From contig NZ_CP044507.1 of the NCBI RefSeq assembly GCF_008831505.1, forward strand, positions 1,922,001 through 1,986,000: a stretch of DNA of 64,000 bases. The letters run 5' to 3'. Origin of the DNA: Chryseobacterium sp. Its GTDB lineage: Bacteria; Bacteroidota; Bacteroidia; Flavobacteriales; Weeksellaceae. The notes under the pieces are model-generated. The model had not been told where the DNA came from and made no database searches. It saw only the letters and a program-made list of their open reading frames with translations. Shown in pieces: positions 1 through 64,000 of the stretch (position 1 is its first letter; every line of letters starts with the position of its first letter). The position numbers and the translations under genes are program-made.

Positions 1-1067
1 GACTGCGTTTCACCTCTGGTGAATACCGCAGATCCGTGCGCACCCGGCAGATAATCCACCTCTGACCAGATCGGACGGATGGTTTCCGGTGTACGGCCAT
101 CCAGACGGATCTTTTCGTTCAGAATCATCTGACGCATTGCCTCTTTTTCCACATCATGAAAATAGATCTTCGCAAAAGGCTTCACTGTTTCCAGTTCTTC
201 CTCTGAATATTGAGCCAAGAACTCCTCAAGAACTGCCTTGAAGTTTTCATGTCTTTCTTCTTTTGCCGATGGTGTTTTGGCCACCTCATAAACTTTGTCG
301 TAAGTTTCTTTCCACACCTTCTCACGAATTTCCTCGTCATGTGTTTCGTGGCTGTATTCTCTTTTTGGCAAGGACTTGCCTACTCTTTCAGCAAGTCTTT
401 CCTGAGCTTCAACCTGAACTTTAATTTCTTCGTGGCCGAATTTTATTGCTTCAATCATTTCCTCTTCGGTAATCTCGTCCATAACACCTTCCACCATTAC
501 GATAGAATCTTTGGTGGCACCTACAAGGATATTCAGGTCAGCTTTTTCCAGGTTTTCTCTGCTTGGGTTTATCACCAACTGCCCATCGATTCTGGCTACT
601 GTCACTTCAGACATAGGACCGTTGAAAGGGATATCGGTAATGGCGATGGCAGCAGAAGCGGCTAATCCAGCCAATGCTTCAGGCATACATTCTTTATCAT
701 AAGAAATCAGGGAAATCATCACCTGAACCTCAGCATGGAAATCATCCGGGAAAAGCGGACGCAATACCCGGTCTACCAGTCTCATTGTTAAAATTTCCTC
801 GTCAGACGGTCTTGCCTCTCTTCTGAAAAAGTTTCCGGGAATCTTACCGCCTGAATAGAATTTCTCTCTGTAATCTACGGTAAGCGGAAGGAAATCCACA
901 CCCGGGCTAGCATCTTTATTGGCTACAACGGTGGCAAGAAGCATCGTCCCGCCCATTCTTACTACTACAGATCCGTTGGCCTGCTTGGCCAGTTTCCCTG
1001 TCTCAATGGTAATCTCTCTACCATCCTTTAATTGAATTTTTTCAATAATTGCTTGTGGAGCATTCAT
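1..1067 (-). CDS. pnp: Polyribonucleotide nucleotidyltransferase, N-terminal part (cut by window edge)
   Basis: Phosphorolytic 3'-to-5' exoribonuclease of mRNA decay, cytoplasmic and normally trimeric. About 355 N-terminal residues are present; the second RNase PH domain, KH and S1 domains would lie beyond the left edge. The minus-strand translation opens [10 protein letters not shown] and carries the recognisable first RNase PH core, with segments such as [30 protein letters not shown] and [18 protein letters not shown]. The ATG at 1067 is preferred because the protein aligns with the family from its first residues. A TAnnTTTG promoter element lies about 70 bases upstream, giving a leader that contains a perfect small hairpin. 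The gene lies downstream of rpsO as in many bacteria, but a gene on the other strand sits between them. Confidence 0.95.
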
Positions 1068-1085
1068 AAAATCTGTTCGTCTTTG

Positions 1086-1103
1086 GCACTCCGTATTGAG
1101 TGC
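1086..1103 (-). promoter_or_regulatory. Hairpin in the pnp 5' leader
   Basis: The inverted repeat gcactc / gagtgc forms a perfect 6-bp stem with a 6-base loop about 20 bases upstream of the pnp ATG, inside the predicted leader RNA. In Enterobacteria pnp expression is autoregulated through a leader stem cut by RNase III. That this hairpin plays a similar role is inference. Confidence 0.4.
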
Positions 1104-1138
1104 GGTTACTGTATTTAATCTATTTAAATTTTCGGCAA

Positions 1139-1146
1139 CAAAGATA
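1139..1146 (-). promoter_or_regulatory. Predicted pnp promoter, -7 element
   Basis: On the minus strand the sequence reads TATCTTTG, matching the Bacteroidetes -7 consensus TAnnTTTG. It would start transcription near 1134, about 67 bases upstream of the pnp ATG, and lies between the DUF4260 gene and pnp. A clear -33 TTG was not assigned. Confidence 0.55.
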
Positions 1147-1232
1147 CATGTTTTGGATTAAATATATCCTGCAGCAACTTCATATCGTAACACATATAGG
1201 CCCATGCCGACAAATCCCGCAAAACTTAACCT

Positions 1233-1592
1233 ATGAAAACTGTCTTACAACTGGAGTATGCTGCACTGCTGCTTCTGGGAACCTTCGCATTTGCCGCCAC
1301 AGGCTGGTCCTGGTGGTGGTTTTTAGGCCTCTTCTTTCTGCCAGACCTATCTATGTTTGGCTATATCTTTAGTCAAAAAGCCGGCGCCTGGACCTATAAT
1401 CTTTTCCATCATCTCGGACTGGCCGTGATTGTTTATTTTGCAGGAAAATACTTTTCTTCAACAGAACTTGAACTGGCAGGCATCATCCTTTTTTCGCATT
1501 CGGCGTTTGACAGGCTGCTGGGATATGGCCTAAAATATTCGGACAGCTTTCAGAATACGCATTTGGGTAGAATTGGAAAGAACCGGGCATAA
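1233..1592 (+). CDS. DUF4260 family small membrane protein
   Basis: 119 residues, strongly hydrophobic, with three to four predicted membrane segments (roughly residues 5-30, 32-50, 58-80 and 85-100). It matches what I know of the DUF4260 family: aromatic-rich WSWWWFLGLFFLPDLSM, a central FHHLGLAV segment and a C-terminal SAFDRLLGYGLKY. No biochemical function is known to me. The ATG at 1233 sits just before the first hydrophobic stretch. The gene is on the plus strand between rpsO and pnp, both on the minus strand, and ends at the bidirectional terminator it shares with rpsO. This interrupts a gene pair that is usually contiguous. Confidence 0.8.
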   Translation: MKTVLQLEYAALLLLGTFAFAATGWSWWWFLGLFFLPDLSMFGYIFSQKAGAWTYNLFHHLGLAVIVYFAGKYFSSTELELAGIILFSHSAFDRLLGYGLKYSDSFQNTHLGRIGKNRA

Positions 1593-1620
1593 AAAAAGCA
1601 ACTCTTTTCGGAGTTGCTTA
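1591..1620. terminator. Bidirectional terminator between DUF4260 gene and rpsO
   Basis: The stem aagcaactc / gagttgctt with loop ttttcg is preceded by an A-run. Read on the minus strand it is a classic stem followed by a T-run directly after rpsO, so it should end rpsO transcription. It also lies just past the DUF4260 stop on the plus strand. Confidence 0.85.
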
Positions 1621-1638
1621 ATTGCTTTGGCAGAAAGA

Positions 1639-1908
1639 TTATTTTCTGATTCCCAGTTCAGCGATAATCGCTCTGTATCTCGTAATATCTTTAGCTTTCA
1701 GATAATCAAGAAGTCTTTTTCTTTTACCTACCAGCTTCACCAGTGATCTCTCTGTGTTGAAATCTTTGTGGTTAGCCTTCAGGTGACCTGTAAGGTGGTT
1801 AATTCTAAAGGTAAAAAGTGCAATCTGACCTTCTGCAGAACCTGTGTTCTCTGCTTTTCCTCCGTGCTTAGCGAAGATTTCTGCTTTTTTCTCTGATGTT
1901 AAGTACAT
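1639..1908 (-). CDS. rpsO: 30S ribosomal protein S15
   Basis: 89 residues, the usual length of S15. The translation begins MYLTSEKKAEIF and includes the family signature around residues 35-75, with NHLTGHLKANHKDF and SLVKLVGKRKRLLDYLK. It binds 16S rRNA in the central domain of the small subunit. A TAnnTTTG promoter element lies about 37 bases upstream and a strong terminator follows, so rpsO looks like a single-gene transcript here rather than co-transcribed with pnp. Confidence 0.98.
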   Translation of the reverse strand: MYLTSEKKAEIFAKHGGKAENTGSAEGQIALFTFRINHLTGHLKANHKDFNTERSLVKLVGKRKRLLDYLKAKDITRYRAIIAELGIRK

Positions 1909-1944
1909 GCAAATATTATTTAATGATTATTATGTATCGAGGTG

Positions 1945-1952
1945 CAAAAATA
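1945..1952 (-). promoter_or_regulatory. Predicted rpsO promoter, -7 element
   Basis: The minus strand reads TATTTTTG, fitting TAnnTTTG. Start would fall near 1940, leaving a leader of about 30 bases before the rpsO ATG. Nearly the same surrounding word (GATGTATTTTTG) recurs before the aminotransferase gene near 54.75 kb. Confidence 0.6.
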
Positions 1953-2059
1953 CATCTTTTTTGTTAAATATCAATCACCCTCAGCAGCCTTTTACAAGAG
2001 AAAGACAAAAAATGTTAAAATTATCTTAAAAAAAATAATTTCTATGTAGAGGTTGGCTG

Positions 2060-2067
2060 TATATTTG
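2060..2067 (+). promoter_or_regulatory. Predicted promoter of the 185-residue exported protein
   Basis: TATATTTG matches the Bacteroidetes -7 element and lies 13 bases before the ATG at 2081, which predicts a very short leader of under 10 bases. A convincing -33 TTG was not found at standard spacing. Confidence 0.5.
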
Positions 2068-2080
2068 CACAGTTTACCGT

Positions 2081-2638
2081 ATGTATTACAAATTTACACT
2101 TTCCACCTTTATATTCATACTCTTTTCCGGTTTCACCGAAGTGGCGGCACAGGATATTGTAAAAATTACTGAACAGCGCGCCGGCAGCAGGGAAAGCCAG
2201 AATATTATCTATTTCACACCCTCAATTTACCCGGATGTTGCCGAAATCAAGGATGCTACCAATGAAGCTTTCTTCTCTGCGGTGTCCGACAGCTACGTAA
2301 ATAACCGCAACCGCCGCATGGTTCGCGTAGACATGCCAGTGACCTATGAGGATGCCGACCGCAATACCATTCGTGAAATCTGTATAAATAACAATGCTAC
2401 CCATGCAGTGATTCCGCACGTGAAGTTCTTTAAGGTGGGTTTGGGACAGTTCGTTTTTTCCAGCCAGGTGGTGGTGAGTATGAAACTGTATGATGCCGAT
2501 GGAAATTTTATTTCTGAAAGCTCTTATGACACTTTCCGCAAGAATGCCCGCATAATGGGTTCAGCCCAAAACTCGATACGAATTGGCACCAATGGCGTCC
2601 TGAAACAGCTTACTCAGAATATGAAACGGAAGAAGTAA
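2081..2638 (+). CDS. Exported protein of unknown function
   Basis: 185 residues with a signal peptide: a short basic start, a hydrophobic run over residues 6-22, and a probable cut after EVAAQ near residue 24. The mature part is mixed alpha/beta with a basic C-terminal tail (QNMKRKK). Residues about 105-140 (THAVIPHVKFFKVG, then VVVSMKLYDADGN) suggest alternating strands, but I recognise no family. No lipobox cysteine is present, so it is expected to be periplasmic. It has its own predicted promoter, is followed by a separate promoter for mgtE, and seems to be monocistronic. Confidence 0.7.
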   Translation: MYYKFTLSTFIFILFSGFTEVAAQDIVKITEQRAGSRESQNIIYFTPSIYPDVAEIKDATNEAFFSAVSDSYVNNRNRRMVRVDMPVTYEDADRNTIREICINNNATHAVIPHVKFFKVGLGQFVFSSQVVVSMKLYDADGNFISESSYDTFRKNARIMGSAQNSIRIGTNGVLKQLTQNMKRKK

Positions 2639-2700
2639 ATTTTCGGTATTTCCTGATAACACACCCTTTAGACCAGTATACTTTATCGGATTTTTTCAGC

Positions 2701-2708
2701 TATTTTTG
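2701..2708 (+). promoter_or_regulatory. Predicted mgtE promoter, -7 element
   Basis: TATTTTTG matches TAnnTTTG and ends five bases before the GTG taken as the mgtE start. The expected transcription start therefore coincides with, or lies a base or two from, the start codon, implying a leaderless mRNA. Confidence 0.5.
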
Positions 2709-2713
2709 CAGCA

Positions 2714-4045
2714 GTGAATACGACTGCGAACGAAACTGAAATTTTAATAAACCCCGCGGATATCGCCGAAAGGTTGAGTAACCTGCGCGCGGACGAACGT
2801 TTGCTGGAATTCCTGAAGGTGCCCAAGAAATTTAAGGCCGCTGTTTTCTCTCATCTGGACGCTGATTTTCAGGAAGAAACCATCCGCAGTATCGGAAACG
2901 AAGAAGTATCCGAGATTCTGAACGGCATGACGCCCGACGACAGGACCGAACTTTTTGAAGATTTCCCCGACGAACTTATCAAGTATTCCATTAACCTCCT
3001 GAATCCGCAGGAAAGACGTATCGCACTGAAGCTGTTAGGCTATCATGAAGACAGCATCGCAAGGATGATGACGCCGTACTACATCCAGATACGGAATGAG
3101 TGGACTGTCAGGAAATGTTTTGAGCAAATTAAAAAGGTGGGCAAGAAGGTAGAGACACTTAACTACCTCTATGTGGTGGATGAGCGCAACCATCTTATTG
3201 ATGACCTCGACATCCGCAACCTTCTTCTGGCCGATGAAGATCAGCTGGTTTCCGAACTTACCGACCATCATTTCGTAGCCATCAAAACAACTACATCGCG
3301 TGAAGATGCTGTACAGTACTTTGAAAAGTATGACCGCAATGCTCTTCCCATCATTACTGAGGCAGGTGTACTGGTGGGCATTGTAACCATTGACGACATC
3401 CTGGATCAGGTAGAGCAACAGAATACGGAGGACATCCAGAAATTCGGGGGTATGGACGCTTTGGACGATCCTTATATCCAGACCCACTGGTTTGAGATGA
3501 TCAAGAAAAGAGGTCTGTGGCTGATCGTACTTTTCTTTCTTCAGCTTATTACAGCTACTGTGATGGGCTTTTATGAAAATGAAATTGAAAAAGCGGTGGT
3601 CCTGGCACTATTCATTCCATTGATTATTTCAAGCGGCGGAAACTCGGGTTCTCAGGCTGCTACGCTTATCATACGGGCAATGGCGCTCCAGGAAATCACA
3701 CTGAAAGACTGGTGGACTGTTATGAAAAAGGAAGTTACCACCGGCCTGGTGCTGGGTACCTTCCTGGGCATCATCGGCTTTTTCAGAATAATGCTCTGGC
3801 ATAAATGGGGTTGGTTCGATTACGGCGAGCACTGGCTTTTTGTAGGAATAAGCGCCGGGATCTCTCTGGCAATGATTGTCCTTTGGGGAACGCTTTCGGG
3901 TTCCATGGTTCCGTTTATCCTGAAAAAGTTTAAACTTGATCCCGCCACTTCGTCGGCACCTTTTGTAGCCACGCTTGTGGACGTCACCGGACTGATCATC
4001 TACTTTTCCATCGCAGGACTCTTCCTTACAGGTAAAATTCTTTAA
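2714..4045 (+). CDS. mgtE: MgtE-type magnesium transporter
   Basis: 443 residues, the normal MgtE length. MgtE is an inner-membrane homodimeric Mg2+ channel gated by cytosolic Mg2+. The layout fits: an N-terminal helical domain (about 1-130), two CBS domains (about 130-250, with [15 protein letters not shown] closing the second) and about five membrane helices from about residue 270 onward, including the conserved [20 protein letters not shown] that lines the pore. The start is a GTG at 2714. No ATG or other good start lies upstream in frame, and the next candidate (TTG near 2775) would cut into conserved sequence. The gene is followed after 9 bases by the BtuF-like gene and may be co-transcribed with it. 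Confidence 0.95.
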
Positions 4046-4054
4046 AACCAGTTT

Positions 4055-4792
4055 ATGCGGATTGTTTCACTGGTTCCGTCAATTACCCAAACGCTTTTTG
4101 ACTTCGGACTGGATCATAGTGAAATTGTGGGCAGAACCAAATTCTGTATCCACCCTTATGACAGGGTGAAAAATATTCCCATCGTAGGCGGCACCAAAAC
4201 CCTGAAGCTGGACAAAATAACAGCGCTGAAACCCGATCTCATCATCGCAAATAAGGAAGAAAACGTGAGGGAGCAGGTGCTTGAACTGGAAAAAGTTTGT
4301 AAGGTATGGGTCACAGATATCAGTACTCTGGAGGATCAGGTGACTTTTCTGTTCCAGTTGGGACAGCGGCTGAACAAATCAGAGCAGGCCACCGGCTTCA
4401 TAAACAGGACTAGGGCTGTTTTTACAGGATTGCACCCTGCACTGACAGTTCCAACAGTATATCTGATCTGGAGGAATCCTTATATGACGGTTGGTGGAGA
4501 TACCTTCATCCACAATATAATGAAATGTTTAGGCTTCAGAAATATCTTTCAGGATCAAACAAGATATCCAACTGTTGAAATTTCCGAACTTAAAGGAGCC
4601 AGACTCATACTGCTGTCGTCCGAACCCTACCCTTTCCGGGAAAAACATATCGCTGAACTGCAGGAACACCTTCCGGACTGCACAATAAGGCTTGCTGACG
4701 GAGAAGCTTTTTCCTGGTACGGCACGCGTATACTGGAATATGAGGCATATTTGCGTCAGCTGATGGGCGAAGTACATGACTCCCTGCACTGA
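4055..4792 (+). CDS. BtuF-like helical-backbone metal receptor without signal peptide
   Basis: 245 residues of the periplasmic binding protein class that binds cobalamin, haem or siderophores. It opens directly with the mature-domain motif MRIVSLVPSITQTLFDFGL and continues with VGGTKTLKLDKITALKPDLII. Two lobes are joined by a long backbone helix, as in BtuF. It lacks a signal peptide or lipobox, so it should stay in the cytoplasm unless secreted by another route, and no ABC permease or ATPase lies nearby. Its start is 9 bases after mgtE. Ligand unknown; a cytosolic corrinoid or metal-chelate binding role is a guess. Confidence 0.85.
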   Translation: MRIVSLVPSITQTLFDFGLDHSEIVGRTKFCIHPYDRVKNIPIVGGTKTLKLDKITALKPDLIIANKEENVREQVLELEKVCKVWVTDISTLEDQVTFLFQLGQRLNKSEQATGFINRTRAVFTGLHPALTVPTVYLIWRNPYMTVGGDTFIHNIMKCLGFRNIFQDQTRYPTVEISELKGARLILLSSEPYPFREKHIAELQEHLPDCTIRLADGEAFSWYGTRILEYEAYLRQLMGEVHDSLH

Positions 4793-4802
4793 AACAAGAT
4801 TA

Positions 4803-5252
4803 CTACAGAATTTTGGCCACTTCAGCACACAGCCACTCAAGCATTTCCCGGTCTTCAGCAGTGAAGGGGTCCAAACTGTGGGAATCAATATCAATCTGGC
4901 CCACGTTTTCACCATCTTTAAAGATAGGAACCACGATCTCAGCTTTGGTATCAATGGAACAGGAAAGATAATTGTCCTGCTCATGGACATCAGGAACAAC
5001 AAATGTTTCTCCGGAAACAGCCACCTGACCGCAGATTCCTTTTCCGAAAGGAATAACGGTGTGATCGGTGTCTGCACCTGCATAAGGGCCCAGGATAAGC
5101 TCCTCCTTATCGCCATTCCGGAAATAGAACCCCGTCCAGTTGAAATACGGAATTTCCTGATCCAGCAGATGACAGACTTTCTGAAGTTTTTCTTCAGTTG
5201 GGAAATGTGGGCTTTCCAGAATAGTGGAGAGACGTTTCTTTATTTCAGACAT
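4803..5252 (-). CDS. GAF-domain free methionine-(R)-sulfoxide reductase family protein
   Basis: 149 residues forming a single GAF domain, the fRMsr (YebR-like) architecture that reduces free methionine-R-sulfoxide in the cytoplasm. Conserved pieces are WTGFYFRNG, IPFGKGICGQVA and VPDVHEQDNYLSCS followed by KAEIVVPIF and IDIDSH. Cys74 and Cys98 keep the 24-residue spacing expected for the E. coli Cys94 and Cys118 pair. The position I expect for the third cysteine (Cys84 in E. coli) seems to be His64, so the resolving chemistry could differ; this alignment is from memory. The gene follows the 478-residue gene on the same strand with only 10 bases between, suggesting one transcript. Confidence 0.88.
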   Translation of the reverse strand: MSEIKKRLSTILESPHFPTEEKLQKVCHLLDQEIPYFNWTGFYFRNGDKEELILGPYAGADTDHTVIPFGKGICGQVAVSGETFVVPDVHEQDNYLSCSIDTKAEIVVPIFKDGENVGQIDIDSHSLDPFTAEDREMLEWLCAEVAKIL

Positions 5253-5262
5253 GGCAGTTTTA

Positions 5263-6699
5263 TTAAGTAAATTCTTTTAGTTCTACTTCGTTCTTGTATC
5301 CAAACATTCCGCGGTCTTTTATAAGATCGGCCACGCCGTCCGGCACCTGATCTTCCCAGCCGCTTTCGTTTTCAGTAATCATCCGCAATATCTCACGGGA
5401 ATAAATCTCCGCATATTGGGGCTGATAGGTTACAATATCCTTAATCCGGTTATTGTGCTTGAAGAACTTGTAAAGCTGCTTCAGGTTTTCATTAACCCGC
5501 AGGTTATTGGAAGTCAGGATCTCATGGTTTTCCGGATCTTTATAAGGATAAAGATAAACGGTCATATCATTCCTGAAGAATTTGCCGAAGGCTTCCAGGA
5601 TTCCGCCTGACAGATTTTTGTAATAATTTTCATCAAAAACCATCAGAAGGTTATTCACCCCCATTCCGATACCGATTTTCAGTCCGGTATAACCTGCAAA
5701 ATAATCGATAAGGCGGTAATATTCAGAGAAATTGGAGATGATTACAGTATAACCCAGATTGGCCAGGACATCTACCCTGTCCAGGAAATCGCGTTCATCA
5801 ATATCGCCGTCTCCTTTCAGGTTAGAAATTGTGATCTCAAACAGCACTTCGGTTTCCTTTTCAGTACAGTCGGCATCCTTCATAAACATTTTGAGTCCGC
5901 TTTCGAACATGTCGATATTCACCTTCGTAACAGGCCGGAAACTGCCGCGTACTGCAAAAATATTTTTACGGTAAAGCAAATCTGCGGGCAGCATATTTTT
6001 ACCACCTGGCGTAAAGATCACGGCATCGGTCATTCCGTTCTTTACCAGCTGCAGACTCATCAAACGGTTATCTACATAGGCAAAGGCAGGACCCATAAAG
6101 TCGATCATATCGATCTCCAGGTCGTCCAGAGCAATGTCATCATATAAAGAAGAAATCAGTCTCCGCGGATTGTCATTATAAAAAAACGCACCATAAATAA
6201 GGTTAACTCCCAGATTTCCCAGGGTTTCCTGCTGCAGTGTGGTGTTATTCTCCTTGAATTTTACATGAAGTACAACTTCACTGTAACCTTCTGTCTCATC
6301 ACGCTGAAAACGTACACCTACCCACCCGTGACCTTTCAGGGTTTTGTCGAAATTAATAGTGGTAACCGTATTGGCATAGGAAAAAAAGCGGCGGCCGGGA
6401 TTATCTTCGCGTGAGAGCCTCTCCTCAATAAGAGAGACCTCATACCTCAGCATTTTTCTGAGACGGTGCTGGGTAACATAGCGGTTATGTGCTTCCTTGC
6501 CGTAAATAGCGTCCGAAAAATCCTTGTCATATGCCGACATGGCCTTCGCAATGGTTTTGGAGGCACCACCGGCCCTGAAAAAGTGGCGCACAGTTTCCTG
6601 ACCTGCACCTATTTCCGCAAAAGTACCGTATATATTGGAATCCAGATTAATGGCTAATGCTTTCTGCTTTGGAGTTAGTTTTTGCTGGATTAAAGACAT
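5263..6699 (-). CDS. Conserved flavobacterial protein of unknown function (478 aa)
   Basis: A soluble 478-residue protein without signal peptide or membrane segment. I recognise it as a strongly conserved Bacteroidetes family that carries inconsistent database names (TonB-dependent receptor or nicotinate-nucleotide adenylyltransferase). Neither name is supported here: there is no beta-barrel or plug and no HxGH nucleotidyltransferase motif. Conserved-looking stretches are NIYGTFAEIGAGQETVRHFF near the start, FSYANTVTTINFD around residue 105, LGNLGVNLIYGAFF around 160 and LRGSFRP-type sequence near 250. It is upstream of the GAF reductase gene in a probable two-gene operon. Function unknown. 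Confidence 0.8.
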   Translation of the reverse strand: MSLIQQKLTPKQKALAINLDSNIYGTFAEIGAGQETVRHFFRAGGASKTIAKAMSAYDKDFSDAIYGKEAHNRYVTQHRLRKMLRYEVSLIEERLSREDNPGRRFFSYANTVTTINFDKTLKGHGWVGVRFQRDETEGYSEVVLHVKFKENNTTLQQETLGNLGVNLIYGAFFYNDNPRRLISSLYDDIALDDLEIDMIDFMGPAFAYVDNRLMSLQLVKNGMTDAVIFTPGGKNMLPADLLYRKNIFAVRGSFRPVTKVNIDMFESGLKMFMKDADCTEKETEVLFEITISNLKGDGDIDERDFLDRVDVLANLGYTVIISNFSEYYRLIDYFAGYTGLKIGIGMGVNNLLMVFDENYYKNLSGGILEAFGKFFRNDMTVYLYPYKDPENHEILTSNNLRVNENLKQLYKFFKHNNRIKDIVTYQPQYAEIYSREILRMITENESGWEDQVPDGVADLIKDRGMFGYKNEVELKEFT

Positions 6700-6876
6700 C
6701 GTAATTTTTTCGCAAAATTACATATAATTAAGGCATTCTGCAAACCGGTTACGCCCGCCGCTGATAAGTCTCGTAGCCATGTCAGAATACACTTAAATTA
6801 AACATTTTCAGCAAGTTTAACCATCTAGCACGCAATTTTTCAGATGAGTACCGGCTAAGTCGGGGAAACTTCAGTA

Positions 6877-7881
6877 TCACTTAAGTTTTTTTCGGTCCGG
6901 AGCTTGCGATCGGTTCCACAGCATCACCGCCCCTGCTGCCAGCAATCCGGACAGCATAATCAGTTTTGATGTTTTGGAGGGTGGCGGAAGCATCGTCTCG
7001 CCATAAATACGATGCGGTTCCGCGGAAGGTGTAAGGATATTTCCGTTTGTACCTTCTGGCGCATCTTTCTTCATCATCATCATCCGCATAGCTGCCGAAG
7101 CGGTATTCACGACTGTTTTGGGGAACATCCCGTATACCGTTTTGAAAAGTACGGACGACCAGTCTGTGTACACTTCCTTACGCGGGTATTTAGCAGTTTT
7201 AACCATGGCAGCCGCCAGTACGCGCGGGTCAAATGATAGTGGTGGGATTTTGGAACTGAAGCCGGAATACTTTGCAGAATGCATATTGCCGGTAGACCGT
7301 TGGATAGCCGGATACATGGCACATACGTGGATGTTCGGAAAGTGCGATACTTCACCCTGCAGACTTTCCACCATACCGCGTACACCGTACTTTGAGGCAG
7401 AATAAGCAGTTCCGTAAGGAGCCGGCATCCATCCGCCAATGGAAATATTATTAATCAGTACCCCATCCTGCTGCTTCTTGAAAATCGGCAGGACGGTATG
7501 AGCGCCATGCAGGTAGCCCAGAAGGTTCGTTTTAATAATTTGGTCCACCGCCTCAATGGGCATATCTTCCAGCATTCCTGTAGCCATTACACCTGCATTA
7601 TTCACCCATACATCAATCCTGCCGTTAAACTGCAGGGCGGTCTGCGCAAGTTGCTGCACATCGCCAGCCACGGATACATCGGTGGGCACAACCAGAGCCA
7701 CCGCACCCAGGTCACGGCATAACTGTGCGGTTTCATCCAGTGCTTCACGACCCCGTGCAGCCAAAACAATATTGCAGCCTTCGCGTGCAAAAGCCTCTGC
7801 CGCTGCTCGCCCGATACCGCTGCTCGCCCCTGTGATTACAACGGTTCTGCCGTTGAGTGTTGAAGTGTACGTTTCTTTCAT
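6877..7881 (-). CDS. Short-chain dehydrogenase/reductase with C-terminal membrane tail
   Basis: 334 residues. The first 200 form a classical SDR Rossmann domain: TGASSGIGRA binds the nucleotide, NNAGV follows, and YSASKYG supplies the catalytic Tyr and Lys. The protein is longer than a basic SDR (about 250). Its last 30 residues contain a hydrophobic segment, KLIMLSGLLAAGAVMLW, then a basic end (DRKKLK), which looks like a tail anchor to the inner membrane. Substrate unknown. It is last in a minus-strand operon after an FAD-Rieske oxidoreductase, a broken small gene and an aldo/keto reductase, suggesting a redox or aldehyde-detoxification role. The 11-base gap to the aldo/keto reductase supports co-transcription. 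Confidence 0.9.
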   Translation of the reverse strand: MKETYTSTLNGRTVVITGASSGIGRAAAEAFAREGCNIVLAARGREALDETAQLCRDLGAVALVVPTDVSVAGDVQQLAQTALQFNGRIDVWVNNAGVMATGMLEDMPIEAVDQIIKTNLLGYLHGAHTVLPIFKKQQDGVLINNISIGGWMPAPYGTAYSASKYGVRGMVESLQGEVSHFPNIHVCAMYPAIQRSTGNMHSAKYSGFSSKIPPLSFDPRVLAAAMVKTAKYPRKEVYTDWSSVLFKTVYGMFPKTVVNTASAAMRMMMMKKDAPEGTNGNILTPSAEPHRIYGETMLPPPSKTSKLIMLSGLLAAGAVMLWNRSQAPDRKKLK

Positions 7882-7892
7882 AATTCCTTTTT

Positions 7893-8732
7893 TTAGTTAA
7901 TGCGGTCCGGCCAGATATCGGGTCTTTCTCCACTAAACCCTTGTGGCTGCATATTTGTAACAGCGGACATTTCATCCCTTGAAAGTTCAAAATCAAAAAT
8001 GTCTATATTCTCTTTGATACGCTGCGGTCGTGAAGATTTTGGAAGCGGCAGAAGACCTTGCTGAACGGTCCACCTTAAAATGATCTGGGATACAGTTTTG
8101 CCATGTTTCCCTGCAATTTCATTTAACAATGGATGATCATGAAACCGTCCTCTTGCCAGTGGCGACCACGCCTGAAGCGCAATATTCTGGCTTTGACAAT
8201 AATCCACTACCGTAGTTTGCTGGTAACCGGGATGATACTCAATCTGGTTCACAGTCGGTGGCACTTTGGCGGTATTTAACAATTCTTCCAGATGTTCCGG
8301 CCAGAAATTACTGACACCGATGGATCGGATAAGTCCCTCATACTGCAGCTCTTCCATTGCACGCCAGGTTTCAGCATTTACTTTTACCCAGTCTTTATAG
8401 TTTTTTGAATTCGCAGGCCAGTGAATCAGGTAAAGATCAAGATACTCCAGTGACAACCGTTTCAAAGTATTTCTAAAAGCCTTTCTGGTGGCATCATAAC
8501 CCAGGTCGGTACGCCAAACTTTTGCCGTGATATAAAGATGCTGCCTGGGCACTCTGGTCCGCTTTACCGCCTCTCCCACTTCCTTTTCATTTCCATATAT
8601 GGAAGCGCTATCTATAAGTCTGTAGCCGGATTCAATAGCAGCTTGAACTGACATTAGCGTATCTTCAGTTTTATAGGTTCCAAAACCGATCAGCGGTAAT
8701 GAATATCCGTCATTCAAAATTATGTTTTCCAT
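7893..8732 (-). CDS. Aldo/keto reductase
   Basis: 279 residues, typical for bacterial AKRs similar to 2,5-diketo-D-gluconate or methylglyoxal reductases. Family motifs are GFGTYKTED at the N-terminus, RLIDSASIYGNE with the catalytic Asp and Tyr, TAKVW with the catalytic Lys and LIHWP with the active-site His. The NADPH-binding part near the C-terminus is LPLPKSSRPQRIKENIDIFDF. It is a cytosolic carbonyl reductase with a broad or unknown substrate. Four bases separate its start from the end of the frameshifted small gene upstream. Confidence 0.95.
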   Translation of the reverse strand: MENIILNDGYSLPLIGFGTYKTEDTLMSVQAAIESGYRLIDSASIYGNEKEVGEAVKRTRVPRQHLYITAKVWRTDLGYDATRKAFRNTLKRLSLEYLDLYLIHWPANSKNYKDWVKVNAETWRAMEELQYEGLIRSIGVSNFWPEHLEELLNTAKVPPTVNQIEYHPGYQQTTVVDYCQSQNIALQAWSPLARGRFHDHPLLNEIAGKHGKTVSQIILRWTVQQGLLPLPKSSRPQRIKENIDIFDFELSRDEMSAVTNMQPQGFSGERPDIWPDRIN

Positions 8733-8736
8733 AAAA

Positions 8737-8966
8737 TCAAAAACCCATTATGACTACCCGAATCTGTTCCGGTGCCCCGCTGGCCGTTGTAATCCGAACC
8801 GAATTCTCGTCTACAATGGTTATTCCGCTGTTCAGTTCGTTGCCGGTAGCCGGATTACACAGAGCGACAATAATATCGGTGGTTCCCAGTTATGATTAAT
8901 GGTCGTGCTCTCCCCCGGTATGGTGGCACACATACCACGTGGCGTTCTAATTTCTGAATTATCCAT
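8737..8966 (-). pseudogene. Small gene broken by a one-base frameshift
   Basis: Reading from the ATG at 8966 gives MDNSEIRTPRGMCATIPGES and then TTINHNW before the frame is lost and stops soon after. In the next frame the sequence continues sensibly as TTDIIVALCNPATGNELNSG, ITIVDENSVRITTASG and APEQIRVVIMGF, up to a stop at 8737-8739. The switch falls at a three-base G run (minus strand, 8885-8887). With four Gs the gene would read through as about 76 residues: INHNWGTTDIIVAL. The tightly packed position between two operon genes also supports a real ancestral gene. A true mutation or a sequencing error in the G run would both explain it. Function unknown. Confidence 0.75.
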
Positions 8967-8974
8967 AGTCCAGG

Positions 8975-10477
8975 TTATAGTTGTTTCAAATTTTCCTGAG
9001 CAGGAATTGTTAAGACTGTACCATCAGTTCCGAAGCGTGATCCGTGACACGGACAGTCCCAACTCTTTTCCGTTTTGTTAAACTTCACCACACAACCCAT
9101 GTGCGGACAATGTGCATCAAGAAGGGTAAGAGCACCCAGTTCATCACGGTAGGCAGCTACTTTCTTACCGTTATAATCTATTATATGGCCATCCCCTTTC
9201 TCAATGCTATCCAGTTCGGCTTTTTTATCGCTGCTGAACTGATCTTTGATAAGGTGGAATACAGCATCCACGTTTTCCTTAACAAATTCCTTCGCACTTG
9301 CTGCGATTTCAATGCGGGATGGCGAAACAATATCCGCGAGTTCATTTTCTTTCTCCATGACCAAGTCAGCGAGAATGTTACCCGCCAGCGTTCCCCAGGT
9401 CATACCATTTCCATTATAACCGGTGGCCACATATTCATGGTCGGTGCCCGGCATCTTCCCTATATAGGGCAACCCGTCCGAGGGTGCATAAAATTGAGAT
9501 GACCAGGTTTTGGAAATCTCGGTTACCCGGAAGTGCTCTTTGGTATACGCAATAAGATCTTCCATAGGTTTTTGAGTATCGGCTTCATGTCCTGTCTTGT
9601 GGTCGAAACCTCCGACAATCAAATAGAAATCATGCCCGATTTTGTGATACCGCATATAATGATAAGGATCATAAAGATCAGCCGCCTGGGCAAAAGATGA
9701 CACCTCATAAGGCAGTTTAGCTGCAAGTGCATAGCTTCTGTATGGTGCACAAAGTGCATTGAAGCGGTTAATTCCGGGTGGTATATGTGTAGCCCAAACC
9801 AAATCCGCAGCTGTAAAGGTTCCTGCATTGGTCAGCACCTTTACGGAGCCGTCCTCCGCAGTGTGTTGACTGACGTGAACACCGGTAAGTAACGTACCTC
9901 CCATTCCCTCAAAAACCTTTGCAAGCCCGGCGATATATTTTAACGGGTGAAACTGTGCCTGCCCTTTAATTTCAAGCGCTTTCCGGAAAGACACACTGAA
10001 CGGAATCTCATCTACTTCACTGGTTGGGATTTCTAAGGCATCATGCGCTTTAGCAATCTGATCCAGCTGACGGTCCTGTTTTTTTTCGGCACTGAAAAGA
10101 TAGAAACTGCACTCCTCATATTCGCACTCAATACCGAACCGGTCAATGTTTTCTTTTATAGTTGCGGATACACGGCCGGCATTATCTGCCACAGTCTGGG
10201 CACGGGCTTCACCAAATTTGCTGATGATACGGTCATAGGATTCATCCAGGAAATTATTGATATGTGCCGTGGTGCCACCCGTAGTTCCGAAGCCAATATT
10301 ATGCTGCTCAAGTACCAGGCAGTTTTTGCCCCGCTGCTGAAGTTCGGTTGCCAGCGTTAGTCCGGTGATTCCGGCACCAACAATCACAACATCATAATGA
10401 TTATTTTCTGCAGGTGAATTTTCGTGGATGTAGAGCCCATTCACCCAAAGGCTTTCGTTATGACCGTCTCTTTTCAT
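8975..10477 (-). CDS. FAD-dependent oxidoreductase with C-terminal Rieske domain
   Basis: 500 residues. Residues about 28-400 form a DAO-type FAD fold: VVIVGAGITGLTLATEL binds the ADP part of FAD, and GYNGNGMTWGTLAG near residue 360 is the C-terminal FAD motif. The last 90 residues form a Rieske [2Fe-2S] domain with CPHMGC and CPCHGS supplying the two Cys and two His ligands. This fusion is common in stress-related oxidoreductases of environmental bacteria. It has no signal peptide. It is first in the operon with the broken gene, aldo/keto reductase and SDR, and is divergent from the CinA-like gene 84 bases away. Substrate unknown. Confidence 0.93.
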   Translation of the reverse strand: MKRDGHNESLWVNGLYIHENSPAENNHYDVVIVGAGITGLTLATELQQRGKNCLVLEQHNIGFGTTGGTTAHINNFLDESYDRIISKFGEARAQTVADNAGRVSATIKENIDRFGIECEYEECSFYLFSAEKKQDRQLDQIAKAHDALEIPTSEVDEIPFSVSFRKALEIKGQAQFHPLKYIAGLAKVFEGMGGTLLTGVHVSQHTAEDGSVKVLTNAGTFTAADLVWATHIPPGINRFNALCAPYRSYALAAKLPYEVSSFAQAADLYDPYHYMRYHKIGHDFYLIVGGFDHKTGHEADTQKPMEDLIAYTKEHFRVTEISKTWSSQFYAPSDGLPYIGKMPGTDHEYVATGYNGNGMTWGTLAGNILADLVMEKENELADIVSPSRIEIAASAKEFVKENVDAVFHLIKDQFSSDKKAELDSIEKGDGHIIDYNGKKVAAYRDELGALTLLDAHCPHMGCVVKFNKTEKSWDCPCHGSRFGTDGTVLTIPAQENLKQL

Positions 10478-10561
10478 TTGGAATTATATTTGTTTTTGAC
10501 TTTCGCAATCGCATGCAGCGAAACCAGCCATTTCCGTTAAAACTTATTATTTGCTTTTCGT

Positions 10562-11062
10562 ATGGAAAACGACCTCTTTGACAACAAGAATCTTGCCCAA
10601 CTTGCTGATCATATGTTAAAAAACAAGTTAACACTGGCAGTAGCAGAAAGCTGTACCGCAGGTCTTATCCAGAATGTTATTTCGCAGGCAGACAATGCCA
10701 TGGGATTTTTTCAGGGCGGTATCACAGCCTACAACAGCGCTCAGAAAGCGATACATCTGCAGGTTAATCCAATAGCTGCTGAGGCATGTAACGCCGTTTC
10801 CAAAGAGATAGCAGAGCAGATGGCGCTCGCGGTGGCGTCCGGATTCAATGCAGAACTGGGTGCAGCCATTACCGGCTACGCACGCACAGTACCGGAAGAA
10901 GGCATTGATTCATGTTTTGCCTATATCGCCATTGCAACCCGTGGGAAGGTGGTGCTCTCCAAAAAAATTACGGGTAAGTCCGGGGAAGATCTGGCAGAAA
11001 ATCAAAAAATATATACTAAAAAGATGCTTGATCATTTATATTCAGTAGTTAGAAAGGGATAA
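10562..11062 (+). CDS. CinA C-terminal domain protein (PncC-like nicotinamide-nucleotide amidohydrolase)
   Basis: 166 residues, the size of stand-alone CinA C-terminal domain proteins such as PncC. The motif VAESCTAGLI near residue 30 carries the expected active-site serine, followed by GGITAYNSAQK and ITGYA. PncC deamidates NMN to nicotinate mononucleotide in NAD salvage. The family's usual GITGxAGP sequence reads here as ITGYARTVPEEG, which is slightly divergent. It is cytosolic. No N-terminal CinA/MoaB domain is present, so it is a naturally short form rather than a truncation. Confidence 0.88.
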   Translation: MENDLFDNKNLAQLADHMLKNKLTLAVAESCTAGLIQNVISQADNAMGFFQGGITAYNSAQKAIHLQVNPIAAEACNAVSKEIAEQMALAVASGFNAELGAAITGYARTVPEEGIDSCFAYIAIATRGKVVLSKKITGKSGEDLAENQKIYTKKMLDHLYSVVRKG

Positions 11063-11093
11063 ATTAACCGGATAATTCAAACTGCTTTTTCTT

Positions 11094-11101
11094 TACATTT
11101 G
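11094..11101 (+). promoter_or_regulatory. Predicted promoter of the MBL-fold hydrolase gene
   Basis: TACATTTG matches TAnnTTTG. It overlaps the TTG at 11099 that would otherwise be an upstream start, so translation must begin downstream, at 11123 or 11126. Confidence 0.55.
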
Positions 11102-11125
11102 TGCCTTAGCGCCAAGTTCAATATG

Positions 11126-11890
11126 ATGACACTGAAATTTTTAGGCACGGGCACCTCGCAGGGTGTCCCGGTAATCGGATGCACCTGCGCGGTTTGCCGT
11201 TCGGCCAACCCAAAAGATTCGCGTTTCCGGTCCTCGGCCATGATCACCACGGAAAGCGGTGGGAAAATACTGATAGACTGCGGTCCCGACTTCAGACAGC
11301 AGATGTTGCAAAATAACGAAGATCACCTGGATGCCATCCTGCTTACGCATGAACACAATGACCATGTGATTGGCCTGGACGATGTACGTCCCCTCATCTT
11401 CAAAAGCCGGAAGAACATGCCGCTTTTTTGCCAGTCACGTGTGGGGAAGGAAGTGAAGACGAGGTTTCCCTATGCTTTTGCTGAAATAAAATATCCTGGC
11501 GCACCCTCTTTTGACCTGCATGAAATTGACGCTGATTTTCATTTATTTGATACCAACATCACGACCGTCCAGGTACTGCATCATGAGCTCGAGATTCTGG
11601 GATTTAAGATGAAGAATCTTGCCTACATTACAGACGCCAGCTTTATCAGCCCGGAGGAAAAAGTAAAACTCACCGGGCTGGATTACCTTATCCTAAACTG
11701 CATCCGTAAAACGCACGCTCATCCTGCCCATTTCATACTGGAAGACATCATAGACCTCTACGCCGAACTGAGGCCGCGGAAACTGTACCTGACGCACATC
11801 AGCCATATGTTTGGACTGCATGAGATTGAAGAAGCGTCGTTGCCCGAAGGTATCAGTTTAGCTTATGATGGTTTGGTATTGGAATTTTAA
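11126..11890 (+). CDS. PhnP-like MBL-fold metallo-hydrolase
   Basis: About 254 residues of the metallo-beta-lactamase fold. Zinc ligands are visible in LTHEHNDHVIGLDD (HxHxDH), and further His residues in LHHELEI and THISHMF. The N-terminus FLGTGTSQGVPVIGC with C-x-C-x2-C spacing resembles the PhnP/RNase Z-like phosphodiesterase group. It probably cleaves a cyclic or linear phosphodiester in the cytoplasm; substrate unknown. The start at 11126 (or the adjacent ATG at 11123) is chosen because a promoter element covers the upstream TTG at 11099 and the domain begins right at MTLKFLG. No phn genes are nearby. Confidence 0.9.
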   Translation: MTLKFLGTGTSQGVPVIGCTCAVCRSANPKDSRFRSSAMITTESGGKILIDCGPDFRQQMLQNNEDHLDAILLTHEHNDHVIGLDDVRPLIFKSRKNMPLFCQSRVGKEVKTRFPYAFAEIKYPGAPSFDLHEIDADFHLFDTNITTVQVLHHELEILGFKMKNLAYITDASFISPEEKVKLTGLDYLILNCIRKTHAHPAHFILEDIIDLYAELRPRKLYLTHISHMFGLHEIEEASLPEGISLAYDGLVLEF

Positions 11891-11955
11891 AACAAAATGC
11901 TGCTATTATATTTTAAGAATTTAATTTTTATCCTATATTTGCACACCCAATTGAT

Positions 11956-12037
11956 GCCCAGCTGGCGGAATTGGTAGACGCGCTAGACTCAAACTCTAGT
12001 ACCGCAAGGTGTGCCGGTTCGATTCCGGCGCTGGGTA
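11956..12037 (+). tRNA. tRNA-Leu, anticodon CAA
   Basis: A cloverleaf can be drawn. The acceptor stem is gcccagc / gctgggt with a G-U pair at the end. The anticodon stem ctaga / tctag holds the loop ctcaaac, giving anticodon CAA for UUG codons. A long variable arm (taccgcaaggtgt) is typical of class II tRNA-Leu, and the T loop is ggttcgattcc. CCA is not encoded. A terminator hairpin follows immediately. Confidence 0.95.
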
Positions 12038-12038
12038 C

Positions 12039-12071
12039 AAAAAAGCAATCTGTTTTCAGGTTGCTTTTTTT
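12039..12071 (+). terminator. Terminator after tRNA-Leu
   Basis: The stem aaaaaagcaa / ttgctttttt encloses a short loop and ends in a run of T, directly after the tRNA. The A-rich 5' arm means it could also work in the other direction. Confidence 0.85.
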
Positions 12072-12072
12072 A

Positions 12073-12334
12073 TGTCTCATCCTGATAGAACTTTCGCCTC
12101 AATAACACTGGTTGAATTCTACTCTTAATTTCAATTATTCTCATAATAGTGATATTTATTGATAATTATTAAAACTTTTAGCTGATTTTGCTCATGATGA
12201 CATTCGTCATGTTTATTAATTATACATTATTTGCAATAATATGTTAGCATAATAATTTAAACAGCTAAACAAATTCATCAATTACAAAATCAAAGCACAC
12301 TATTATTAACATAATAGTAATTTATTAAGACTAT
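12073..12334. other. AT-rich intergenic region, no gene seen
   Basis: About 260 bases of very AT-rich sequence with no coding frame. It holds short direct repeats of aataatt type and a small inverted repeat, atgac/gtcat, near 12197-12212. Together with the CRP/FNR-like box and promoter just downstream it forms a long upstream region for the YceI gene. Confidence 0.6.
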
Positions 12335-12348
12335 TTGACATAAATCAT
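12335..12348 (+). promoter_or_regulatory. Possible CRP/FNR-type operator
   Basis: TTGACATAAATCAT matches the TTGAT-N4-ATCAA consensus at 8 of 10 defined positions. It is centred about 65 bases upstream of the predicted start site of the YceI gene, a usual place for class I activation. The match is imperfect and the region is AT-rich, so chance is a real alternative. Confidence 0.3.
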
Positions 12349-12368
12349 GTAAAATTAAGGGTGATACA

Positions 12369-12400
12369 TTGTTAAATTAAAAATACTCCTTTTACATTTG
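12369..12400 (+). promoter_or_regulatory. Promoter of the YceI-porin genes
   Basis: TTG at 12369-12371 and TACATTTG at 12393-12400 are separated by 21 bases, a good match to the Bacteroidetes -33/-7 promoter. Transcription would start near 12405. An unusually good Shine-Dalgarno-like aaaggagg lies at 12413-12420, but 24 bases from the ATG, too far for normal use. Confidence 0.7.
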
Positions 12401-12444
12401 TATAAGAAATTCAAAGGAGGAAATAACAATTTAATATAGAAATC

Positions 12445-12975
12445 ATGAGAAATTCAGCAACATTCAAGATTCTTGTCCTGGCCTTCGGACTTTTCACAGG
12501 TTTAGCAAACGCGCAGGCCATAACAGGAAAAAGTACTAAAGTTAGTGTAGACGGAACCTCACCTATGCATGACTGGACGATGACTTCAAATGCAGCTACC
12601 TTTAGCGGAACAGTAAGCGGAACTGCGATCACCAACGTAAAGTTTGTGATGCCCGCAAAAAATCTGAAAAGTACAAAAGGGAAGATGATGGACAATAAGG
12701 CATACAACGCCCTGCAGGCAGCCAAACATCCCAATATTACTTTCACTGCCACATCGATGAATATCGGTAAGGGAACCGTAACCGGCAAGATGACCATTGC
12801 AGGGGTAACCAAGAATGCATCAATTCCTGTAACAGTGGTTAAGAATGGTGCTTCTTACAGCATTACTGGTACCGAAAAAATGAACCTGTCCGATTTTGGA
12901 ATGGAAAGACCCGGGTTTATGGGAGTAAAAACCGGCGATGCAATTACAGTAACTGTAAACATCACTGCCAACTAA
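12445..12975 (+). CDS. YceI-family periplasmic lipid-binding protein
   Basis: 176 residues with a signal peptide (hydrophobic residues 8-22, cut near ANA-QA). The mature part is a YceI lipocalin-like beta-barrel, with KVSVDGTSPMHDWTM at its start and YNALQAAKHPNITFT and IPVTVVKNG further on. YceI proteins bind isoprenoid-type lipids in the periplasm. It is the first gene of a probable two-gene unit with the porin 30 bases downstream. A long AT-rich region with a good promoter and a possible CRP/FNR box lies upstream. A second YceI gene lies just past the porin. Confidence 0.93.
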   Translation: MRNSATFKILVLAFGLFTGLANAQAITGKSTKVSVDGTSPMHDWTMTSNAATFSGTVSGTAITNVKFVMPAKNLKSTKGKMMDNKAYNALQAAKHPNITFTATSMNIGKGTVTGKMTIAGVTKNASIPVTVVKNGASYSITGTEKMNLSDFGMERPGFMGVKTGDAITVTVNITAN

Positions 12976-13005
12976 TCAATTAATAAACATTAAAATACCA
13001 AAGAA

Positions 13006-14340
13006 ATGAGAACTTCAGTTTTAAAAACATCAGTATTGGCTTTACTCATGTCAAGCGGAGCGTTATTCGCTCAGGAAGATACCAACACCTCAATGCGTGA
13101 TTATCTGGCACCGGAAAAAGCTCAGCGTAACGTATTTGAAGACCCAAAAGGAGTTTCACCGGCCTATGATGGCGTGAAGGTTTCTGTAGGCGGCGATTTT
13201 GCACTTCAGTTCCAGTCTCTGGACCACAGCACTAAAGCACCCTCATTGGGTAATGTGGGTACCACAGCGGTTCCGAATACACTTCAGGTGATGGGAAGCG
13301 ACTTCAACCTGCCAACAGCCAACCTGGATATCAATGCTTATTTGGGAAAAGGGATTAAAATGCATCTTAGAACCTACCTTTCTGCAAGGCACCATAACGA
13401 AGCCTGGGTAAAAGGCGGATACCTGCAGGTGGATGATCTGGATTTTATCTCCGAAGGTTTTGCGGCGAACATTATGAAGCATGCTCGTGTTAAAGTAGGT
13501 ATGGACGAGATAAACTACGGTGATTATCATTTCAGAAGGACGGATAATGCCGAAGCCATCAACAACCCGTTCATAGGGAACTTCATTATGGACAATTTCT
13601 CTACCGAAGCATTTGGTGAAGGTTACCTTTTCTATGACAACTTCATCGGTATGCTTGGTGTATCCAACGGCAAACTGAACCAAACGGCTGTAAAAGGAAC
13701 CAATTATAACTCACCGTCAGTCTATGCGAAGATTGGATGGGACAAGCAAATCAATACAGACCTGCGCGTAAGGCTTACAGGATCCTTCATCCAGACAAAC
13801 GGACTGAGCACAGGAGGCTACCTTTACAGTTCAGACCGAGCAGGATCCAGATACTATTACGTCCTCCTTACCCAAAACGACCTTATGGGAACCAATAATT
13901 ACGCAACAGGACGCTTCAACCCCGGTTTCAAGAAAATGAAAGCGGTACAGGTGAACCCCTTCGTAAAATACCAGGGCCTTGAGTTCTTCGGCGCTTACGA
14001 ATATGTAACCGGCAACAAAGCAAGTGGTATGAATATGAGACCTACTGACGGCGACTATACCCAACTGGCGGCGGAGTTACTTTACAGATTTGGCGGGAAA
14101 GAACAATTCTACGTAGGTGGACGTTATAACACCATCAGCGGTAAAGACGACGAGGTTTCCGACGAAAGAAAGATTGACAGGTTCAACCTGGGTGCAGGCT
14201 ACTTTATGACCAAGAACATTCTGGCAAAAGTGGAATATGTACAGCAAAATTACAACGACAGCCCGGTTTGGGGTGCAACAAGCGCTCTTAGAGGCGGCGA
14301 ATTCAAAGGAATGATGGTTGAAGCAACCATTGGTTTCTAA
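13006..14340 (+). CDS. Outer-membrane beta-barrel (porin-like) protein
   Basis: 444 residues with a signal peptide ending near ALFAQED (residue 23). The rest alternates short polar turns with amphipathic strands (for example VKVSVGGDFALQFQSL and IKMHLRTYLSARHH). The protein ends in an aromatic residue (MMVEATIGF), a common sign of outer-membrane barrels. It resembles the large-barrel porin group often seen in Bacteroidetes, but I cannot name the substrate. There is no TonB box or plug. It is 30 bases after a YceI gene and is closed by a clear terminator. Its pairing with two YceI genes suggests transport or envelope stress linked to a hydrophobic compound, which is inference. Confidence 0.85.
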   Translation: MRTSVLKTSVLALLMSSGALFAQEDTNTSMRDYLAPEKAQRNVFEDPKGVSPAYDGVKVSVGGDFALQFQSLDHSTKAPSLGNVGTTAVPNTLQVMGSDFNLPTANLDINAYLGKGIKMHLRTYLSARHHNEAWVKGGYLQVDDLDFISEGFAANIMKHARVKVGMDEINYGDYHFRRTDNAEAINNPFIGNFIMDNFSTEAFGEGYLFYDNFIGMLGVSNGKLNQTAVKGTNYNSPSVYAKIGWDKQINTDLRVRLTGSFIQTNGLSTGGYLYSSDRAGSRYYYVLLTQNDLMGTNNYATGRFNPGFKKMKAVQVNPFVKYQGLEFFGAYEYVTGNKASGMNMRPTDGDYTQLAAELLYRFGGKEQFYVGGRYNTISGKDDEVSDERKIDRFNLGAGYFMTKNILAKVEYVQQNYNDSPVWGATSALRGGEFKGMMVEATIGF

Positions 14341-14360
14341 TATTAAATTCAATTTCAGTG

Positions 14361-14386
14361 AAGGGACATTAATTTGTCCCTTTTTT
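14361..14386 (+). terminator. Terminator after the porin gene
   Basis: The stem agggac / gtccct with loop attaattt is followed by six T. It lies 20 bases past the porin stop and separates it from the second YceI gene. Confidence 0.85.
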
Positions 14387-14400
14387 ATACCTTTAAAGTG

Positions 14401-14901
14401 ATGAAAAATACGGTAATCCTTATTCTGCTCCTGATTTACAGCCTGGTACCGGCTCAGGAAAACACGGTGGAAATCCTGGGAAAGACCAACGTGAACACTT
14501 TTAAATGTACCAATTCCAACATTGCCAAACCGGCTGGCAGTTTCAGCTCAGAGGCGCGGCTTCCGGTACTGCAGCTGAAGGTACAGGACTTTGACTGCAG
14601 GAATAAGATGATGACCAACGACTTCCGTAAAATTTTAAATGCCGAGCAGCATCCGCATTTTACCGTACGGTTTATTGAATTCAAAAAAAACGCAAACAGT
14701 TACTACAGTGCCATTGTGGAAGTGAAGATCCTGAACAGGAAACGCTTTTATACTGTATCTTTCTTCGAGAACAAGAATATGCTGACAGGCAATGAAACGG
14801 TACGTTTCAGCGATTTTGGAATCGTACCGCCTACCAAAATGGGTGGCACCATCGTTGTGAAGGATCATTTGGAACTGACTATGAGATTAAAAAATCTATA
14901 G
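14401..14901 (+). CDS. Second YceI-family protein
   Basis: About 166 residues from the ATG at 14401, which directly opens a signal peptide (MKNTVILILLLIYSLVPAQ). An upstream TTG in frame at 14374 lies in the terminator stem and is unlikely to be used. The mature part shows YceI features: VEILGKTNVNTFKC, MTNDFRKILNAEQHPHFTV and the C-terminal FSDFGIVPPTKMGGTIVV. It is more divergent than the first YceI protein and lies behind the porin terminator, so its expression relies on read-through or a promoter I could not define. Confidence 0.88.
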   Translation: MKNTVILILLLIYSLVPAQENTVEILGKTNVNTFKCTNSNIAKPAGSFSSEARLPVLQLKVQDFDCRNKMMTNDFRKILNAEQHPHFTVRFIEFKKNANSYYSAIVEVKILNRKRFYTVSFFENKNMLTGNETVRFSDFGIVPPTKMGGTIVVKDHLELTMRLKNL

Positions 14902-14927
14902 TACTTGATTTGCTTCCCGGCCTGGTT

Positions 14928-15605
14928 TCATTCATAATGGTAGAAGATACCGAAATCTGAAGCCGTCCACAAGGCCGCCTTTTGTCCGGCAATTTTAAGC
15001 CCTCTGTTGGTCCAGGTATTACAGGTATCCAGAAAACTGTAACTTCCTTTTGCATCGTAGAAAGCATCATTACTGCCATAAACCGCATCGGTCCTGATGA
15101 GAATCGGTTTTCCGTTTGGGTCACGGTCAAATTTATTTTGGATAAAACCAACAAGCTTCCTGTACTGCGTTTCTGTAAGCAGGATTCGCTTACAATCCTT
15201 CCCTACCACCATTTTGTTATAGAAAGTACAGTGCATAGCCGATTCGCTGAGCCAAAACGCTGCCTTCAGCGCGGTTGAAACCTTCAGTTCAGCCCAGGTG
15301 GGTGTATCCAGATAAAAACCTTTGTCGCCCCAGCCCACGGACAGGTATTTAAAGTTGCCGGAACCTGCTTTAGTATCACGAACAGGTATTTCAGTGCGCC
15401 AGTCCATATATTGGTTGGTCACCGGTACCACTATATCGGTATGTACTCCGTTAGTCAGCAGGAATACCTCCACTGTCTTTGGTTCGGACACATCATCGGC
15501 AGCCACAGGAATCAGAGGCAGGGTTAGAGCCAGAACGACATACAAAAGCACAACTGCGACAATGGAGCCGATTATTTTAAGTGCGGTGAATAAGATTTTT
15601 TTCAT
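14928..15605 (-). CDS. TIGR02117/DUF2459 family protein
   Basis: 225 residues with one N-terminal membrane segment (about residues 10-33), then a periplasmic domain. The pieces VEVFLLTNGVHTDIVVPV, LSVGWGDKGFYLDTPTW and CNTWTNRGLK match the family I know as TIGR02117 (DUF2459), originally noticed near urease genes in some bacteria. The conserved His, Cys and Asn residues could form a hydrolase or peptidase-like site, but no function is established to my knowledge. No urease genes are nearby. It is convergent with the second YceI gene (26 bases). Confidence 0.85.
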   Translation of the reverse strand: MKKILFTALKIIGSIVAVVLLYVVLALTLPLIPVAADDVSEPKTVEVFLLTNGVHTDIVVPVTNQYMDWRTEIPVRDTKAGSGNFKYLSVGWGDKGFYLDTPTWAELKVSTALKAAFWLSESAMHCTFYNKMVVGKDCKRILLTETQYRKLVGFIQNKFDRDPNGKPILIRTDAVYGSNDAFYDAKGSYSFLDTCNTWTNRGLKIAGQKAALWTASDFGIFYHYE

Positions 15606-15630
15606 AGTTTGGACTGTTAGTGTAAAGAGT

Positions 15631-15952
15631 CAAGATTTCAGATTTCAGACATCAGACATCAGACATCAGACATCTGAATGTGTTTCAATAACAATTCAGC
15701 AATTTAACAAAATTTACGTCTTTACGGTCTTTAGGTCCGTAACCAATAGCCAAGATTTCAGATTTCAGATTTCAGACTTTGTAATAATTTACCAATCTAA
15801 GGCTTTTCAGAGTAGAGAAAAGAGAGGAAAGAACAAAGAACAAAGAGAAAAGAATAATGATTAAGAAGCCGGCTACTCTTGTAAATTCCTAACTTTCTAA
15901 CCATCTAACCTTCTAACTTCCAAACCTCCTAACCTTCTAACCTCCTTACCTT
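15631..15952. repeat. Degenerate modular repeat region A
   Basis: No gene is seen. The region is made of short repeated words: tcagatttcag and (acatcag)n at 15631-15675, cagatttcagatttcag near 15755-15775, aacaaagaacaaagag near 15830-15848, and a run of ctaaccttctaac units from about 15888 to 15958. The last module runs up to, and slightly into, the end of queG. The same words recur in the gene-free regions near 25, 29 and 51 kb. Confidence 0.85.
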
Positions 15953-16903
15953 TTAACCTTCTATCGTTCTCACCCCACTCAAAAAAGAGATATTCCTTTT
16001 CAAACCCGCAAACTTGGTCCTTTTCACCGGAGATTTACGGAAAACCTCTGAAAAAAGTTCCTGGTCCAGCTCCTGCCAGTCTTCCTTTGTAAAATGCTTA
16101 AGTTTTTCATTTGGCCGGAATTTCTCCTGCGTGTGTGGCGCCGAAAACCGGTTCCAGGGGCAAACGTCCTGGCAGATATCGCAGCCAAACATCCAGTCCT
16201 GCATCCGGTCGCGGAAGTGTTCCGGAATGGCTTCTTTAAGTTCAATGGTCGCATAAGAGATACATTTACTGCCGTCAATGATTTTCTCCGAAACGATCGC
16301 TTCCGTAGGACAGGCATCGATGCATTTCCTGCAGGTGCCGCAATGGTCAGTCGTGGGCTGATCTGCGGCCAGGTCCAAATCGCAGATAATTTCTGCCAGG
16401 AAATAGAATGAACCGCTTTGTTTGGTAATCAGGTTGGCATTTTTCCCTACCCAGCCAATACCGGACTTCCTGGCCCAGCTTCGCTCCAGCACCGGTGCCG
16501 AATCAGTAAACACCCGGCAGTCAAAACCGCCGATCTCATCGCGGAGTTCGGCTACCATTTCCACCAAAATTCCTTTAATGATCTCATGGTAATCCTGCCC
16601 GTACGCATATTTCGAAATCTTGAAGTTATTTAGACTGGGAATCGTCTCCGCCGGAAAATAGTTATAGGACAGCGATATCACCGATTTCGCACCGGGCACC
16701 AGAAGCCGCGGGTCCAGTCTTTTATTGAAATGGTTCTCCATATAACGCATTTCCCCATGGTAATCCTTTTTCAGCCAGTCTTCCAGGGGTCGCGCATCTT
16801 CCTCCAGAAATCCGGCGTGTGAGATGCCGCAGTCCTGGAATCCGAAGGCCTTTGCCTTGGATTTGATCAGTTGTGAAAGTTTTTCTTGTTTTGAGGAGTA
16901 CAT
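15953..16903 (-). CDS. queG: Epoxyqueuosine reductase
   Basis: 316 residues. QueG performs the last step of queuosine synthesis in tRNA, reducing epoxyqueuosine with cobalamin and two [4Fe-4S] clusters. The two ferredoxin-like motifs are clear: [15 protein letters not shown] near residue 190 and [10 protein letters not shown] near residue 245. [20 protein letters not shown] before them is a conserved QueG stretch. It is cytosolic and somewhat shorter than E. coli QueG, as usual in Bacteroidetes, which lack the HEAT-like tail. The last codons lie in the repeat-rich sequence of region A ([15 protein letters not shown]), so the exact C-terminus may have been altered. Confidence 0.95.
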
Positions 16904-16929
16904 GGGAAGGCAAATTTAACATAATTTGC

Positions 16930-16937
16930 TACATTTG
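16930..16937 (+). promoter_or_regulatory. Predicted promoter of the rhodanese gene
   Basis: TACATTTG fits the -7 consensus and is 30 bases before the ATG, giving a leader of about 25 bases. Confidence 0.5.
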
Positions 16938-16967
16938 TGAGATTACAAACAGTTTAAAATTATTAAA

Positions 16968-17258
16968 ATGGATTCAATAAACGAAATTTTAAGCTCCGGC
17001 GACTACCACCTTATAGATGTGCGCGAACCTATGGAACTGGAGATGGACGGCAAAATAGAAGATGCCCGCAACATACCCTTGGGCGAGCTGGAAGAGCGTA
17101 AACAGGAGGTAACCAATCTGAACGGAAACATCATCTTCTTCTGCAGAAGCGGAAACCGCAGTGGTAAGGCTGTAGACTATTTTAAATCGCAGGGCATGAC
17201 TAATGTCTATAACGGTGGCGGCTACGGTGATATGAAGAATGCGCTGGAGCAGAACTGA
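16968..17258 (+). CDS. Single-domain rhodanese-like protein
   Basis: 96 residues, one rhodanese domain. The N-terminal YHLIDVREPMELEMDG and the active loop FCRSGNRSGKA with the catalytic Cys are intact, so it should carry persulfide sulfur. No signal peptide is present, so it is cytosolic. It is divergent from queG, with its own predicted promoter, and is closed by a bidirectional hairpin near 17.34 kb. Confidence 0.94.
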   Translation: MDSINEILSSGDYHLIDVREPMELEMDGKIEDARNIPLGELEERKQEVTNLNGNIIFFCRSGNRSGKAVDYFKSQGMTNVYNGGGYGDMKNALEQN

Positions 17259-17321
17259 TAAGATACGTTTCGGACAATTGCCGCACCATTAGTTTTTTTT
17301 AGAAAATGCGCCATACAAACT

Positions 17322-17352
17322 AAAAACCTGCCTACGATCATGGCAGGTTTTA
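17322..17352. terminator. Bidirectional terminator
   Basis: The stem aaaacctgcc / ggcaggtttt with loop tacgatcat lies between the converging rhodanese and flavin oxidoreductase genes and can serve both. Confidence 0.85.
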
Positions 17353-17369
17353 TCCATTTAAAATTGTTC

Positions 17370-18317
17370 CTACATCGACGGGTTCCCTGCAGCTTCAAAC
17401 TCTTTCATCAGTTGCTCAAAAACTTCTGCTACCGGCAACACTTCTTCAATAAGCGCAGATACCTGGCCAATTTCAAGCTCACCCTCTTCCAGGTCTCCTT
17501 GAAACATACCTCTCTTTGCCCGCGCCCTGCCCAGAGCCGTCAACAGCACCTGAGGATTTCTGCCACTGTCATAAAGTTTTTCAATGTCCCGGAAGAACTT
17601 ATTTTTAACCAAACGTACAGGCGCAAGTTCTTTTAGGGTCAGCTGGGTGTCACCTTCGTTTAAGGAAGTGATTTGCTCCTTCCATAACTCATGTCCACTG
17701 GCTTCCTGTGTGGCGGCAAACCTGGAGCCGATCTGCACCCCGTCTGCACCCAAAATCATGGCTGCTTTCATTTGCGTGCCCAGCCCTATTCCACCGGCAG
17801 CTATCAGAGGTATATCAATATGTTTGCGAACATTGGGGATAAGGCAGAATGTAGTAGTCTCATCGCGGCCGTTGTGCCCCCCGGCTTCAAATCCTTCAGC
17901 CACTACAGCATCTACACCTGCCACCTGGCACTTCTGTGCAAATTTGGTGGATGACACTACATGCGCCACTTTCAGACCTTCTTTCTTAAGCGTTTCTGTG
18001 TAGGTTTTCGGATTTCCGGCCGAGGTGAAGATGATCTTCACTCCTTCCTCCAGAATAATGCTGATCACCTCATCCAGATTCGGATAGAGCATAGGCACGT
18101 TAACGCCGAAAGGCTTGTCTGTAGCGGCTTTGCATTTTTGGATATGCTCACGCAGCACATCCGGATACATACTGCCGGCACCTATAAGCCCCAGACCGCC
18201 ACAGTTGGAGACCGCTGAGGCCAGACGCCAGCCGGAATGCCAGATCATACCGCCCTGAACGATAGGGTATTTAATATTGAAAAGTGCTGAAACCCGGTTT
18301 TGTGATTTCTGATACAT
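17370..18317 (-). CDS. Nitronate monooxygenase / enoyl-ACP reductase-like flavin enzyme
   Basis: About 315 residues, an FMN-dependent TIM barrel of the NPD/FabK group. YPIVQGGMIWHSGW starts the barrel, VDAVVAEGFEAGGHNGRDE is the phosphate-binding region with the conserved His, and IPLIAAGGIGLGTQMKAAMILGADGVQIGS-type sequence (split here by position, residues about 185-215) completes it. It could be nitronate monooxygenase or a FabK-type enoyl reductase. The start at 18317 gives the usual length. A 12-residue longer form starts at 18353, but that ATG lies only four bases after a TATTTTTG element and would be leaderless. Confidence 0.9.
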   Translation of the reverse strand: MYQKSQNRVSALFNIKYPIVQGGMIWHSGWRLASAVSNCGGLGLIGAGSMYPDVLREHIQKCKAATDKPFGVNVPMLYPNLDEVISIILEEGVKIIFTSAGNPKTYTETLKKEGLKVAHVVSSTKFAQKCQVAGVDAVVAEGFEAGGHNGRDETTTFCLIPNVRKHIDIPLIAAGGIGLGTQMKAAMILGADGVQIGSRFAATQEASGHELWKEQITSLNEGDTQLTLKELAPVRLVKNKFFRDIEKLYDSGRNPQVLLTALGRARAKRGMFQGDLEEGELEIGQVSALIEEVLPVAEVFEQLMKEFEAAGNPSM

Positions 18318-18422
18318 CTTGTCGGCAACGCCGAAATCAATAAAATTGCTCATGCAGCAAAAATAAAGGAAATATACGGTTTAAAGAAGTCCAGCCTCCC
18401 CTTACCGTTGCCTCGTCTTAAC

Positions 18423-18452
18423 AAAAAAAATCTCCGAAAAAATTTCGGAGAC
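18423..18452 (-). terminator. Terminator after the SurA-like gene
   Basis: The stem tctccgaaa / tttcggaga has an A-run on its plus-strand left side, i.e. a T-run after the stem in the minus direction, just past the stop of the SurA-like gene. Confidence 0.85.
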
Positions 18453-18457
18453 CTTTA

Positions 18458-19822
18458 TTATTTTGTCAGTACTGATTTCTGAAGTTCCGGCTGGAAGCTG
18501 CATTCCGCATAACGGTTATCAATGGAGATAAAGATATTGGGCAATCTCTGCTTAATCCATTTATCTACCATTTCATTACGCTTTCTGTTTAAAGCCAGTT
18601 GCTTGATACGGTCGTAATCGGTTTCAATGGTAAGCTGATGGGCAGGAATCACTTCCTCAATTTTCACGATGCTCACAGCTTTGCGGCGGTTCAGTTCATC
18701 TTCAAAAACATCGGTGATGTCGCCTTTGTTAAGTCCTGCGATCTGATATCCCAGCGTTGGTGAAAGCGAAAGCCTTTCCATACGGTCGGACCCGTTATTG
18801 TCTGTAAGAACACCGGCGTTGAATTTGGTTCGCTTATCGTCCGAATACTTGAATGCCGCATCTTTGAAGGTCATCTTACCCTCCTCAATAGAGGTCTTGA
18901 TGGCATCCAGTTCCTTACGGGCTGCCTCTATCTCTTCTGCTGTTGGGGTGGCAGCAATCAGAATATGTCTCGCATCATAGATTTTTCCGGCTCTTCGCTC
19001 CAGTTTAATGATATGATAACCGAACTCCGATTCTACAGGATCCGAAATTTCACCTTCCTGAAGGTTTAAGGCTGCGGCTTCAAAGGGTTTTACCATCTGT
19101 CCTTTGGAAATATTCTTCATAAGACCGCCATTTGGTGCGGAACCCGGATCTTCAGAATATATTCTGGCCTGGCTGTCGAAGCTTTCACCGTTCAGGATGT
19201 CCTGCTTAATCTTCTTAAGCCTGTTGATGATTTCTTCTTTGTGAGCTTCTGTAAGTTTGGGATAAATGCTGATCTGAGCCAGAGTTACCTCATCCTTTAC
19301 CTCGGGAAGCTGCAGTCTATAGGTATTATAAAAGTCCGTAACTTCGTTTGGCGTTACATCAGCCTTTTCAGTAATCCTCTGGTACTTTGCCTGACCGTAG
19401 TACTGGTCACTGTCTATCTTCTCGATCGCCGTCTTCATTTCATAGGCTGTCCGGAATTTGTAGGCGGCAAGCATTGTTTTTTCGTCCGGAAACTGCCCCA
19501 GGATCTGATTATATTTCAAACCGGCATTCTCCTTTATCGCAGCGCTGCGGTTTTCAATAAGGGTATCCCTTTTTGCTTCGTAAACAACAATCTTGTTGTT
19601 GATGATACTCTCCATCACCTGGCATTTATTGGCGGCGGCACTTCCCTGCTGGGCGGCATAGTTCATCTGCTCGTTAATATCCGATTCCAGTATGATTTCG
19701 TTACCGATCACAGCTGCGATACCGTCTACGAGTTTACCTTTCTCCAGCTGTGCGGAAGCAGAAGCCGATAAAAAAGTAAAGAAAATCCCCAGAAACAGGG
19801 AAAAATTTATTTTGTTTGTCAT
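18458..19822 (-). CDS. SurA-like periplasmic peptidyl-prolyl isomerase
   Basis: About 454 residues. A signal peptide (MTNKINFSLFLGIFFTFL, cut near SASAQ) leads to a SurA N-terminal helical domain and two parvulin (PpiC) domains. The first is around residues 170-270 (ARIYSEDPGSAPNGG and ESEFGYHIIKLERR), the second follows at about 280-380 (DARHILIAATPTAEE). It is a chaperone for outer-membrane protein assembly. The ATG at 19822 is chosen because a TTG 24 bases upstream lies inside the predicted promoter element TAAATTTG (19842-19849). A terminator follows the gene. Confidence 0.93.
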   Translation of the reverse strand: MTNKINFSLFLGIFFTFLSASASAQLEKGKLVDGIAAVIGNEIILESDINEQMNYAAQQGSAAANKCQVMESIINNKIVVYEAKRDTLIENRSAAIKENAGLKYNQILGQFPDEKTMLAAYKFRTAYEMKTAIEKIDSDQYYGQAKYQRITEKADVTPNEVTDFYNTYRLQLPEVKDEVTLAQISIYPKLTEAHKEEIINRLKKIKQDILNGESFDSQARIYSEDPGSAPNGGLMKNISKGQMVKPFEAAALNLQEGEISDPVESEFGYHIIKLERRAGKIYDARHILIAATPTAEEIEAARKELDAIKTSIEEGKMTFKDAAFKYSDDKRTKFNAGVLTDNNGSDRMERLSLSPTLGYQIAGLNKGDITDVFEDELNRRKAVSIVKIEEVIPAHQLTIETDYDRIKQLALNRKRNEMVDKWIKQRLPNIFISIDNRYAECSFQPELQKSVLTK

Positions 19823-19841
19823 AAGTCGTAAATAATGAGTC

Positions 19842-19849
19842 TGCAAATT
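19842..19849 (-). promoter_or_regulatory. Predicted promoter of the SurA-like gene
   Basis: The minus strand reads TAAATTTG, matching TAnnTTTG, about 20 bases before the ATG at 19822. It rules out the upstream TTG start. Confidence 0.6.
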
Positions 19850-19902
19850 TAGAACTCTGGTTCAATTATGCTTAACTTTTAGTTATAATAATTTCTTAAT
19901 AT

Positions 19903-20823
19903 TTAAACCTCCGCTTCAAAAGTGGTGAGTTCCTTAAACTGCTGAATCCTTTCACCCAGTTCGGCTTCGGTGATTTCCTTCAGTCTTTCGGTGCCAAATT
20001 TCTCAACCGTGAAAGAAGCCAGCGCCGATCCCGCGATTAGAGCTGATTTCATGGTTTCAAAATCAAACTTCCCTTTCTTAACAAGATAAGAAGCAAATCC
20101 GCCCGCAAAGGTGTCGCCCGCACCGGTCGGATCAAATACTTCCTCCAGCGGCATGGCCGGGATAGCGAAGATACGTCCCTCATGGAAAAGCAGGGCGCCG
20201 TGCTCTCCTTTCTTGATGATCACGAACGCCGGACCCATAGCGTGGATTTTCTTGGCGGCCTTCACCAGCGAATATTCTCCTGAAAGCTGCCTGGCTTCTT
20301 CATCGTTAATCGTGATTACATCGGTTTTTGCAATCATCTGCGTCAGGACATCCATTGCTGAATCCATCCAGAAATTCATCGTATCCAGGATTACCAGTTT
20401 TGGCCTGTTCTTCATCTTTTCGAGCACAGACAGCTGTACACCCGGATGCAGGTTACCCAGCAGCAGAACCTCGGAATCTTCCATAGAGGCCGGTATTTTA
20501 GGGTCAAAATTCTCCAGCACGTTCACTTCCGTTACCAGAGTATCGCGGGAATTAAGGTCATTATGATATTTACCGCTCCAAAAAAAGGTTTTACCGCTTT
20601 CAATCATTTCAATGCCGTCGGTGTTTACGCCGCGTGATTCCAGCAGGTTCATATACTCATCGGGAAAATCACCTCCCACTACGGAAACAATGCCGGATTT
20701 TACATTCATTAAAGAGGCTGCCAGACCAATATAAGTGGCGGCACCACCCAGGATTTTATCTGTTTTTCCGAATGGAGTTTCTATAGCGTCAAAAGCTACG
20801 CTGCCTACTACGAGTAATTTCAT
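19903..20823 (-). CDS. PfkB-family sugar/nucleoside kinase
   Basis: About 306 residues of the ribokinase fold. LGGAATYIGLAASLM holds the substrate-binding glycines, VSVVGGDFPDEY follows, and DPTGAGDTFAGGFA near residue 250 is the PfkB signature with the catalytic Asp. Substrate unknown: adenosine, ribose or another sugar are possible. The ATG at 20823 starts directly at the first strand (MKLLVVGSVAFDA). A longer reading from 20877 would overlap the end of gldD and add an unusual polar tail, so it is rejected. It is downstream of gldD by 40 bases on the same strand. Confidence 0.92.
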   Translation of the reverse strand: MKLLVVGSVAFDAIETPFGKTDKILGGAATYIGLAASLMNVKSGIVSVVGGDFPDEYMNLLESRGVNTDGIEMIESGKTFFWSGKYHNDLNSRDTLVTEVNVLENFDPKIPASMEDSEVLLLGNLHPGVQLSVLEKMKNRPKLVILDTMNFWMDSAMDVLTQMIAKTDVITINDEEARQLSGEYSLVKAAKKIHAMGPAFVIIKKGEHGALLFHEGRIFAIPAMPLEEVFDPTGAGDTFAGGFASYLVKKGKFDFETMKSALIAGSALASFTVEKFGTERLKEITEAELGERIQQFKELTTFEAEV

Positions 20824-20863
20824 TATCTCTTGATTTATTTTTTTAGGTAAGTTGGGGAATTTG

Positions 20864-21424
20864 TTATTTCCATTCAAAGGTATCGATAAGATGCAGCATA
20901 TCGCGTTTTACATAATCAACCGCAGGCGCCAGAGAATCCGGTTTTGGGCGTGAATTGAAATACAGGTAAGCGGTTACGAAATGCCGGGTACTGTCTGTAA
21001 TATAGAACTGAAGATTGGAGGCACTTTGTCCTTTCAGCTCATAAAAATTACCGAAAACCCTTTTCTCGGGGTACTGAAAAGACTTGGTTTCAATGGAACT
21101 GGCCTTCACGGTATGTTCATACACCATTTTCTCAGATTCTTTTACATGTGCTTCAAAGTCGTCTTTGATTGGATAGTAGGTAAGGAAAACCTTACCCTTC
21201 ATTCCGTTATAATTGATATAGTACCAGCAGTTCCTCTGCTTCTTGGCATCTGTTATTACAGAAAAGTCTGAATATTCAAAAGTAAACGGACAGGGCTGTG
21301 TAAACTGAACATATTTAGGTTCCGGATACTCCAGACGAAGGTCTCCTTTAGGCTTCGGCACTGAATCTTTCCCGCATGAAAACAGGAAACCGGTTAATAA
21401 AATGAGAATGAGTTTTTTAAACAT
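20864..21424 (-). CDS. gldD: Gliding motility lipoprotein GldD
   Basis: 186 residues. The lipobox LFSC places the lipidated Cys at residue 17. The sequence contains GldD stretches such as RLEYPEPKYVQF, KQRNCWYYINYNGMKGKVFLTYYPI and DSTRHFVTAYLYFNS. In Flavobacterium johnsoniae GldD is needed for gliding and for the type IX secretion-linked machinery; it probably faces the periplasm. The gene lies behind mutY on the same strand (66 bases). In some flavobacteria ssb and gldE accompany this pair; neither is present here. Presence of gldD does not prove that the organism glides. Confidence 0.95.
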   Translation of the reverse strand: MFKKLILILLTGFLFSCGKDSVPKPKGDLRLEYPEPKYVQFTQPCPFTFEYSDFSVITDAKKQRNCWYYINYNGMKGKVFLTYYPIKDDFEAHVKESEKMVYEHTVKASSIETKSFQYPEKRVFGNFYELKGQSASNLQFYITDSTRHFVTAYLYFNSRPKPDSLAPAVDYVKRDMLHLIDTFEWK

Positions 21425-21490
21425 TTCGCAAAAATACCTATTTTATATGTAATCCGGAAGTTTCGGCCTTTAAGAAATTCAGGTCGCACA

Positions 21491-22537
21491 CTATGACAAA
21501 GCTCTGCCTGCCTGCAATGCAATATAATTCTCCAGGGGCTTAGGAAAGGAGTGCAGTAAACTGCCCTGCAGGGAGACGATCTGATAGCCACCCGTAGAAG
21601 CTAATTCCTCAAACTCCTTTCGGTTTTCAGGGAATACATCCACAAAATCAATACTTAGGTTACGGTGTGAAAGTTTATGATAGACGGTATTGGCTTCCAT
21701 TACAACCGTCCTATAGTTCGTTGGAAGTTCGTCCGGAAATTCGTAAAGTTTTTTCCATATATGATTTTCGGAGCGCCGACGGATAAGAATTTCATTTCCA
21801 AACCTTACGAAATAGTACTTAAGCTTAAGCTCTTTTACAACAGTCTTCTTTTTCCTCACAGGAAAATCCGCAATACGGCCAAGCTGGAACGCGCGGCAGT
21901 CCCTCTGCAGCGGACATTGATCACAAAGCGGATTTCGTGGACGGCATATTTCTGAACCCAGGTCCATTACGGCTTCATTAAAAGTTCCGGCTTCACCCGG
22001 GGGCATCATCCTTAAAGCAAGTTCCGAAAAGTAGGTAAAGGAGCTGCTGTGTGAAATATCTGTCCCGTCTGCAAAGACTCTGGACAATACCCTGTAAAAA
22101 TTACCGTCCACCGCCGGGATATGCATTCCGAAGCAAATACTGGACACTGCAGCCGCGGTATATGGGCCCACTCCCGATAAGGACAGTATATCTTGGTACT
22201 GACTGGGGAAAACGCCTCCAAAATCCGCCATAATCTGCCGGGCAGCTTTCTGCAAATTCAGCGCCCGGGAGTAGTATCCCAGGCCTTTCCAGTAAAGCAT
22301 TACCTCGTCTGCTTCGGCCTCGGCAAGAGTACGCACATCGGGAAAACGTTCGGTGAACTTATAGTAATGATTTAAACCCTGCTGAATGCGTGTTTGCTGA
22401 AAGATAATTTCGCAGATCCAGACCTTATAGGGATCACTGGTTTTTCTGAATGGCAAATCGCGTCCGTGAATGTGGAACCAGGCCACCAGCGCCTTACCAA
22501 GGTAAAGAAAATCAGCGTTTTGTTTGTAGTTTTTCAA
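21491..22537 (-). CDS. mutY: A/G-specific adenine glycosylase
   Basis: 348 residues. MutY removes adenine mispaired with 8-oxoguanine. The helix-hairpin-helix LSGVGPYTAAAV carries the catalytic region near residue 120. The [4Fe-4S] cluster cysteines follow the C-x6-C-x2-C-x5-C pattern in CRPRNPLCDQCPLQRDC. A Nudix-like MutT domain forms the C-terminus (KYYFVRFGNEILIRRR). The only usable start is a TTG at 22537: an in-frame stop lies two codons upstream, and no ATG occurs before the conserved glycosylase domain. The start region overlaps the divergent HU promoter. Confidence 0.95.
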   Translation of the reverse strand: MKNYKQNADFLYLGKALVAWFHIHGRDLPFRKTSDPYKVWICEIIFQQTRIQQGLNHYYKFTERFPDVRTLAEAEADEVMLYWKGLGYYSRALNLQKAARQIMADFGGVFPSQYQDILSLSGVGPYTAAAVSSICFGMHIPAVDGNFYRVLSRVFADGTDISHSSSFTYFSELALRMMPPGEAGTFNEAVMDLGSEICRPRNPLCDQCPLQRDCRAFQLGRIADFPVRKKKTVVKELKLKYYFVRFGNEILIRRRSENHIWKKLYEFPDELPTNYRTVVMEANTVYHKLSHRNLSIDFVDVFPENRKEFEELASTGGYQIVSLQGSLLHSFPKPLENYIALQAGRALS

Positions 22538-22555
22538 AAATTAGTTTTATATTTG
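22524..22555 (+). promoter_or_regulatory. HU gene promoter
   Basis: TTG at 22524-22526 and TATATTTG at 22548-22555 with a 21-base spacer form a near-consensus Bacteroidetes promoter, starting transcription about 25 bases before the HU ATG. The -33 part lies within the first codons of mutY on the other strand. Confidence 0.75.
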
Positions 22556-22584
22556 CACACCAAAATTAAAAAGAAAAAAAGAAA

Positions 22585-22881
22585 ATGACAAAGGCAGAAT
22601 TGGTAAATACCATCTCAACTAAATTGGGGACAGAGAAAGGTGAGACTCAGAAAGTTGTAGAAGCTTTCATGCACGAGATCAGAAGTGCAATGTACAAAGG
22701 AGACAATGTATATTTAAGAGGTTTCGGTTCTTTCATCATCAAGACCAGAGCTGCAAAAACGGGAAGAAACATATCCAAGAACACGGCAATTGAAATTCCC
22801 GCTCATAATATCCCTGCTTTTAAGCCATCCAAGACTTTCACAGAAAAGGTAAAAACCAAAGTAGCTGTAAACAATAACTAA
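22585..22881 (+). CDS. HU-family DNA-binding protein
   Basis: 98 residues of the HU/IHF fold. MTKAELVNTISTKLG begins the dimerisation helices. VYLRGFGSFIIKTRAAKTGRN is the HU signature and arm. The tail is slightly lysine-rich (FTEKVKTKVAVNNN). It is a DNA-bending nucleoid protein. A strong promoter lies upstream, and the tiny basic-protein gene follows after 30 bases, probably on the same mRNA. Confidence 0.96.
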   Translation: MTKAELVNTISTKLGTEKGETQKVVEAFMHEIRSAMYKGDNVYLRGFGSFIIKTRAAKTGRNISKNTAIEIPAHNIPAFKPSKTFTEKVKTKVAVNNN

Positions 22882-22911
22882 AAGAGTAATAATATTTAAA
22901 ATTTATTCAAT

Positions 22912-23004
22912 ATGCCAAGCGGAAAAAAAAGAAAAAGACACAAGGTAGCCACACACAAAAGAAAGAAAAGAAGAAGAGCTAACAGACACAAGAAGAAGAA
23001 ATAA
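22912..23004 (+). CDS. Tiny basic AURKAIP1/COX24-like (mS38/bS22-type) ribosomal protein
   Basis: A 30-codon gene: MPSGKKRKRHKVATHKRKKR and then RRANRHKKKK. It is almost wholly Lys, Arg and His with a K-K-R-K-R-H-K-x3-H-K pattern. It matches the short Bacteroidetes proteins labelled AURKAIP1/COX24 domain proteins, a family that includes mitochondrial ribosomal protein mS38 and mycobacterial bS22, which bind the decoding region of small-subunit rRNA. The ATG at 22912 is A-rich upstream, typical of well-translated Bacteroidetes genes. It lies between HU and RNase G. The family link is from recognition, not a search. Confidence 0.85.
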   Translation: MPSGKKRKRHKVATHKRKKRRRANRHKKKK

Positions 23005-23194
23005 GCTTTTCTGCTAAAAAATATAGGATATAGTTGGTGTTTTTATTTTTATAAACGTTCACCAGCTATATTTTTGTTTTACTACCCTTTTCCCTAACTG
23101 CCCGTACGAACTTTTCGCTCACAATCCGTATATATACGTATTACCGGGTATGGTAAAACGGTTTTTTGTTTAACGAAATACAAGTAGCTATGAA

Positions 23195-24754
23195 ATGAAG
23201 AAAGAACTGATAATATCACATGAAGGCGGGCGCTCTAAAATAGCCCTGCTGGAAGATGGGCGTCTGTTTGAACTCCACGAAGAGGAGGACAAAAGCGACT
23301 TTGTGGTAGGCGATCTTTTTATTGGCAAGGTGAAGAAACTGGCTCCCAACCTCAATGCAGCCTTCGTAAGCATCGGTTATGAAAAAGATGCTTTTCTGCA
23401 TTATCAGGACCTGGGTCCCCAGTACCTGACCTACAAAAAGTTCCTGAAAGACACCCTTGCACGTAAGCAGCAGGATTCCTCGCTCAAGAATTTCGAGATT
23501 CAGCCGGAGATCAATAAAAATGGTGTTGTAGATAAAGTTCTGAGCAAGGACGACAGTGTCATCCTGCAGATTACCAAAGAACCTATCTCTACCAAGGGAC
23601 CGCGAATTTCCACCCAGATTTCCCTCACAGGCCGTTTCCTGGTCCTGATCCCTTTTGACAAAAGTGTTTCCATTTCCAAAAAAATTGAAAGTGCCGAAGA
23701 GCGCGACCGCCTCCGGACACTTATTGAAAGTATTAAACCGGAAGGTTTTGGTGTCATTATACGCACCGTAGCCGAAGGAAAGAAAGTGGCCGAACTCCAC
23801 AACGATATGAACCAGCTGGTTCAGAAATGGGAAAACACATTCCGGAACATCCAGAAGAATAAGGTACCGAGCAAGATTCTGAGCGAAGAGGGAAAAGCCG
23901 CGGCCATCCTCCGGGACAATTTCAACTCTGATTTTGTGTCCATCATCTGCGATGACGAGGAAATGGTTACCGAAATGAAAGCCTACCTGGAAGTAATTGC
24001 TCCCGAAAGGAAGAACATTGTACAGTTTTACGACAAACCCACTCCACTGATGGAATATTATAACGTGGAGAAGCAACTGAAGCAAAGCTTTGGTAAACAC
24101 GTAAACATTCCTTCGTCCAAAGGGGCTTACCTCGTTATTGAACATACCGAAGCTCTGCATGTTATTGATGTAAACTCCGGGAATAACATCAGCTCCGGGG
24201 CGGCAGGCAACCGCGAACACGCGCTGCATGTAAACCGGTTGGCAGCTACGGAGATAGCCCGCCAACTCCGCCTGCGCGACATGGGTGGAATAATTGTGGT
24301 GGATTTCATCGATATGGTGAATGCCGACCACCGCCGCGAACTTTTTGAGCATCTGAAAAATGAAATGAGCCGCGATAAAGCCAGGCACAAAATACTGCCG
24401 CCCAGCAAATTTGGCCTTATACAGATGACAAGGCAGAGAACCCGGCCCGAAAACCAGATCGAGACCAAGGAGGAGAATCCAAATGCCGCCGGCGAAATTC
24501 TGGCACCCATAGTGGTGGTGGAACGTATGGAGGAGATGATTCGGACACTGATGCAAACCGAAAAAGGAAAGATTTTCCTGCATGTGCATCCGTTTGTAGA
24601 GGCCTACCTTACCAAAGGCCTGATGAGCATACAAACCAAATGGTACCTGAAATACAAAAAATGGGTAACCATTATTCCGCGTGATTCATTCAAATACCTG
24701 GAATACAAACTGATCAATGCAAACAAGGAAGAGCTCATGAGCTACTCCAACTGA
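23195..24754 (+). CDS. rng: Ribonuclease G (Rne/Rng family)
   Basis: 519 residues. It is an endoribonuclease of rRNA maturation and mRNA turnover. An S1-like domain occupies about residues 35-130 (DLFIGKVKKLAPNLNAAFV). The catalytic Mg2+-binding aspartates are in LHVIDVNSGNN and IIVVDFIDM, as in RNase E/G. After GLIQMTRQRTRPENQ, where E. coli enzymes carry a Cys-x2-Cys zinc link, this protein has TKEENPNAAGE and no cysteine, so zinc-linked dimerisation seems absent. No RNase E-like C-terminal scaffold is present. The gene follows HU and the tiny basic protein and is closed by a strong terminator. Confidence 0.95.
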   Translation: MKKELIISHEGGRSKIALLEDGRLFELHEEEDKSDFVVGDLFIGKVKKLAPNLNAAFVSIGYEKDAFLHYQDLGPQYLTYKKFLKDTLARKQQDSSLKNFEIQPEINKNGVVDKVLSKDDSVILQITKEPISTKGPRISTQISLTGRFLVLIPFDKSVSISKKIESAEERDRLRTLIESIKPEGFGVIIRTVAEGKKVAELHNDMNQLVQKWENTFRNIQKNKVPSKILSEEGKAAAILRDNFNSDFVSIICDDEEMVTEMKAYLEVIAPERKNIVQFYDKPTPLMEYYNVEKQLKQSFGKHVNIPSSKGAYLVIEHTEALHVIDVNSGNNISSGAAGNREHALHVNRLAATEIARQLRLRDMGGIIVVDFIDMVNADHRRELFEHLKNEMSRDKARHKILPPSKFGLIQMTRQRTRPENQIETKEENPNAAGEILAPIVVVERMEEMIRTLMQTEKGKIFLHVHPFVEAYLTKGLMSIQTKWYLKYKKWVTIIPRDSFKYLEYKLINANKEELMSYSN

Positions 24755-24790
24755 TACAGTAAAACAAAATTGATCATTTTCACAACTTAG

Positions 24791-24817
24791 TCTCCCGTAC
24801 GCGCGGGAGATTTTTTA
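24791..24817 (+). terminator. Terminator after rng
   Basis: The GC-rich stem tctcccg / cgggaga with loop tacgcg is followed by six T, 36 bases past the rng stop. Confidence 0.9.
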
Positions 24818-24830
24818 TTTGGAATTACAG

Positions 24831-25392
24831 AGTTAGAAAGTTAGAGGGTTAGAAAGTTGGGGGTACCAACGACCGGGCCCATCTTTTCTCTTTGTTCTTT
24901 CTTCTTTTTTGTCTTCCAAATTGAAGTCTGAAATCTGAAATCTTTACTCCTGGCTCCTGGTTCGTGCTCAGGAACCACAGAGAGCACAGAGACGGTTCAG
25001 AGAGCACGGAGCTGAAATTAATTGTGAATCTTAAATGTTGAATTTTGGATTCTGGATTTTAGATTATTTTGACTGGTCTTTTTAAAACCTTCTAAACTCC
25101 GATCTCTCAACCTCAACCTCAACCTCAACCTCAACCTTAACCTTAATTTTGCCTATCAGCTATCGGCAATAAGCTATAAGCACGCTTCACGCTATTTTTG
25201 TCTCAATCCCTGTACTGGACCCTCCAACCTTGCTGCCTCCTACCCTTTTAACCTCAAACTTAACCTTAACCTCAAACTTAATCTAAACCTTAACCTAATC
25301 CTGGCTCTAACCTTTTAACTTTCTAACCCTTTAACCTTCCTGCAACAGTCTGAAATCTGATGTCTGACATCTAACCTCTGCATCTGCATCCT
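24831..25392. repeat. Degenerate modular repeat region B
   Basis: No gene is seen in about 560 bases. Modules in order: gttagaaagttagagg; a T/C-rich tctttgttctttcttc tract; gtctgaaatctgaaatc; ctggctcctgg; an accacagagagcacagaga block; a ttgaattttggattctgg block; a tandem (ctcaac)n run at 25106-25146; ataagctataagc; then further aaccttaacc and taacctt tracts, and a final tctgaaatctgatgtctg. All are degenerate rather than exact. Confidence 0.85.
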
Positions 25393-25423
25393 AAATCACT
25401 GTCAATTTCTTAAATTTGTAAAC

Positions 25424-26053
25424 ATGGGAATATATGCAAGAGACCTCGTACTGAAAATTCAGCAGGCCGAACTGGAAGGCGAGAACGCACATGCGGTGTA
25501 CTCGCCGCCCTACAGACCTTTATTTTCCTACGAAGAAATAATGAACCGGGCACCAAAATTTGCGGCAGTGAATATTGTGCTGTACCTGAAAGATAACGAG
25601 TGGTTTTTTCCGCTTATCGTACGAAGTAAAAACGAACGCGACCGGCACAGTGGCCAGATATCACTGCCCGGCGGCAAAAAAGAAGAGTCCGACCGTGATT
25701 TTGAACATACCGCCAGACGGGAGACCTCAGAAGAAATGGGTATAGAGCAGCATTATCTGCGAACCATCCGGGAACTTTCACCAATCTATATCCCACCCAG
25801 CAACTTCTATGTGCGCCCGTTTATCTCTTACACCCGTAAAAATCCCACCTTCGTACTTCAGGAAACTGAAGCAGTGGAACTGATTGAATTTCCGGTGTCA
25901 TCATTACTGAGCCTCAGTGAGCAGCCGGCCATGGCGGTTTTGCCAGGCTCAAATGGTGTGGAAGTTCCTGTAATTTCTTTTAATGGCTACATGATTTGGG
26001 GCGCCACCTCTATGATCCTGAGCGAATTCAGCACATTGCTGAAAAAGTTGTAA
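25424..26053 (+). CDS. Nudix hydrolase, CoA pyrophosphatase type
   Basis: 209 residues. The Nudix box reads from GGKKEESDRDFEHTARRE into TSEEMGI (about residues 83-107), with LPGG just before it as in the CoA/NADH pyrophosphatase subgroup (NudL, UPF0035-like). It probably hydrolyses CoA to 4'-phosphopantetheine and 3',5'-ADP in the cytoplasm. The ATG at 25424 directly follows repeat region B; no canonical promoter was placed. It precedes an acyltransferase gene by about 24 bases, so these may form an operon. Confidence 0.93.
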   Translation: MGIYARDLVLKIQQAELEGENAHAVYSPPYRPLFSYEEIMNRAPKFAAVNIVLYLKDNEWFFPLIVRSKNERDRHSGQISLPGGKKEESDRDFEHTARRETSEEMGIEQHYLRTIRELSPIYIPPSNFYVRPFISYTRKNPTFVLQETEAVELIEFPVSSLLSLSEQPAMAVLPGSNGVEVPVISFNGYMIWGATSMILSEFSTLLKKL

Positions 26054-26077
26054 ATTCGCAGATTATGTTTAGTGATA

Positions 26078-26890
26078 ATGGCGAAGAAAAATATTTTCAC
26101 TGATGCCTTTGGCAATCTGTATATTATTAAAAGACTGATCGTCTTTATCGTAGGAATGATTTCCTACCGCCGTTTCAACGGTTTCAACAAATTAAAAATC
26201 ACCGGCACAGAGCATCTGGCCACACTTCCGGACAGCAATGTGCTTTTTGTTTCCAACCATCAGACTTATTTTGCCGATGTCGCAGCCATGTACCATGTAT
26301 TCTGCGCGGTAAACAACGGGTTTCACAACACCATTAAAAATCCGGTTTATCTGCTTAACCCCAAGGTGGATTTCTACTACGTTGCGGCCGAAGAAACAAT
26401 GAAATCGGGAATTCTGGCCCGGATTTTCCGCATGGCAGGTGCCATCACCGTGAAGAGGACCTGGCGTGCCGAAGGACGCAACGTAAACCGCCATGTGGAC
26501 CTGAAGGAAGTGGACAATATCATGAAGGCACTGGATAACGGTTGGGTAATCACCTTTCCGCAGGGTACGACCTCAGCATTCGCGCAGGGCCGTCGGGGAA
26601 CAGCCAAACTGGTAAAAAATCAGAGGCCAATTGTTATCCCTATTAAAATAAATGGTTTCAGAAGAGCGTTTGACAAAAAAGGACTCCGTATTAAAGTGAC
26701 GGGTGTAAAACCTACACTCGAATTTAAGCCACCGTTGGAAATAGATTATGACAACGATAATGCACAGCGAATCCTGGAAAAGATAATGACCGCTATTGAG
26801 CAGACCGAGGAGTTCAACCTGCTGCATCAGTATGAAGAGGAGCTGAAGGCACGAAAAAAGTCCGGTAACGAAATAAATCAACCGCAATGA
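26078..26890 (+). CDS. 1-acyl-sn-glycerol-3-phosphate acyltransferase (PlsC-like)
   Basis: About 270 residues. The acyltransferase HX4D motif appears as NHQTYFAD near residue 62, and the second block as FPQGT near residue 158. The N-terminal segment (about 15-35) is hydrophobic, allowing membrane attachment. It probably makes phosphatidic acid or acylates another lipid at the inner membrane. The ATG at 26078 is preferred over a GTG six bases upstream. Its end overlaps the next gene by four bases (ATGA), so they are translationally coupled. Confidence 0.92.
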   Translation: MAKKNIFTDAFGNLYIIKRLIVFIVGMISYRRFNGFNKLKITGTEHLATLPDSNVLFVSNHQTYFADVAAMYHVFCAVNNGFHNTIKNPVYLLNPKVDFYYVAAEETMKSGILARIFRMAGAITVKRTWRAEGRNVNRHVDLKEVDNIMKALDNGWVITFPQGTTSAFAQGRRGTAKLVKNQRPIVIPIKINGFRRAFDKKGLRIKVTGVKPTLEFKPPLEIDYDNDNAQRILEKIMTAIEQTEEFNLLHQYEEELKARKKSGNEINQPQ

Positions 26891-27339
26891 ATAAACTCAG
26901 ACAGCTAATTCCAATTCTTGTACTGCTGCTTGTTACTTCATGTAACGCCCATAAAAAATATTCCGATTTTGATTACAGTTATTCGCGCAGCGGTGGCTTT
27001 GCTCCCATATATGAGAATTTCCTGATCAAAGGTACCGACGCCCATTACTCCTTTGAAGGTCAGGGCAGGAAGGTCAGAAAAGATTATAAACTGTCCGCTG
27101 CTGAAATACAGGTTTTGGAAGATGCCCTGGCGGCCAGTAATTTCCGGATGATTCAGGAAGACCGTAAAAAACTGTATGACAACATCACTACCTCCATCGT
27201 GGTGAAAAAAGGTGCCAATGCGGCCAGTAAATCCGATGCAAGTTTCATTATGCCGGCCGACCAGCACAGGTGGAACCAGGTAGTGAAGGCTTTTGAAGCG
27301 CTTATTGCGTCTAAAACCAATGGAACTGTTGCCAGGTAA
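26887..27339 (+). CDS. Lipoprotein of unknown function
   Basis: 150 residues. The signal sequence LIPILVLLLVTSC has a lipobox with Cys19. The mature protein is small, polar and without recognised domains; residues 30-60 are rich in Tyr, Ser and Gly (YSYSRSGGFAPIYENFLI). The start overlaps the acyltransferase stop by four bases, so the two are coupled. The end overlaps, or lies very close to, the next gene's start. I do not recognise a family. Confidence 0.8.
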   Translation: MNKLRQLIPILVLLLVTSCNAHKKYSDFDYSYSRSGGFAPIYENFLIKGTDAHYSFEGQGRKVRKDYKLSAAEIQVLEDALAASNFRMIQEDRKKLYDNITTSIVVKKGANAASKSDASFIMPADQHRWNQVVKAFEALIASKTNGTVAR

Positions 27340-27859
27340 CATGTGGGAAGATTACAAAGACAAAACCCGGATTCTGATACTTGGAAAAGGCGCAGGCACG
27401 CTTTACACCTATATCCTCAATTTTCTAGGCCGAGAGATGGACCTGATAACACCCGAATCAGCACCAACATCCTCAAACGATTTTGCCCTTTTGATATCCG
27501 ACGACCCGGAGTCCGCTTCGGGCTACAGTCCGAATATAGTACTGCAAACCTTACCCCAGCCCGTAAATACGGTGTTGGACCACCTGGTAGCCGGTGGCAT
27601 CTATATCTTTCCGGAAGCCGTTGAAACGCCGGACAAAACGGAAGCGCCGGCCGTTTACTGCCGCCAGATACCATATCCTGCAAGTTCCTATACCTTAGCC
27701 CAAGGATCCGCGGTAGTAACTACAGACCTTGGACCGCTGCCGGTTGCGGTAAGTGACCCTTCGGTACTTGACCATCTGGAAGGAGTCCGCATACTTTGTC
27801 AGCACACCGGAATAATGGAAGAAGCCTTTTACGAAGCTCTGATGAACTACAGGTCATAA
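27320..27859 (+). CDS. Conserved hypothetical protein with Rossmann-like start
   Basis: About 179 residues. It opens with MWEDYKDKTRILILGKGAGT a few residues in, a GxGxG turn like the first strand of a nucleotide-binding Rossmann fold, then a second strand-like VLQTLPQPVNTVLDHLVAGG. It has no membrane segment. In many bacteria Mur ligases start this way, but the rest does not fit, so the function is unknown. Start choice: 27320 (A-rich upstream, overlapping the lipoprotein gene by 20 bases) or 27341, one base after that gene's stop. It is last in a four-gene run ended by a terminator. Confidence 0.7.
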   Translation: MELLPGNMWEDYKDKTRILILGKGAGTLYTYILNFLGREMDLITPESAPTSSNDFALLISDDPESASGYSPNIVLQTLPQPVNTVLDHLVAGGIYIFPEAVETPDKTEAPAVYCRQIPYPASSYTLAQGSAVVTTDLGPLPVAVSDPSVLDHLEGVRILCQHTGIMEEAFYEALMNYRS

Positions 27860-27882
27860 TTAAGGCGACAGATTAATGAAAT

Positions 27883-27913
27883 AAAAAAGCCAACCCGGAA
27901 GGGTTGGCTTCTT
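27883..27913. terminator. Bidirectional terminator
   Basis: The stem aagccaaccc / gggttggctt with loop ggaa, an A-run on the left and a short T/C-run on the right, serves the converging hypothetical and RlpA-like genes. Confidence 0.9.
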
Positions 27914-27930
27914 ACGTGATCTTCAATTAT

Positions 27931-28308
27931 TTAATCAAGTATTTCGTATTCTATAGGCATCGTACCGCGGTTCAGGTCTCCGATTTCATCAAATGCAGCT
28001 TTGGAAAGATCCAGGGCGCGTGAAGCTGTAAAAGGGCCTCTGTCATTAATTACTACAACTACGCTTTGATCTGTGCGCAAATTGGTAACTTTTACTTTAG
28101 TTCCGAAAGGAAGCGTGCGGTGCGCCGCTGTCATTTTTGAATTGTTGAACTTCTCACCGCTGGCGGTTTTCCGTCCGTTGAACTTGTCGTGGTAGTACGA
28201 CGCATAACTTGTTTTCACCTCATCGTTATCATTGGTATCATTCTTGAAAGAATAAAGGCCAAGAGCTGAAATCATCATTATGATTACGAGAACTAATCTT
28301 TTCATCAT
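27931..28308 (-). CDS. RlpA-like double-psi beta-barrel protein
   Basis: About 125 residues. A signal or anchor segment (LVLVIIMMISALGLYSF) precedes a double-psi beta-barrel with YASYYHDKFNGRKTASGEKF, RTLPFGTKVKVTN and INDRGPF. The GxxTASG and NDRGP motifs define RlpA, a lytic transglycosylase acting on naked peptidoglycan strands in some bacteria. The SPOR domain of long RlpA proteins is absent. The ATG at 28308 (or 28305) fits the promoter element at 28337-28344; an upstream reading from 28365 would begin before that promoter. Enzymatic activity in such short forms is not assured. Confidence 0.9.
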   Translation of the reverse strand: MMKRLVLVIIMMISALGLYSFKNDTNDNDEVKTSYASYYHDKFNGRKTASGEKFNNSKMTAAHRTLPFGTKVKVTNLRTDQSVVVVINDRGPFTASRALDLSKAAFDEIGDLNRGTMPIEYEILD

Positions 28309-28336
28309 TTTGAGGGTTTTATTGGTTTTGATGGGG

Positions 28337-28344
28337 CAAAGGTA
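28337..28344 (-). promoter_or_regulatory. Predicted promoter of the RlpA-like gene
   Basis: The minus strand reads TACCTTTG, matching TAnnTTTG, about 28 bases before the ATG at 28308. Confidence 0.55.
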
Positions 28345-28589
28345 AACCGAAACTGAAACCTGCAAGAACAGCAGTGTTAAACTGTAATAATACTATCTTA
28401 AAATTTTGTTAATAAACCCTGCCAGCTCCTATCTGTAGGGATTTCACAGCGGTTGTTAAAAAGTGTTAAAAAGAGGTCTGAAATGTTAATACTTTTAACT
28501 CTGCTGCTTAAATTTTGCCCCTACGTTTCAGCACAGTCCACTGATTACCAATTTTTTACATAGTAAATTGCACAAGTGTTCTTTAGGCT

Positions 28590-29785
28590 TAAACGCAGTC
28601 TAACCTTCTAACACTCTACCTTTTAAACTATATTGCAGCAGTCTCAAATCTGAAATCTTGGCTCTTGGCTCTTGGCTGTTGGCTCTCTTAACCACAGAGA
28701 CACAGGGAATGCACAGAGGGCACGGGGATCATGGATTAGGGTTGTTGAATGTCGAATGTTGAATTTTTAATCTTGAATTTTGGATTCGGGATTATTTTCA
28801 TTGGCCTCTTCATTACCTTCTACCTTTTCAACCTATTGAAGCAGTCTCAAATCTGATGTCTGAATTCTTACATCGTTGCTCCTGGCTCTTACCAAACCAC
28901 AAAGCACACAAAAAGAATCATCAACGTACACAAAGCATAAGTTAAAATCTATACTCAAAATCCTGGCTCTTGATTTTTGCCTCTTGCTTCCCGAACCACA
29001 CAGACACAGTGAAAGTTCTGAGAGCACGGAGGTACATTCGTAATTTTGTTAAACTGTCAGATTATTACAAAGTCTGAAATCTGAGGTCTGAAATCTGAAA
29101 TCTGAAATCTTGGCTCTTGGCTCTTGGCTGTTTGGATCTCTTAACCACAGAGACACAGTGAAAGTTCTGAGAGCACGGGGTACATTCGTAATTTTGTTAA
29201 ACTGTCAGATTATTACAAAGTCTGAAATCTGAGGTCTGAAATCTGAAATCTCAGTTCCTGGCTCTTACCAAACCACAAAGCACACAAAGCCTTCTCAAAG
29301 AACACAAAGAGAAAACCACAGAATACACAGTGGCTTTTAACAGGGCACGGAACTAATAAATTGTGAGTGCTGTATGTGATTTCTGGATTCAGGATTCAGA
29401 ATTCAGGGTTCAGAAATATTTGAATAGCCTCTTCCTTACCTTATAACCTCTTACCCCCTCAACTTAACCCCAACCTAATCTGGGCTACTGGCTATTGGCT
29501 ATTGGCAATTGGCTATAAGCTATAAGTTATTAACTATAAGTTTCCCGTTATTTCTGCCTGTACTGCATCCTCGACCTTCTAATCCCCAAACCTTTTAACC
29601 TCTTAACCTTAACCTTAATCTCAACTTCAACATTGGCTCTAATCAATTGTCTGAAATCTAATGTCTGAAATCTGAAATCTCAGTTCCTGGCTCCAGAACT
29701 AAAAACCGTTAAGCCGTAAATTTGTTAAACTGTTAGATTGCTAAATTGATAAATTCTGGCTTCTGATATCTGATATCTCGTATTT
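28590..29785. repeat. Degenerate modular repeat region C
   Basis: The longest gene-free stretch, about 1.2 kb of repeat and 1.4 kb in all between the RlpA-like gene and rimO. Modules include ctaaccttctaac, gtctgaaatctgaaatct, cttggctcttggctgttgg, ccacagagacacag, ttgaattttggattcggg, ctattggctattggc and ctataagctataag. A block of about 110 bp starting near 28995 is repeated almost exactly from 29142. A shorter block with accaaaccacaaagcacac occurs near 28890 and 29267. Apparent short reading frames here follow from the repeats and have no coding character. Confidence 0.88.
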
Positions 29786-29792
29786 GGCCCTC

Positions 29793-31097
29793 CTAAACCA
29801 GCTTGCCGTACAGGTCGAATTCTTCAGCAGAGGTAATCAGAACATCTGCAAACTCACCTATGGAGATATAAACCTCATCCGTAGCTTCCACCAGTACGGT
29901 ATTATCCACATCGGGCGAGTCAAATTCAGTGCGGCCTACAAAATAATTCCCTTCTTTCCTGTCGAAGATGCAGCGGTACACCTTGCCGATGCGTTCCTGG
30001 TTCTTTTCCCATGAAATCTGGGACTGGAGTTCCATGATTTCCTCTACACGGGATTCTTTTACCTCCTGCGGCACATCATCTTCCAGTGCATAAGCCGTAG
30101 TATTCTCTTCATGGGAATAGGTAAAGCAGCCCAGGCGGTCAAAACGCTGCGTGCGCACCCATTCCTTCAGTTCCTGAAAACGTTCCTCAGTTTCGCCGGG
30201 GAAACCTACGATCAAAGTGGTGCGAATGGCCATATCCGGCACCATCAGTCTGAATTTATCCAGCAGTGCATTGGTTTTCTCATGAGAGGTCCCGCGCTTC
30301 ATGGCCTTAAGGATATCTGAGTTGATGTGCTGAAGCGGTATGTCTATATAATTACATACTTTAGGTTCATTTTTTATGATCTCCAATACATCTTCCGGAA
30401 AACCGGTTGGGAAAGCATAGTGCAGACGTATCCATTCAATACCTTCAACAGTTACAAGCCTGAGCAGTAAATCACCAAGCGCCCGCTTCTTATAAATATC
30501 CAGACCATAATAAGTGAGGTCCTGCGCAATCAGGATCAGTTCCTTCACTCCTTTTTTTGCCAGTTTTTCTGCCTCAATTACGAGATTTTCAATAGGTGTG
30601 GAAACGTTCTTACCCCTCATGAGCGGGATGGCACAGAAGGAGCAGGGCCTGTCGCAACCTTCAGCGATCTTCAGGTAGGCATAATGCCTGGGAGTGGTAG
30701 TCAGCCGCTCACCCACCAACTCCTGGCGGTAATCTGCGCCCAGGTGCTTTAGCAGCAGCGGTAAATCACGGGTGCCAAAATACTGGTCCACATCCGGAAT
30801 CTCACGGATGAGATCCGGCTTATATCTTTCGGAAAGGCAGCCGGTAACAAAAACCTGTTCCACCTCTCCCCTTTTCTTAGCCTCTACAAAATCCAGGATG
30901 GTGTTTATGGATTCTTCCTTGGCATTGTCTATAAATCCGCAGGTGTTGATCACTACCACATCGCCGCGGTCTTCATGCACCACTTCCTTACCGCTGGCTT
31001 CCAGCTGGCCCATAAGCACTTCGGAGTCATACACGTTTTTGGAGCATCCAAGAGTAACGATATTGATTTTTTTTCTGCCTGTTGATTTTGTACGCAT
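29793..31097 (-). CDS. rimO: Ribosomal protein S12 methylthiotransferase
   Basis: 434 residues. RimO adds a methylthio group to an aspartate of ribosomal protein S12. The N-terminal MTTase domain starts with INIVTLGCSKNVYDSEVLMG. The radical-SAM motif CDRPCSFCAIP near residue 148 binds [4Fe-4S]. A TRAM domain forms the last 65 residues. The pattern GCSKN and C-x3-C-x2-C together favour RimO over MiaB. It has its own promoter (31167-31174). Repeat region C begins directly past its stop. Confidence 0.95.
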   Translation of the reverse strand: MRTKSTGRKKINIVTLGCSKNVYDSEVLMGQLEASGKEVVHEDRGDVVVINTCGFIDNAKEESINTILDFVEAKKRGEVEQVFVTGCLSERYKPDLIREIPDVDQYFGTRDLPLLLKHLGADYRQELVGERLTTTPRHYAYLKIAEGCDRPCSFCAIPLMRGKNVSTPIENLVIEAEKLAKKGVKELILIAQDLTYYGLDIYKKRALGDLLLRLVTVEGIEWIRLHYAFPTGFPEDVLEIIKNEPKVCNYIDIPLQHINSDILKAMKRGTSHEKTNALLDKFRLMVPDMAIRTTLIVGFPGETEERFQELKEWVRTQRFDRLGCFTYSHEENTTAYALEDDVPQEVKESRVEEIMELQSQISWEKNQERIGKVYRCIFDRKEGNYFVGRTEFDSPDVDNTVLVEATDEVYISIGEFADVLITSAEEFDLYGKLV

Positions 31098-31166
31098 TGA
31101 TTTCTGTTAAAATCCGGATATTCCGGGGTTAGAACCCAAGATCAGGAAAGTCTGAATACGGGCGTG

Positions 31167-31174
31167 CAAATTTA
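31167..31174 (-). promoter_or_regulatory. Predicted rimO promoter
   Basis: The minus strand reads TAAATTTG, a match to TAnnTTTG, about 70 bases before the rimO ATG. It lies just beyond the terminator of the polysaccharide operon. Confidence 0.55.
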
Positions 31175-31177
31175 GCA

Positions 31178-31207
31178 ATAAAAAAAAGAATCAGGTTGCT
31201 GATTCTT
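31178..31207 (-). terminator. Terminator of the polysaccharide operon
   Basis: The stem aagaatca / tgattctt with loop ggttgc is followed on the minus strand by eight T, directly past the rfbC stop. It marks the 3' end of the long minus-strand polysaccharide gene run. Confidence 0.88.
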
Positions 31208-31219
31208 AGTGAGATGAAT

Positions 31220-31765
31220 TTAAAAATTTCTTTCCGCGAAACGGGGCATTATACGGTCTTTATCCGACAGTACAACATCTTCGGCCGGCAGTTTCCAGTC
31301 TATGCCCAGGTCTTCATCATTCCACAGCACACCTCCTTCGGACGCTTTATCATAGAAGTTATCACATTTATAAGCAAAGACTGCCGTTTCAGACAGCACC
31401 GAAAACCCATGGCCAAAGCCGCGCGGAACGTAAAACTGCCTTTTATTTTCGCCCGTAAGCTCTACACCGTACCACTGACCAAAAGTGGCTGAACCCAGTC
31501 TCAGGTCTACCGCAACATCCCAAACACGGCCTTCCAGACATGATACAAGCTTAGCCTGGGCATGGTCTCCTTTCTGCAGATGCAGTCCGCGAAGTACACC
31601 GTAGGAAGATTTTGAAATATTGTCCTGCACGAAATGACCGTTCATGCCGGTAAGTTCTTCAAACCTTCTTTCGTTGAATTTCTCATAAAAATAGCCTCGT
31701 TCATCCTCAAATATAGTAGGTTCCAGGATATAGCAGTCTTTTAATGGCGTGGGATACATTTTCAT
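31220..31765 (-). CDS. rfbC: dTDP-4-dehydrorhamnose 3,5-epimerase
   Basis: 181 residues, the usual RmlC length. It converts dTDP-4-keto-6-deoxyglucose to the L-lyxo form. Conserved pieces are FEDERGYFYEKFN, SSYGVLRGLHLQKG with the active-site His, and FYVPRGFGHGFSVLS. It is the last gene of the polysaccharide run and overlaps the transferase gene upstream by four bases. The other dTDP-rhamnose genes (rfbA, rfbB, rfbD) are not in the window, so they must be elsewhere or the enzyme uses a different 4-keto sugar. Confidence 0.95.
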   Translation of the reverse strand: MKMYPTPLKDCYILEPTIFEDERGYFYEKFNERRFEELTGMNGHFVQDNISKSSYGVLRGLHLQKGDHAQAKLVSCLEGRVWDVAVDLRLGSATFGQWYGVELTGENKRQFYVPRGFGHGFSVLSETAVFAYKCDNFYDKASEGGVLWNDEDLGIDWKLPAEDVVLSDKDRIMPRFAERNF

Positions 31766-32736
31766 GAGGCCTGTGATATTTGTTTCTTTACTTGCTTCTT
31801 AATGAACAGGTAAGCAAATGAACTGATCAGCAATACGACCGGAATAAGGATGGCATCCGATACATCAGTAAAAATAACCAGCGCATTGATGAGAATCTGG
31901 ACAAGTGCGTAGGCGGAACTTACCGAAATATGCGAAAATCCTTTTTCATTGGCAAAAAGCTGATAAAGGTGCCTCCGGTGTGCCTTAAATATATTTTCGC
32001 CAAGTCGGAGTCTTTCTACAATGGTAAAAACACTGTCGGTACCGTAAACGCTAAGCAGCAGTATCCATTTCAGTTCCCCCGTGGCAATAATTAGCTGTCC
32101 TGTAATGGCCGCAATCCAGAATGCGACGCCCATACTGCCTACATCACCCATAAAGCAGACTGCCCTTTTTCGGAAATTAAAGAAAAGGAAGACCAAACTG
32201 GCCAAAGCAGGATAAAGGATGAAACCGCTATCCGTAAATGATAGCGATTGATTGACAATATAAAGACTGATAAGGGTCACCAGACTGTACAGTCCGGACA
32301 TTCCGTTAATGCCGTCCATAAAATTAAAGGCATTAAGAACTCCTATGGTTAGGATTACCGCTATGGGGATTAAATAGACAGAAGTCGTATTTGCAGCTTC
32401 CACAAAATAGAAAAGAAAGAGTACGGCCATAAACTGGAAGATCAGTCTTACCTTGGAGCTGAGACCGCGCAGGTCATCCACAAAACTTACCGCACATAAA
32501 ATGAACAGGCCTGAGCCAAAAAGCAGGTAATCTTCGGTCGCGCCTCCGGAAAACAGCTGCCCATACAAAACATACAGCAGGAAAACAAAAGGATATACCA
32601 CGCCGCCTCCACGTATCGTAACCTCGCTGTGCGCACTGCGCCTGTTCGGTTTGTCAACGATATGATAATGATTGGCAATCCGAAAATATACAAGGCTGAA
32701 CAGCAGTACTGCAGCCGCGATGATGATATACTCCAT
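31762..32736 (-). CDS. WbpL/WecA-like polyprenyl-phosphate N-acetylhexosamine phosphotransferase
   Basis: 324 residues with about ten membrane helices. It transfers a sugar-1-phosphate from UDP-sugar to undecaprenyl phosphate, starting repeat-unit synthesis at the inner membrane. Key motifs are the cytosolic SFVDDLRGL (Asp pair), LNAFNFMDGINGMSG and the C-terminal HRRHLYQ loop. With the WbpV-like gene next to it (directly adjacent) the pair resembles the O-antigen initiation set of Pseudomonas, where the first sugar is QuiNAc or FucNAc. The exact sugar is inference. Confidence 0.92.
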   Translation of the reverse strand: MEYIIIAAAVLLFSLVYFRIANHYHIVDKPNRRSAHSEVTIRGGGVVYPFVFLLYVLYGQLFSGGATEDYLLFGSGLFILCAVSFVDDLRGLSSKVRLIFQFMAVLFLFYFVEAANTTSVYLIPIAVILTIGVLNAFNFMDGINGMSGLYSLVTLISLYIVNQSLSFTDSGFILYPALASLVFLFFNFRKRAVCFMGDVGSMGVAFWIAAITGQLIIATGELKWILLLSVYGTDSVFTIVERLRLGENIFKAHRRHLYQLFANEKGFSHISVSSAYALVQILINALVIFTDVSDAILIPVVLLISSFAYLFIKKQVKKQISQAS

Positions 32737-33636
32737 CTATTTATTAAAACTTTTCAGGGTCTTCAGCAGACCTTCTTCGGCCGTAACAGGCAGATTCGCT
32801 ATACCCAGTACCTGCTTAATTCTGGCATTGCTTACTACATAACTTTCAGTCAGTTTTTTCAGTCGTTCCGTGTTTAGCGGCAGGGGCAGGATGTCTCCGC
32901 TTTGGGCTGCGAAAGATATTAATTTCTGCGGGATATTCCAAAGCTTCACCTTCTTTCCTGTAGCCGCGCCAATGAGCTGCACCAATTGGTTGGTAGGAAT
33001 GGGCTGGTCATCAGCAAAATGATAAATCCCTGAAGGCAATTCTTTATGAATCATTTGCCATACAAGAAAATGAAGATTGTCAATACTTAAAAAACTGCGG
33101 CTGTTCTCATATGCTGCCAGTGGCCACGGCATATTGCGTGAAACCATTTTATAAAGCAGGTTAAGATTCCCTTTGTTACCGGGGCCGTGTATCATACAGG
33201 GGCGGATAATGAACAGCCGTTTGCCGGGAGGCAGTGGCTGCGAAAGCAAGTACTCCTCCGCCAGGCGCTTGGATTTTCCGTAGGCCGTTTGCGGATCGGG
33301 ACTGTGTTCTTCCTCCAGGATACCTGTAACGGTGTCGGCAACAGCCTTTACACTGCTGAAATAGAAGAAGTCCCGGATTCCGGACCTCTGAAATTCTTTA
33401 AAAAGATCTTTGGTGAGTTCCGTATTGACATTATAATATTCCTCATCCGACGCAGCGTTTGCCGTATCATGTGCTTTCCCCGCCAGGTGTATTACGACAT
33501 CCGAGGATCTGTCCAGTTGGTCGCGCCAGTCCTCACTCCGAAGCGACAGCAAAAGTAAATCGGCATGCTTCTCCTTCAAGAAAACTGATAAATTTGATCC
33601 AACAAAGCCGCTGGCGCCGGTGATGCTTATTTTCAT
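32737..33636 (-). CDS. WbpV-like NAD-dependent sugar reductase/epimerase
   Basis: 299 residues of the extended SDR fold. ITGASGFVGSNL is the nucleotide-binding turn, VIHLAGKAHD follows, and the catalytic YGKSK supplies Tyr and Lys. The AGKAHD motif is typical of the group containing WbpV and WbuC-type reductases that convert UDP-4-keto-6-deoxy-GlcNAc to UDP-QuiNAc or UDP-FucNAc. The stop is immediately before the phosphotransferase start and the start overlaps the upstream glycosyltransferase by four bases. Confidence 0.88.
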   Translation of the reverse strand: MKISITGASGFVGSNLSVFLKEKHADLLLLSLRSEDWRDQLDRSSDVVIHLAGKAHDTANAASDEEYYNVNTELTKDLFKEFQRSGIRDFFYFSSVKAVADTVTGILEEEHSPDPQTAYGKSKRLAEEYLLSQPLPPGKRLFIIRPCMIHGPGNKGNLNLLYKMVSRNMPWPLAAYENSRSFLSIDNLHFLVWQMIHKELPSGIYHFADDQPIPTNQLVQLIGAATGKKVKLWNIPQKLISFAAQSGDILPLPLNTERLKKLTESYVVSNARIKQVLGIANLPVTAEEGLLKTLKSFNK

Positions 33637-34847
33637 ACTGCTTTTTTTGAAAGAATGGATTCCAGATTAGTAATACATTGCTGAAGCCGGAAATTCCGCA
33701 AATAAAAATTTCTGCCATTCGTTCCCAGAGCCTCCAGTTCTGATGATGGCATAGCTGATAGCTGTAGTATGGTCTGCGCTAGTGTCCTGAAATCGCCGGC
33801 AGGTACTGTATAACCACACTTTGATTCCTGCACCAGTTCAGCGCCCTCACCGTTAATCATAGCCACAATTGGTTTTGCAGCGCTCATATAAGCCTGAACT
33901 TTAGCAGGCACGGTAAGATTAAATATGGGGTCATCTTTTAAACTGACCAGCATTACATCAGCTTCCCTGAAAAAAGCGGCCATGGCTTCCAGTGGATATC
34001 TGCCTAATGTAAAAACTGTCCCGTGCAGTTTATGGCTATCAATAAAATCCCTCACATAATGCATTTTTCGGCCGTCACCTACGATAATCCACTTAATATT
34101 ATCATATCCCTTGATTTCCTGGGCTGCCTTCAGTATATTTTCCAAATCCTGGGCTTCACCTACATTACCTGCGAACATGACCTTAAAGCCTTCGGGGAGA
34201 GTGGGAATTAGAAACTCTGCACTGCATTCAGCCACAGCATCCTCGGCCCAGTTAGGGAAATATTCAATCTTTGAGTCAAAGTTTCCCTTCTCTAAGATGG
34301 ATTTTCTAAAACCTTTAGATGAAATAAGAATCTTTTCGGCATTGTTATAAAAGCTGACGACCATTTTTCTGAAAACATCAAGAACAAATCTGCTCCTGAT
34401 CCCGCCGGCGGTTTGTAAACTTTCCGGCCACAGATCCAGAACCCAAAAATATACAGGAGTTCCCCGAAGTTTATTCAATAACAGGGCAGGATAATATTGG
34501 GTGACAGGTGAAGGTTCATGAACAATTACGGCATCGTATCTTTTGGAAAAACTAAGAAAAAATGCCTTAACAGACGCAAAAAAAGCAAAACTGAAATAAT
34601 TAAGGAAAAGTCTTGTCCCCCCACCTTTCCCTCTTGGCAACAGCAGACTTCTAATTACCTTCACTCCATTTACAGTTTGCCTCCTGTTTTTAAAAACACC
34701 ATAACCTTCGTAGATTTCACCCTCAGGATAATTAGGTAACCCTGTAAGCACAGTGACCTCATGTCCTCTTCTCTGCAGTTCGAAAGCAAGGTCATTGCTT
34801 TTAAAGTTTTCCGGGTAAAAATATTGGGTTACGATTAAAATTTTCAT
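33633..34847 (-). CDS. GT4-family glycosyltransferase, WbuB-like
   Basis: 404 residues with a GT-B fold. It starts MKILIVTQYFYPENFKSNDL and has the GLPNYPEGEIYEGY stretch typical of WbuB/WbuB-like N-acetyl-fucosamine transferases. The donor-binding half contains MFAGNVGEAQDLENILKAA and the EX7E region VSLKDDPIFNLTVPAKVQAYM. It is expected on the cytosolic face of the inner membrane, adding an amino-deoxysugar to the growing unit. The usual fnlABC genes for L-FucNAc are missing here. It is preceded by 127 bases without a gene. Confidence 0.9.
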   Translation of the reverse strand: MKILIVTQYFYPENFKSNDLAFELQRRGHEVTVLTGLPNYPEGEIYEGYGVFKNRRQTVNGVKVIRSLLLPRGKGGGTRLFLNYFSFAFFASVKAFFLSFSKRYDAVIVHEPSPVTQYYPALLLNKLRGTPVYFWVLDLWPESLQTAGGIRSRFVLDVFRKMVVSFYNNAEKILISSKGFRKSILEKGNFDSKIEYFPNWAEDAVAECSAEFLIPTLPEGFKVMFAGNVGEAQDLENILKAAQEIKGYDNIKWIIVGDGRKMHYVRDFIDSHKLHGTVFTLGRYPLEAMAAFFREADVMLVSLKDDPIFNLTVPAKVQAYMSAAKPIVAMINGEGAELVQESKCGYTVPAGDFRTLAQTILQLSAMPSSELEALGTNGRNFYLRNFRLQQCITNLESILSKKAV

Positions 34848-34974
34848 GGTTTCTATTATGGTGCAGATTTAGAAAAAATGAAAAGTCATTTAATCAAATC
34901 CTGAAAATTAATTCATTTATTGTAAACACAGTTTATTTTGGATTACTGGAACCGAAATAGACCGTATATCATTT

Positions 34975-35739
34975 TTATTGACCGCAGACAATCCTTTTCT
35001 GCTGAACTGACGGGTAATTAATAAGAACGGCCTTATGAGGACCTTTAAAAACAAATAAACTTCCGGCGGCTACACCAATCACTTTATGACTGTCAATAAC
35101 TTCTTTAATATGCTCCAGTGATCCCGCGCCTCCCAAAACCGTGATTGGAATACTTAATTTATCGGCAACACCTGCAATAAGTTCAAGATCAAACCCATTC
35201 ATTAGACCATCCCTGTCTATTGAGTTGATGATAACCTCTCCAGCGCCGTAACTTTCGGCTATTTCGGCAAATTCAAGGGGACTGACACCTGTTCCGTTCG
35301 TACCGTTATGGGTAAAGACCTCATAGCCCATTGAAGCTGTTTTTTTAACATCCATGACCACGACCGTACTTTGTGAGCCGGACCGCTTTGAAATTTCAGT
35401 AATAACCGCGGGATTCTGCAGCGCCGCATTTCCAAGCGAAACCTTTTCCACGCCCAGATTCAATACCCGCTCCGCCTGATCTGCATTGCTGATACCCCCA
35501 CCATAGCAGAGTGGCATCATTGACTGCCCAGCGAGTTTTTCTATTAAATGATAATTGGGCCCCGTTCTTTTCACCGTCGCATCAATATCAAAAACAGCAA
35601 TTTCGTCCACTTCCTTCTCGCTAAAAATGCGCACGGCATTAATGGGATCACCCACATAAGTAGGATCCTGAAAATTAACAGTTTTCACCAGACCGTTTTT
35701 ATGAAGCAGCAAACAGGGAATGATTCTAGGTCTGAGCAT
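34975..35739 (-). CDS. hisF: HisF paralogue of a sugar amidotransferase system (WbuZ/HisF2 type)
   Basis: 254 residues, a TIM barrel of the HisF family: IIPCLLLHKNGLVKTVNF, VDEIAVFDIDAT with a catalytic-type Asp, LCYGGGISNADQA and the second Asp in INSIDRDGLMNGFD. In histidine synthesis HisF cyclises the imidazole precursor. Here it lies next to a HisH paralogue and a PP-loop amidotransferase inside a polysaccharide locus, the arrangement known from Pseudomonas wbpG-hisH2-hisF2 and E. coli wbuX-wbuY-wbuZ. There the pair supplies ammonia to convert an N-acetyl group to an acetamidino group. It overlaps hisH by 14 bases. Confidence 0.92.
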   Translation of the reverse strand: MLRPRIIPCLLLHKNGLVKTVNFQDPTYVGDPINAVRIFSEKEVDEIAVFDIDATVKRTGPNYHLIEKLAGQSMMPLCYGGGISNADQAERVLNLGVEKVSLGNAALQNPAVITEISKRSGSQSTVVVMDVKKTASMGYEVFTHNGTNGTGVSPLEFAEIAESYGAGEVIINSIDRDGLMNGFDLELIAGVADKLSIPITVLGGAGSLEHIKEVIDSHKVIGVAAGSLFVFKGPHKAVLINYPSVQQKRIVCGQ

Positions 35740-36355
35740 CTTTTAGTTTTGAAAAATTATATAGCAAAGCCGCTCCGCTGTGGTGGCTCTTCTCTGGGTG
35801 AAACAGGATTCCGTATATATTTTCGCGGTGTGTAGCGCAGGTAAAGGTACTCCCATAACTGGACGTCGCAAGAATATGGGAAGTGTCACCACAAACAAAA
35901 TGATAGGAATGGAGAAAATAAAAAAGAGCATCATTCTCAATCCCTTCGAATAGTGGATGCTCCCGTGTCGGAAACACATCATTCCAGCCCATGTGCGGGA
36001 GTTTGGTCCTATGGGAAATCAATGATTCATCAAGCCTTTTTACCCTGCCATTGATCCATCCTAAACCCTCCACAGTACCCTCGTCGCTGGTATTGGCCAT
36101 CATCTGCATACCGACACATATACCGATCACAGGTATTTTCTGCACCATCACCATATCGTCCAGCAGATTGCGCATCCCGGATTTATTAAGTTCTGTAATT
36201 GCATGATCAAAATGCCCTACACCCGGCAGCAGAAGTTTGCGGGCACCCCGGAGCTCCGAAGCATTCCTTGCTATTGTAACAGGCACATCCAACCGTCTGT
36301 ACATGTTCACAAACGCATTTATGTTACCTACACCATAATCAATAATCGTAATCAT
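35726..36355 (-). CDS. hisH: HisH paralogue, glutaminase subunit (WbuY/HisH2 type)
   Basis: 209 residues, a class I glutamine amidotransferase. The nucleophile elbow is IGICVGMQMMAN and the His-Glu pair lies in LFHPEKSHHSG. VVDYGxGN-type sequence opens the protein (IIDYGVGNINAF). It hydrolyses glutamine and passes ammonia to the HisF partner. Short overlaps on both sides (4 bases with the amidotransferase, 14 with hisF) show tight coupling of the three genes. No other his genes are in the window, supporting a role in sugar modification. Confidence 0.93.
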   Translation of the reverse strand: MITIIDYGVGNINAFVNMYRRLDVPVTIARNASELRGARKLLLPGVGHFDHAITELNKSGMRNLLDDMVMVQKIPVIGICVGMQMMANTSDEGTVEGLGWINGRVKRLDESLISHRTKLPHMGWNDVFPTREHPLFEGIENDALFYFLHSYHFVCGDTSHILATSSYGSTFTCATHRENIYGILFHPEKSHHSGAALLYNFSKLKDAQT

Positions 36356-37497
36356 CTGAATAACCGCTTTTCCAGGCCCAGTTTCTGCATCATAACGGCA
36401 CCAAAATTAATAATCTTAATCTTATTTCTGTAATCGTGAAAAGTTTTGTTCTCACCATTAAATATCTCCCTCAGTTCTTCTGTGGTTAGGTCCAGTTTAC
36501 ATGCCACATACTCAAACTCGTGATTTAAACGGCTGGCGCTTAACTCAGTTGTGGATATACGGCTTAAGGCAGCCTCACGCGTCATTTGTCCGGTGAGAAT
36601 AAGGCTCGAAAAGTGGGCCCGCCTCTTATGGAAACCAAATTTGGCCGGAAGCCAAAAATCTTCGTAAAACCTGGTAAAACGGGATTCATGGTGCTTATGG
36701 CGAAATGGCTCCCAGTTAAATTTCTCACTTAATAATTTTTCCGCATCTTTTTTAAGGTAAGGAATCATATCCAGAGGTTTCACCACCTTCATACCCAGGA
36801 TATAACGGTAATATAGTTTGTACTGTAAAATATCAATCAATGGAAAGGTCTTTAGCGGATGTTTTCCGAACTTTGAGTGAATATCGCGCACAAGTACTGT
36901 GTCTATGCCGGGAAACCCGCCCCACTCCAGCGGCTCCCTGCAGCATTCGGTTGAATAATTACTTCCGGTAATAATATATTTAACCTTGTTTTTTCGGGCA
37001 TATTGATAAAGAGCTGAAAAAAATGCATAATCCTGAGGGAGGTCCTGATCTGCAATCTGCGATTTCAGGAACGCGACCTGCAAATCCTTCATCTCTTCCC
37101 AGTCAATAACCTCGGTATACAGATCCAAATTAAGACCGTTACAGATTTTTTCAATATTAGACACTGCCCTATCGGTATTCCAGCCTGCATCTACATGAAA
37201 AAGAAGAGGTCGCAGCCCCATTATTTCCTTAGCTACATATGCCGCATAGGAACTGTCCAGCCCACCGCTAACACCTATGATACAGTCAAAATCTTTCCCT
37301 TTGCCGGCTTCCCGGATTCTGGCCGCATACCTCATGAGGGTTGCATTTCCTTTTTCACCCGTATCCCAGTTAGGAACGATTACTTTATGGAAATTATGAT
37401 AATAGTCTGATATTCCGTTTTCATCAAAAACAATATTTGGATCGGACGTATCCATAATGGTTTTTGTGCATATCTGATATTTTCTGTTGGATTCCAT
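36352..37497 (-). CDS. N-acetyl sugar amidotransferase (WbuX/WbpG/PseA family)
   Basis: About 381 residues. The PP-loop ATP-pyrophosphatase motif is GVSGGLDSSYAAY near residue 75. With the HisH/HisF pair it should turn an N-acetyl sugar into an acetamidino sugar. Other family stretches are LLFHVDAGWNTDRAV and ITGSNYSTECCREPLEWGG. As I recall, many relatives have a zinc-like C-x2-C ... C-x2-C pattern at the N-terminus. Here only the first Cys remains (YQICTKTIMDTSDPNIVFDE, then GISDYY). The start at 37497 begins just before YQIC; a start at 37524 adds nine residues. Confidence 0.9.
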   Translation of the reverse strand: MESNRKYQICTKTIMDTSDPNIVFDENGISDYYHNFHKVIVPNWDTGEKGNATLMRYAARIREAGKGKDFDCIIGVSGGLDSSYAAYVAKEIMGLRPLLFHVDAGWNTDRAVSNIEKICNGLNLDLYTEVIDWEEMKDLQVAFLKSQIADQDLPQDYAFFSALYQYARKNKVKYIITGSNYSTECCREPLEWGGFPGIDTVLVRDIHSKFGKHPLKTFPLIDILQYKLYYRYILGMKVVKPLDMIPYLKKDAEKLLSEKFNWEPFRHKHHESRFTRFYEDFWLPAKFGFHKRRAHFSSLILTGQMTREAALSRISTTELSASRLNHEFEYVACKLDLTTEELREIFNGENKTFHDYRNKIKIINFGAVMMQKLGLEKRLFR

Positions 37498-37644
37498 TAC
37501 CTTTTCTTTCCCTCGCCCTTTCATTTTGAGGATGATATAGCTGCCCTTTTAATAGGGGATATTAATTTATAATTATTTTTGATCACGCAATTCATATAGT
37601 ACATAATTTCTAACAAAAATTCAGCGCTATATCAAAATTGCGCA

Positions 37645-38883
37645 CTATACCCCTGTGCTGACTTTCTCATTCAGAAGAGTATTATAAAGTTCCATATAAC
37701 AGCCGAACATTTTAATATTCTCAAAATTTGCCACCGCGCTTTCCCGGCAATTGTTCACATAATGGTTACTTCCCAGGTCCCTCATCTTTACAATTGCCTT
37801 AACAATCCCTTCAACGTCACCTTTCTCTAGCACTACACCTGTATCACTGCTAATTGATTCCGGACTCCCGCCTGATCTGTATGTAATGACGGGGGTTCCA
37901 CATGCCAGTGCCTCCAGATTGACTGTGGGGAATGTATCATCCAGCGTGGTATTAACAAACACATCTGCGGCAGAATATAAATCTGCAAGGTCACTCACAC
38001 TCTCAGTACGTTCCAATCCAACTATCCCCGGCGGCAGGCTTCGGATCTGACTGGGGCTCAGCCCTACCAACATCATGGAAAATCTTTGGGGATCCAGACA
38101 ATTGTAAAGCTGAACAAAATGATCAAGTCCCTTCCTTCTGTCCCAGGTGCTCGCAACTCCCAAAATAATAAAACGATTTCCAACATGAAATAAGCTGTCA
38201 ATTTTGCTTCTGGAATTCTTAGGATAAAATTCACTCAAATCAACACCGTTATGGATGACTTCCATAGGATAACCCGCCAGAAATGATTCACTTACTCTAT
38301 TGCCAAGCCAATGGGAAACAGGAATGAGCGTCAGATTATCCAGTGAATTAAAAATTCTTTTTTTATCAGCATAATTTTTCACAGAGCGGTCGGCCCATAA
38401 ACTTTTGGGGTATTCCTTTTTTTGCTCACACGCATAACACCCTGTTTTCCATTTTTCGCAACCTACATACTCAAAATAAGCGCAGTGACCGGTAAAAGCC
38501 CAGCAATCATGGAAAGTCCACACCACAGGAATGCCGGACTCCTTCAAAAATCTGAACAGAATCTCAATATTGATAAAATAGCCGTGTAGGTGATGCAAAT
38601 GTATTATATCCGGGTTTATTTCCCTTATGCGTTCGGTTAAGGCGATCGTAGCAGACCGTGAACCGAAGCCGTGGTTATCAAAAAGGCGTGTTTCCAGTCC
38701 ATGACTGTAGACGTCCCACTTTGTTCCAATCTTAATAATATTCGAGCTGCTGGGATTATGATTTCGGGCGTAGGTAATATAGCTTGACCACCCACTTCGG
38801 ATTGCCTGTTCACCAATTTGCTCAGCGATCCTGCCTACAGACCCACTGTTGACTTCAATACTGATCTGTAGGAGGATGGGCAT
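37645..38883 (-). CDS. GT4-family glycosyltransferase
   Basis: 412 residues, GT-B fold. The N-terminal half begins MPILLQISIEVNSGSVGRIA, a start also seen in WcaC-like colanic-acid transferases, and contains HLHHLHGYFINIEIL and WTFHDCWAFTGHCAYF. The donor half has ILGVASTWDRRKGLDHFVQL and the EX7E-type motif around VNLEALACGTPVITYRSGG. A Cys-rich patch (GCEKWKTGCYACEQ) resembles a zinc knuckle found in this subgroup. Sugar unknown. It is separated from the amidotransferase by about 120 bases. Confidence 0.92.
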   Translation of the reverse strand: MPILLQISIEVNSGSVGRIAEQIGEQAIRSGWSSYITYARNHNPSSSNIIKIGTKWDVYSHGLETRLFDNHGFGSRSATIALTERIREINPDIIHLHHLHGYFINIEILFRFLKESGIPVVWTFHDCWAFTGHCAYFEYVGCEKWKTGCYACEQKKEYPKSLWADRSVKNYADKKRIFNSLDNLTLIPVSHWLGNRVSESFLAGYPMEVIHNGVDLSEFYPKNSRSKIDSLFHVGNRFIILGVASTWDRRKGLDHFVQLYNCLDPQRFSMMLVGLSPSQIRSLPPGIVGLERTESVSDLADLYSAADVFVNTTLDDTFPTVNLEALACGTPVITYRSGGSPESISSDTGVVLEKGDVEGIVKAIVKMRDLGSNHYVNNCRESAVANFENIKMFGCYMELYNTLLNEKVSTGV

Positions 38884-38933
38884 TATTTGTTAAGTAAGAT
38901 TTGAAGCCGTGAGTTGCGTATATATAAATATAA

Positions 38934-40049
38934 TTAATTGAGGATCTTTCCTTTAAAGTTCCCTTTATTGAGCACACATTTGGAATTTGAAACTTTTATT
39001 GAAGAAGTGGACGGGCCATCAATCTTAAGTCCCCCAACATTATCGCACCAGACATTATCGAAAATGACATTATCAAAATTACCGGAAATATCCAGTGAGG
39101 AATTTTTATTTTGTTCAAAATGTATATTGCGGAAGGAAACATTGTAAATATTGCCTTTAAGTACCAATCCTGTCTTGTTATATTCAAATATGGAATTGGA
39201 AATATTGGACGTAGTGATTGCGTGGCTGCCCCCACTGCTGCCGTTCATAGTCATACCAATATTACTGTGGCTTACAAGGACGTTATCGAACAGCACCGTG
39301 GTTGAAGGACCACTACCCGCCGTATCTTCAAATAAGATTCCACTGCCGGAGGCATTGAATATCTTGGTATCGGAAATTTTGAGGCCAACGCTCAGCCGGA
39401 TGATAATTCCGTTAGGTGCTTTTCCAAATAAATTCATTATCGTACAGTATTGCACTTCCGAATGGTAGGCTCCCTGCAGTTCCAGACTTCCCTGAGAAAT
39501 AAGGAAATTCCGGATGGAAAAAGAATTACTCATAAGGGTATCCTGACCCCGCTGACCAACAATATTGGATATGGCAATTATTGGACTTACACAATGGATC
39601 TGCGTAGCAGAACGGCTTTCACCTGTTAAAGATATACAGTCTCTTATAAGCAGAGTACGGCTGATGATATACTTGCCCTTTGGAAAGAAAATCGCACCTC
39701 CACCCTGCCAGTTTCCGCCTGATATATTCTGTAAAGGGTACAGGTTACTTACTACATCAATGGCCTTTTGAATTGCCTGAGTATCATCTGTAACGCCGTC
39801 TCCTTTGGCCCCGAACCAGCGAACATTGATTATTCCGTCATAAACCCTGGAATAATAGGATGAGCCGTTTTTTATTACAAGTACACCATCCACATCTTTA
39901 TCAGTGATGGGAATTCCGTTGAGTTTTTTTACAATTCTTTCATACGAAAAGGTCTGATTGCTGTGCAAATCCTTTTTCTCCAAAAATTGTTGAGAAAAAA
40001 GGAAGGAATTTTGAACCAGATAGAACAGGAAGATCAGCTTATACTTCAT
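38934..40049 (-). CDS. Secreted right-handed beta-helix protein (pectate lyase superfamily type)
   Basis: 371 residues with a signal peptide (MKYKLIFLFYLVQNSFLFSQ). The segment VRWFGAKGDGVTDDTQAIQK near residue 75 and the GGGAIFFPKGKYII that follows mark the pectate-lyase-3 N-terminal part of right-handed beta-helices (GH28-like, also phage tailspikes and polysaccharide epimerases). The rest shows repeated strand/turn units (SNIGMTMNG, SISNS-type). It lies between two glycosyltransferase genes, so it may cut, epimerise or deacetylate the locus polysaccharide in the periplasm or outside. I cannot place catalytic residues. Confidence 0.88.
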   Translation of the reverse strand: MKYKLIFLFYLVQNSFLFSQQFLEKKDLHSNQTFSYERIVKKLNGIPITDKDVDGVLVIKNGSSYYSRVYDGIINVRWFGAKGDGVTDDTQAIQKAIDVVSNLYPLQNISGGNWQGGGAIFFPKGKYIISRTLLIRDCISLTGESRSATQIHCVSPIIAISNIVGQRGQDTLMSNSFSIRNFLISQGSLELQGAYHSEVQYCTIMNLFGKAPNGIIIRLSVGLKISDTKIFNASGSGILFEDTAGSGPSTTVLFDNVLVSHSNIGMTMNGSSGGSHAITTSNISNSIFEYNKTGLVLKGNIYNVSFRNIHFEQNKNSSLDISGNFDNVIFDNVWCDNVGGLKIDGPSTSSIKVSNSKCVLNKGNFKGKILN

Positions 40050-40153
40050 TGGGGGAATCCAGGATGTTTAAAATACAAAAATGAGGGTGGCTATTAATAT
40101 TTCACAGTCCCATTTCTGTTGCCCTGCGGTTACAAATTTAAATCTTTTCTTTT

Positions 40154-41269
40154 TTATACTCTCTCAGCGGTTCGTCGGATAATTTCCAGATACTGTAAGG
40201 TGCGCTCACGGCTGTTTGTAAAACGTTTAAGGTTGACCTTTGCCTTACGCACAAGTTCCGTTTTAAGATTTTCATCAGTATGCAGCTTATGCAGCGCATG
40301 GGCAAAATCCCTGGCGGAGGTCGCATTACAGAAGAGGGCCCCGTTGCCGCAGATGTCATGGGCAAAGCTCAGATCGGAAGTTACGATGGGCACCTCCATA
40401 AACATCGCTTCCAGGTAGGTAGTTGAAAAAACTTCTAACAGTGTCGGAAAGAACAGCGCATCCATCTGACGGAAAAGAGAGGGCAACTGCTCAATTCTTA
40501 CATATCCCATATAATTGATGTACTGATTATAGTAATCTGAAAAATTAAGGTCTTCCTTATTCAGTGAAATATGAAACCTGAAATCAAGTTTAGGTTGCAG
40601 TTTCAACATTTCATCAATTACTTTAGGAATAATCGTCAAATTTTTATGTGGATAATTCGCCGACAATGAAAGGATGTTGAATTCAGCTTTGTCAACACCC
40701 ATTTCTACCCAATTACTCTCCTTTTGGAAAATTCCGTTAAGTGTATTGCCAACCGTATAGGTAGGAACTGCACTGCTGATTTTTCTGTCAAATTTTGCGC
40801 GTGCCACTTCGGATTCAAAAATCAGCGAATCTGAATTTTTATGGAAATGATAGCTTTTAATTTGGTCAAGTAATCTGAATCTGGACCGTGCAACGGAATT
40901 CAGTCTTTTGAGGAAAGGAGATTCCGGATAAATAATATAGGGAATGGCAAATCCCACCACTTTTGGTGCGGTACTTTTATGATAGGAAGGTCCAAAGGTT
41001 GTAAAAATACAGTCTGGCTTAAATTTTCTTTCCAGCCGCTTCACGGCCCAAACTCTTTTCAGCACACAGGAGTGTTCAGACCCGGAAAGATTTTCAAACT
41101 GAAAGTTCGAACTGAATTTGGATGTGTCAGTCTGTTTGCTGGTCCCGGGCGACTGAATAACAAAATATTCATTTGGAATCTGCAGTATATTTAAATCTTC
41201 AAGAAAAGATACCGCGACCTGTATTCCGCCACCAGCCGCCAGATTTGAATTATCTATTAATATCTTCAT
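40154..41269 (-). CDS. Glycosyltransferase, GT4/GT1 type
   Basis: 371 residues, GT-B fold. The N-terminus is MKILIDNSNLAAGGGIQVAV, with the Gly-rich acceptor-side loop. The donor half shows ILSLSANYPHKNLTIIPKVID and the C-terminal LFFPTLLEVFSTTYLEAMFM and VPIVTSDLSFA, a degenerate EX7E motif. It is probably cytosolic at the inner membrane, adding one sugar of the repeat unit. Sugar unknown. About 100 bases separate it from the beta-helix gene and 70 from the next glycosyltransferase. Confidence 0.9.
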   Translation of the reverse strand: MKILIDNSNLAAGGGIQVAVSFLEDLNILQIPNEYFVIQSPGTSKQTDTSKFSSNFQFENLSGSEHSCVLKRVWAVKRLERKFKPDCIFTTFGPSYHKSTAPKVVGFAIPYIIYPESPFLKRLNSVARSRFRLLDQIKSYHFHKNSDSLIFESEVARAKFDRKISSAVPTYTVGNTLNGIFQKESNWVEMGVDKAEFNILSLSANYPHKNLTIIPKVIDEMLKLQPKLDFRFHISLNKEDLNFSDYYNQYINYMGYVRIEQLPSLFRQMDALFFPTLLEVFSTTYLEAMFMEVPIVTSDLSFAHDICGNGALFCNATSARDFAHALHKLHTDENLKTELVRKAKVNLKRFTNSRERTLQYLEIIRRTAERV

Positions 41270-41339
41270 ATTTCAACATTAGAAGCGGTTTAAGCACTGC
41301 TGTTTAAATTCTTAAGTCTCATAACGCCTTTTAAGGTAA

Positions 41340-42491
41340 TTAATTGCGATTACCTATTGTCTTAAATAAACCATCCCACTGCCGCATGATAACCTCCTTA
41401 CTGAACTCAGCAGCTTTTTTCTTCGCATTGCTGCCCATTATCCTTCTTAAATCCTCTCTGTCCGCAAGACGCGTAATCGCTTTTCCAAAGCTTTCAACAT
41501 CCTCAGCAGGTACCAAAATTCCATTTTTATCGTTTTCAATCAGTTCAGCAGGTCCTTCGGGACAGTCGAAACTTACCACGGGCAAGCCACACGTCATCGC
41601 TTCTACGAAAACAAGTGCAAATCCTTCAAATCTTGATGAGAAGAGGAACATTGAACTGTTGAGCATTTCTTCCTGTATATTTTCAGATACTCCCATTAAT
41701 TTAATTTTACCCTCTAATTCATGAAAACTTATTTTTTGTGAAAGTTTCTCTTTCCATTCACCCTGTCCGTAAATATCTAATGTCCAGTTGTGAAGTTCTT
41801 CTTTATGCTGAGCCCAAGCATCTATCAGTAAATCAAAACCTTTTTGTGCATCAAGTTTGCCCACTGCTATCGCTCGCTTACGTGTAACGTCTGCGCTGTG
41901 CGTGGCGGCGAAGGAGGAAAAGTTGTAGATATGGTAAATATTTTTGTGAGTTCGTTGCCATTGCTCCAAATCCTTTTTTGTAAGCACTACTAACGCATCA
42001 AGTTGCTTTGTTTGGCGAAGGAGCTGCGACGTTCTGTATTGGCCAACGAGCCGGCTAAGCAAACCTGCATTCTGCGCCATGAGAAACTGTTGACGGAAAT
42101 TTTGTGAAAAATGCATTTCCAAGACCTTTTTGCAATTTACTCTTATTGACTGCAAAAACTCCAGTTCTTTTCCACCGGTAGACACCATGATTTCAGGCTG
42201 CTCCTCAGCCAAAAAAGCCTCCAGTTTTTTTCTGTAAGCTGCAATTTTGCTTAAGGTGAAAATTATCCTGCTGCCCAAAGACCTTTTAAAGTCCAGATCA
42301 AAATTGTAACCGAAATCTACAACTTTAACATCCTCATCCAAAGGAAAAAACAGCGGCCGTGCGCGCTGGTCTGTAGTTAGGACGGTGACATTATAGCCAT
42401 ATACCTGCACCAGATAATTAATTTTTTCAGAGAGGATCCTTTCCATACCGCCGGGATTTTGTAAAGAAGGGATGCAGTATAGGATTTTCAT
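41340..42491 (-). CDS. GT4-family glycosyltransferase
   Basis: 383 residues. MKILYCIPSLQNPGGMERIL starts a typical GT4 N-terminal domain. The donor domain has AIAVGKLDAQKGFDLLIDAW and SRFEGFALVFVEAMTCGLPV with the EX7E glutamates, followed by VVSFDCPEGPAELI. This last stretch is common in galactosyl and N-acetylgalactosaminyl transferases of polysaccharide loci, but the sugar is not certain. It overlaps the upstream GT2 gene by four bases. Confidence 0.93.
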   Translation of the reverse strand: MKILYCIPSLQNPGGMERILSEKINYLVQVYGYNVTVLTTDQRARPLFFPLDEDVKVVDFGYNFDLDFKRSLGSRIIFTLSKIAAYRKKLEAFLAEEQPEIMVSTGGKELEFLQSIRVNCKKVLEMHFSQNFRQQFLMAQNAGLLSRLVGQYRTSQLLRQTKQLDALVVLTKKDLEQWQRTHKNIYHIYNFSSFAATHSADVTRKRAIAVGKLDAQKGFDLLIDAWAQHKEELHNWTLDIYGQGEWKEKLSQKISFHELEGKIKLMGVSENIQEEMLNSSMFLFSSRFEGFALVFVEAMTCGLPVVSFDCPEGPAELIENDKNGILVPAEDVESFGKAITRLADREDLRRIMGSNAKKKAAEFSKEVIMRQWDGLFKTIGNRN

Positions 42492-43387
42492 TTCTTTGTT
42501 TGTTCCTGTATTTGCACAAATCTAAGCTTTTCGGCGGTATAGGCATCAGACTTTTCATTAACTCCAATAATCCGGTAGATCATAGACAAAATGCGTAATG
42601 ACAATTTTTTCTGCCAAATAAAGCGTTGAAAGTTTAAATTGTATTTTGCAAAGTAATAACGGGTCGCTTTATATGCTTCGGCGAAGGAAAAATCTGACAT
42701 CTCTTCGCGCCCGTCGATCAAATGTTTATAGGGCATACCATAATCCACGTCAATTTTATATCCTCTTTTTATAAAGCGCCGGCAGATATCTGCCTCTTCA
42801 CAGTACATAAAAATATTTTCATCAAATTCTGAGATTTCTTCAAATGCTTTCTTTCTAATCAATAGAAAAGCCCCGGACGGGAACATAAAAGAAGCTGAAA
42901 ATAAATTCAGTTTATTCAGCAGTAACATCAAAGGGGTTGTGAACAGATGAAATTCATACTCGGGACGGAGATAAAATGAAATATCACGTCCACCCAACTG
43001 CCTTCCGCCTAGCAAAGCAAGCTGGCTTTCATTCACCATACGGCGCAGCCCTGCTGAAAAAATGGGTTCTACTAAAAGGACATCAGGGTTCATAATAAGG
43101 ACATTCTTCCCCGAGGCTGCTTTCAAGCCAACATTGTTGCCCTGCCCATATCCATTATTCTCATTCTTAATGAACATGATAGTGGTTCCAAATTTGGAAT
43201 GCAGCAACTGCTTCATCCTCACTCCCTCTGCCGCAGCACTGTTATCTACCACAATGATTTCCAATGCGTCTTCAGGCAAATCATTATGCTCAAGCAGCGA
43301 GCTGATACAACCTTCAATTAAATCCAGTGAATTATAGGTAAGAATAATAACTGAAAGATCTGGTCCTGTTGTGTTTATCTGTCCCAT
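42488..43387 (-). CDS. GT2-family glycosyltransferase (rhamnosyltransferase-like)
   Basis: 299 residues, GT-A fold. SVIILTYNSLDLIEGCISSL opens the nucleotide-binding part, EIIVVDNSAAAEG follows, and NENNGYGQGNNVGLKAASG and LIMNPDVLL (with the DxD-like metal site region) are typical of WbbL-like rhamnosyltransferases. FMYCEEADICRRFIKRGYKI is the characteristic later motif. RfbC in the same locus fits with rhamnose or another 6-deoxy-L-sugar as donor. It overlaps both neighbours (four bases with the GT4 gene, 13 with the polymerase). Confidence 0.92.
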   Translation of the reverse strand: MGQINTTGPDLSVIILTYNSLDLIEGCISSLLEHNDLPEDALEIIVVDNSAAAEGVRMKQLLHSKFGTTIMFIKNENNGYGQGNNVGLKAASGKNVLIMNPDVLLVEPIFSAGLRRMVNESQLALLGGRQLGGRDISFYLRPEYEFHLFTTPLMLLLNKLNLFSASFMFPSGAFLLIRKKAFEEISEFDENIFMYCEEADICRRFIKRGYKIDVDYGMPYKHLIDGREEMSDFSFAEAYKATRYYFAKYNLNFQRFIWQKKLSLRILSMIYRIIGVNEKSDAYTAEKLRFVQIQEQTKK

Positions 43388-44541
43388 AGCTCAATCATAA
43401 AACGTTCTCTTTCCGGATTTTTCTTCTTTTCAAAAACTGATGTATAAGGGAAGAATATAGAGTTATACCGGGCGCGGCCTACAACGGACAAATCCATTAT
43501 GATCTTGATGTTGATGACAAATATAATATTTATTAATGTAGCAAAGACAGCAATTTTCTTAAGACGTACATGCGATTTAGAAAGTCTGAATACCAAGTCG
43601 ATAAAAATAATAAAGAATGGAATGAAAAGATAATTAAGCAACCGCTCAAAACCAACCATGACCTGCGAAAATATAGAAACAATAAGGAACCCTGCCAGCA
43701 GCCAGTCATGCTTCCGGTGCTCCGGCTTTTGCCTTATGTAGAATAACATGAGCGGTAATAATGTAAGAACCCGGCCGGCATAAAAGAATAAACTTCCGGC
43801 AACGCTGAACTCCATCTCGGAATATACTTCGGCCTTATCCTGCATTGCGGAGGTAAACAAAAATATACTCAGAATACTTACGATACTGGATTTCAGTAAA
43901 ATAAGAGGAATGCCTGCAAAAACCAGTATATATATCAGTTTATGAGTAAGTTTAACAAGTCTGAACAGCGGCAGCAACAGCAGTATCACAGCTGAGATAT
44001 GAAAAAAGAATCCTGTAACTGCAAACAGATAATAAATGACGTAATTTTTCTTTTCAAAATACCGGTAGCCCAGTAAAAAGCAGCAAATGGCCAGTGCTTC
44101 CCTTTGTATATCAAAGAAAAAATAAAAGTAGATGCAGGACACAAAAAAGACTGAAAGAACAGAGAACGGGTGGACAGAACGTTTGAAAACAAAGCGGAAA
44201 ACGATCAGATTAAAAATTACAGCATGCACAGCCTGATAAAAATAGTAGTCGGTATTTATGGTCTTACAGACTGCGACAAAAAGAAGATAGAGGGGCTGGT
44301 AACCAAAGGACAGATTAACCTTTCTTAAAAAGTAAAAATAATCACCCAGGTCGGGCATGTGCTTAAAATAATCTTCATAAAGTAAAGCATCTCCTCCCAC
44401 CCTGTAGCGCAGCGCGGTCATGGAGGTCATCACCAGGAACACAAGCACATAATAGGCTTTCTTCAGAAATACATTTTTTCTGTAATCATAATGGAATGCG
44501 CCGAAGAGCAGCAGAAGAAAGACTATACTATATACCAGCAT
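43375..44541 (-). CDS. EpsG-family membrane protein, probable polysaccharide polymerase (Wzy)
   Basis: 388 residues with about ten membrane helices. The N-terminal LRYRVGGDALLYEDYFKHMP is the EpsG-family periplasmic loop with the RxGxD pattern. EpsG proteins are thought to polymerise repeat units on the periplasmic side in Wzx/Wzy-type systems. It is located right beside the flippase and overlaps it by 14 bases, as expected. Sequence conservation of polymerases is low, so the role rests on topology, EpsG motif and context. Confidence 0.88.
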   Translation of the reverse strand: MLVYSIVFLLLLFGAFHYDYRKNVFLKKAYYVLVFLVMTSMTALRYRVGGDALLYEDYFKHMPDLGDYFYFLRKVNLSFGYQPLYLLFVAVCKTINTDYYFYQAVHAVIFNLIVFRFVFKRSVHPFSVLSVFFVSCIYFYFFFDIQREALAICCFLLGYRYFEKKNYVIYYLFAVTGFFFHISAVILLLLPLFRLVKLTHKLIYILVFAGIPLILLKSSIVSILSIFLFTSAMQDKAEVYSEMEFSVAGSLFFYAGRVLTLLPLMLFYIRQKPEHRKHDWLLAGFLIVSIFSQVMVGFERLLNYLFIPFFIIFIDLVFRLSKSHVRLKKIAVFATLINIIFVINIKIIMDLSVVGRARYNSIFFPYTSVFEKKKNPERERFMIELWDR

Positions 44542-46021
44542 CAGATTTTACTAATTTGGATTTTATAAACAAATAAACTGAATGGCTGTTTTTTTCCCTG
44601 AACAATGCGAGCAATCCAAAGTAAAGCATAAAATAAACCGCCGAAACAGCAGCGAGAACAAGCGTGCTGTATAATTTACCAAATACCGCCGTAAAAGAAA
44701 CTGCAAACACGAGCAAGCTTGCGAACACAATTTTTTTCAGGTTACTGTCCCAAAGCGCTGGCAGCAAACCGTTCTTACGGCACGCAAGATACATCACCGC
44801 TACCGCAAGAAGTTCGGCAATAACGGAAACAGTTGCTGCGCCATCCTGCTGATAGCGCGAAATTGCGAAATAATTGATCATCAGGCTCACTGCTGCGGCT
44901 ATGATTACAGCCCGGGTATACACTTTCTCCCGGCTTTGGGGATACAAGATAAGAAAACCCATATAATAGGCCAGACAGACAACTATGCACAGCGGCGAGA
45001 GCAGGCGCATGGTAAGCACAGACGGAGTAAACTCCGGGCCGGCCATAATGCCAATTACTGCATCGGCAAAAACATAGAAATAAATGGAGAATGGAACCGC
45101 AAACAGCATGATGAGGTCAAAACTTTTCACCAGATATCTCTGATACTGTTCTCTGTCATTGTGGTAAAGGTAAGACAGCCTGGGCAAAAGGACAGCTCCC
45201 AGTATGGTAATGAAGGAGATCACATACCTTATAAGTTTGCTTGCCACCGTATAATATCCCACATTTTCGTCACCGGACAGGAAACCGATAAGGAAAACAT
45301 CAAGCTGCAGGTAAATGTTAACCGCAACAGTAGCCATAAAGATCGTGGCAACCGGCTTCAGGTGCCGGCGCAGGTTCAGTTCCCGGTAACGGATCCTGTT
45401 CCTCATCAGTTTACTGAACAGAATGCCAAAGTTGATGATATTGGCACCGAAATTTAAAATAACCAGCAGTACCGCGTACAGGATATAATCATCCGGAGAC
45501 TTGATCAGTATAAAATAAAGTCCGAATATCAGGAGCCTAACCGTAACATACCGGACGGTAATAAAAAGTTGGTCTTCCAGTCCCTGAAAATACCATTCCG
45601 CTCCTATATTGCTCAGCAGGATCATGGCACTCATCACAATCAGCAAGCTTCGGTAATCGGCAAATAGATCGAGTTGAATCAGTACTCCGAACAGTACAGC
45701 ATAAGAAATAAAGGTGGTGACTGCCACGAGGATATAGAGCTCCGCTACGAGCTTATAAAGTTCCCTGGGTTTGTCGCGGCAGCGCGCGACCTCGCGGATA
45801 CCGTACATGGGAATTCCCAAAGCAGAAAATAACACAAAGTAGGTAATGACTGCGTTAATGTACTCCACCTTACCCATACTTTCAGCACCCAGGACGCGGG
45901 CCAGGTAAGGCATCGTAAAGATCACCACCATTGCTGCCGACAAAACACGAAGCAGGTTTAAGACATAATTAACCTTAATACTTCTGCTCCCCGCCAGACC
46001 GGCAATTTTCTGTTTTATCAT
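44528..46021 (-). CDS. Repeat-unit flippase (Wzx, MATE/MOP superfamily)
   Basis: 497 residues with twelve to fourteen predicted membrane helices. The N-terminal NYVLNLLRVLSAAMVVIFTM and PYLARVLGAESMGKVEYINA match the polysaccharide-biosynthesis MOP exporters, and ARVLG is characteristic. It moves lipid-linked repeat units across the inner membrane. It lies next to the EpsG-type polymerase and downstream of wzc, with 68 bases to the wzc stop. Confidence 0.94.
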   Translation of the reverse strand: MIKQKIAGLAGSRSIKVNYVLNLLRVLSAAMVVIFTMPYLARVLGAESMGKVEYINAVITYFVLFSALGIPMYGIREVARCRDKPRELYKLVAELYILVAVTTFISYAVLFGVLIQLDLFADYRSLLIVMSAMILLSNIGAEWYFQGLEDQLFITVRYVTVRLLIFGLYFILIKSPDDYILYAVLLVILNFGANIINFGILFSKLMRNRIRYRELNLRRHLKPVATIFMATVAVNIYLQLDVFLIGFLSGDENVGYYTVASKLIRYVISFITILGAVLLPRLSYLYHNDREQYQRYLVKSFDLIMLFAVPFSIYFYVFADAVIGIMAGPEFTPSVLTMRLLSPLCIVVCLAYYMGFLILYPQSREKVYTRAVIIAAAVSLMINYFAISRYQQDGAATVSVIAELLAVAVMYLACRKNGLLPALWDSNLKKIVFASLLVFAVSFTAVFGKLYSTLVLAAVSAVYFMLYFGLLALFREKNSHSVYLFIKSKLVKSDAGI

Positions 46022-46089
46022 CTCAGTTCAACTCCTCACCTTTGTGGCAGCTCGGTGAATATTTCCTTCCGAAAGAATGCCTGTAACAC

Positions 46090-48450
46090 CTACTGTCCGG
46101 TTAATTTCTGCCACCAGGTGCGTGTTTCTGCCGTATACCCATAGCCATACTTATTGCCGTATCCAAAATAGGATTTCTCCACATCATTCAGCACAAAAGC
46201 AACATTCTTTATTTTCTTGGCGTCTATCTGTTTGTTGGCGAAATCTATAAGTCCTTTCTCAGTATATCCGGATCGGGTAACATACAGAGTGGCATCCGCC
46301 ATCTCCGCGAAAAGGAAGGTATCAGTCACGAGCATCAGCGGCGCGGTATCAAGGATCACGTAATCATAATAAGGTTTTACCTGCTCAATAAGCAGTTCAT
46401 AACGCCCGCTGGACAGCAGTTCTGTCGGGTTGGGAGGGATACTGCCGGAGTAGATAACGTCGCAATACTCGTTGAAGCTGCTTTGATGGATAATGTCTTT
46501 CAGCTGCGTATCCTCATCATGCAGAAACTCAGTGAGACCTGCCAGTCCTTTGCGCGCAGGATTGTAGCGCTGAAGTTGTGGATTACGGATATCCGAACCG
46601 ATAATAAGAACCTTGTGCTTCGGCGTTGCCAGGGTGAGCGCCAGGTTAACGGATACGAAAGTTTTCCCTTCCCCTTTTACGGACGAGGATACAAATACAA
46701 CCTTACCTTTATCCTTCCTCGGAAGCATGAAGTTCATATTGGTAATAATAATCCGGAAAGCCTCCGCCATGGGCGACAGGTCATTCTGACCCACCAGTTC
46801 ACTCTGGCCTTTCTCCACCTGTGGCAGTTCGCCCAGGATAGGCGCGTGCGAAAGTTTCTCCAGATCGTGTTTGGAGCGGATCTTATTGTTAAGCAGCTCG
46901 CGTATATAGATGAATGCGAAGGGCAGCAGAACACCCAGCAGAAGTGCAACGGCCAGGAGCACTAATTTCTTCGGTGATACCGGTTTCTCAGACGGATAGG
47001 CTTTGTCTATGATTCTCGCCTTCGGAGCCGTAATGGCCAGTGAGATCGCTGCCTCTTCCCTTTTCTCCAATAACAGTAGATAAAGGTTTTCCTTGGTTTG
47101 CTGCTTCCTTTCAATGCTGCGGAAGAGTTTTTCCTGAGCTGGTATTTTACGGATCTTTGAGTCCAGAACATTCTGTTCTCCGGCAATCTGATCTCTTGTA
47201 GCCTGTAAGGCGGTCCGGTTTTTAATCAGGTTATCCATTACTGAAGACCGCAGCACCGCTAACTGACGGTTAAGGTCGGTAATAAGCGGGTTTTGGGGCG
47301 TGGCATTTTCCAGAAGGCTGTTGCGTTCCAGGATGAGCTGATTGTAAGCCTGGATATTGGCTGAAGCTGTAGGGTTGCTTAAACCTACACTGGAAGGGAG
47401 CGTTTGGTTGCTGCCCAGCCTGGACATATATGAGATAAGGTCACTGGTAAGTTCTAACTGCGTTTCTGTCTCAAGCAACCTGGCCCGCGCGCTGGCGGAA
47501 CTTCCTAATGTAAGTCCGGCCTCGGTGGGAATGTCAGTAATTTTGTTGGCTACCTTAAACTGCTCTTTCTGGCTTTCTACTTCTTCGAGTTCATTGGCAA
47601 TGATTCTGATCCGGTCATCTATAAAGTCCTTCGTTTTCTTCGACTCGGAGTTTTTGTCATTTATAGCATCAGCATTGTAGGATTCTACAAGCTTGTTGAT
47701 GATCTGTTTTCCTTTACCGATATGCGGATAATCCATAGACAGTTCCACTACCGTAGCGTCTTTATCTACCAGGTCTATCTGGGTCATTTTCTGGAAGTCA
47801 TTAACGGTTTTCGCCGTAGAACGGTAATGGATTTGTAGTTCACCAATATCTTCCTTTTTGGAAGGGTCATAATCAGGATTTCGCAGCAGAATGAAATTTG
47901 CGTAAGGCAGGCTCACTGTTTTTCCGAAAGTAGTGGTAACCGGTTTTGGAAGATCCTCGGATTCCAGTTCGATCCGGTCTCCGTTTATCTTTACAGTAAG
48001 TGGTGCCCATGAGGGTTTTCCGGTATTCTTTTCACTGATAAGCTTCACGAGCAGCGGCGCTGAATCGCCATACAGCTCCGTTGTAATAAGACCGTCCTTA
48101 TTAACCAGTTTGGTTTGCAGACCCAGTTGAGTAACTACATCCTGCATCAGTTTTTTGGATTTCAGGACTTCAATCTCATTTTCAATACTGTTGGTACCCA
48201 TAGATCCCATGCCGCTAAGGTCCGAAAGCATAGCCATGTCTGCGGAAGGCGCCTTCTTACTGTCTTTAATCAATACGGTTGAGGTGATACTGTAAACCGG
48301 CGTAGCGATCTTAATATAAAAAATGGCCAATGCCAGTAAAATTAAGACGGAAAGCACAAACCACCACCATTTGCGGAGGTACGGCTTTATTATTTCATTA
48401 ATGTTTACCTCCTCAGAAGCATGCACTCCTGGATTTGATGTTTCGCTCAT
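46090..48450 (-). CDS. Polysaccharide co-polymerase with tyrosine autokinase (Wzc-like)
   Basis: 786 residues. Two membrane helices (about 30-50 and 490-515) enclose a large periplasmic Wzz-type domain with coiled coil. The cytosolic BY-kinase domain carries Walker A ([14 protein letters not shown] near 590), Walker A' ([11 protein letters not shown] near 620) and Walker B ([13 protein letters not shown] near 697). The C-terminal tail is tyrosine-rich ([18 protein letters not shown]), the usual autophosphorylation cluster. It sets chain length and export together with Wza, whose gene ends 19 bases upstream. No separate Wzb phosphatase gene lies nearby. Confidence 0.95.
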
Positions 48451-48469
48451 CTAATTCAGACTAATAAAG

Positions 48470-49258
48470 TTAATTCTTGAAAATGGTAATGAAGATACCT
48501 GCCAGGCCGATCAGCGTACCTGCAATGGCGATATAGGTGCCGGTGTTGGGATCCAGCCTTGCTGCTTTTTCCTTGGTTGGATTTGCTGAAACATAGATCA
48601 CATCACCCTGTTTGAGCTGGAAATAGGGCGAGTTGATGAAATTGGCATCCAGCAGATTAATTCTTTCCTCAGTAATAACGCCGTTTACGTTTCGCACCAT
48701 CAGTATATCATCGCGTTTACCGTAGATCGTTAGGTCTCCTGCCAGCCCCAGCGCATGGAGGAGTGTAGCTTGACCTTCGGGTATGGTATATTGGTTGGGA
48801 CGCGTTACCTCGCCCAGCACCGTCACTTTAAAATTAGCCAGTCTCACCGTTACAACGGGTTCTTTCACATACTTCGAAATAAGCTCATGCATCTCCGACT
48901 TCAATGCTTCAACCGTTTTGCCTGTGGTACTTATTTTTCCCAAAATCGGAAAGTCAATATTTCCTTCTGAATCTACAAGATAGCTGCGCTCTACATTCGG
49001 TGCGGCGTTTGGCGCAGTGTTCTGTGCGGTATAATATCCCTGGTTGAAGGGGCGAACGACTTCCATATTTTTGGCAGATACAAAAATAACCAGCTGGTCG
49101 CCTTTCTGTATGGTTGACGCAGCATTATCCAGTGCTGCCTGTGTTACGGTTTGCTTTACATTCTGCAGATAATTCAGTTCGCTCTGCTTCTCATCTTTGC
49201 GTGCCGTGCAGGATTGCAGGACAGCAAGAAACAGCAATATACCAATGAGTCTCTTCAT
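48470..49258 (-). CDS. Outer-membrane polysaccharide export lipoprotein (Wza-like)
   Basis: About 262 residues. The signal sequence LIGILLFLAVLQSC has the lipobox with Cys17. A poly-export domain (LVIFVSAKNMEVVRPFNQGY) and one SLBB domain (VTVLGEVTRPNQYTIPEG) follow. A C-terminal hydrophobic helix (IAGTLIGLAGIFITIF) may anchor it in the outer membrane. Wza forms the outer-membrane exit pore for polysaccharide. The ATG at 49258 is chosen because it begins the signal peptide and follows a promoter element at 49275-49282; the long upstream extension is unlikely. Confidence 0.92.
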   Translation of the reverse strand: MKRLIGILLFLAVLQSCTARKDEKQSELNYLQNVKQTVTQAALDNAASTIQKGDQLVIFVSAKNMEVVRPFNQGYYTAQNTAPNAAPNVERSYLVDSEGNIDFPILGKISTTGKTVEALKSEMHELISKYVKEPVVTVRLANFKVTVLGEVTRPNQYTIPEGQATLLHALGLAGDLTIYGKRDDILMVRNVNGVITEERINLLDANFINSPYFQLKQGDVIYVSANPTKEKAARLDPNTGTYIAIAGTLIGLAGIFITIFKN

Positions 49259-49274
49259 ATTTTTACTTAAGCCA

Positions 49275-49282
49275 CAAATATA
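49275..49282 (-). promoter_or_regulatory. Predicted promoter of the wza-wzc gene run
   Basis: The minus strand reads TATATTTG, an exact TAnnTTTG match, 17 bases before the wza ATG and just past the stop of the Gfo/Idh/MocA gene. It could drive the whole run down to rfbC. Confidence 0.65.
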
Positions 49283-49292
49283 CGATATTGAT

Positions 49293-50384
49293 TTATTTAA
49301 TAGCTGGTTTATCCTGTTGTGAATGAATTGAAGCCGGTAAATCCAGATGGTCTTCTGTGGTGTAAGGCGCATTCCCGGCAGCCTCATAAATCCTCCCAAT
49401 AAGATCGATCACCTTCAAACCGTCGGTGGGGTCCATGGCCGGCTGAGAATGCCGCCGGAGCACCTCCACAATATTTTCAAAAATAAAATGATGGTTTAAG
49501 GCCGAACCCTTGTAGGAACCGTAGTCATTCTCGGGACCGGTAGGCGCAAGTTCCGGCATATCATAATCCTTTATATGGCACACCTCCACTTTGTCCATAT
49601 ACTGCCCCCCAATTTTTACCGATCCGTTTTCGGCAATCACGGTGAGCGAACTTTCCAGATTCCGGTTCCACACCGAAGTAGAGAAGTTCAGGCATCCAAC
49701 GGCACCGTTTTCAAATTTAAACCGTATCATGCCGCTGTCTTCAAATTCGGTAAGATGACTGTGGTTAAAGTCCGCGAGCCAGGAATCAATAAAATTCACA
49801 TCACCGAACAGCCAGTACATGATATCAATGAAATGGGAGAACTGCGTGAACAGCGTACCGCCGTCAAGTTCTTTGGTGCCGCGCCATGATCCTGGCGTAT
49901 AATATCTTTCATCACGGTTCCAGTAACAGTTAAGCTGAATCATAAAAAGTTGGCCCAGTTTGCCGCTGGAAATCATTTCCTTTAGCCAAACCGCAGGCGG
50001 TGAATAGCGGTTCTGCATTACTAAAAAAAGCCTTCTGTCCCTTTCTTTAGCTACATTAATAAGTTCGGCGGCCTCATCCCGGTTCAGGGTTACGGGTTTC
50101 TCTACCACCACGTGACGTCCGGATTCCAGAATCTGCAGTGCCTGCTTAAAATGTAGTCCATTAGGTGTTGCCACCGTGATAACATCGACATTCACGTATG
50201 AGCACAGCAACTGGTCCAGCGACGAGAAAAAAGGTACTCCATATTGCGTAAGCCCAAGTTCGGCTTCCGGCTTTACATCCACCAGTGCCACCAGCTCACA
50301 GTCTTCGTTACGGCTGATCATCTCCGCATGTCTCTTGCCTATATGGCCGCATCCAACCACGGCAAACCTTATCTTCTCCGACAT
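49293..50384 (-). CDS. Gfo/Idh/MocA oxidoreductase (WbpB/WlbA-like UDP-sugar 3-dehydrogenase)
   Basis: About 363 residues. The Rossmann start is FAVVGCGHIGKRHAEMIS and EKPVTLNRDEA supplies the conserved EKP motif. The length and the stretches TVATPNGLHFKQALQILESG and NRDERYYTPGSWRGTKELDGG fit the WbpB/WlbA group that oxidises UDP-GlcNAc uronic acid at C3 on the way to 2,3-diamino sugars. The acetamidino-forming genes in the same locus act on such sugars in Pseudomonas, which fits. The matching WbpA, WbpE, WbpD and WbpI genes are absent. The ATG at 50384 is preferred over a TTG nine bases upstream. Confidence 0.9.
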   Translation of the reverse strand: MSEKIRFAVVGCGHIGKRHAEMISRNEDCELVALVDVKPEAELGLTQYGVPFFSSLDQLLCSYVNVDVITVATPNGLHFKQALQILESGRHVVVEKPVTLNRDEAAELINVAKERDRRLFLVMQNRYSPPAVWLKEMISSGKLGQLFMIQLNCYWNRDERYYTPGSWRGTKELDGGTLFTQFSHFIDIMYWLFGDVNFIDSWLADFNHSHLTEFEDSGMIRFKFENGAVGCLNFSTSVWNRNLESSLTVIAENGSVKIGGQYMDKVEVCHIKDYDMPELAPTGPENDYGSYKGSALNHHFIFENIVEVLRRHSQPAMDPTDGLKVIDLIGRIYEAAGNAPYTTEDHLDLPASIHSQQDKPAIK

Positions 50385-50479
50385 TTTTTCCAATTATTCT
50401 TTCCCTGTCATCGGGGCTTTAAATATAAATAAAAATGTGGGATGCAACGCAATGTGGATCAGGAAATAGATACCAGATT

Positions 50480-51412
50480 TAGCTTATTGCTGATAGCCAA
50501 TAGCCGAGAGCCAAGGCAAAGGACAAGCATAAAGCGTAAAACTTATAGCCGGTAGCCCAGGTTGAGGGAAAGGTTGAAGTTAAGGCTAAGGTTGAGATTG
50601 AGGCAGGGGTTGGGTCATATGTAGCTTACAGTGTAAAGCTTACAGCATATAGCTTATTGCCAGGAGCCCAGACCAAATGCCCGGATGGCAGGCAGCCGAG
50701 ATTTTGGATTAAACTCTGTGTCTCGGAGACAACTCTGTTCCCTCTGTGGTTTGGGTAGACATCAGATTTCAGATTTCAGACCTTTAAAAATGATATCAAA
50801 AGGTATCGCAGCCGAAATAATGCGCTTCTCTCTTTGTGCTCCTTGTAATAGACCTTTGTGAACTTTGTGGTTAGTTTAGAACTTAGAGCGGGGAGCCGGG
50901 AGCGGAGATTTTGGATTAAACTCTGTGTCCTCTGAGAAAACTCTGTTCCCTCTGTGGTTTGGGTAGACATCAGATTTCAGATTTCAGACCTTAAAATGAT
51001 ATCAAAAGGTATCGCAGCTGAATAATGCGCTTCTCTCTTTGTGCTTCTTGTGAAAGACCTTTGTGAACTTTGTGGTTAGTTGAGAGCTGAATGCAGAGAG
51101 CCAAGAGCTAAGGCAAAAGTAAAAAGTAAAAAGTTTCCGGGAGCTTAGATATCAGATATCAGACTGTCTAGATGAAATAAAAAAACGAAAGAGCCAGGAT
51201 TTAGGTTATGATTAAGGAGGATTAAAGCCCACGGCAAAGGCAAGCATAAAGCCTATAGCTTAAAGCTTATTGCTGATAGCCAATGCCAATATCCAAAATG
51301 GAGGTTACGATTAAGGTTGATACTTCACCAGCCTAAGTACATGGTTTGAGGCAAACCGGGCTTATTGAATTTAGCTTACAGCTTAAAGCTTATAGCCCAT
51401 TGCCAGCAGCCA
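50480..51412. repeat. Degenerate modular repeat region D (opposite orientation)
   Basis: About 930 bases without a gene between the Gfo/Idh and PglF-like genes. Modules are reverse complements of those in regions B and C: ttattgctgatagcc, aggttgaagttaagg, ctctgttccctctgtggtttg, catcagatttcagatttcag and cttaaagcttatag. A block of about 180 bp (50698-50876) is repeated at 50905-51081 with only a few changes; each copy holds the same order of gattttggattaaactctg, cagatttcagatttcag, gatatcaaaaggtatcgcag and ctttgtggttagtt. Confidence 0.88.
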
Positions 51413-51415
51413 TAT

Positions 51416-53350
51416 CTAGTCCAGTGCCTCGTATACAGAATTATTACTGATGAATTCCGGCACAATATCCTTCAGGTTCCGCACCACATCAACCTTATCC
51501 CGCCGCAATGCCGCCTTGATCACAAGATTGGTAAGACTGTCAATCTGATTAAAAGGCAAACAAGGATCTTTTGAAATAAGTATTTTCTCGTGATGTGTGG
51601 TCAATGTCTTAGTACCGTCTGTAAGCAGTTCCTCGTAGAGTTTCTCTCCTGGTCTTAGTCCGGTGAATACAATTTTAATATCCAGGTCGGGTTCAAAGCC
51701 CGAAAGCTTGATCATACGTTCGGCCAAATCCAGGATCTTCACCGGCTCACCCATGTCGAAAACGAAGATTTCACCACCTTCTCCCATGGTACCTGCCTCC
51801 AGCACAAGTTCACAGGCCTCGGGAATCGTCATGAAATACCGTACAATATCGGGATGGGTAATAGTAATTGGACCTCCTTTTTCAATTTGCTTCTTGAAGT
51901 GGGGAATCACGGAACCGTTGGACCCTAATACATTTCCAAAACGGGTAGTGATAAATTTCGTTTTATTGTTTTCCACCTCCTGCAGGGCCTGTACATACAG
52001 TTCTGCCGTCCTCTTGGACGCTCCCATTACATTGGTGGGATTTACAGCCTTATCGGTAGAGATCATCACAAACCGGTTCACGCCGTAACGGCTGGAAAGG
52101 AAGGCGAGGTTTTTGGAACCAAGCACATTCACAAGAATGGATTCATGCGGATTTTCCTCAATAAGAGGCACATGCTTGTAGGCAGCCGCATGATAGACCA
52201 TGGAAAAACTGTACTTCTGGAACAGGGGCTCAATACGGTGACGGTTGGAGATATCAGCCAGTACAAACTTAAAGTTAACCTTCGGAAAACTGGCCCGAAG
52301 CTCCAGCTCAATTTCGTAAAGCGGCGTCTCTGCCTGGTCCAGTACCACGATCTGCGCGGGCTCATACTGTGCTACCTGTCTTACGATCTCACTGCCGATA
52401 GAGCCAGCGCCCCCCGTCACCAGGATGGTTTTCCCGTAGTGCCGGCTTTTTATTTCGTCATTCTGTAATTTGATGGTCTTCCTGTTCAGCAGGTCTTCAA
52501 TCTGAAGCGACTTGATGGAGGCATCAGGATCGTTGTTACGTAACTGCTGAAGCGTGGGTGCTTTATATACCTGCAGGTCTTTTTCCAGAAAAAAGGCAAC
52601 CCACTGATTAAGCTCCTCTTTACTCATCATCTCCTTCACTACCAGAATACCGTCAAGCATCAGGTCTTCTTTGGTGGAATGTTCAATCTTGTCTTTGCTG
52701 TAGATGGGTTTCCCCAGCAGGCTGGCCCTGGCCGAATCATTTCGTTGCGTCAGGAAGCCTGCGATATGATAAGGAAGGTTGGGGTTGTCCAGTACTGCCC
52801 TGGCCACAGCTACGGCCTGTTCATCTATCCCGAGTACCCAAATCCGGGTACGCTGTGCACTGCGCCGGTATTCCCTGGCAAAATAAAAAAACTCTTTAAC
52901 AGCCAGCCTGAAGATGAAAAGGAAAATGAAGGAAGTAGTAAAAAATATGGCAGAGAAAGGGATGGACATATAGATCAGCCGTTCACCTGTAACGAGCTTA
53001 AATAGAAAGCTGCCTGCACCTATTGTAAAAGTGGTACAGAAAGTGGCCATAAACAGCTTAAACAGGTCAATAAATGTGGAATGGCGTATGATTCCGGTAA
53101 AAGTCCGGAACAGAAACATATAGAAAACACTGATTCCCAGAATCAGGAAATACATATAATCCCGCCCGTAAAAGACCGACTGTACGCTGTAAGTCAGTTT
53201 TTCAATAACGTAGCATGAGAAGTATATGGCTAAAGCCACGAAACACAGATCAAGGATCAACACGACCCATCGTGGTAAATAGCGGATATCAGTAAGGTTC
53301 ATCAGGGTATCCCCACCGTAAATTTTGTTGCCGACTTTATGAAGCTTCAT
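51416..53350 (-). CDS. PglF/WbpM-type UDP-GlcNAc 4,6-dehydratase (membrane-anchored)
   Basis: 644 residues. Four membrane helices (about residues 15-135) anchor it in the inner membrane, then a CoA-binding-like region and a C-terminal extended SDR domain. The second Rossmann motif is VTGGAGSIGSEIVRQ near residue 310, with STDKAVNPTNVMGASKR carrying the catalytic Lys region and a Met in place of the usual Tyr, as in PglF and WbpM. It makes the 4-keto-6-deoxy intermediate used by the PglE-type aminotransferase encoded just upstream (67 bases) and possibly by the WbpV-like reductase. Confidence 0.95.
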   Translation of the reverse strand: MKLHKVGNKIYGGDTLMNLTDIRYLPRWVVLILDLCFVALAIYFSCYVIEKLTYSVQSVFYGRDYMYFLILGISVFYMFLFRTFTGIIRHSTFIDLFKLFMATFCTTFTIGAGSFLFKLVTGERLIYMSIPFSAIFFTTSFIFLFIFRLAVKEFFYFAREYRRSAQRTRIWVLGIDEQAVAVARAVLDNPNLPYHIAGFLTQRNDSARASLLGKPIYSKDKIEHSTKEDLMLDGILVVKEMMSKEELNQWVAFFLEKDLQVYKAPTLQQLRNNDPDASIKSLQIEDLLNRKTIKLQNDEIKSRHYGKTILVTGGAGSIGSEIVRQVAQYEPAQIVVLDQAETPLYEIELELRASFPKVNFKFVLADISNRHRIEPLFQKYSFSMVYHAAAYKHVPLIEENPHESILVNVLGSKNLAFLSSRYGVNRFVMISTDKAVNPTNVMGASKRTAELYVQALQEVENNKTKFITTRFGNVLGSNGSVIPHFKKQIEKGGPITITHPDIVRYFMTIPEACELVLEAGTMGEGGEIFVFDMGEPVKILDLAERMIKLSGFEPDLDIKIVFTGLRPGEKLYEELLTDGTKTLTTHHEKILISKDPCLPFNQIDSLTNLVIKAALRRDKVDVVRNLKDIVPEFISNNSVYEALD

Positions 53351-53417
53351 ATACGTGCATTTGCGTGAGGGTTAGAGAGTAGTTTTTCATCAATAATTCG
53401 GTGTTTTTTTTGTGGAT

Positions 53418-54575
53418 TTACGCGGTTGGAGACCAGGCTGCATTGGGAACTAAGCACTGTACGCCCTCAGCGATACGCTCGTGCTCTTCAGGTCCCAGAT
53501 TGGAGCCCGACGGCATACAGAGACCGTCGCGAAACAATTCCTCCGAGACTCCGCTACCGAAGAAATCGCTACCCTGAAATACAGGTTGCATATGCATAGG
53601 CTTCCACAGGGGCCGCGATTCAATTCCGCGGTTCAGCAGCTTCAGCCTCATATCTTCGCGTGTAAAACCAGCTTTTGCAGGGTCCACCAGGATAGAGGTA
53701 AGCCAGTGATTGGAGAAGAAATCGTCGTTTGGTTCCGTAAACACTTCAATACCATCTACATCCTTAAAAAGTTCTGAATAAAAGGCCTGATTCCTTCTTC
53801 GTGCCGCTACACGCTCATCCAGTACTTCCATCTGTCCCCTGCCTATACCGGCCGAAATATTACTGAGGCGGTAATTATAACCGATTTGTGAATGTTCGTA
53901 GTGAGCCGCCGCATCCCGGGCCTGCGTGCTCAGGAAAATACATTTCTTTTTAAGTGCCTGATCTTTGGTTACCAGGGCGCCGCCGCCGGAGGTGGTAATA
54001 ATTTTATTTCCGTTAAAGCTTAAGATCGCCATCTTTCCGAAAGTTCCGCATTTCACACCTTTGTAAGTACTGCCCAGGGCCTCCGCAGCATCTTCCAACA
54101 GGGGAACGTTATATTCCTCACAAAGCGCAGTGAGCTCATCCATCTTTGCGGGCATACCGTACAGATGTACAACAATTACAGCTTTTGGCAGCCTGCCCGA
54201 TTTGGCCCGGCTTTCCAGCGCTTCCCGCAGTGCTTCAGGGCACATATTCCAGGTTTCCTTTTCGCTGTCGATGAAAACTGGCCTGGCCCCTACATAAGCA
54301 ATAGGATTTGCTGAAGCGGCAAATGTCATAGACTGGCAGAATACTTCGTCACCTGCGCCAATATTCAGCATAACCAGCGCCAGATGAAGAGCTGCCGTAC
54401 CTGCACTCATCACTGCTACATGGGAGCCGTTACCGAGGTATTCTTCAAGATCCGACTCAAAACCGTTTACATTGGCTCCAAGTGGCGCCACCCAGTTGTC
54501 CGTAAAGGCTTTCTGTATAAATTTCAGCTCATTCCCGCCCATATGCGGTGTGGAAAGTAAAATTTTTGGATTCAT
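53418..54575 (-). CDS. DegT/DnrJ-type PLP aminotransferase, PglE-like
   Basis: About 385 residues. It begins ILLSTPHMGGNELKFIQKAF and continues VAPLGANVNGFESDLEEYLG, closely like Campylobacter PglE, which aminates UDP-4-keto-6-deoxy-GlcNAc at C4. The PLP lysine is in SFNGNKIITTSGGGALV, and AEALGSTYKGVKCGTFG is the family region before it. With the PglF-type gene following, it should make UDP-4-amino-4,6-dideoxy-GlcNAc. The ATG at 54575 is preferred over a TTG three bases upstream. A promoter element lies 170 bases upstream, giving a long leader. Confidence 0.93.
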   Translation of the reverse strand: MNPKILLSTPHMGGNELKFIQKAFTDNWVAPLGANVNGFESDLEEYLGNGSHVAVMSAGTAALHLALVMLNIGAGDEVFCQSMTFAASANPIAYVGARPVFIDSEKETWNMCPEALREALESRAKSGRLPKAVIVVHLYGMPAKMDELTALCEEYNVPLLEDAAEALGSTYKGVKCGTFGKMAILSFNGNKIITTSGGGALVTKDQALKKKCIFLSTQARDAAAHYEHSQIGYNYRLSNISAGIGRGQMEVLDERVAARRRNQAFYSELFKDVDGIEVFTEPNDDFFSNHWLTSILVDPAKAGFTREDMRLKLLNRGIESRPLWKPMHMQPVFQGSDFFGSGVSEELFRDGLCMPSGSNLGPEEHERIAEGVQCLVPNAAWSPTA

Positions 54576-54750
54576 CAAGTGTGTTTTTTAAGGGTCACCG
54601 GTTCAGCAAAAAGTACCGGATTAAGAATAGGTTTTACAGTATAAGGGTAAGATTTGCAAAACACCACCCGATTGATTGCGGATTCATTAACAAATTCATA
54701 TTTCCCGACGGATTTCACCATACTGACTATCTAAGATGACTGTAAGAGCA
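54576..54750 (-). other. Long untranslated leader of the PglE-like gene
   Basis: The 175 bases between the predicted transcription start and the ATG hold no reading frame of note. Long leaders are unusual for this genome's otherwise short ones, so a regulatory RNA structure is possible. I could not define one by eye. Confidence 0.35.
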
Positions 54751-54758
54751 CAAAAATA
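54751..54758 (-). promoter_or_regulatory. Predicted promoter of the pglE-pglF-like genes
   Basis: The minus strand reads TATTTTTG in the context GATGTATTTTTGTGC, almost the same as the rpsO promoter context. It is about 175 bases before the PglE-like ATG. Confidence 0.5.
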
Positions 54759-54863
54759 CATCTTTTAGGCTAATTAATAATAAAATGTGCTGAGATAAAT
54801 CTCACCTGCCTCAGCACCTGCCTTAATAAATCGGACCCACACCATGGACCTGGCACCAAGCGT

Positions 54864-54893
54864 CAAAAAAAAGGGCATTCCGAAAAATGCCCT
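54864..54893 (-). terminator. Terminator after the 73-residue protein gene
   Basis: The stem agggcatt / aatgccct has, in the minus direction, eight T after it. It is about 90 bases past the stop of the 73-residue gene and closes the island operon. No other gene is seen in 54759-54980. Confidence 0.85.
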
Positions 54894-54980
54894 GAGAAAC
54901 AATTATAATACAGTAATTTCCTTACCTACCAACAAAAGGGGGTTGCGGGTAGGACAGCAAATTAAGGTTCCCTGTGCCTC

Positions 54981-55202
54981 TTAGGCAGTTATTCTTAGTT
55001 TTGCGGTTCTGTGGGTTTCCACATTGGTACCGGCACTCATAAAGCCGTTCAGGTCCAGTCGGCCGTTAGGCCCCTCCTTTACACCTCTGCTTTCAAGATA
55101 TTGTCTGCCGCTACCGGCTTTTCCTGTATTTTCAAAGAGGATGTTCAGTTCTCTTTCCAGCCCGGCTCTAGTATCACGTCTTCTGTCTTTATTATTCATC
55201 AT
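54981..55202 (-). CDS. Small 73-residue protein of unknown function
   Basis: A very basic and polar protein starting MMNNKDRRRDTRAGLEREL. Features seen: a possible amphipathic helix in residues 8-25 (RDTRAGLERELNILFEN), a glycine-rich middle (GKAGSGRQYLESRGVKEGPN) and a Thr/Arg-rich end. No signal peptide, membrane segment or cysteine is present. It starts three bases after the stop of the 1199-residue gene, so both are probably translated from one mRNA, and a terminator follows. Partner protein, regulator or a secreted peptide are all open. I do not recognise it. Confidence 0.65.
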   Translation of the reverse strand: MMNNKDRRRDTRAGLERELNILFENTGKAGSGRQYLESRGVKEGPNGRLDLNGFMSAGTNVETHRTAKLRITA

Positions 55203-55205
55203 AAC

Positions 55206-58200
55206 TTAATCATTAATTATTTCGTAAACTGATTCAATATTCTTCTTTGTTATCCTGTGGGCAACTGCGTTGTTAAGCGCATGTTTTACAAAATGCTCAT
55301 AATTCCCCGTCATCCACTGTTCCCTGTTAAAACTTCTGCGTACATACCAGTCCGACATTTTCACCATATTTTGGGTAAGCGGAAAACAGTACTCTGCCAT
55401 CAGACTGCGGATTTTATCAGAAAACTCCTGATCCAGAAACTGTCCGGACTGCAGGTCGTCCAGGACATCCTGAAGCGATGCCAGCGCCAGATGGGGTACA
55501 TACGGCAGGCTGTTGGCAGCCACATCATCACGCAGACTCTGGGATACAGCGGCATACAGTTCAGGATAGCCTGCCTTCTCCAGTTCTGTCCCCGCATCAA
55601 GCAGGTTTTTACGGATGCTTACGTGCTGTATCAGCGCTGCCGCAGCAATCGCTGAAGGTTGCAGTTGGCTTCCAATTGCAGAAGGATTTCTTCTGCATAC
55701 CTGGTAAAGCACCGCACTGCACAGTTCCGAAGCATACTCCGGTTGGTCTCCTGTACACTGCAACAGCAGTTCATTTGCAACCTCCGGAACCTGCGGTGCC
55801 AGCTTCACTAAAGTTTCTTCCGCTCTTATACTTACCGAATTGTCCGGATGATTCAGGTGCCAGATCAGCAGTTGTACCGCAAGCTGGTTGGCGGTGAAAC
55901 CGGCATTTGCGTCATTCAGCCATTTGTATTTATTAACTGAGCTCTTATCAGGACAGACAAGATAGGCGAAATGCCTGCTGATGATATCCAGTAAATCACC
56001 GGCTGGTAATGTGGAGGCCTCAACATCCAGCAGTTGGGCCAGAGCCGTACCAAGTTTTTTGGTACTGAACCCATAATTTTCCGAAGGATGCAGTACATGT
56101 TTGATCCAGCTGGAGCTTAGCTTTTCGCCTGCCTGAGCAATTCCGTTACCGGAACCGTTAAGCCTGTTCATTTCATATAGATTCCCGCAATCGGCTTCCG
56201 TTACGGACTCAGCACATACGGGGTCAAGTTCATTCAGCAACCGTTCAAATCTGATACAGTTGGATGGGGTAAGTTCCATTGCCAGGACCCCTGCAATCAG
56301 GCGTCGTGTTTTCAAACTTAACTGCCGCGTGATCAGTTGCGTCCAGTCAGCGGCAAAGAGATCCGCATGTACTTTGCTGCGTACTTCCGCTTCATTCATG
56401 ATCTGCGCCATCCTTTTACCGTACTGTTTTGCCGACTTGGCTGAAGTATCCGAAGGAGCAAACAGACTGCACAGTGCCAGTTTCAGTACGGGATCACAAT
56501 TCAGATGAATCAGGATTTCCGGTAATGTCTCGCTTTCACGCAGGTTAGCTGCACCCAGATGGTATCCTGCCCCACGTGTGGGAGCATCAAATGTGGACTT
56601 CTCAGCATTCATCAGTACTGTTTCAGGTGCCGGCAGAACTTCAAAACGGTAGTAAGATAGAGCCTTCTCAGCCTGACCGGTTGCCGTAAGGACACCCGCA
56701 AATTCTTCCTTAATGCTTTTCACAGCATTTGGGTAGGACATTTCACCGGAAGCATAATCGAGCAGGGACGCAAACTTTTGCAGTGTGTGACCCGGCGCAC
56801 TGCCAAAATGAATGAGTGCATCATTGATCAGGCAGAACTGAGATTCGTTGCGCCAGAAAGGACCCATCGAACTTTCCAGCATTTGCTGCCAGCAAACGGC
56901 AGCTTTAGTTTTTTCATTGTAAGTTCCAAAGCATACGACTAGGTGCAGCAGCTCTTCACAGCGCTCCCAACGGTTCATCATCCCGGAAATTACATGTTCC
57001 TGCCATGTTTCTGCAAGTTTCAGCACATATTTAATGCTGGATTCACTGTCCGCCAGGGTTTCAGCAGTTACACGGATAACTTTTCTGAATCCTTCACTGT
57101 AAAGTCCCAGTTGCCCGCGGCTGCCTGCAAGCATTGATTTGAGCAGATATTCGAGTTCCCGAGGTAAAGCGTCGCTCGTCAGCACAACAAGTGTTTGATA
57201 AAGTTGCGGGAATACCTGCTCCGGTAAAAGATAGCTTCTTTGCCACTGACTCCTGGACTCCAGACTGAATTTCATCGACTTTATCAGGAGCTGCAGCCTG
57301 TGCTGCAGACGTGCCGGTACTGTTGTACCCGATGCTTTATGGCGAAGCACCATTCCATGGAGGAAATACAGCTCCTCAATTAAATTCTGAAGGTCAGTTT
57401 CCCAGGTTTTCTGAAACCATTTTTTGGCACTGATCTCCGGAATGTCCTCATTACTTAGATACCCACGGCAGGTAGCTGCCAGACGCATCTGTTCAAAGGC
57501 TTGAAGATCAGGGTCTACACGGTTGGAGGCCCAGAGAGATACGGGAGAGTCGGCCGCTAGGTGCTTGGTCATCAGTACCGTAAGTACTTCAGCTCCCGGT
57601 TGGCTGGCCAAAAATAGCTTAATAATGGCTTTAGTCTCTGTAGCGGTTTCAGGAAGCCCGTGAATTCCGAGCATCGCCTCCAGATTGGCAGCCATGCTGC
57701 GCAGTAGTCTGCGTACAGGCAGGCGCGGCTTAAGTACCTCACCGAATACGCGGTGAAATTCCAGCGCGGATTCCGCATAAGCTACAATCCTGTCAGGATC
57801 TTCTTCGCAGTCAAGCAAGTCCTCCAGCTGCTCCCCAGTGCTCAACAGTTCATTGTAAGTAAGCAGAACAGGGTTGTTCCACGCTGCACAGTGGTCCCAG
57901 ATCAGCCTTACCGTATCTTCCTTGCTCCATTCCATATCAGGATAGATACACGGGTCCGGGGCGAACACGGGTGCAGACCAGGGGGTTTTGGCTTCCATCG
58001 CGGCATAATACAGTGCTGACCTTAAACTGTCGTCGAGTTCACTTCGGTACTGTTTGTCTATGCAGGTACGGAGTTGTGCCGCTTCCGCCCAGGCTTCATA
58101 CGCATAAAATTGTCCCAGGTATACAAATGCCCTGTCTGCGCAGATTTTTAAACCGTCATCATGGGTGATATACTGCAGGACTTCCCCAAATTGCTTCTGT

Positions 58201-58805
58201 GCAATTAAACTGTCTGCAATTTCTTCCCTGAATTCAGTAAACGCGGTACGGTAACGTACATTTAGTCTTTTTAGCAGTAGTGCAAGTCTAAGTGATTCCG
58301 CCGGGAGCTGCATCTCCACAGCCAGTTCTGCAGCACGCTTCACATCTTCCATCACCCATTCCGGTTTTACATGTACCCGCGCGGCTTTGTCTGCCCAGTC
58401 CTGCGTGCAGTCCAGTACTGCATTCAGCGGATAGGCCGACTGTGCGTCGTGATACAGCGTATTGGCTACAGAATAAGGATGGTCCGGATACTGGCGGCAA
58501 AACTGCAGCAGCAGGTCGTTGCCCTGCTCCATATAAGCGGCATGCAGTTTCAGAAGAAACCCTTTCAGCGTATCATGTCCTATTTCCAGCGTCTCCAGTG
58601 AGCGGTAAAGATGGCGGATGGCCGACATGGCATAAGCCCTGTCCTCACGCACCTCCAGTGGGAGCATATCCAGAAGGTCATTGGGCGGGATCGGGCCCCG
58701 GGCCTGCGAAAGAAGTACGGAAATCCACAGTCTCGTGCGGTCTTCCAGCAACTCTTCGCCTACGCCCGGATCATAATTCCGGAGTTTTTGGTTATTAAAT
58801 TTCAT
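55206..58805 (-). CDS. Very large helical-repeat protein of unknown function (1199 aa)
   Basis: 1199 residues, soluble, without signal peptide or membrane segment. It appears almost entirely alpha-helical. Short pieces resemble TPR helices (AEAAQLRTCIDK region, about 250) and a HEAT-like repeat at about 980-1015 (HPDNSVSIRAEETLVKLAPQ). No Walker, kinase, nuclease or protease motif was found. The N-terminal YDPGVGEELLEDRTRLWI is not one I know. The start ATG at 58805 lies 48 bases before the lipoprotein stop upstream, on the same strand. It forms a tight pair with the 73-residue gene. A scaffold role is a guess. Confidence 0.85.
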   Translation of the reverse strand: MKFNNQKLRNYDPGVGEELLEDRTRLWISVLLSQARGPIPPNDLLDMLPLEVREDRAYAMSAIRHLYRSLETLEIGHDTLKGFLLKLHAAYMEQGNDLLLQFCRQYPDHPYSVANTLYHDAQSAYPLNAVLDCTQDWADKAARVHVKPEWVMEDVKRAAELAVEMQLPAESLRLALLLKRLNVRYRTAFTEFREEIADSLIAQKQFGEVLQYITHDDGLKICADRAFVYLGQFYAYEAWAEAAQLRTCIDKQYRSELDDSLRSALYYAAMEAKTPWSAPVFAPDPCIYPDMEWSKEDTVRLIWDHCAAWNNPVLLTYNELLSTGEQLEDLLDCEEDPDRIVAYAESALEFHRVFGEVLKPRLPVRRLLRSMAANLEAMLGIHGLPETATETKAIIKLFLASQPGAEVLTVLMTKHLAADSPVSLWASNRVDPDLQAFEQMRLAATCRGYLSNEDIPEISAKKWFQKTWETDLQNLIEELYFLHGMVLRHKASGTTVPARLQHRLQLLIKSMKFSLESRSQWQRSYLLPEQVFPQLYQTLVVLTSDALPRELEYLLKSMLAGSRGQLGLYSEGFRKVIRVTAETLADSESSIKYVLKLAETWQEHVISGMMNRWERCEELLHLVVCFGTYNEKTKAAVCWQQMLESSMGPFWRNESQFCLINDALIHFGSAPGHTLQKFASLLDYASGEMSYPNAVKSIKEEFAGVLTATGQAEKALSYYRFEVLPAPETVLMNAEKSTFDAPTRGAGYHLGAANLRESETLPEILIHLNCDPVLKLALCSLFAPSDTSAKSAKQYGKRMAQIMNEAEVRSKVHADLFAADWTQLITRQLSLKTRRLIAGVLAMELTPSNCIRFERLLNELDPVCAESVTEADCGNLYEMNRLNGSGNGIAQAGEKLSSSWIKHVLHPSENYGFSTKKLGTALAQLLDVEASTLPAGDLLDIISRHFAYLVCPDKSSVNKYKWLNDANAGFTANQLAVQLLIWHLNHPDNSVSIRAEETLVKLAPQVPEVANELLLQCTGDQPEYASELCSAVLYQVCRRNPSAIGSQLQPSAIAAAALIQHVSIRKNLLDAGTELEKAGYPELYAAVSQSLRDDVAANSLPYVPHLALASLQDVLDDLQSGQFLDQEFSDKIRSLMAEYCFPLTQNMVKMSDWYVRRSFNREQWMTGNYEHFVKHALNNAVAHRITKKNIESVYEIIND

Positions 58806-58853
58806 CGCTCAGTTTTCAAGGGGATTGATGGGACTTACATAAACATACCGGGA

Positions 58854-59072
58854 TTATTTTCTTGGCGGGATTGGTGGATCTGTTTCGTCAATTGATGAAG
58901 TTTGCGAAGTGGTAGCTGAATCCTTAGCAGTTGACGCGGCTGAATCACCACCATCCAGGAAAACATTGCCGGTAGGGTTCGTTTCTTCAAAAATTTCTTC
59001 GGCCTGATCGTTACGGCAGGAAGATAATACCATTAGACTTACACACGCTGAGATTGCAATTAATTTTTTCAT
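58854..59072 (-). CDS. Tiny lipoprotein with proline-rich tail
   Basis: 72 residues. The lipobox LSSC places the lipidated Cys at residue 19. The mature 53 residues are acidic, Ser/Thr-rich and apparently unfolded, ending IDETDPPIPPRK. Small lipoproteins of this type, with a short DPP-type tail, occur next to TPR-AraC regulators in Chryseobacterium-like genomes as far as I recall. A promoter element TACATTTG (59089-59096) lies 17 bases upstream. The 1199-residue gene follows 48 bases downstream and may share the transcript. Function unknown. Confidence 0.78.
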   Translation of the reverse strand: MKKLIAISACVSLMVLSSCRNDQAEEIFEETNPTGNVFLDGGDSAASTAKDSATTSQTSSIDETDPPIPPRK

Positions 59073-59088
59073 TTCAATTATTTTTTGT

Positions 59089-59096
59089 CAAATGTA
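59089..59096 (-). promoter_or_regulatory. Predicted promoter of the tiny lipoprotein gene
   Basis: The minus strand reads TACATTTG, matching TAnnTTTG. It lies in the 204-base divergent region between the lipoprotein and the TPR-AraC regulator genes. Confidence 0.55.
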
Positions 59097-59276
59097 TAGC
59101 ACATTTCCATTAATTAAAAACCGTTAGCCTTTTTCAGCGGTATTATTATAAAAAATAACGGTATTTTCTTAAAAAATGCAGGTATTTCAATAAAACTCAA
59201 TTTTAAATATTTACCGTAAAGTACTGTAAATCCGAAGTTTTTTATATATTTACCGATAGTAATAAGCACCCCCTGC

Positions 59277-61127
59277 TTGAAAACATCGCTGTACAACCGT
59301 AAATTCCTGATTAAAATAGTCATTAGTATGATTATGGCTGTCTCTGTGCATTTAAGTGGCCAGAATACCTTAGCTGATGAGACGCTATATTCCGAACTGG
59401 AAAAACAGATTTCAGCAGTTCAGAAAGACCCTTTAAAAACCCAAAAATTCATCCACCTTTTCGCTAAAAAAGCAAAGTCTGAGAAAAATGAGGAAAAACT
59501 TTATCGGGCATATGCGTTAGGGACTATATATGCTGAAAATCGGCGGAAATCGGCATATGCCGACAGCATGCTGCATACAGCTGCCCAAATCAACCGGCCT
59601 GACATATTGGGTGATGCACATATGATGAATGGCATGCTGCATCAGTTAAATGAAGATTATAATGTTTCATTACAGAGTTATGTTCAGGCCCAGAACTTTA
59701 TAGATGTTGACCAGGACCCCTATATGGCTCATGTTCTGTATCTCAATATTGCACGTATCAGAACATACTTAGGTCAGAATAGTGAGGCAAAGGAGGAACT
59801 TTTAAAAGCAGTCTCATTTTTCCGGAACAACTATAAGATGGTTGACGATACAGATTATAGAAACTATTACATGCACTCTCTTATCGCCCTGTTGGATACC
59901 CAGTCCAAACTGGGAGAGTTCGCAGATAATGAAAAACTCGTTGCGGAAGGGGTCTCCTTTATTGAAAAAGAAAAGCTGCCGCAGTTCAGGCCCTACTTCG
60001 TGGGCTCAGAAGGTATCGATGCTTATTACCGTAAAAATTACCCCCTGGCCATCAGCAAACTGAACCATGCCCTTAGCCTCTACAATGACAACTGGAAGCA
60101 CCTTACCGAGAAATTCTACCTCGGTATGAGCTATTACAAGGCCGGCAAACATCCGGAGGCGCTTAAATACCTAAATATGCTGGACGAGGAATTCCAGAAA
60201 ACCGGTAAGATAGACCCCCAGTTTAGGCCCGCCTTCGAGACCCTCTATGAATATCACAAGAACACCGGGAATGTTCAGAAACAATTGGAATATGTAAATA
60301 AACTGCTCCAAATCAACACCCTCTACGAAAAAAACTATAAGGAACTGTTCCAGCAGCTCAGCAGCCGCTACGACAATAAGGTCCTGCAGGAGGAAAAGGA
60401 ACAGCTGCAGAACCGGCTGGTCACAGACCGCATACAGTCGGGGATTATAAGTGGGGCTTCCCTTTTAATTGCCTTCGTCTCCCTGTTCATTGCCCTGCGC
60501 TACTACCGCCGCCGAAACTATTATAAGAAACTCTACGAAGCGTTTTCAGCCATACCGCAATCCGGGCCGGAGGCCGATGGGGATACAGACAGCGAAAGAG
60601 AGTGTTTTCAGGAAGAAAAGTTACACGCAAATCAGGAACTACTGTCGGAAAATGAAATTTTTGTATCTCCGGCGTCAACTGAAGAAATTCTGCCGGAAAA
60701 CGAAGCGGAGGCGGTGAATTCCGAATCCGTGCAGCAGGGCATGCGCAACGGCGGTGGCCTTAATCCGCTGCTTGTAGATCAGATTATGGACCGACTCCGG
60801 CAGTTCGAGCACGATAAGGGGTATATGAAAAGGAATCTTACCCTCACTGCCCTGGCTTCGTACTGCGGCACCAACAGCACATATTTGTCCAAGGTCCTGA
60901 ACCAGAACATGGGCCTGGGCTTCAATGGCTATCTCAATTCTCTCCGTCTGAATGAAGTGATACAGATGTGGAAAACCAAGCCCCGGACACGGCAGCTCAG
61001 TATACAGGACACCGCCAACAAACTCGGTTACAGTACAGCCCAGAGTTTCTCCAAGAACTTCCAGGAACGCTACCACATCTCCCCTACTTACTTCCTGAAA
61101 AGGCTGAATGATGACGAACCGATTTAA
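59277..61127 (+). CDS. Membrane-bound TPR-AraC-type transcription regulator
   Basis: 616 residues. A signal/anchor sequence starts the protein (FLIKIVISMIMAVSVHLSG), then TPR helices (about 40-370) that should be periplasmic. A membrane helix follows at about 388-410 (ASLLIAFVSLFIALRYY). The last 100 residues form an AraC-type HTH domain: LTLTALASYCGTNSTYLSKV and DTANKLGYSTAQSFSKNF. This is a known flavobacterial layout for one-protein signal transduction. The start is a TTG at 59277, chosen because it gives a full signal sequence; the first ATG at 59328 would remove its basic start. It is divergent from the lipoprotein gene. Confidence 0.9.
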   Translation: MKTSLYNRKFLIKIVISMIMAVSVHLSGQNTLADETLYSELEKQISAVQKDPLKTQKFIHLFAKKAKSEKNEEKLYRAYALGTIYAENRRKSAYADSMLHTAAQINRPDILGDAHMMNGMLHQLNEDYNVSLQSYVQAQNFIDVDQDPYMAHVLYLNIARIRTYLGQNSEAKEELLKAVSFFRNNYKMVDDTDYRNYYMHSLIALLDTQSKLGEFADNEKLVAEGVSFIEKEKLPQFRPYFVGSEGIDAYYRKNYPLAISKLNHALSLYNDNWKHLTEKFYLGMSYYKAGKHPEALKYLNMLDEEFQKTGKIDPQFRPAFETLYEYHKNTGNVQKQLEYVNKLLQINTLYEKNYKELFQQLSSRYDNKVLQEEKEQLQNRLVTDRIQSGIISGASLLIAFVSLFIALRYYRRRNYYKKLYEAFSAIPQSGPEADGDTDSERECFQEEKLHANQELLSENEIFVSPASTEEILPENEAEAVNSESVQQGMRNGGGLNPLLVDQIMDRLRQFEHDKGYMKRNLTLTALASYCGTNSTYLSKVLNQNMGLGFNGYLNSLRLNEVIQMWKTKPRTRQLSIQDTANKLGYSTAQSFSKNFQERYHISPTYFLKRLNDDEPI

Positions 61128-61136
61128 ATTGGGGAT

Positions 61137-61170
61137 TGTGGATTTTGAATTTTGAATTTTGAATTCCGGA
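61137..61170. repeat. Short ttgaatttt repeat
   Basis: A run of gattttgaattttgaattttgaattccgg, in essence three ttgaatt units, matches one module of the large repeat regions (the ttgaattttggattc block). It is the smallest copy seen, between the regulator and the FemAB-like gene. Confidence 0.6.
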
Positions 61171-61224
61171 AATAGACGCCGGCAGCACGCTCTAACCGTT
61201 AAAGCTAAATTTATGTTATAAGAA

Positions 61225-62238
61225 TTAGAGACGGTAAAGGGGGAAGAAGTCTGCACTCTCTTTCCCAGCACTTAGTTTTTGATATACTTCTTCATTTACA
61301 ATATAATTCCAGATAGAAAACTGTTTGAATTTCTTAGAGAAACCGGATTTAAACCTAAACAAAGAGTCATCGTCCTGACCGCCAACACCTCCACCTAAGT
61401 GCATCGTGGTTGCCGCTGAATCATTTCCTATCAATCTTGCCTCGTCCAGAATCAGTTTCATCGGTGTGTCACTAATATATTTATTAGAAGTACCCGCTAA
61501 ATGGTATTGCATTATTTTTCCCGCAAACGTGAAAATTGCACCGGCAATAACTTTTTCCCCATCTAAAGCGACTAATAATCGTGCATCAAATGAGGGATTA
61601 TTAAGAAACTTCAGGAAATAATCGTTATTAAAATAATAGTTTCTACCGGCTTCAACGCGGTCCATCGTTTCATAGTAAACCGAAATAAAATGCTCAATCT
61701 CTTCCTTCGATTCCGTATGTTGAACTCTATACGACTTTCGGCGTAACTGATTTAATTCGCTTTTGAGAGATTTGCGATACGCGCGCCGCTGTTCCTCCGG
61801 TGAGATTGTTAAATCTATAGCAACAGTTTTGTTTAAATCAATTACTTTTCCTAAACCTGTTAACAAATCAGCTTGGGAAATAAGCGGATGCAGACGGCTG
61901 AATACTGATACAATATTTAAATCCCGGCAGAACTCAATAAATTTTTCCCTGAAAAACCGCTTCAATGAATCACGTGCACCGTCATTTTGAAATTTATATA
62001 TCGGTCCAGCGTATCCATAAACGGAAGTTATATCGAAATAATCTGTATCAGGAATAGGACGTATAACAATAGGCAACGCTATGAAACTTTCGCCTTGTTT
62101 AAAATAAAGCAATTTAGACTGAAAATCATTATCTATCTGATGAAAATACGAAGTGTGGTGAAAATCAAACTGCTCAGCTTGCCGGACTACAGAATCCCAG
62201 TCCGGGGAATCTGTATCCATTACTATGAACTCAAACAT
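61225..62238 (-). CDS. GNAT/FemAB-like acyl- or aminoacyl-transferase
   Basis: 337 residues. The double-GNAT FemAB architecture is suggested by the ASSERTED order YFHQIDNDFQSKLLYF, then EEQRRAYRKSLKSELNQLRR and the C-terminal AGAIFTFAGKIMQYHLAGTS with GGGVGGQDDDSLFRFKSGFS. FemAB-like proteins in polysaccharide loci transfer acyl or amino-acid groups to amino sugars. It is the last gene of the right-hand set and overlaps the DegT-like gene by eight bases. Substrate unknown. Confidence 0.82.
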   Translation of the reverse strand: MFEFIVMDTDSPDWDSVVRQAEQFDFHHTSYFHQIDNDFQSKLLYFKQGESFIALPIVIRPIPDTDYFDITSVYGYAGPIYKFQNDGARDSLKRFFREKFIEFCRDLNIVSVFSRLHPLISQADLLTGLGKVIDLNKTVAIDLTISPEEQRRAYRKSLKSELNQLRRKSYRVQHTESKEEIEHFISVYYETMDRVEAGRNYYFNNDYFLKFLNNPSFDARLLVALDGEKVIAGAIFTFAGKIMQYHLAGTSNKYISDTPMKLILDEARLIGNDSAATTMHLGGGVGGQDDDSLFRFKSGFSKKFKQFSIWNYIVNEEVYQKLSAGKESADFFPLYRL

Positions 62239-63253
62239 GTATATTAAAATTGTTGATGATGGTACTAATAACCCTTATATCTGCTTCGCTGTATCTGAAA
62301 TCAATATGAATCATAAGTATTGTATCCTCCACTAATTTTGCAGCATCACTTTTCTGGCCAGGCCAGAGGACCATCGGATAAATAGTATTCGCAACCAGGT
62401 GAGATTTGAAAAAATCTCTATTGTTCCTATTGGCAAAAGTGAATATTAAGGCAAACTCTTCGTGTCTGTCATGCACAATCAGTCTGAAATGACTGCTGGG
62501 ATTGAGAAGCGATTTTATCAACTGACTATTCCTTTTCTTTTTCAGCTTTATACTTTCTACGTCTAAGGTATGTGCGTACTTAGCCACAGATGATGGCATA
62601 CTTCCATGCGTACTTCTGTCTTCAAAATTGCTTTCAGCCGTGGTTAACAGATCACGGAAAACCTGCTTCTCTGCAAATTTCCCTTCCAGGTAATCACGTT
62701 TCAGTGTCATTCCGCAAAACTTTCGTAATGCAACATCCTCGGCCTTAGCGGATACACTATAATCCGACATATTCAGTCTTTTCACAAAACCACCTACAGG
62801 TAAAGGAAGTTCCTTACGCAGCGATCCAAATACAAAGTCTGCCTTATTGCGGTGTAATAAGGATAAATTATGGGTAATATCTTCAATCACAGAACAGTTT
62901 GTGGTCTGTACAGATAAATCAAAATCCCACCCAAAATAGTTGACTTTAAGCACAGCCGTAGTGGCGACATCTTCAATGTCCAGCGCAACAGATCCCTCCA
63001 GCGGATGAATCTGATAATATATAAACTGGACCGGCAAATCTTCTAAAAAGTTATAAACCTCGTGACAATAATAATCTGGGATGTACAGACGGTTCCATTG
63101 AAACTTTTCTATACCAAACTGAAGTATGGCACGTAAGGCGGATCGACCTGAAAAAAAAGGTGTAATCTGATCCCAGAAGGTACTGCCGGAACCATACGTA
63201 CGAAGGGTATCATCAGTCAGGAGATGAAAGTCTGAACCATACTCTTTATTCAT
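62231..63253 (-). CDS. DegT-like protein, possibly a divergent PLP aminotransferase
   Basis: About 340 residues. It is weakly but recognisably like the DegT/DnrJ aminotransferase fold: FSGRSALRAILQFG (substrate/PLP phosphate region), LYIPDYYCHEVYNFL, VIEDITHNLSLL (the Asp that holds the PLP ring) and FGSLRKELPLPVGGFV, whose Lys fits the PLP-binding position. Many family positions are changed, so it could be an inactive or a differently acting homologue. The start at 63253 (ATG overlapping the GNAT stop by eight bases) is preferred over 63268. It is coupled to both neighbours. Confidence 0.78.
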   Translation of the reverse strand: MNKEYGSDFHLLTDDTLRTYGSGSTFWDQITPFFSGRSALRAILQFGIEKFQWNRLYIPDYYCHEVYNFLEDLPVQFIYYQIHPLEGSVALDIEDVATTAVLKVNYFGWDFDLSVQTTNCSVIEDITHNLSLLHRNKADFVFGSLRKELPLPVGGFVKRLNMSDYSVSAKAEDVALRKFCGMTLKRDYLEGKFAEKQVFRDLLTTAESNFEDRSTHGSMPSSVAKYAHTLDVESIKLKKKRNSQLIKSLLNPSSHFRLIVHDRHEEFALIFTFANRNNRDFFKSHLVANTIYPMVLWPGQKSDAAKLVEDTILMIHIDFRYSEADIRVISTIINNFNIHV

Positions 63254-63809
63254 GCGACCAATAATCATTTTGCTTCAGATGACTGATATAATCTTCATGG
63301 GTAATACCTACTACGACCTGATCCCACCATTGATTTTTACGAAAATAATGATCCTTTTTGGTACCCTCTATTATCCAGCCACACTTTTTTGTGTAAACAT
63401 GAATAGACGCGGTGTTGTAGGAGATCATTGAGCCATTTAAACGCCTTAGTCCGAGTTCTTCGAAGGCGTACTTATTAATTGCCATAATGGTATCCACACC
63501 ATAACCTTTCCCGCGCATATCCTTGTCACCGAGAAGCATCCCATGAAATGCATTTTTGTCCTTCCAGTTAATGTCCACTAAATTTGCCATGCCTATCAAA
63601 CCGAGCTCATCTGTATCAATTGCAAATCTCTGGTTAGTACTTCCCACAGACAAACTGTTATACCATTTCTCCTGGTCCTGAGAACTGGAGGGGAAATGCC
63701 ATCCGCCTAACATATAGTTTATGTCCGGATCATTAGACCAGATTTGCAGCAGTTCGAGGTCTGCTTTTTCAATTGCACGCAGGGTTACTTTTTTACCTTT
63801 AATATTCAT
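63246..63809 (-). CDS. GNAT-family N-acetyltransferase (RimJ/PseH-like)
   Basis: 187 residues. The GNAT fold shows LRAIEKADLELLQIWSND at the start and the acetyl-CoA loop DMRGKGYGVDTIMAI, with the later block YTKKCGWIIEGTKKDHYF. It is like RimJ and PseH; PseH acetylates the 4-amino group of UDP-4-amino-4,6-dideoxy sugars in pseudaminic acid synthesis. Position after a sugar transferase and in a locus with PglF and PglE homologues fits acetylation of the 4-amino sugar. The ATG overlaps the sugar transferase stop (ATGA). Confidence 0.9.
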   Translation of the reverse strand: MNIKGKKVTLRAIEKADLELLQIWSNDPDINYMLGGWHFPSSSQDQEKWYNSLSVGSTNQRFAIDTDELGLIGMANLVDINWKDKNAFHGMLLGDKDMRGKGYGVDTIMAINKYAFEELGLRRLNGSMISYNTASIHVYTKKCGWIIEGTKKDHYFRKNQWWDQVVVGITHEDYISHLKQNDYWSHE

Positions 63810-64000
63810 GACTTTTTGTTTTTAAAGTGGTTACTTGACAATGTACGGCTAATACCAAGATCATCTACATCGTCTACGGTCTGGCCTAAAATTATGGTTT
63901 CAGATTTAAAAAGTACAGATTTAACCGTCATCAGAAGAATCTTCAGGTCCAAAGCGAAACTTACATTCTCCACATAATATACATCATTATCAAATCTTTC
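63806..64000 (-). CDS. Bacterial sugar transferase, C-terminal end (cut by window edge)
   Basis: Only the last 64 codons are present. The minus-strand translation starts ERFDNDVYYVENVSFALDLK and continues ILLMTVKSVLFKSE to a stop at 63806. The pattern ERF-x-x-D-V-Y-Y-V-E-N-x-S-x-x-L-D-L-K-I-L is the conserved end of PglC/WcaJ-type polyprenyl-phosphate sugar phosphotransferases. This would be a second initiating enzyme besides the WecA-like one at 32 kb. A 26-residue polar tail follows, containing DDVDDLGIS. It overlaps the GNAT start by three bases. Confidence 0.85.
   Translation of the reverse strand, partial: ERFDNDVYYVENVSFALDLKILLMTVKSVLFKSETIILGQTVDDVDDLGISRTLSSNHFKNKKS

Follow-up and report, generated by a model that had tools for sequence, protein, structure and literature searches.

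STAND/NLR receptors combine a sensor with an ATPase switch and an effector. In canonical AVAST type 1 (Avs1), the pro-nuclease Avs1a is encoded upstream and is cleaved and activated by Avs1b, and the Erwinia Avs1 system EpiAvs is triggered by the terminase (PMC12799240). What Avs1 to Avs4 recognise is a packaging protein or some other protein of the phage (PMC12931631). In the literature that we searched (a limited set from which preprints were excluded), no conserved effector-less Avs is described, and binding without an effector is not documented as an Avs mechanism. The locus presented here shares with AVAST type 1, as known from Empedobacter brevis (locus L038) and from Erwinia EpiAvs (PMC12799240), a homologous Avs1b winged helix and solenoid, an Avs1c gene directly downstream, and the gene order. 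It differs in having no Avs1a nuclease, trypsin-like protease or ATP-binding domain, in the loss of most conserved winged-helix residues, in its basic Avs1c, and in its vertical retention at a single site, downstream of a lipoprotein gene.

The window, i.e. the complete stretch of 64,000 nucleotides of Chryseobacterium sp. that was analysed, contains a pair of genes which the initial annotation had described as coding for an uncharacterised helical 1199-residue protein without a visible catalytic motif and a basic 73-residue protein of no known family, separated by three bases and ended by one terminator. The open reading frames and a hairpin followed by a T-run confirmed this arrangement (Table 1). 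The AlphaFold2 model of the large protein is all helical, no catalytic domain was found in it, and the small protein has a pI of 10.5. Both proteins do have a known family, however: PADLOC and NCBIfam show the large one to be the sensor part of Avs1b, and the small one is an Avs1c, though a divergent one.

Table 1. Features of the locus, in positions of the window
Feature	Position	Strand	Evidence or remark
Intrinsic terminator after the Avs1c-like gene	54865..54893	(-)	Hairpin and T-run, -12.2 kcal/mol, z -2.63
Divergent Avs1c, 73 aa	54981..55202	(-)	3 nt past the stop of the large gene
Short Avs1b-like protein, 1199 aa	55206..58805	(-)	NCBIfam, PADLOC, alignment to full-length Avs1b, AF2 and Foldseek
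Lipoprotein, 72 aa (signal peptide, SC lipobox, C-terminal PPIPPRK)	58854..59072	(-)	48 nt before the Avs1b-like gene
-7-like promoter element TACATTTG (TAnnTTTG), upstream of the lipoprotein gene	59089..59096	(-)	Aligned in 3 genomes
Tandem 21-bp direct repeat (ATTTTTTA..A.AATACCG twice)	59138..59177	(-)	Repeats at 59138 and 59159, spacing 21
Divergent AraC-type regulator	59277..61127	(+)	Pfam HTH_18 1.7e-12 and TPR; hydropathy

The NCBIfam Avs1b profile matches the large protein with an E-value of 5.6e-103 and 345 bits, a score that falls short of the 1500 curated as the cut-off for full-length proteins, and the PADLOC Avs1b profile matches it with 5.3e-101. Of the 1931 profile positions, only 460-703, 849-1322 and 1481-1745 are covered. 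Full-length Avs1b comprises 1722-1946 aa, and the short protein aligns to it from the winged helix, just past the ATP-binding domain. A degenerate STAND winged helix occupies residues ~1-100 and a helical solenoid sensor residues ~100-1199; identity to the E. brevis Avs1b is 32-33%. On sequence grounds, the assignment of the large protein to the C-terminal part (winged helix and sensor) of AVAST type 1 Avs1b is secure. Searches with both proteins against Pfam and PHROGs gave no matches, nor did a PDB sequence search. When the AlphaFold2 model (mean pLDDT 78.9, pTM 0.74) was submitted to Foldseek, the top hit was Avs3-terminase (8dgc_B; E-value 2.4e-9, TM 0.53 by query length), and nearly all other matches had a TM of ~0.1. 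Avs3 with the phage PhiV-1 terminase (PDB 8dgc) is thus the best structural match of the modelled solenoid, at 12% identity, but Avs3 includes an ATPase and a nuclease, whereas the window protein has neither.

Canonical relatives of Avs1b have a Walker A motif at residue ~235 and a Trypsin_2 domain at 25-162, both of which are missing from the 1199-aa protein; in the alignment to full-length Avs1b it lacks the protease and the Walker A/B regions. The Walker A pattern G....GK[ST] is found in intact canonical Avs1b but in none of the three short forms described below, and Pfam reports no protease domain in the window protein, while the E. brevis Avs1b matches Trypsin_2 at 1.1e-12. As only 1200 codons lie between stops in the frame of the large gene, no N-terminal extension has been missed. 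A missed upstream exon or a frameshift was also rejected, with no homologue of the NBD or the protease in the six frames. No Avs1a MBL-fold nuclease gene adjoins the pair, and no homologue of the E. brevis Avs1a or, elsewhere in the genome, of the N-terminal half of Avs1b (protease and ATP-binding domain) was found in the four genomes of the genus that were analysed, namely the window genome (G000), G035, G004 and G053. Of the features of AVAST type 1, the sensor solenoid and the downstream Avs1c are present and the nuclease, the protease and the ATPase are absent; lacking these three defining features, the locus is not a working AVAST type 1 system.

For the 73-aa protein, the NCBIfam Avs1c profile gives a weak E-value of 0.014 in the window and a clear one of 7.1e-08 for the G004 orthologue. 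The three Avs1c-like proteins of the genus align with canonical Avs1c and display the motifs R..(L/F)ERE(L/V)N.L and PN.R.(D/N)L, and homology to Avs1c, as a divergent member, is secure at this level. They are basic (pI 10-11.5), as opposed to a pI of 5.1 for the E. brevis Avs1c. At many canonical Avs1 loci (L036, L037 and L041-L047), two or three Avs1c-like genes lie in tandem downstream of Avs1b, which indicates that Avs1c stands for a small family of paralogues and not for one gene. One of the functions suggested by the initial annotation, a toxin-antitoxin system, was rejected: the two proteins are each homologous to a component of Avs1, and neither matched a toxin or antitoxin family. Support for a surface-assembly scaffold was likewise not found, and the suggestion of phage defence pointed to the right neighbourhood.

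The two genes had been expected to behave as a unit, and indeed they occur together in all genus genomes that contain either of them (3/3). Besides the window genome, the short form is encoded in G035 (64% identity, 1197 aa) and G004 (37% identity, 1248 aa), in each case with an Avs1c-like gene downstream, a lipoprotein gene upstream, a divergent AraC-type regulator, and DegT and epimerase genes on the other side. The fourth genome, G053, has DegT and polysaccharide genes at the site and no Avs1b-like/Avs1c-like locus. A single-sequence scan of genome contigs gave no match, but an alignment-based scan did yield loci, and outside the genus every one of these with intact context contains a complete Avs1. 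The three exceptions are L037 and L055, which are cut by contig ends, and L039, which is split: in this Flavobacterium araucananum locus (L039:7630-12801), Avs1b is divided into frames of 318 and 1395 codons, with both Avs1a and Avs1c intact. The order and phylum samples yielded no additional short form that was convincing. Weak partial matches to the N-terminal part of the sensor in two other Bacteroidota (L074 in G923 and L077 in G1143; frames of 823 and 2007 codons) are possibly other STAND receptors. Matches on plasmids are annotated as Avs1b or serine protease. Phage origin was dropped as an explanation, the phage and viral-contig searches being empty.

In a phylogenetic tree, the short forms constitute one clade (100/100) beside full-length copies from Weeksellaceae and Flavobacterium, so that a single loss event is the simplest reading. 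Within the genus, the locus is passed on vertically and occupies a single conserved site. The idea of accessory cargo in a polysaccharide locus is therefore only partly borne out. The position is correct, as a DegT aminotransferase gene and a Polysacc_synt_2 epimerase gene follow the pair, but the locus stays at its site. Recent foreign cargo was rejected on composition, with a GC content of 0.498 as compared to 0.499 in the neighbouring DegT gene.

Residues conserved in canonical Avs1b have been retained very unevenly. In the winged helix, each short form keeps 5 of 13 and most of the YHxSF motif is lost; in the solenoid, the three short forms keep 19-22 of 23 at 395-600 and 17 of 18 at 940-1199, with an intermediate 37-40 of 51 at 600-870. 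For the window protein, the difference between winged helix and solenoid has a Fisher p of 4e-4, which can only be a guide because the rows are related. The surface expected to face the ATPase has thus decayed while most of the sensor core has been kept. Changes common to the short forms in the distal solenoid (Y652, K653, Q692, Y694, W916) could mean an altered ligand. Between G000 and G035, identity is 90% in the first 100 residues, 48% at 395-600 and 43% at 870-940; this uneven divergence could result from ligand-driven change or from recombination, and the fast-evolving middle (395-600) fits a ligand arms race or relaxed constraint.

The operon very probably begins with the genus-specific gene for the 72-aa lipoprotein. 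Its counterparts in G035 and G004, the other carriers of the pair, show identities of 81% and 56%, and G053, which does not carry the pair, has no such lipoprotein. Upstream of the lipoprotein gene lies a conserved element resembling the -7 promoter consensus of Bacteroidota, TAnnTTTG; at the other end, the terminator is conserved in G035. Direct repeats with ~21-bp spacing beside the regulator gene are a known arrangement of AraC-type operators. The tandem 21-bp repeat, situated between the lipoprotein and regulator genes, is likely to be such an operator, albeit a putative one: its motif occurs twice in the window, where 0.08 matches would be expected, and exactly one site each is present in G000, G035 and G004 and none in G053. 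The regulator, which is divergent at the matching position in G035 and G004, consists of a signal-like segment, a TPR domain, one transmembrane segment (~389-407) and a C-terminal helix-turn-helix, and we infer that it probably controls the operon. The C-terminal PPRK of the lipoprotein is conserved in the genus, which suggests that the membrane regulator receives it as a signal or binds it as a ligand. In G008, from another genus of the same family, a distant lipoprotein gene (L064:1501-1722) is divergent from a TPR-type (AraC-like) gene and Avs1 is absent; lipoprotein and regulator may thus form a module of greater age. G035 also contains a partial second copy of the C-terminal part of the regulator (L021:16139-16342; 68 residues, 90% identical), which lies downstream of the complete gene at a distance of ~1 kb.

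This setting raises the question of co-option by the host, in which the sensor solenoid and Avs1c would bind a host protein and regulate or assemble polysaccharide or envelope components under the AraC-type regulator. The location inside a polysaccharide locus beside DegT and epimerase genes, conserved in three species, speaks for it, as does an envelope-type regulator and lipoprotein belonging to the unit of the pair. There is also a precedent in the NLR-like immune system LypABC of Caulobacter, which has been reused for gene transfer agent release under tight transcriptional control (PMC13236601); LypABC differs in keeping and needing its ATPase and peptidases. However, the pair has a separate operon with its own terminator, the family-wide sensor residues are preserved and not substituted, and G053 contains polysaccharide genes but no pair at the site. 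We regard co-option as rather unlikely.

Improbable in our view is a split receptor, the sensor half of which would signal in trans via an NTPase and an effector encoded elsewhere and not recognisable as Avs1. Such a receptor would explain why a winged helix is retained at all, though degenerate, next to a well-kept sensor core; but the decay has struck the conserved face of the winged helix that should contact the ATPase, and homologues of Avs1a and of the Avs1b N-terminus were found in none of the four genus genomes.

Selection bears on whether the pair is a remnant, a truncated defence gene heading for loss. The absence of Avs1a, protease and ATPase, the degenerate winged helix and the absence of the locus from one of the four genus genomes would be expected of a remnant. 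In the closest pair, G000 and G035, however, the large gene has an NG86 omega of 0.147 and the small gene one of 0.159 at a pS of ~0.69, a sign of purifying selection: with silent sites near saturation and no stop in either frame, both genes are maintained, the small partner under equal constraint. They are nevertheless evolving faster than their neighbours (omega 0.036 for DegT, 0.073 for the regulator). As three species whose proteins share as little as 37% identity all have intact open frames, a remnant is quite improbable, and the omega values also disfavour a pseudogene. Very improbable is a dominant-negative or decoy role, in which the short form would compete with full Avs arriving on plasmids or phages and so avert self-killing: full Avs1 occurs in the family, Avs1b occurs on plasmids and an ATPase-less sensor could soak up the trigger, but full Avs1 is present in 0/4 genus genomes and the degenerate ATPase interface makes poisoning by co-assembly unlikely.

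The explanation that we prefer, with a probability of roughly 40%, is that the pair is an AVAST type 1 receptor which has been domesticated, lacks an effector and acts by binding, perhaps of a phage packaging protein. It would have started from a three-gene Avs1 composed of the Avs1a pro-nuclease, the protease-STAND-sensor protein Avs1b and Avs1c. Before the genus radiated, Avs1a would have been lost together with the N-terminal ~450-500 residues of Avs1b (protease and ATP-binding domain), and the winged-helix stub, the sensor solenoid and Avs1c would have been kept as a two-gene unit behind the lipoprotein gene. An envelope signal would act through the membrane-bound, divergent AraC-type regulator to switch the operon on. 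The sensor and Avs1c would then capture a phage packaging protein, for which the large terminase is the first candidate by analogy with Avs1 and Avs3, and we infer that the captured protein would be neutralised stoichiometrically, without killing of the cell.

The half-system, maintained at one place by one small genus, probably acts by binding alone. The pair may then be an NLR-like receptor without NTPase or effector, sensor-only, conserved and regulated, which binds a phage packaging protein and thereby blocks or reports it as a non-suicidal form of defence, a proposal that we make tentatively and at well below even odds. The evidence disfavours a remnant and permits no firm choice between defence by binding and host co-option. 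In this locus, evolution has removed the switch and the effector and has kept the sensor and its small partner across the genus. Avs1c has remained beside the sensor despite the loss of nuclease, protease and ATPase, which links the two, and the pair lets one ask whether an Avs sensor acts by binding alone and what Avs1c does.
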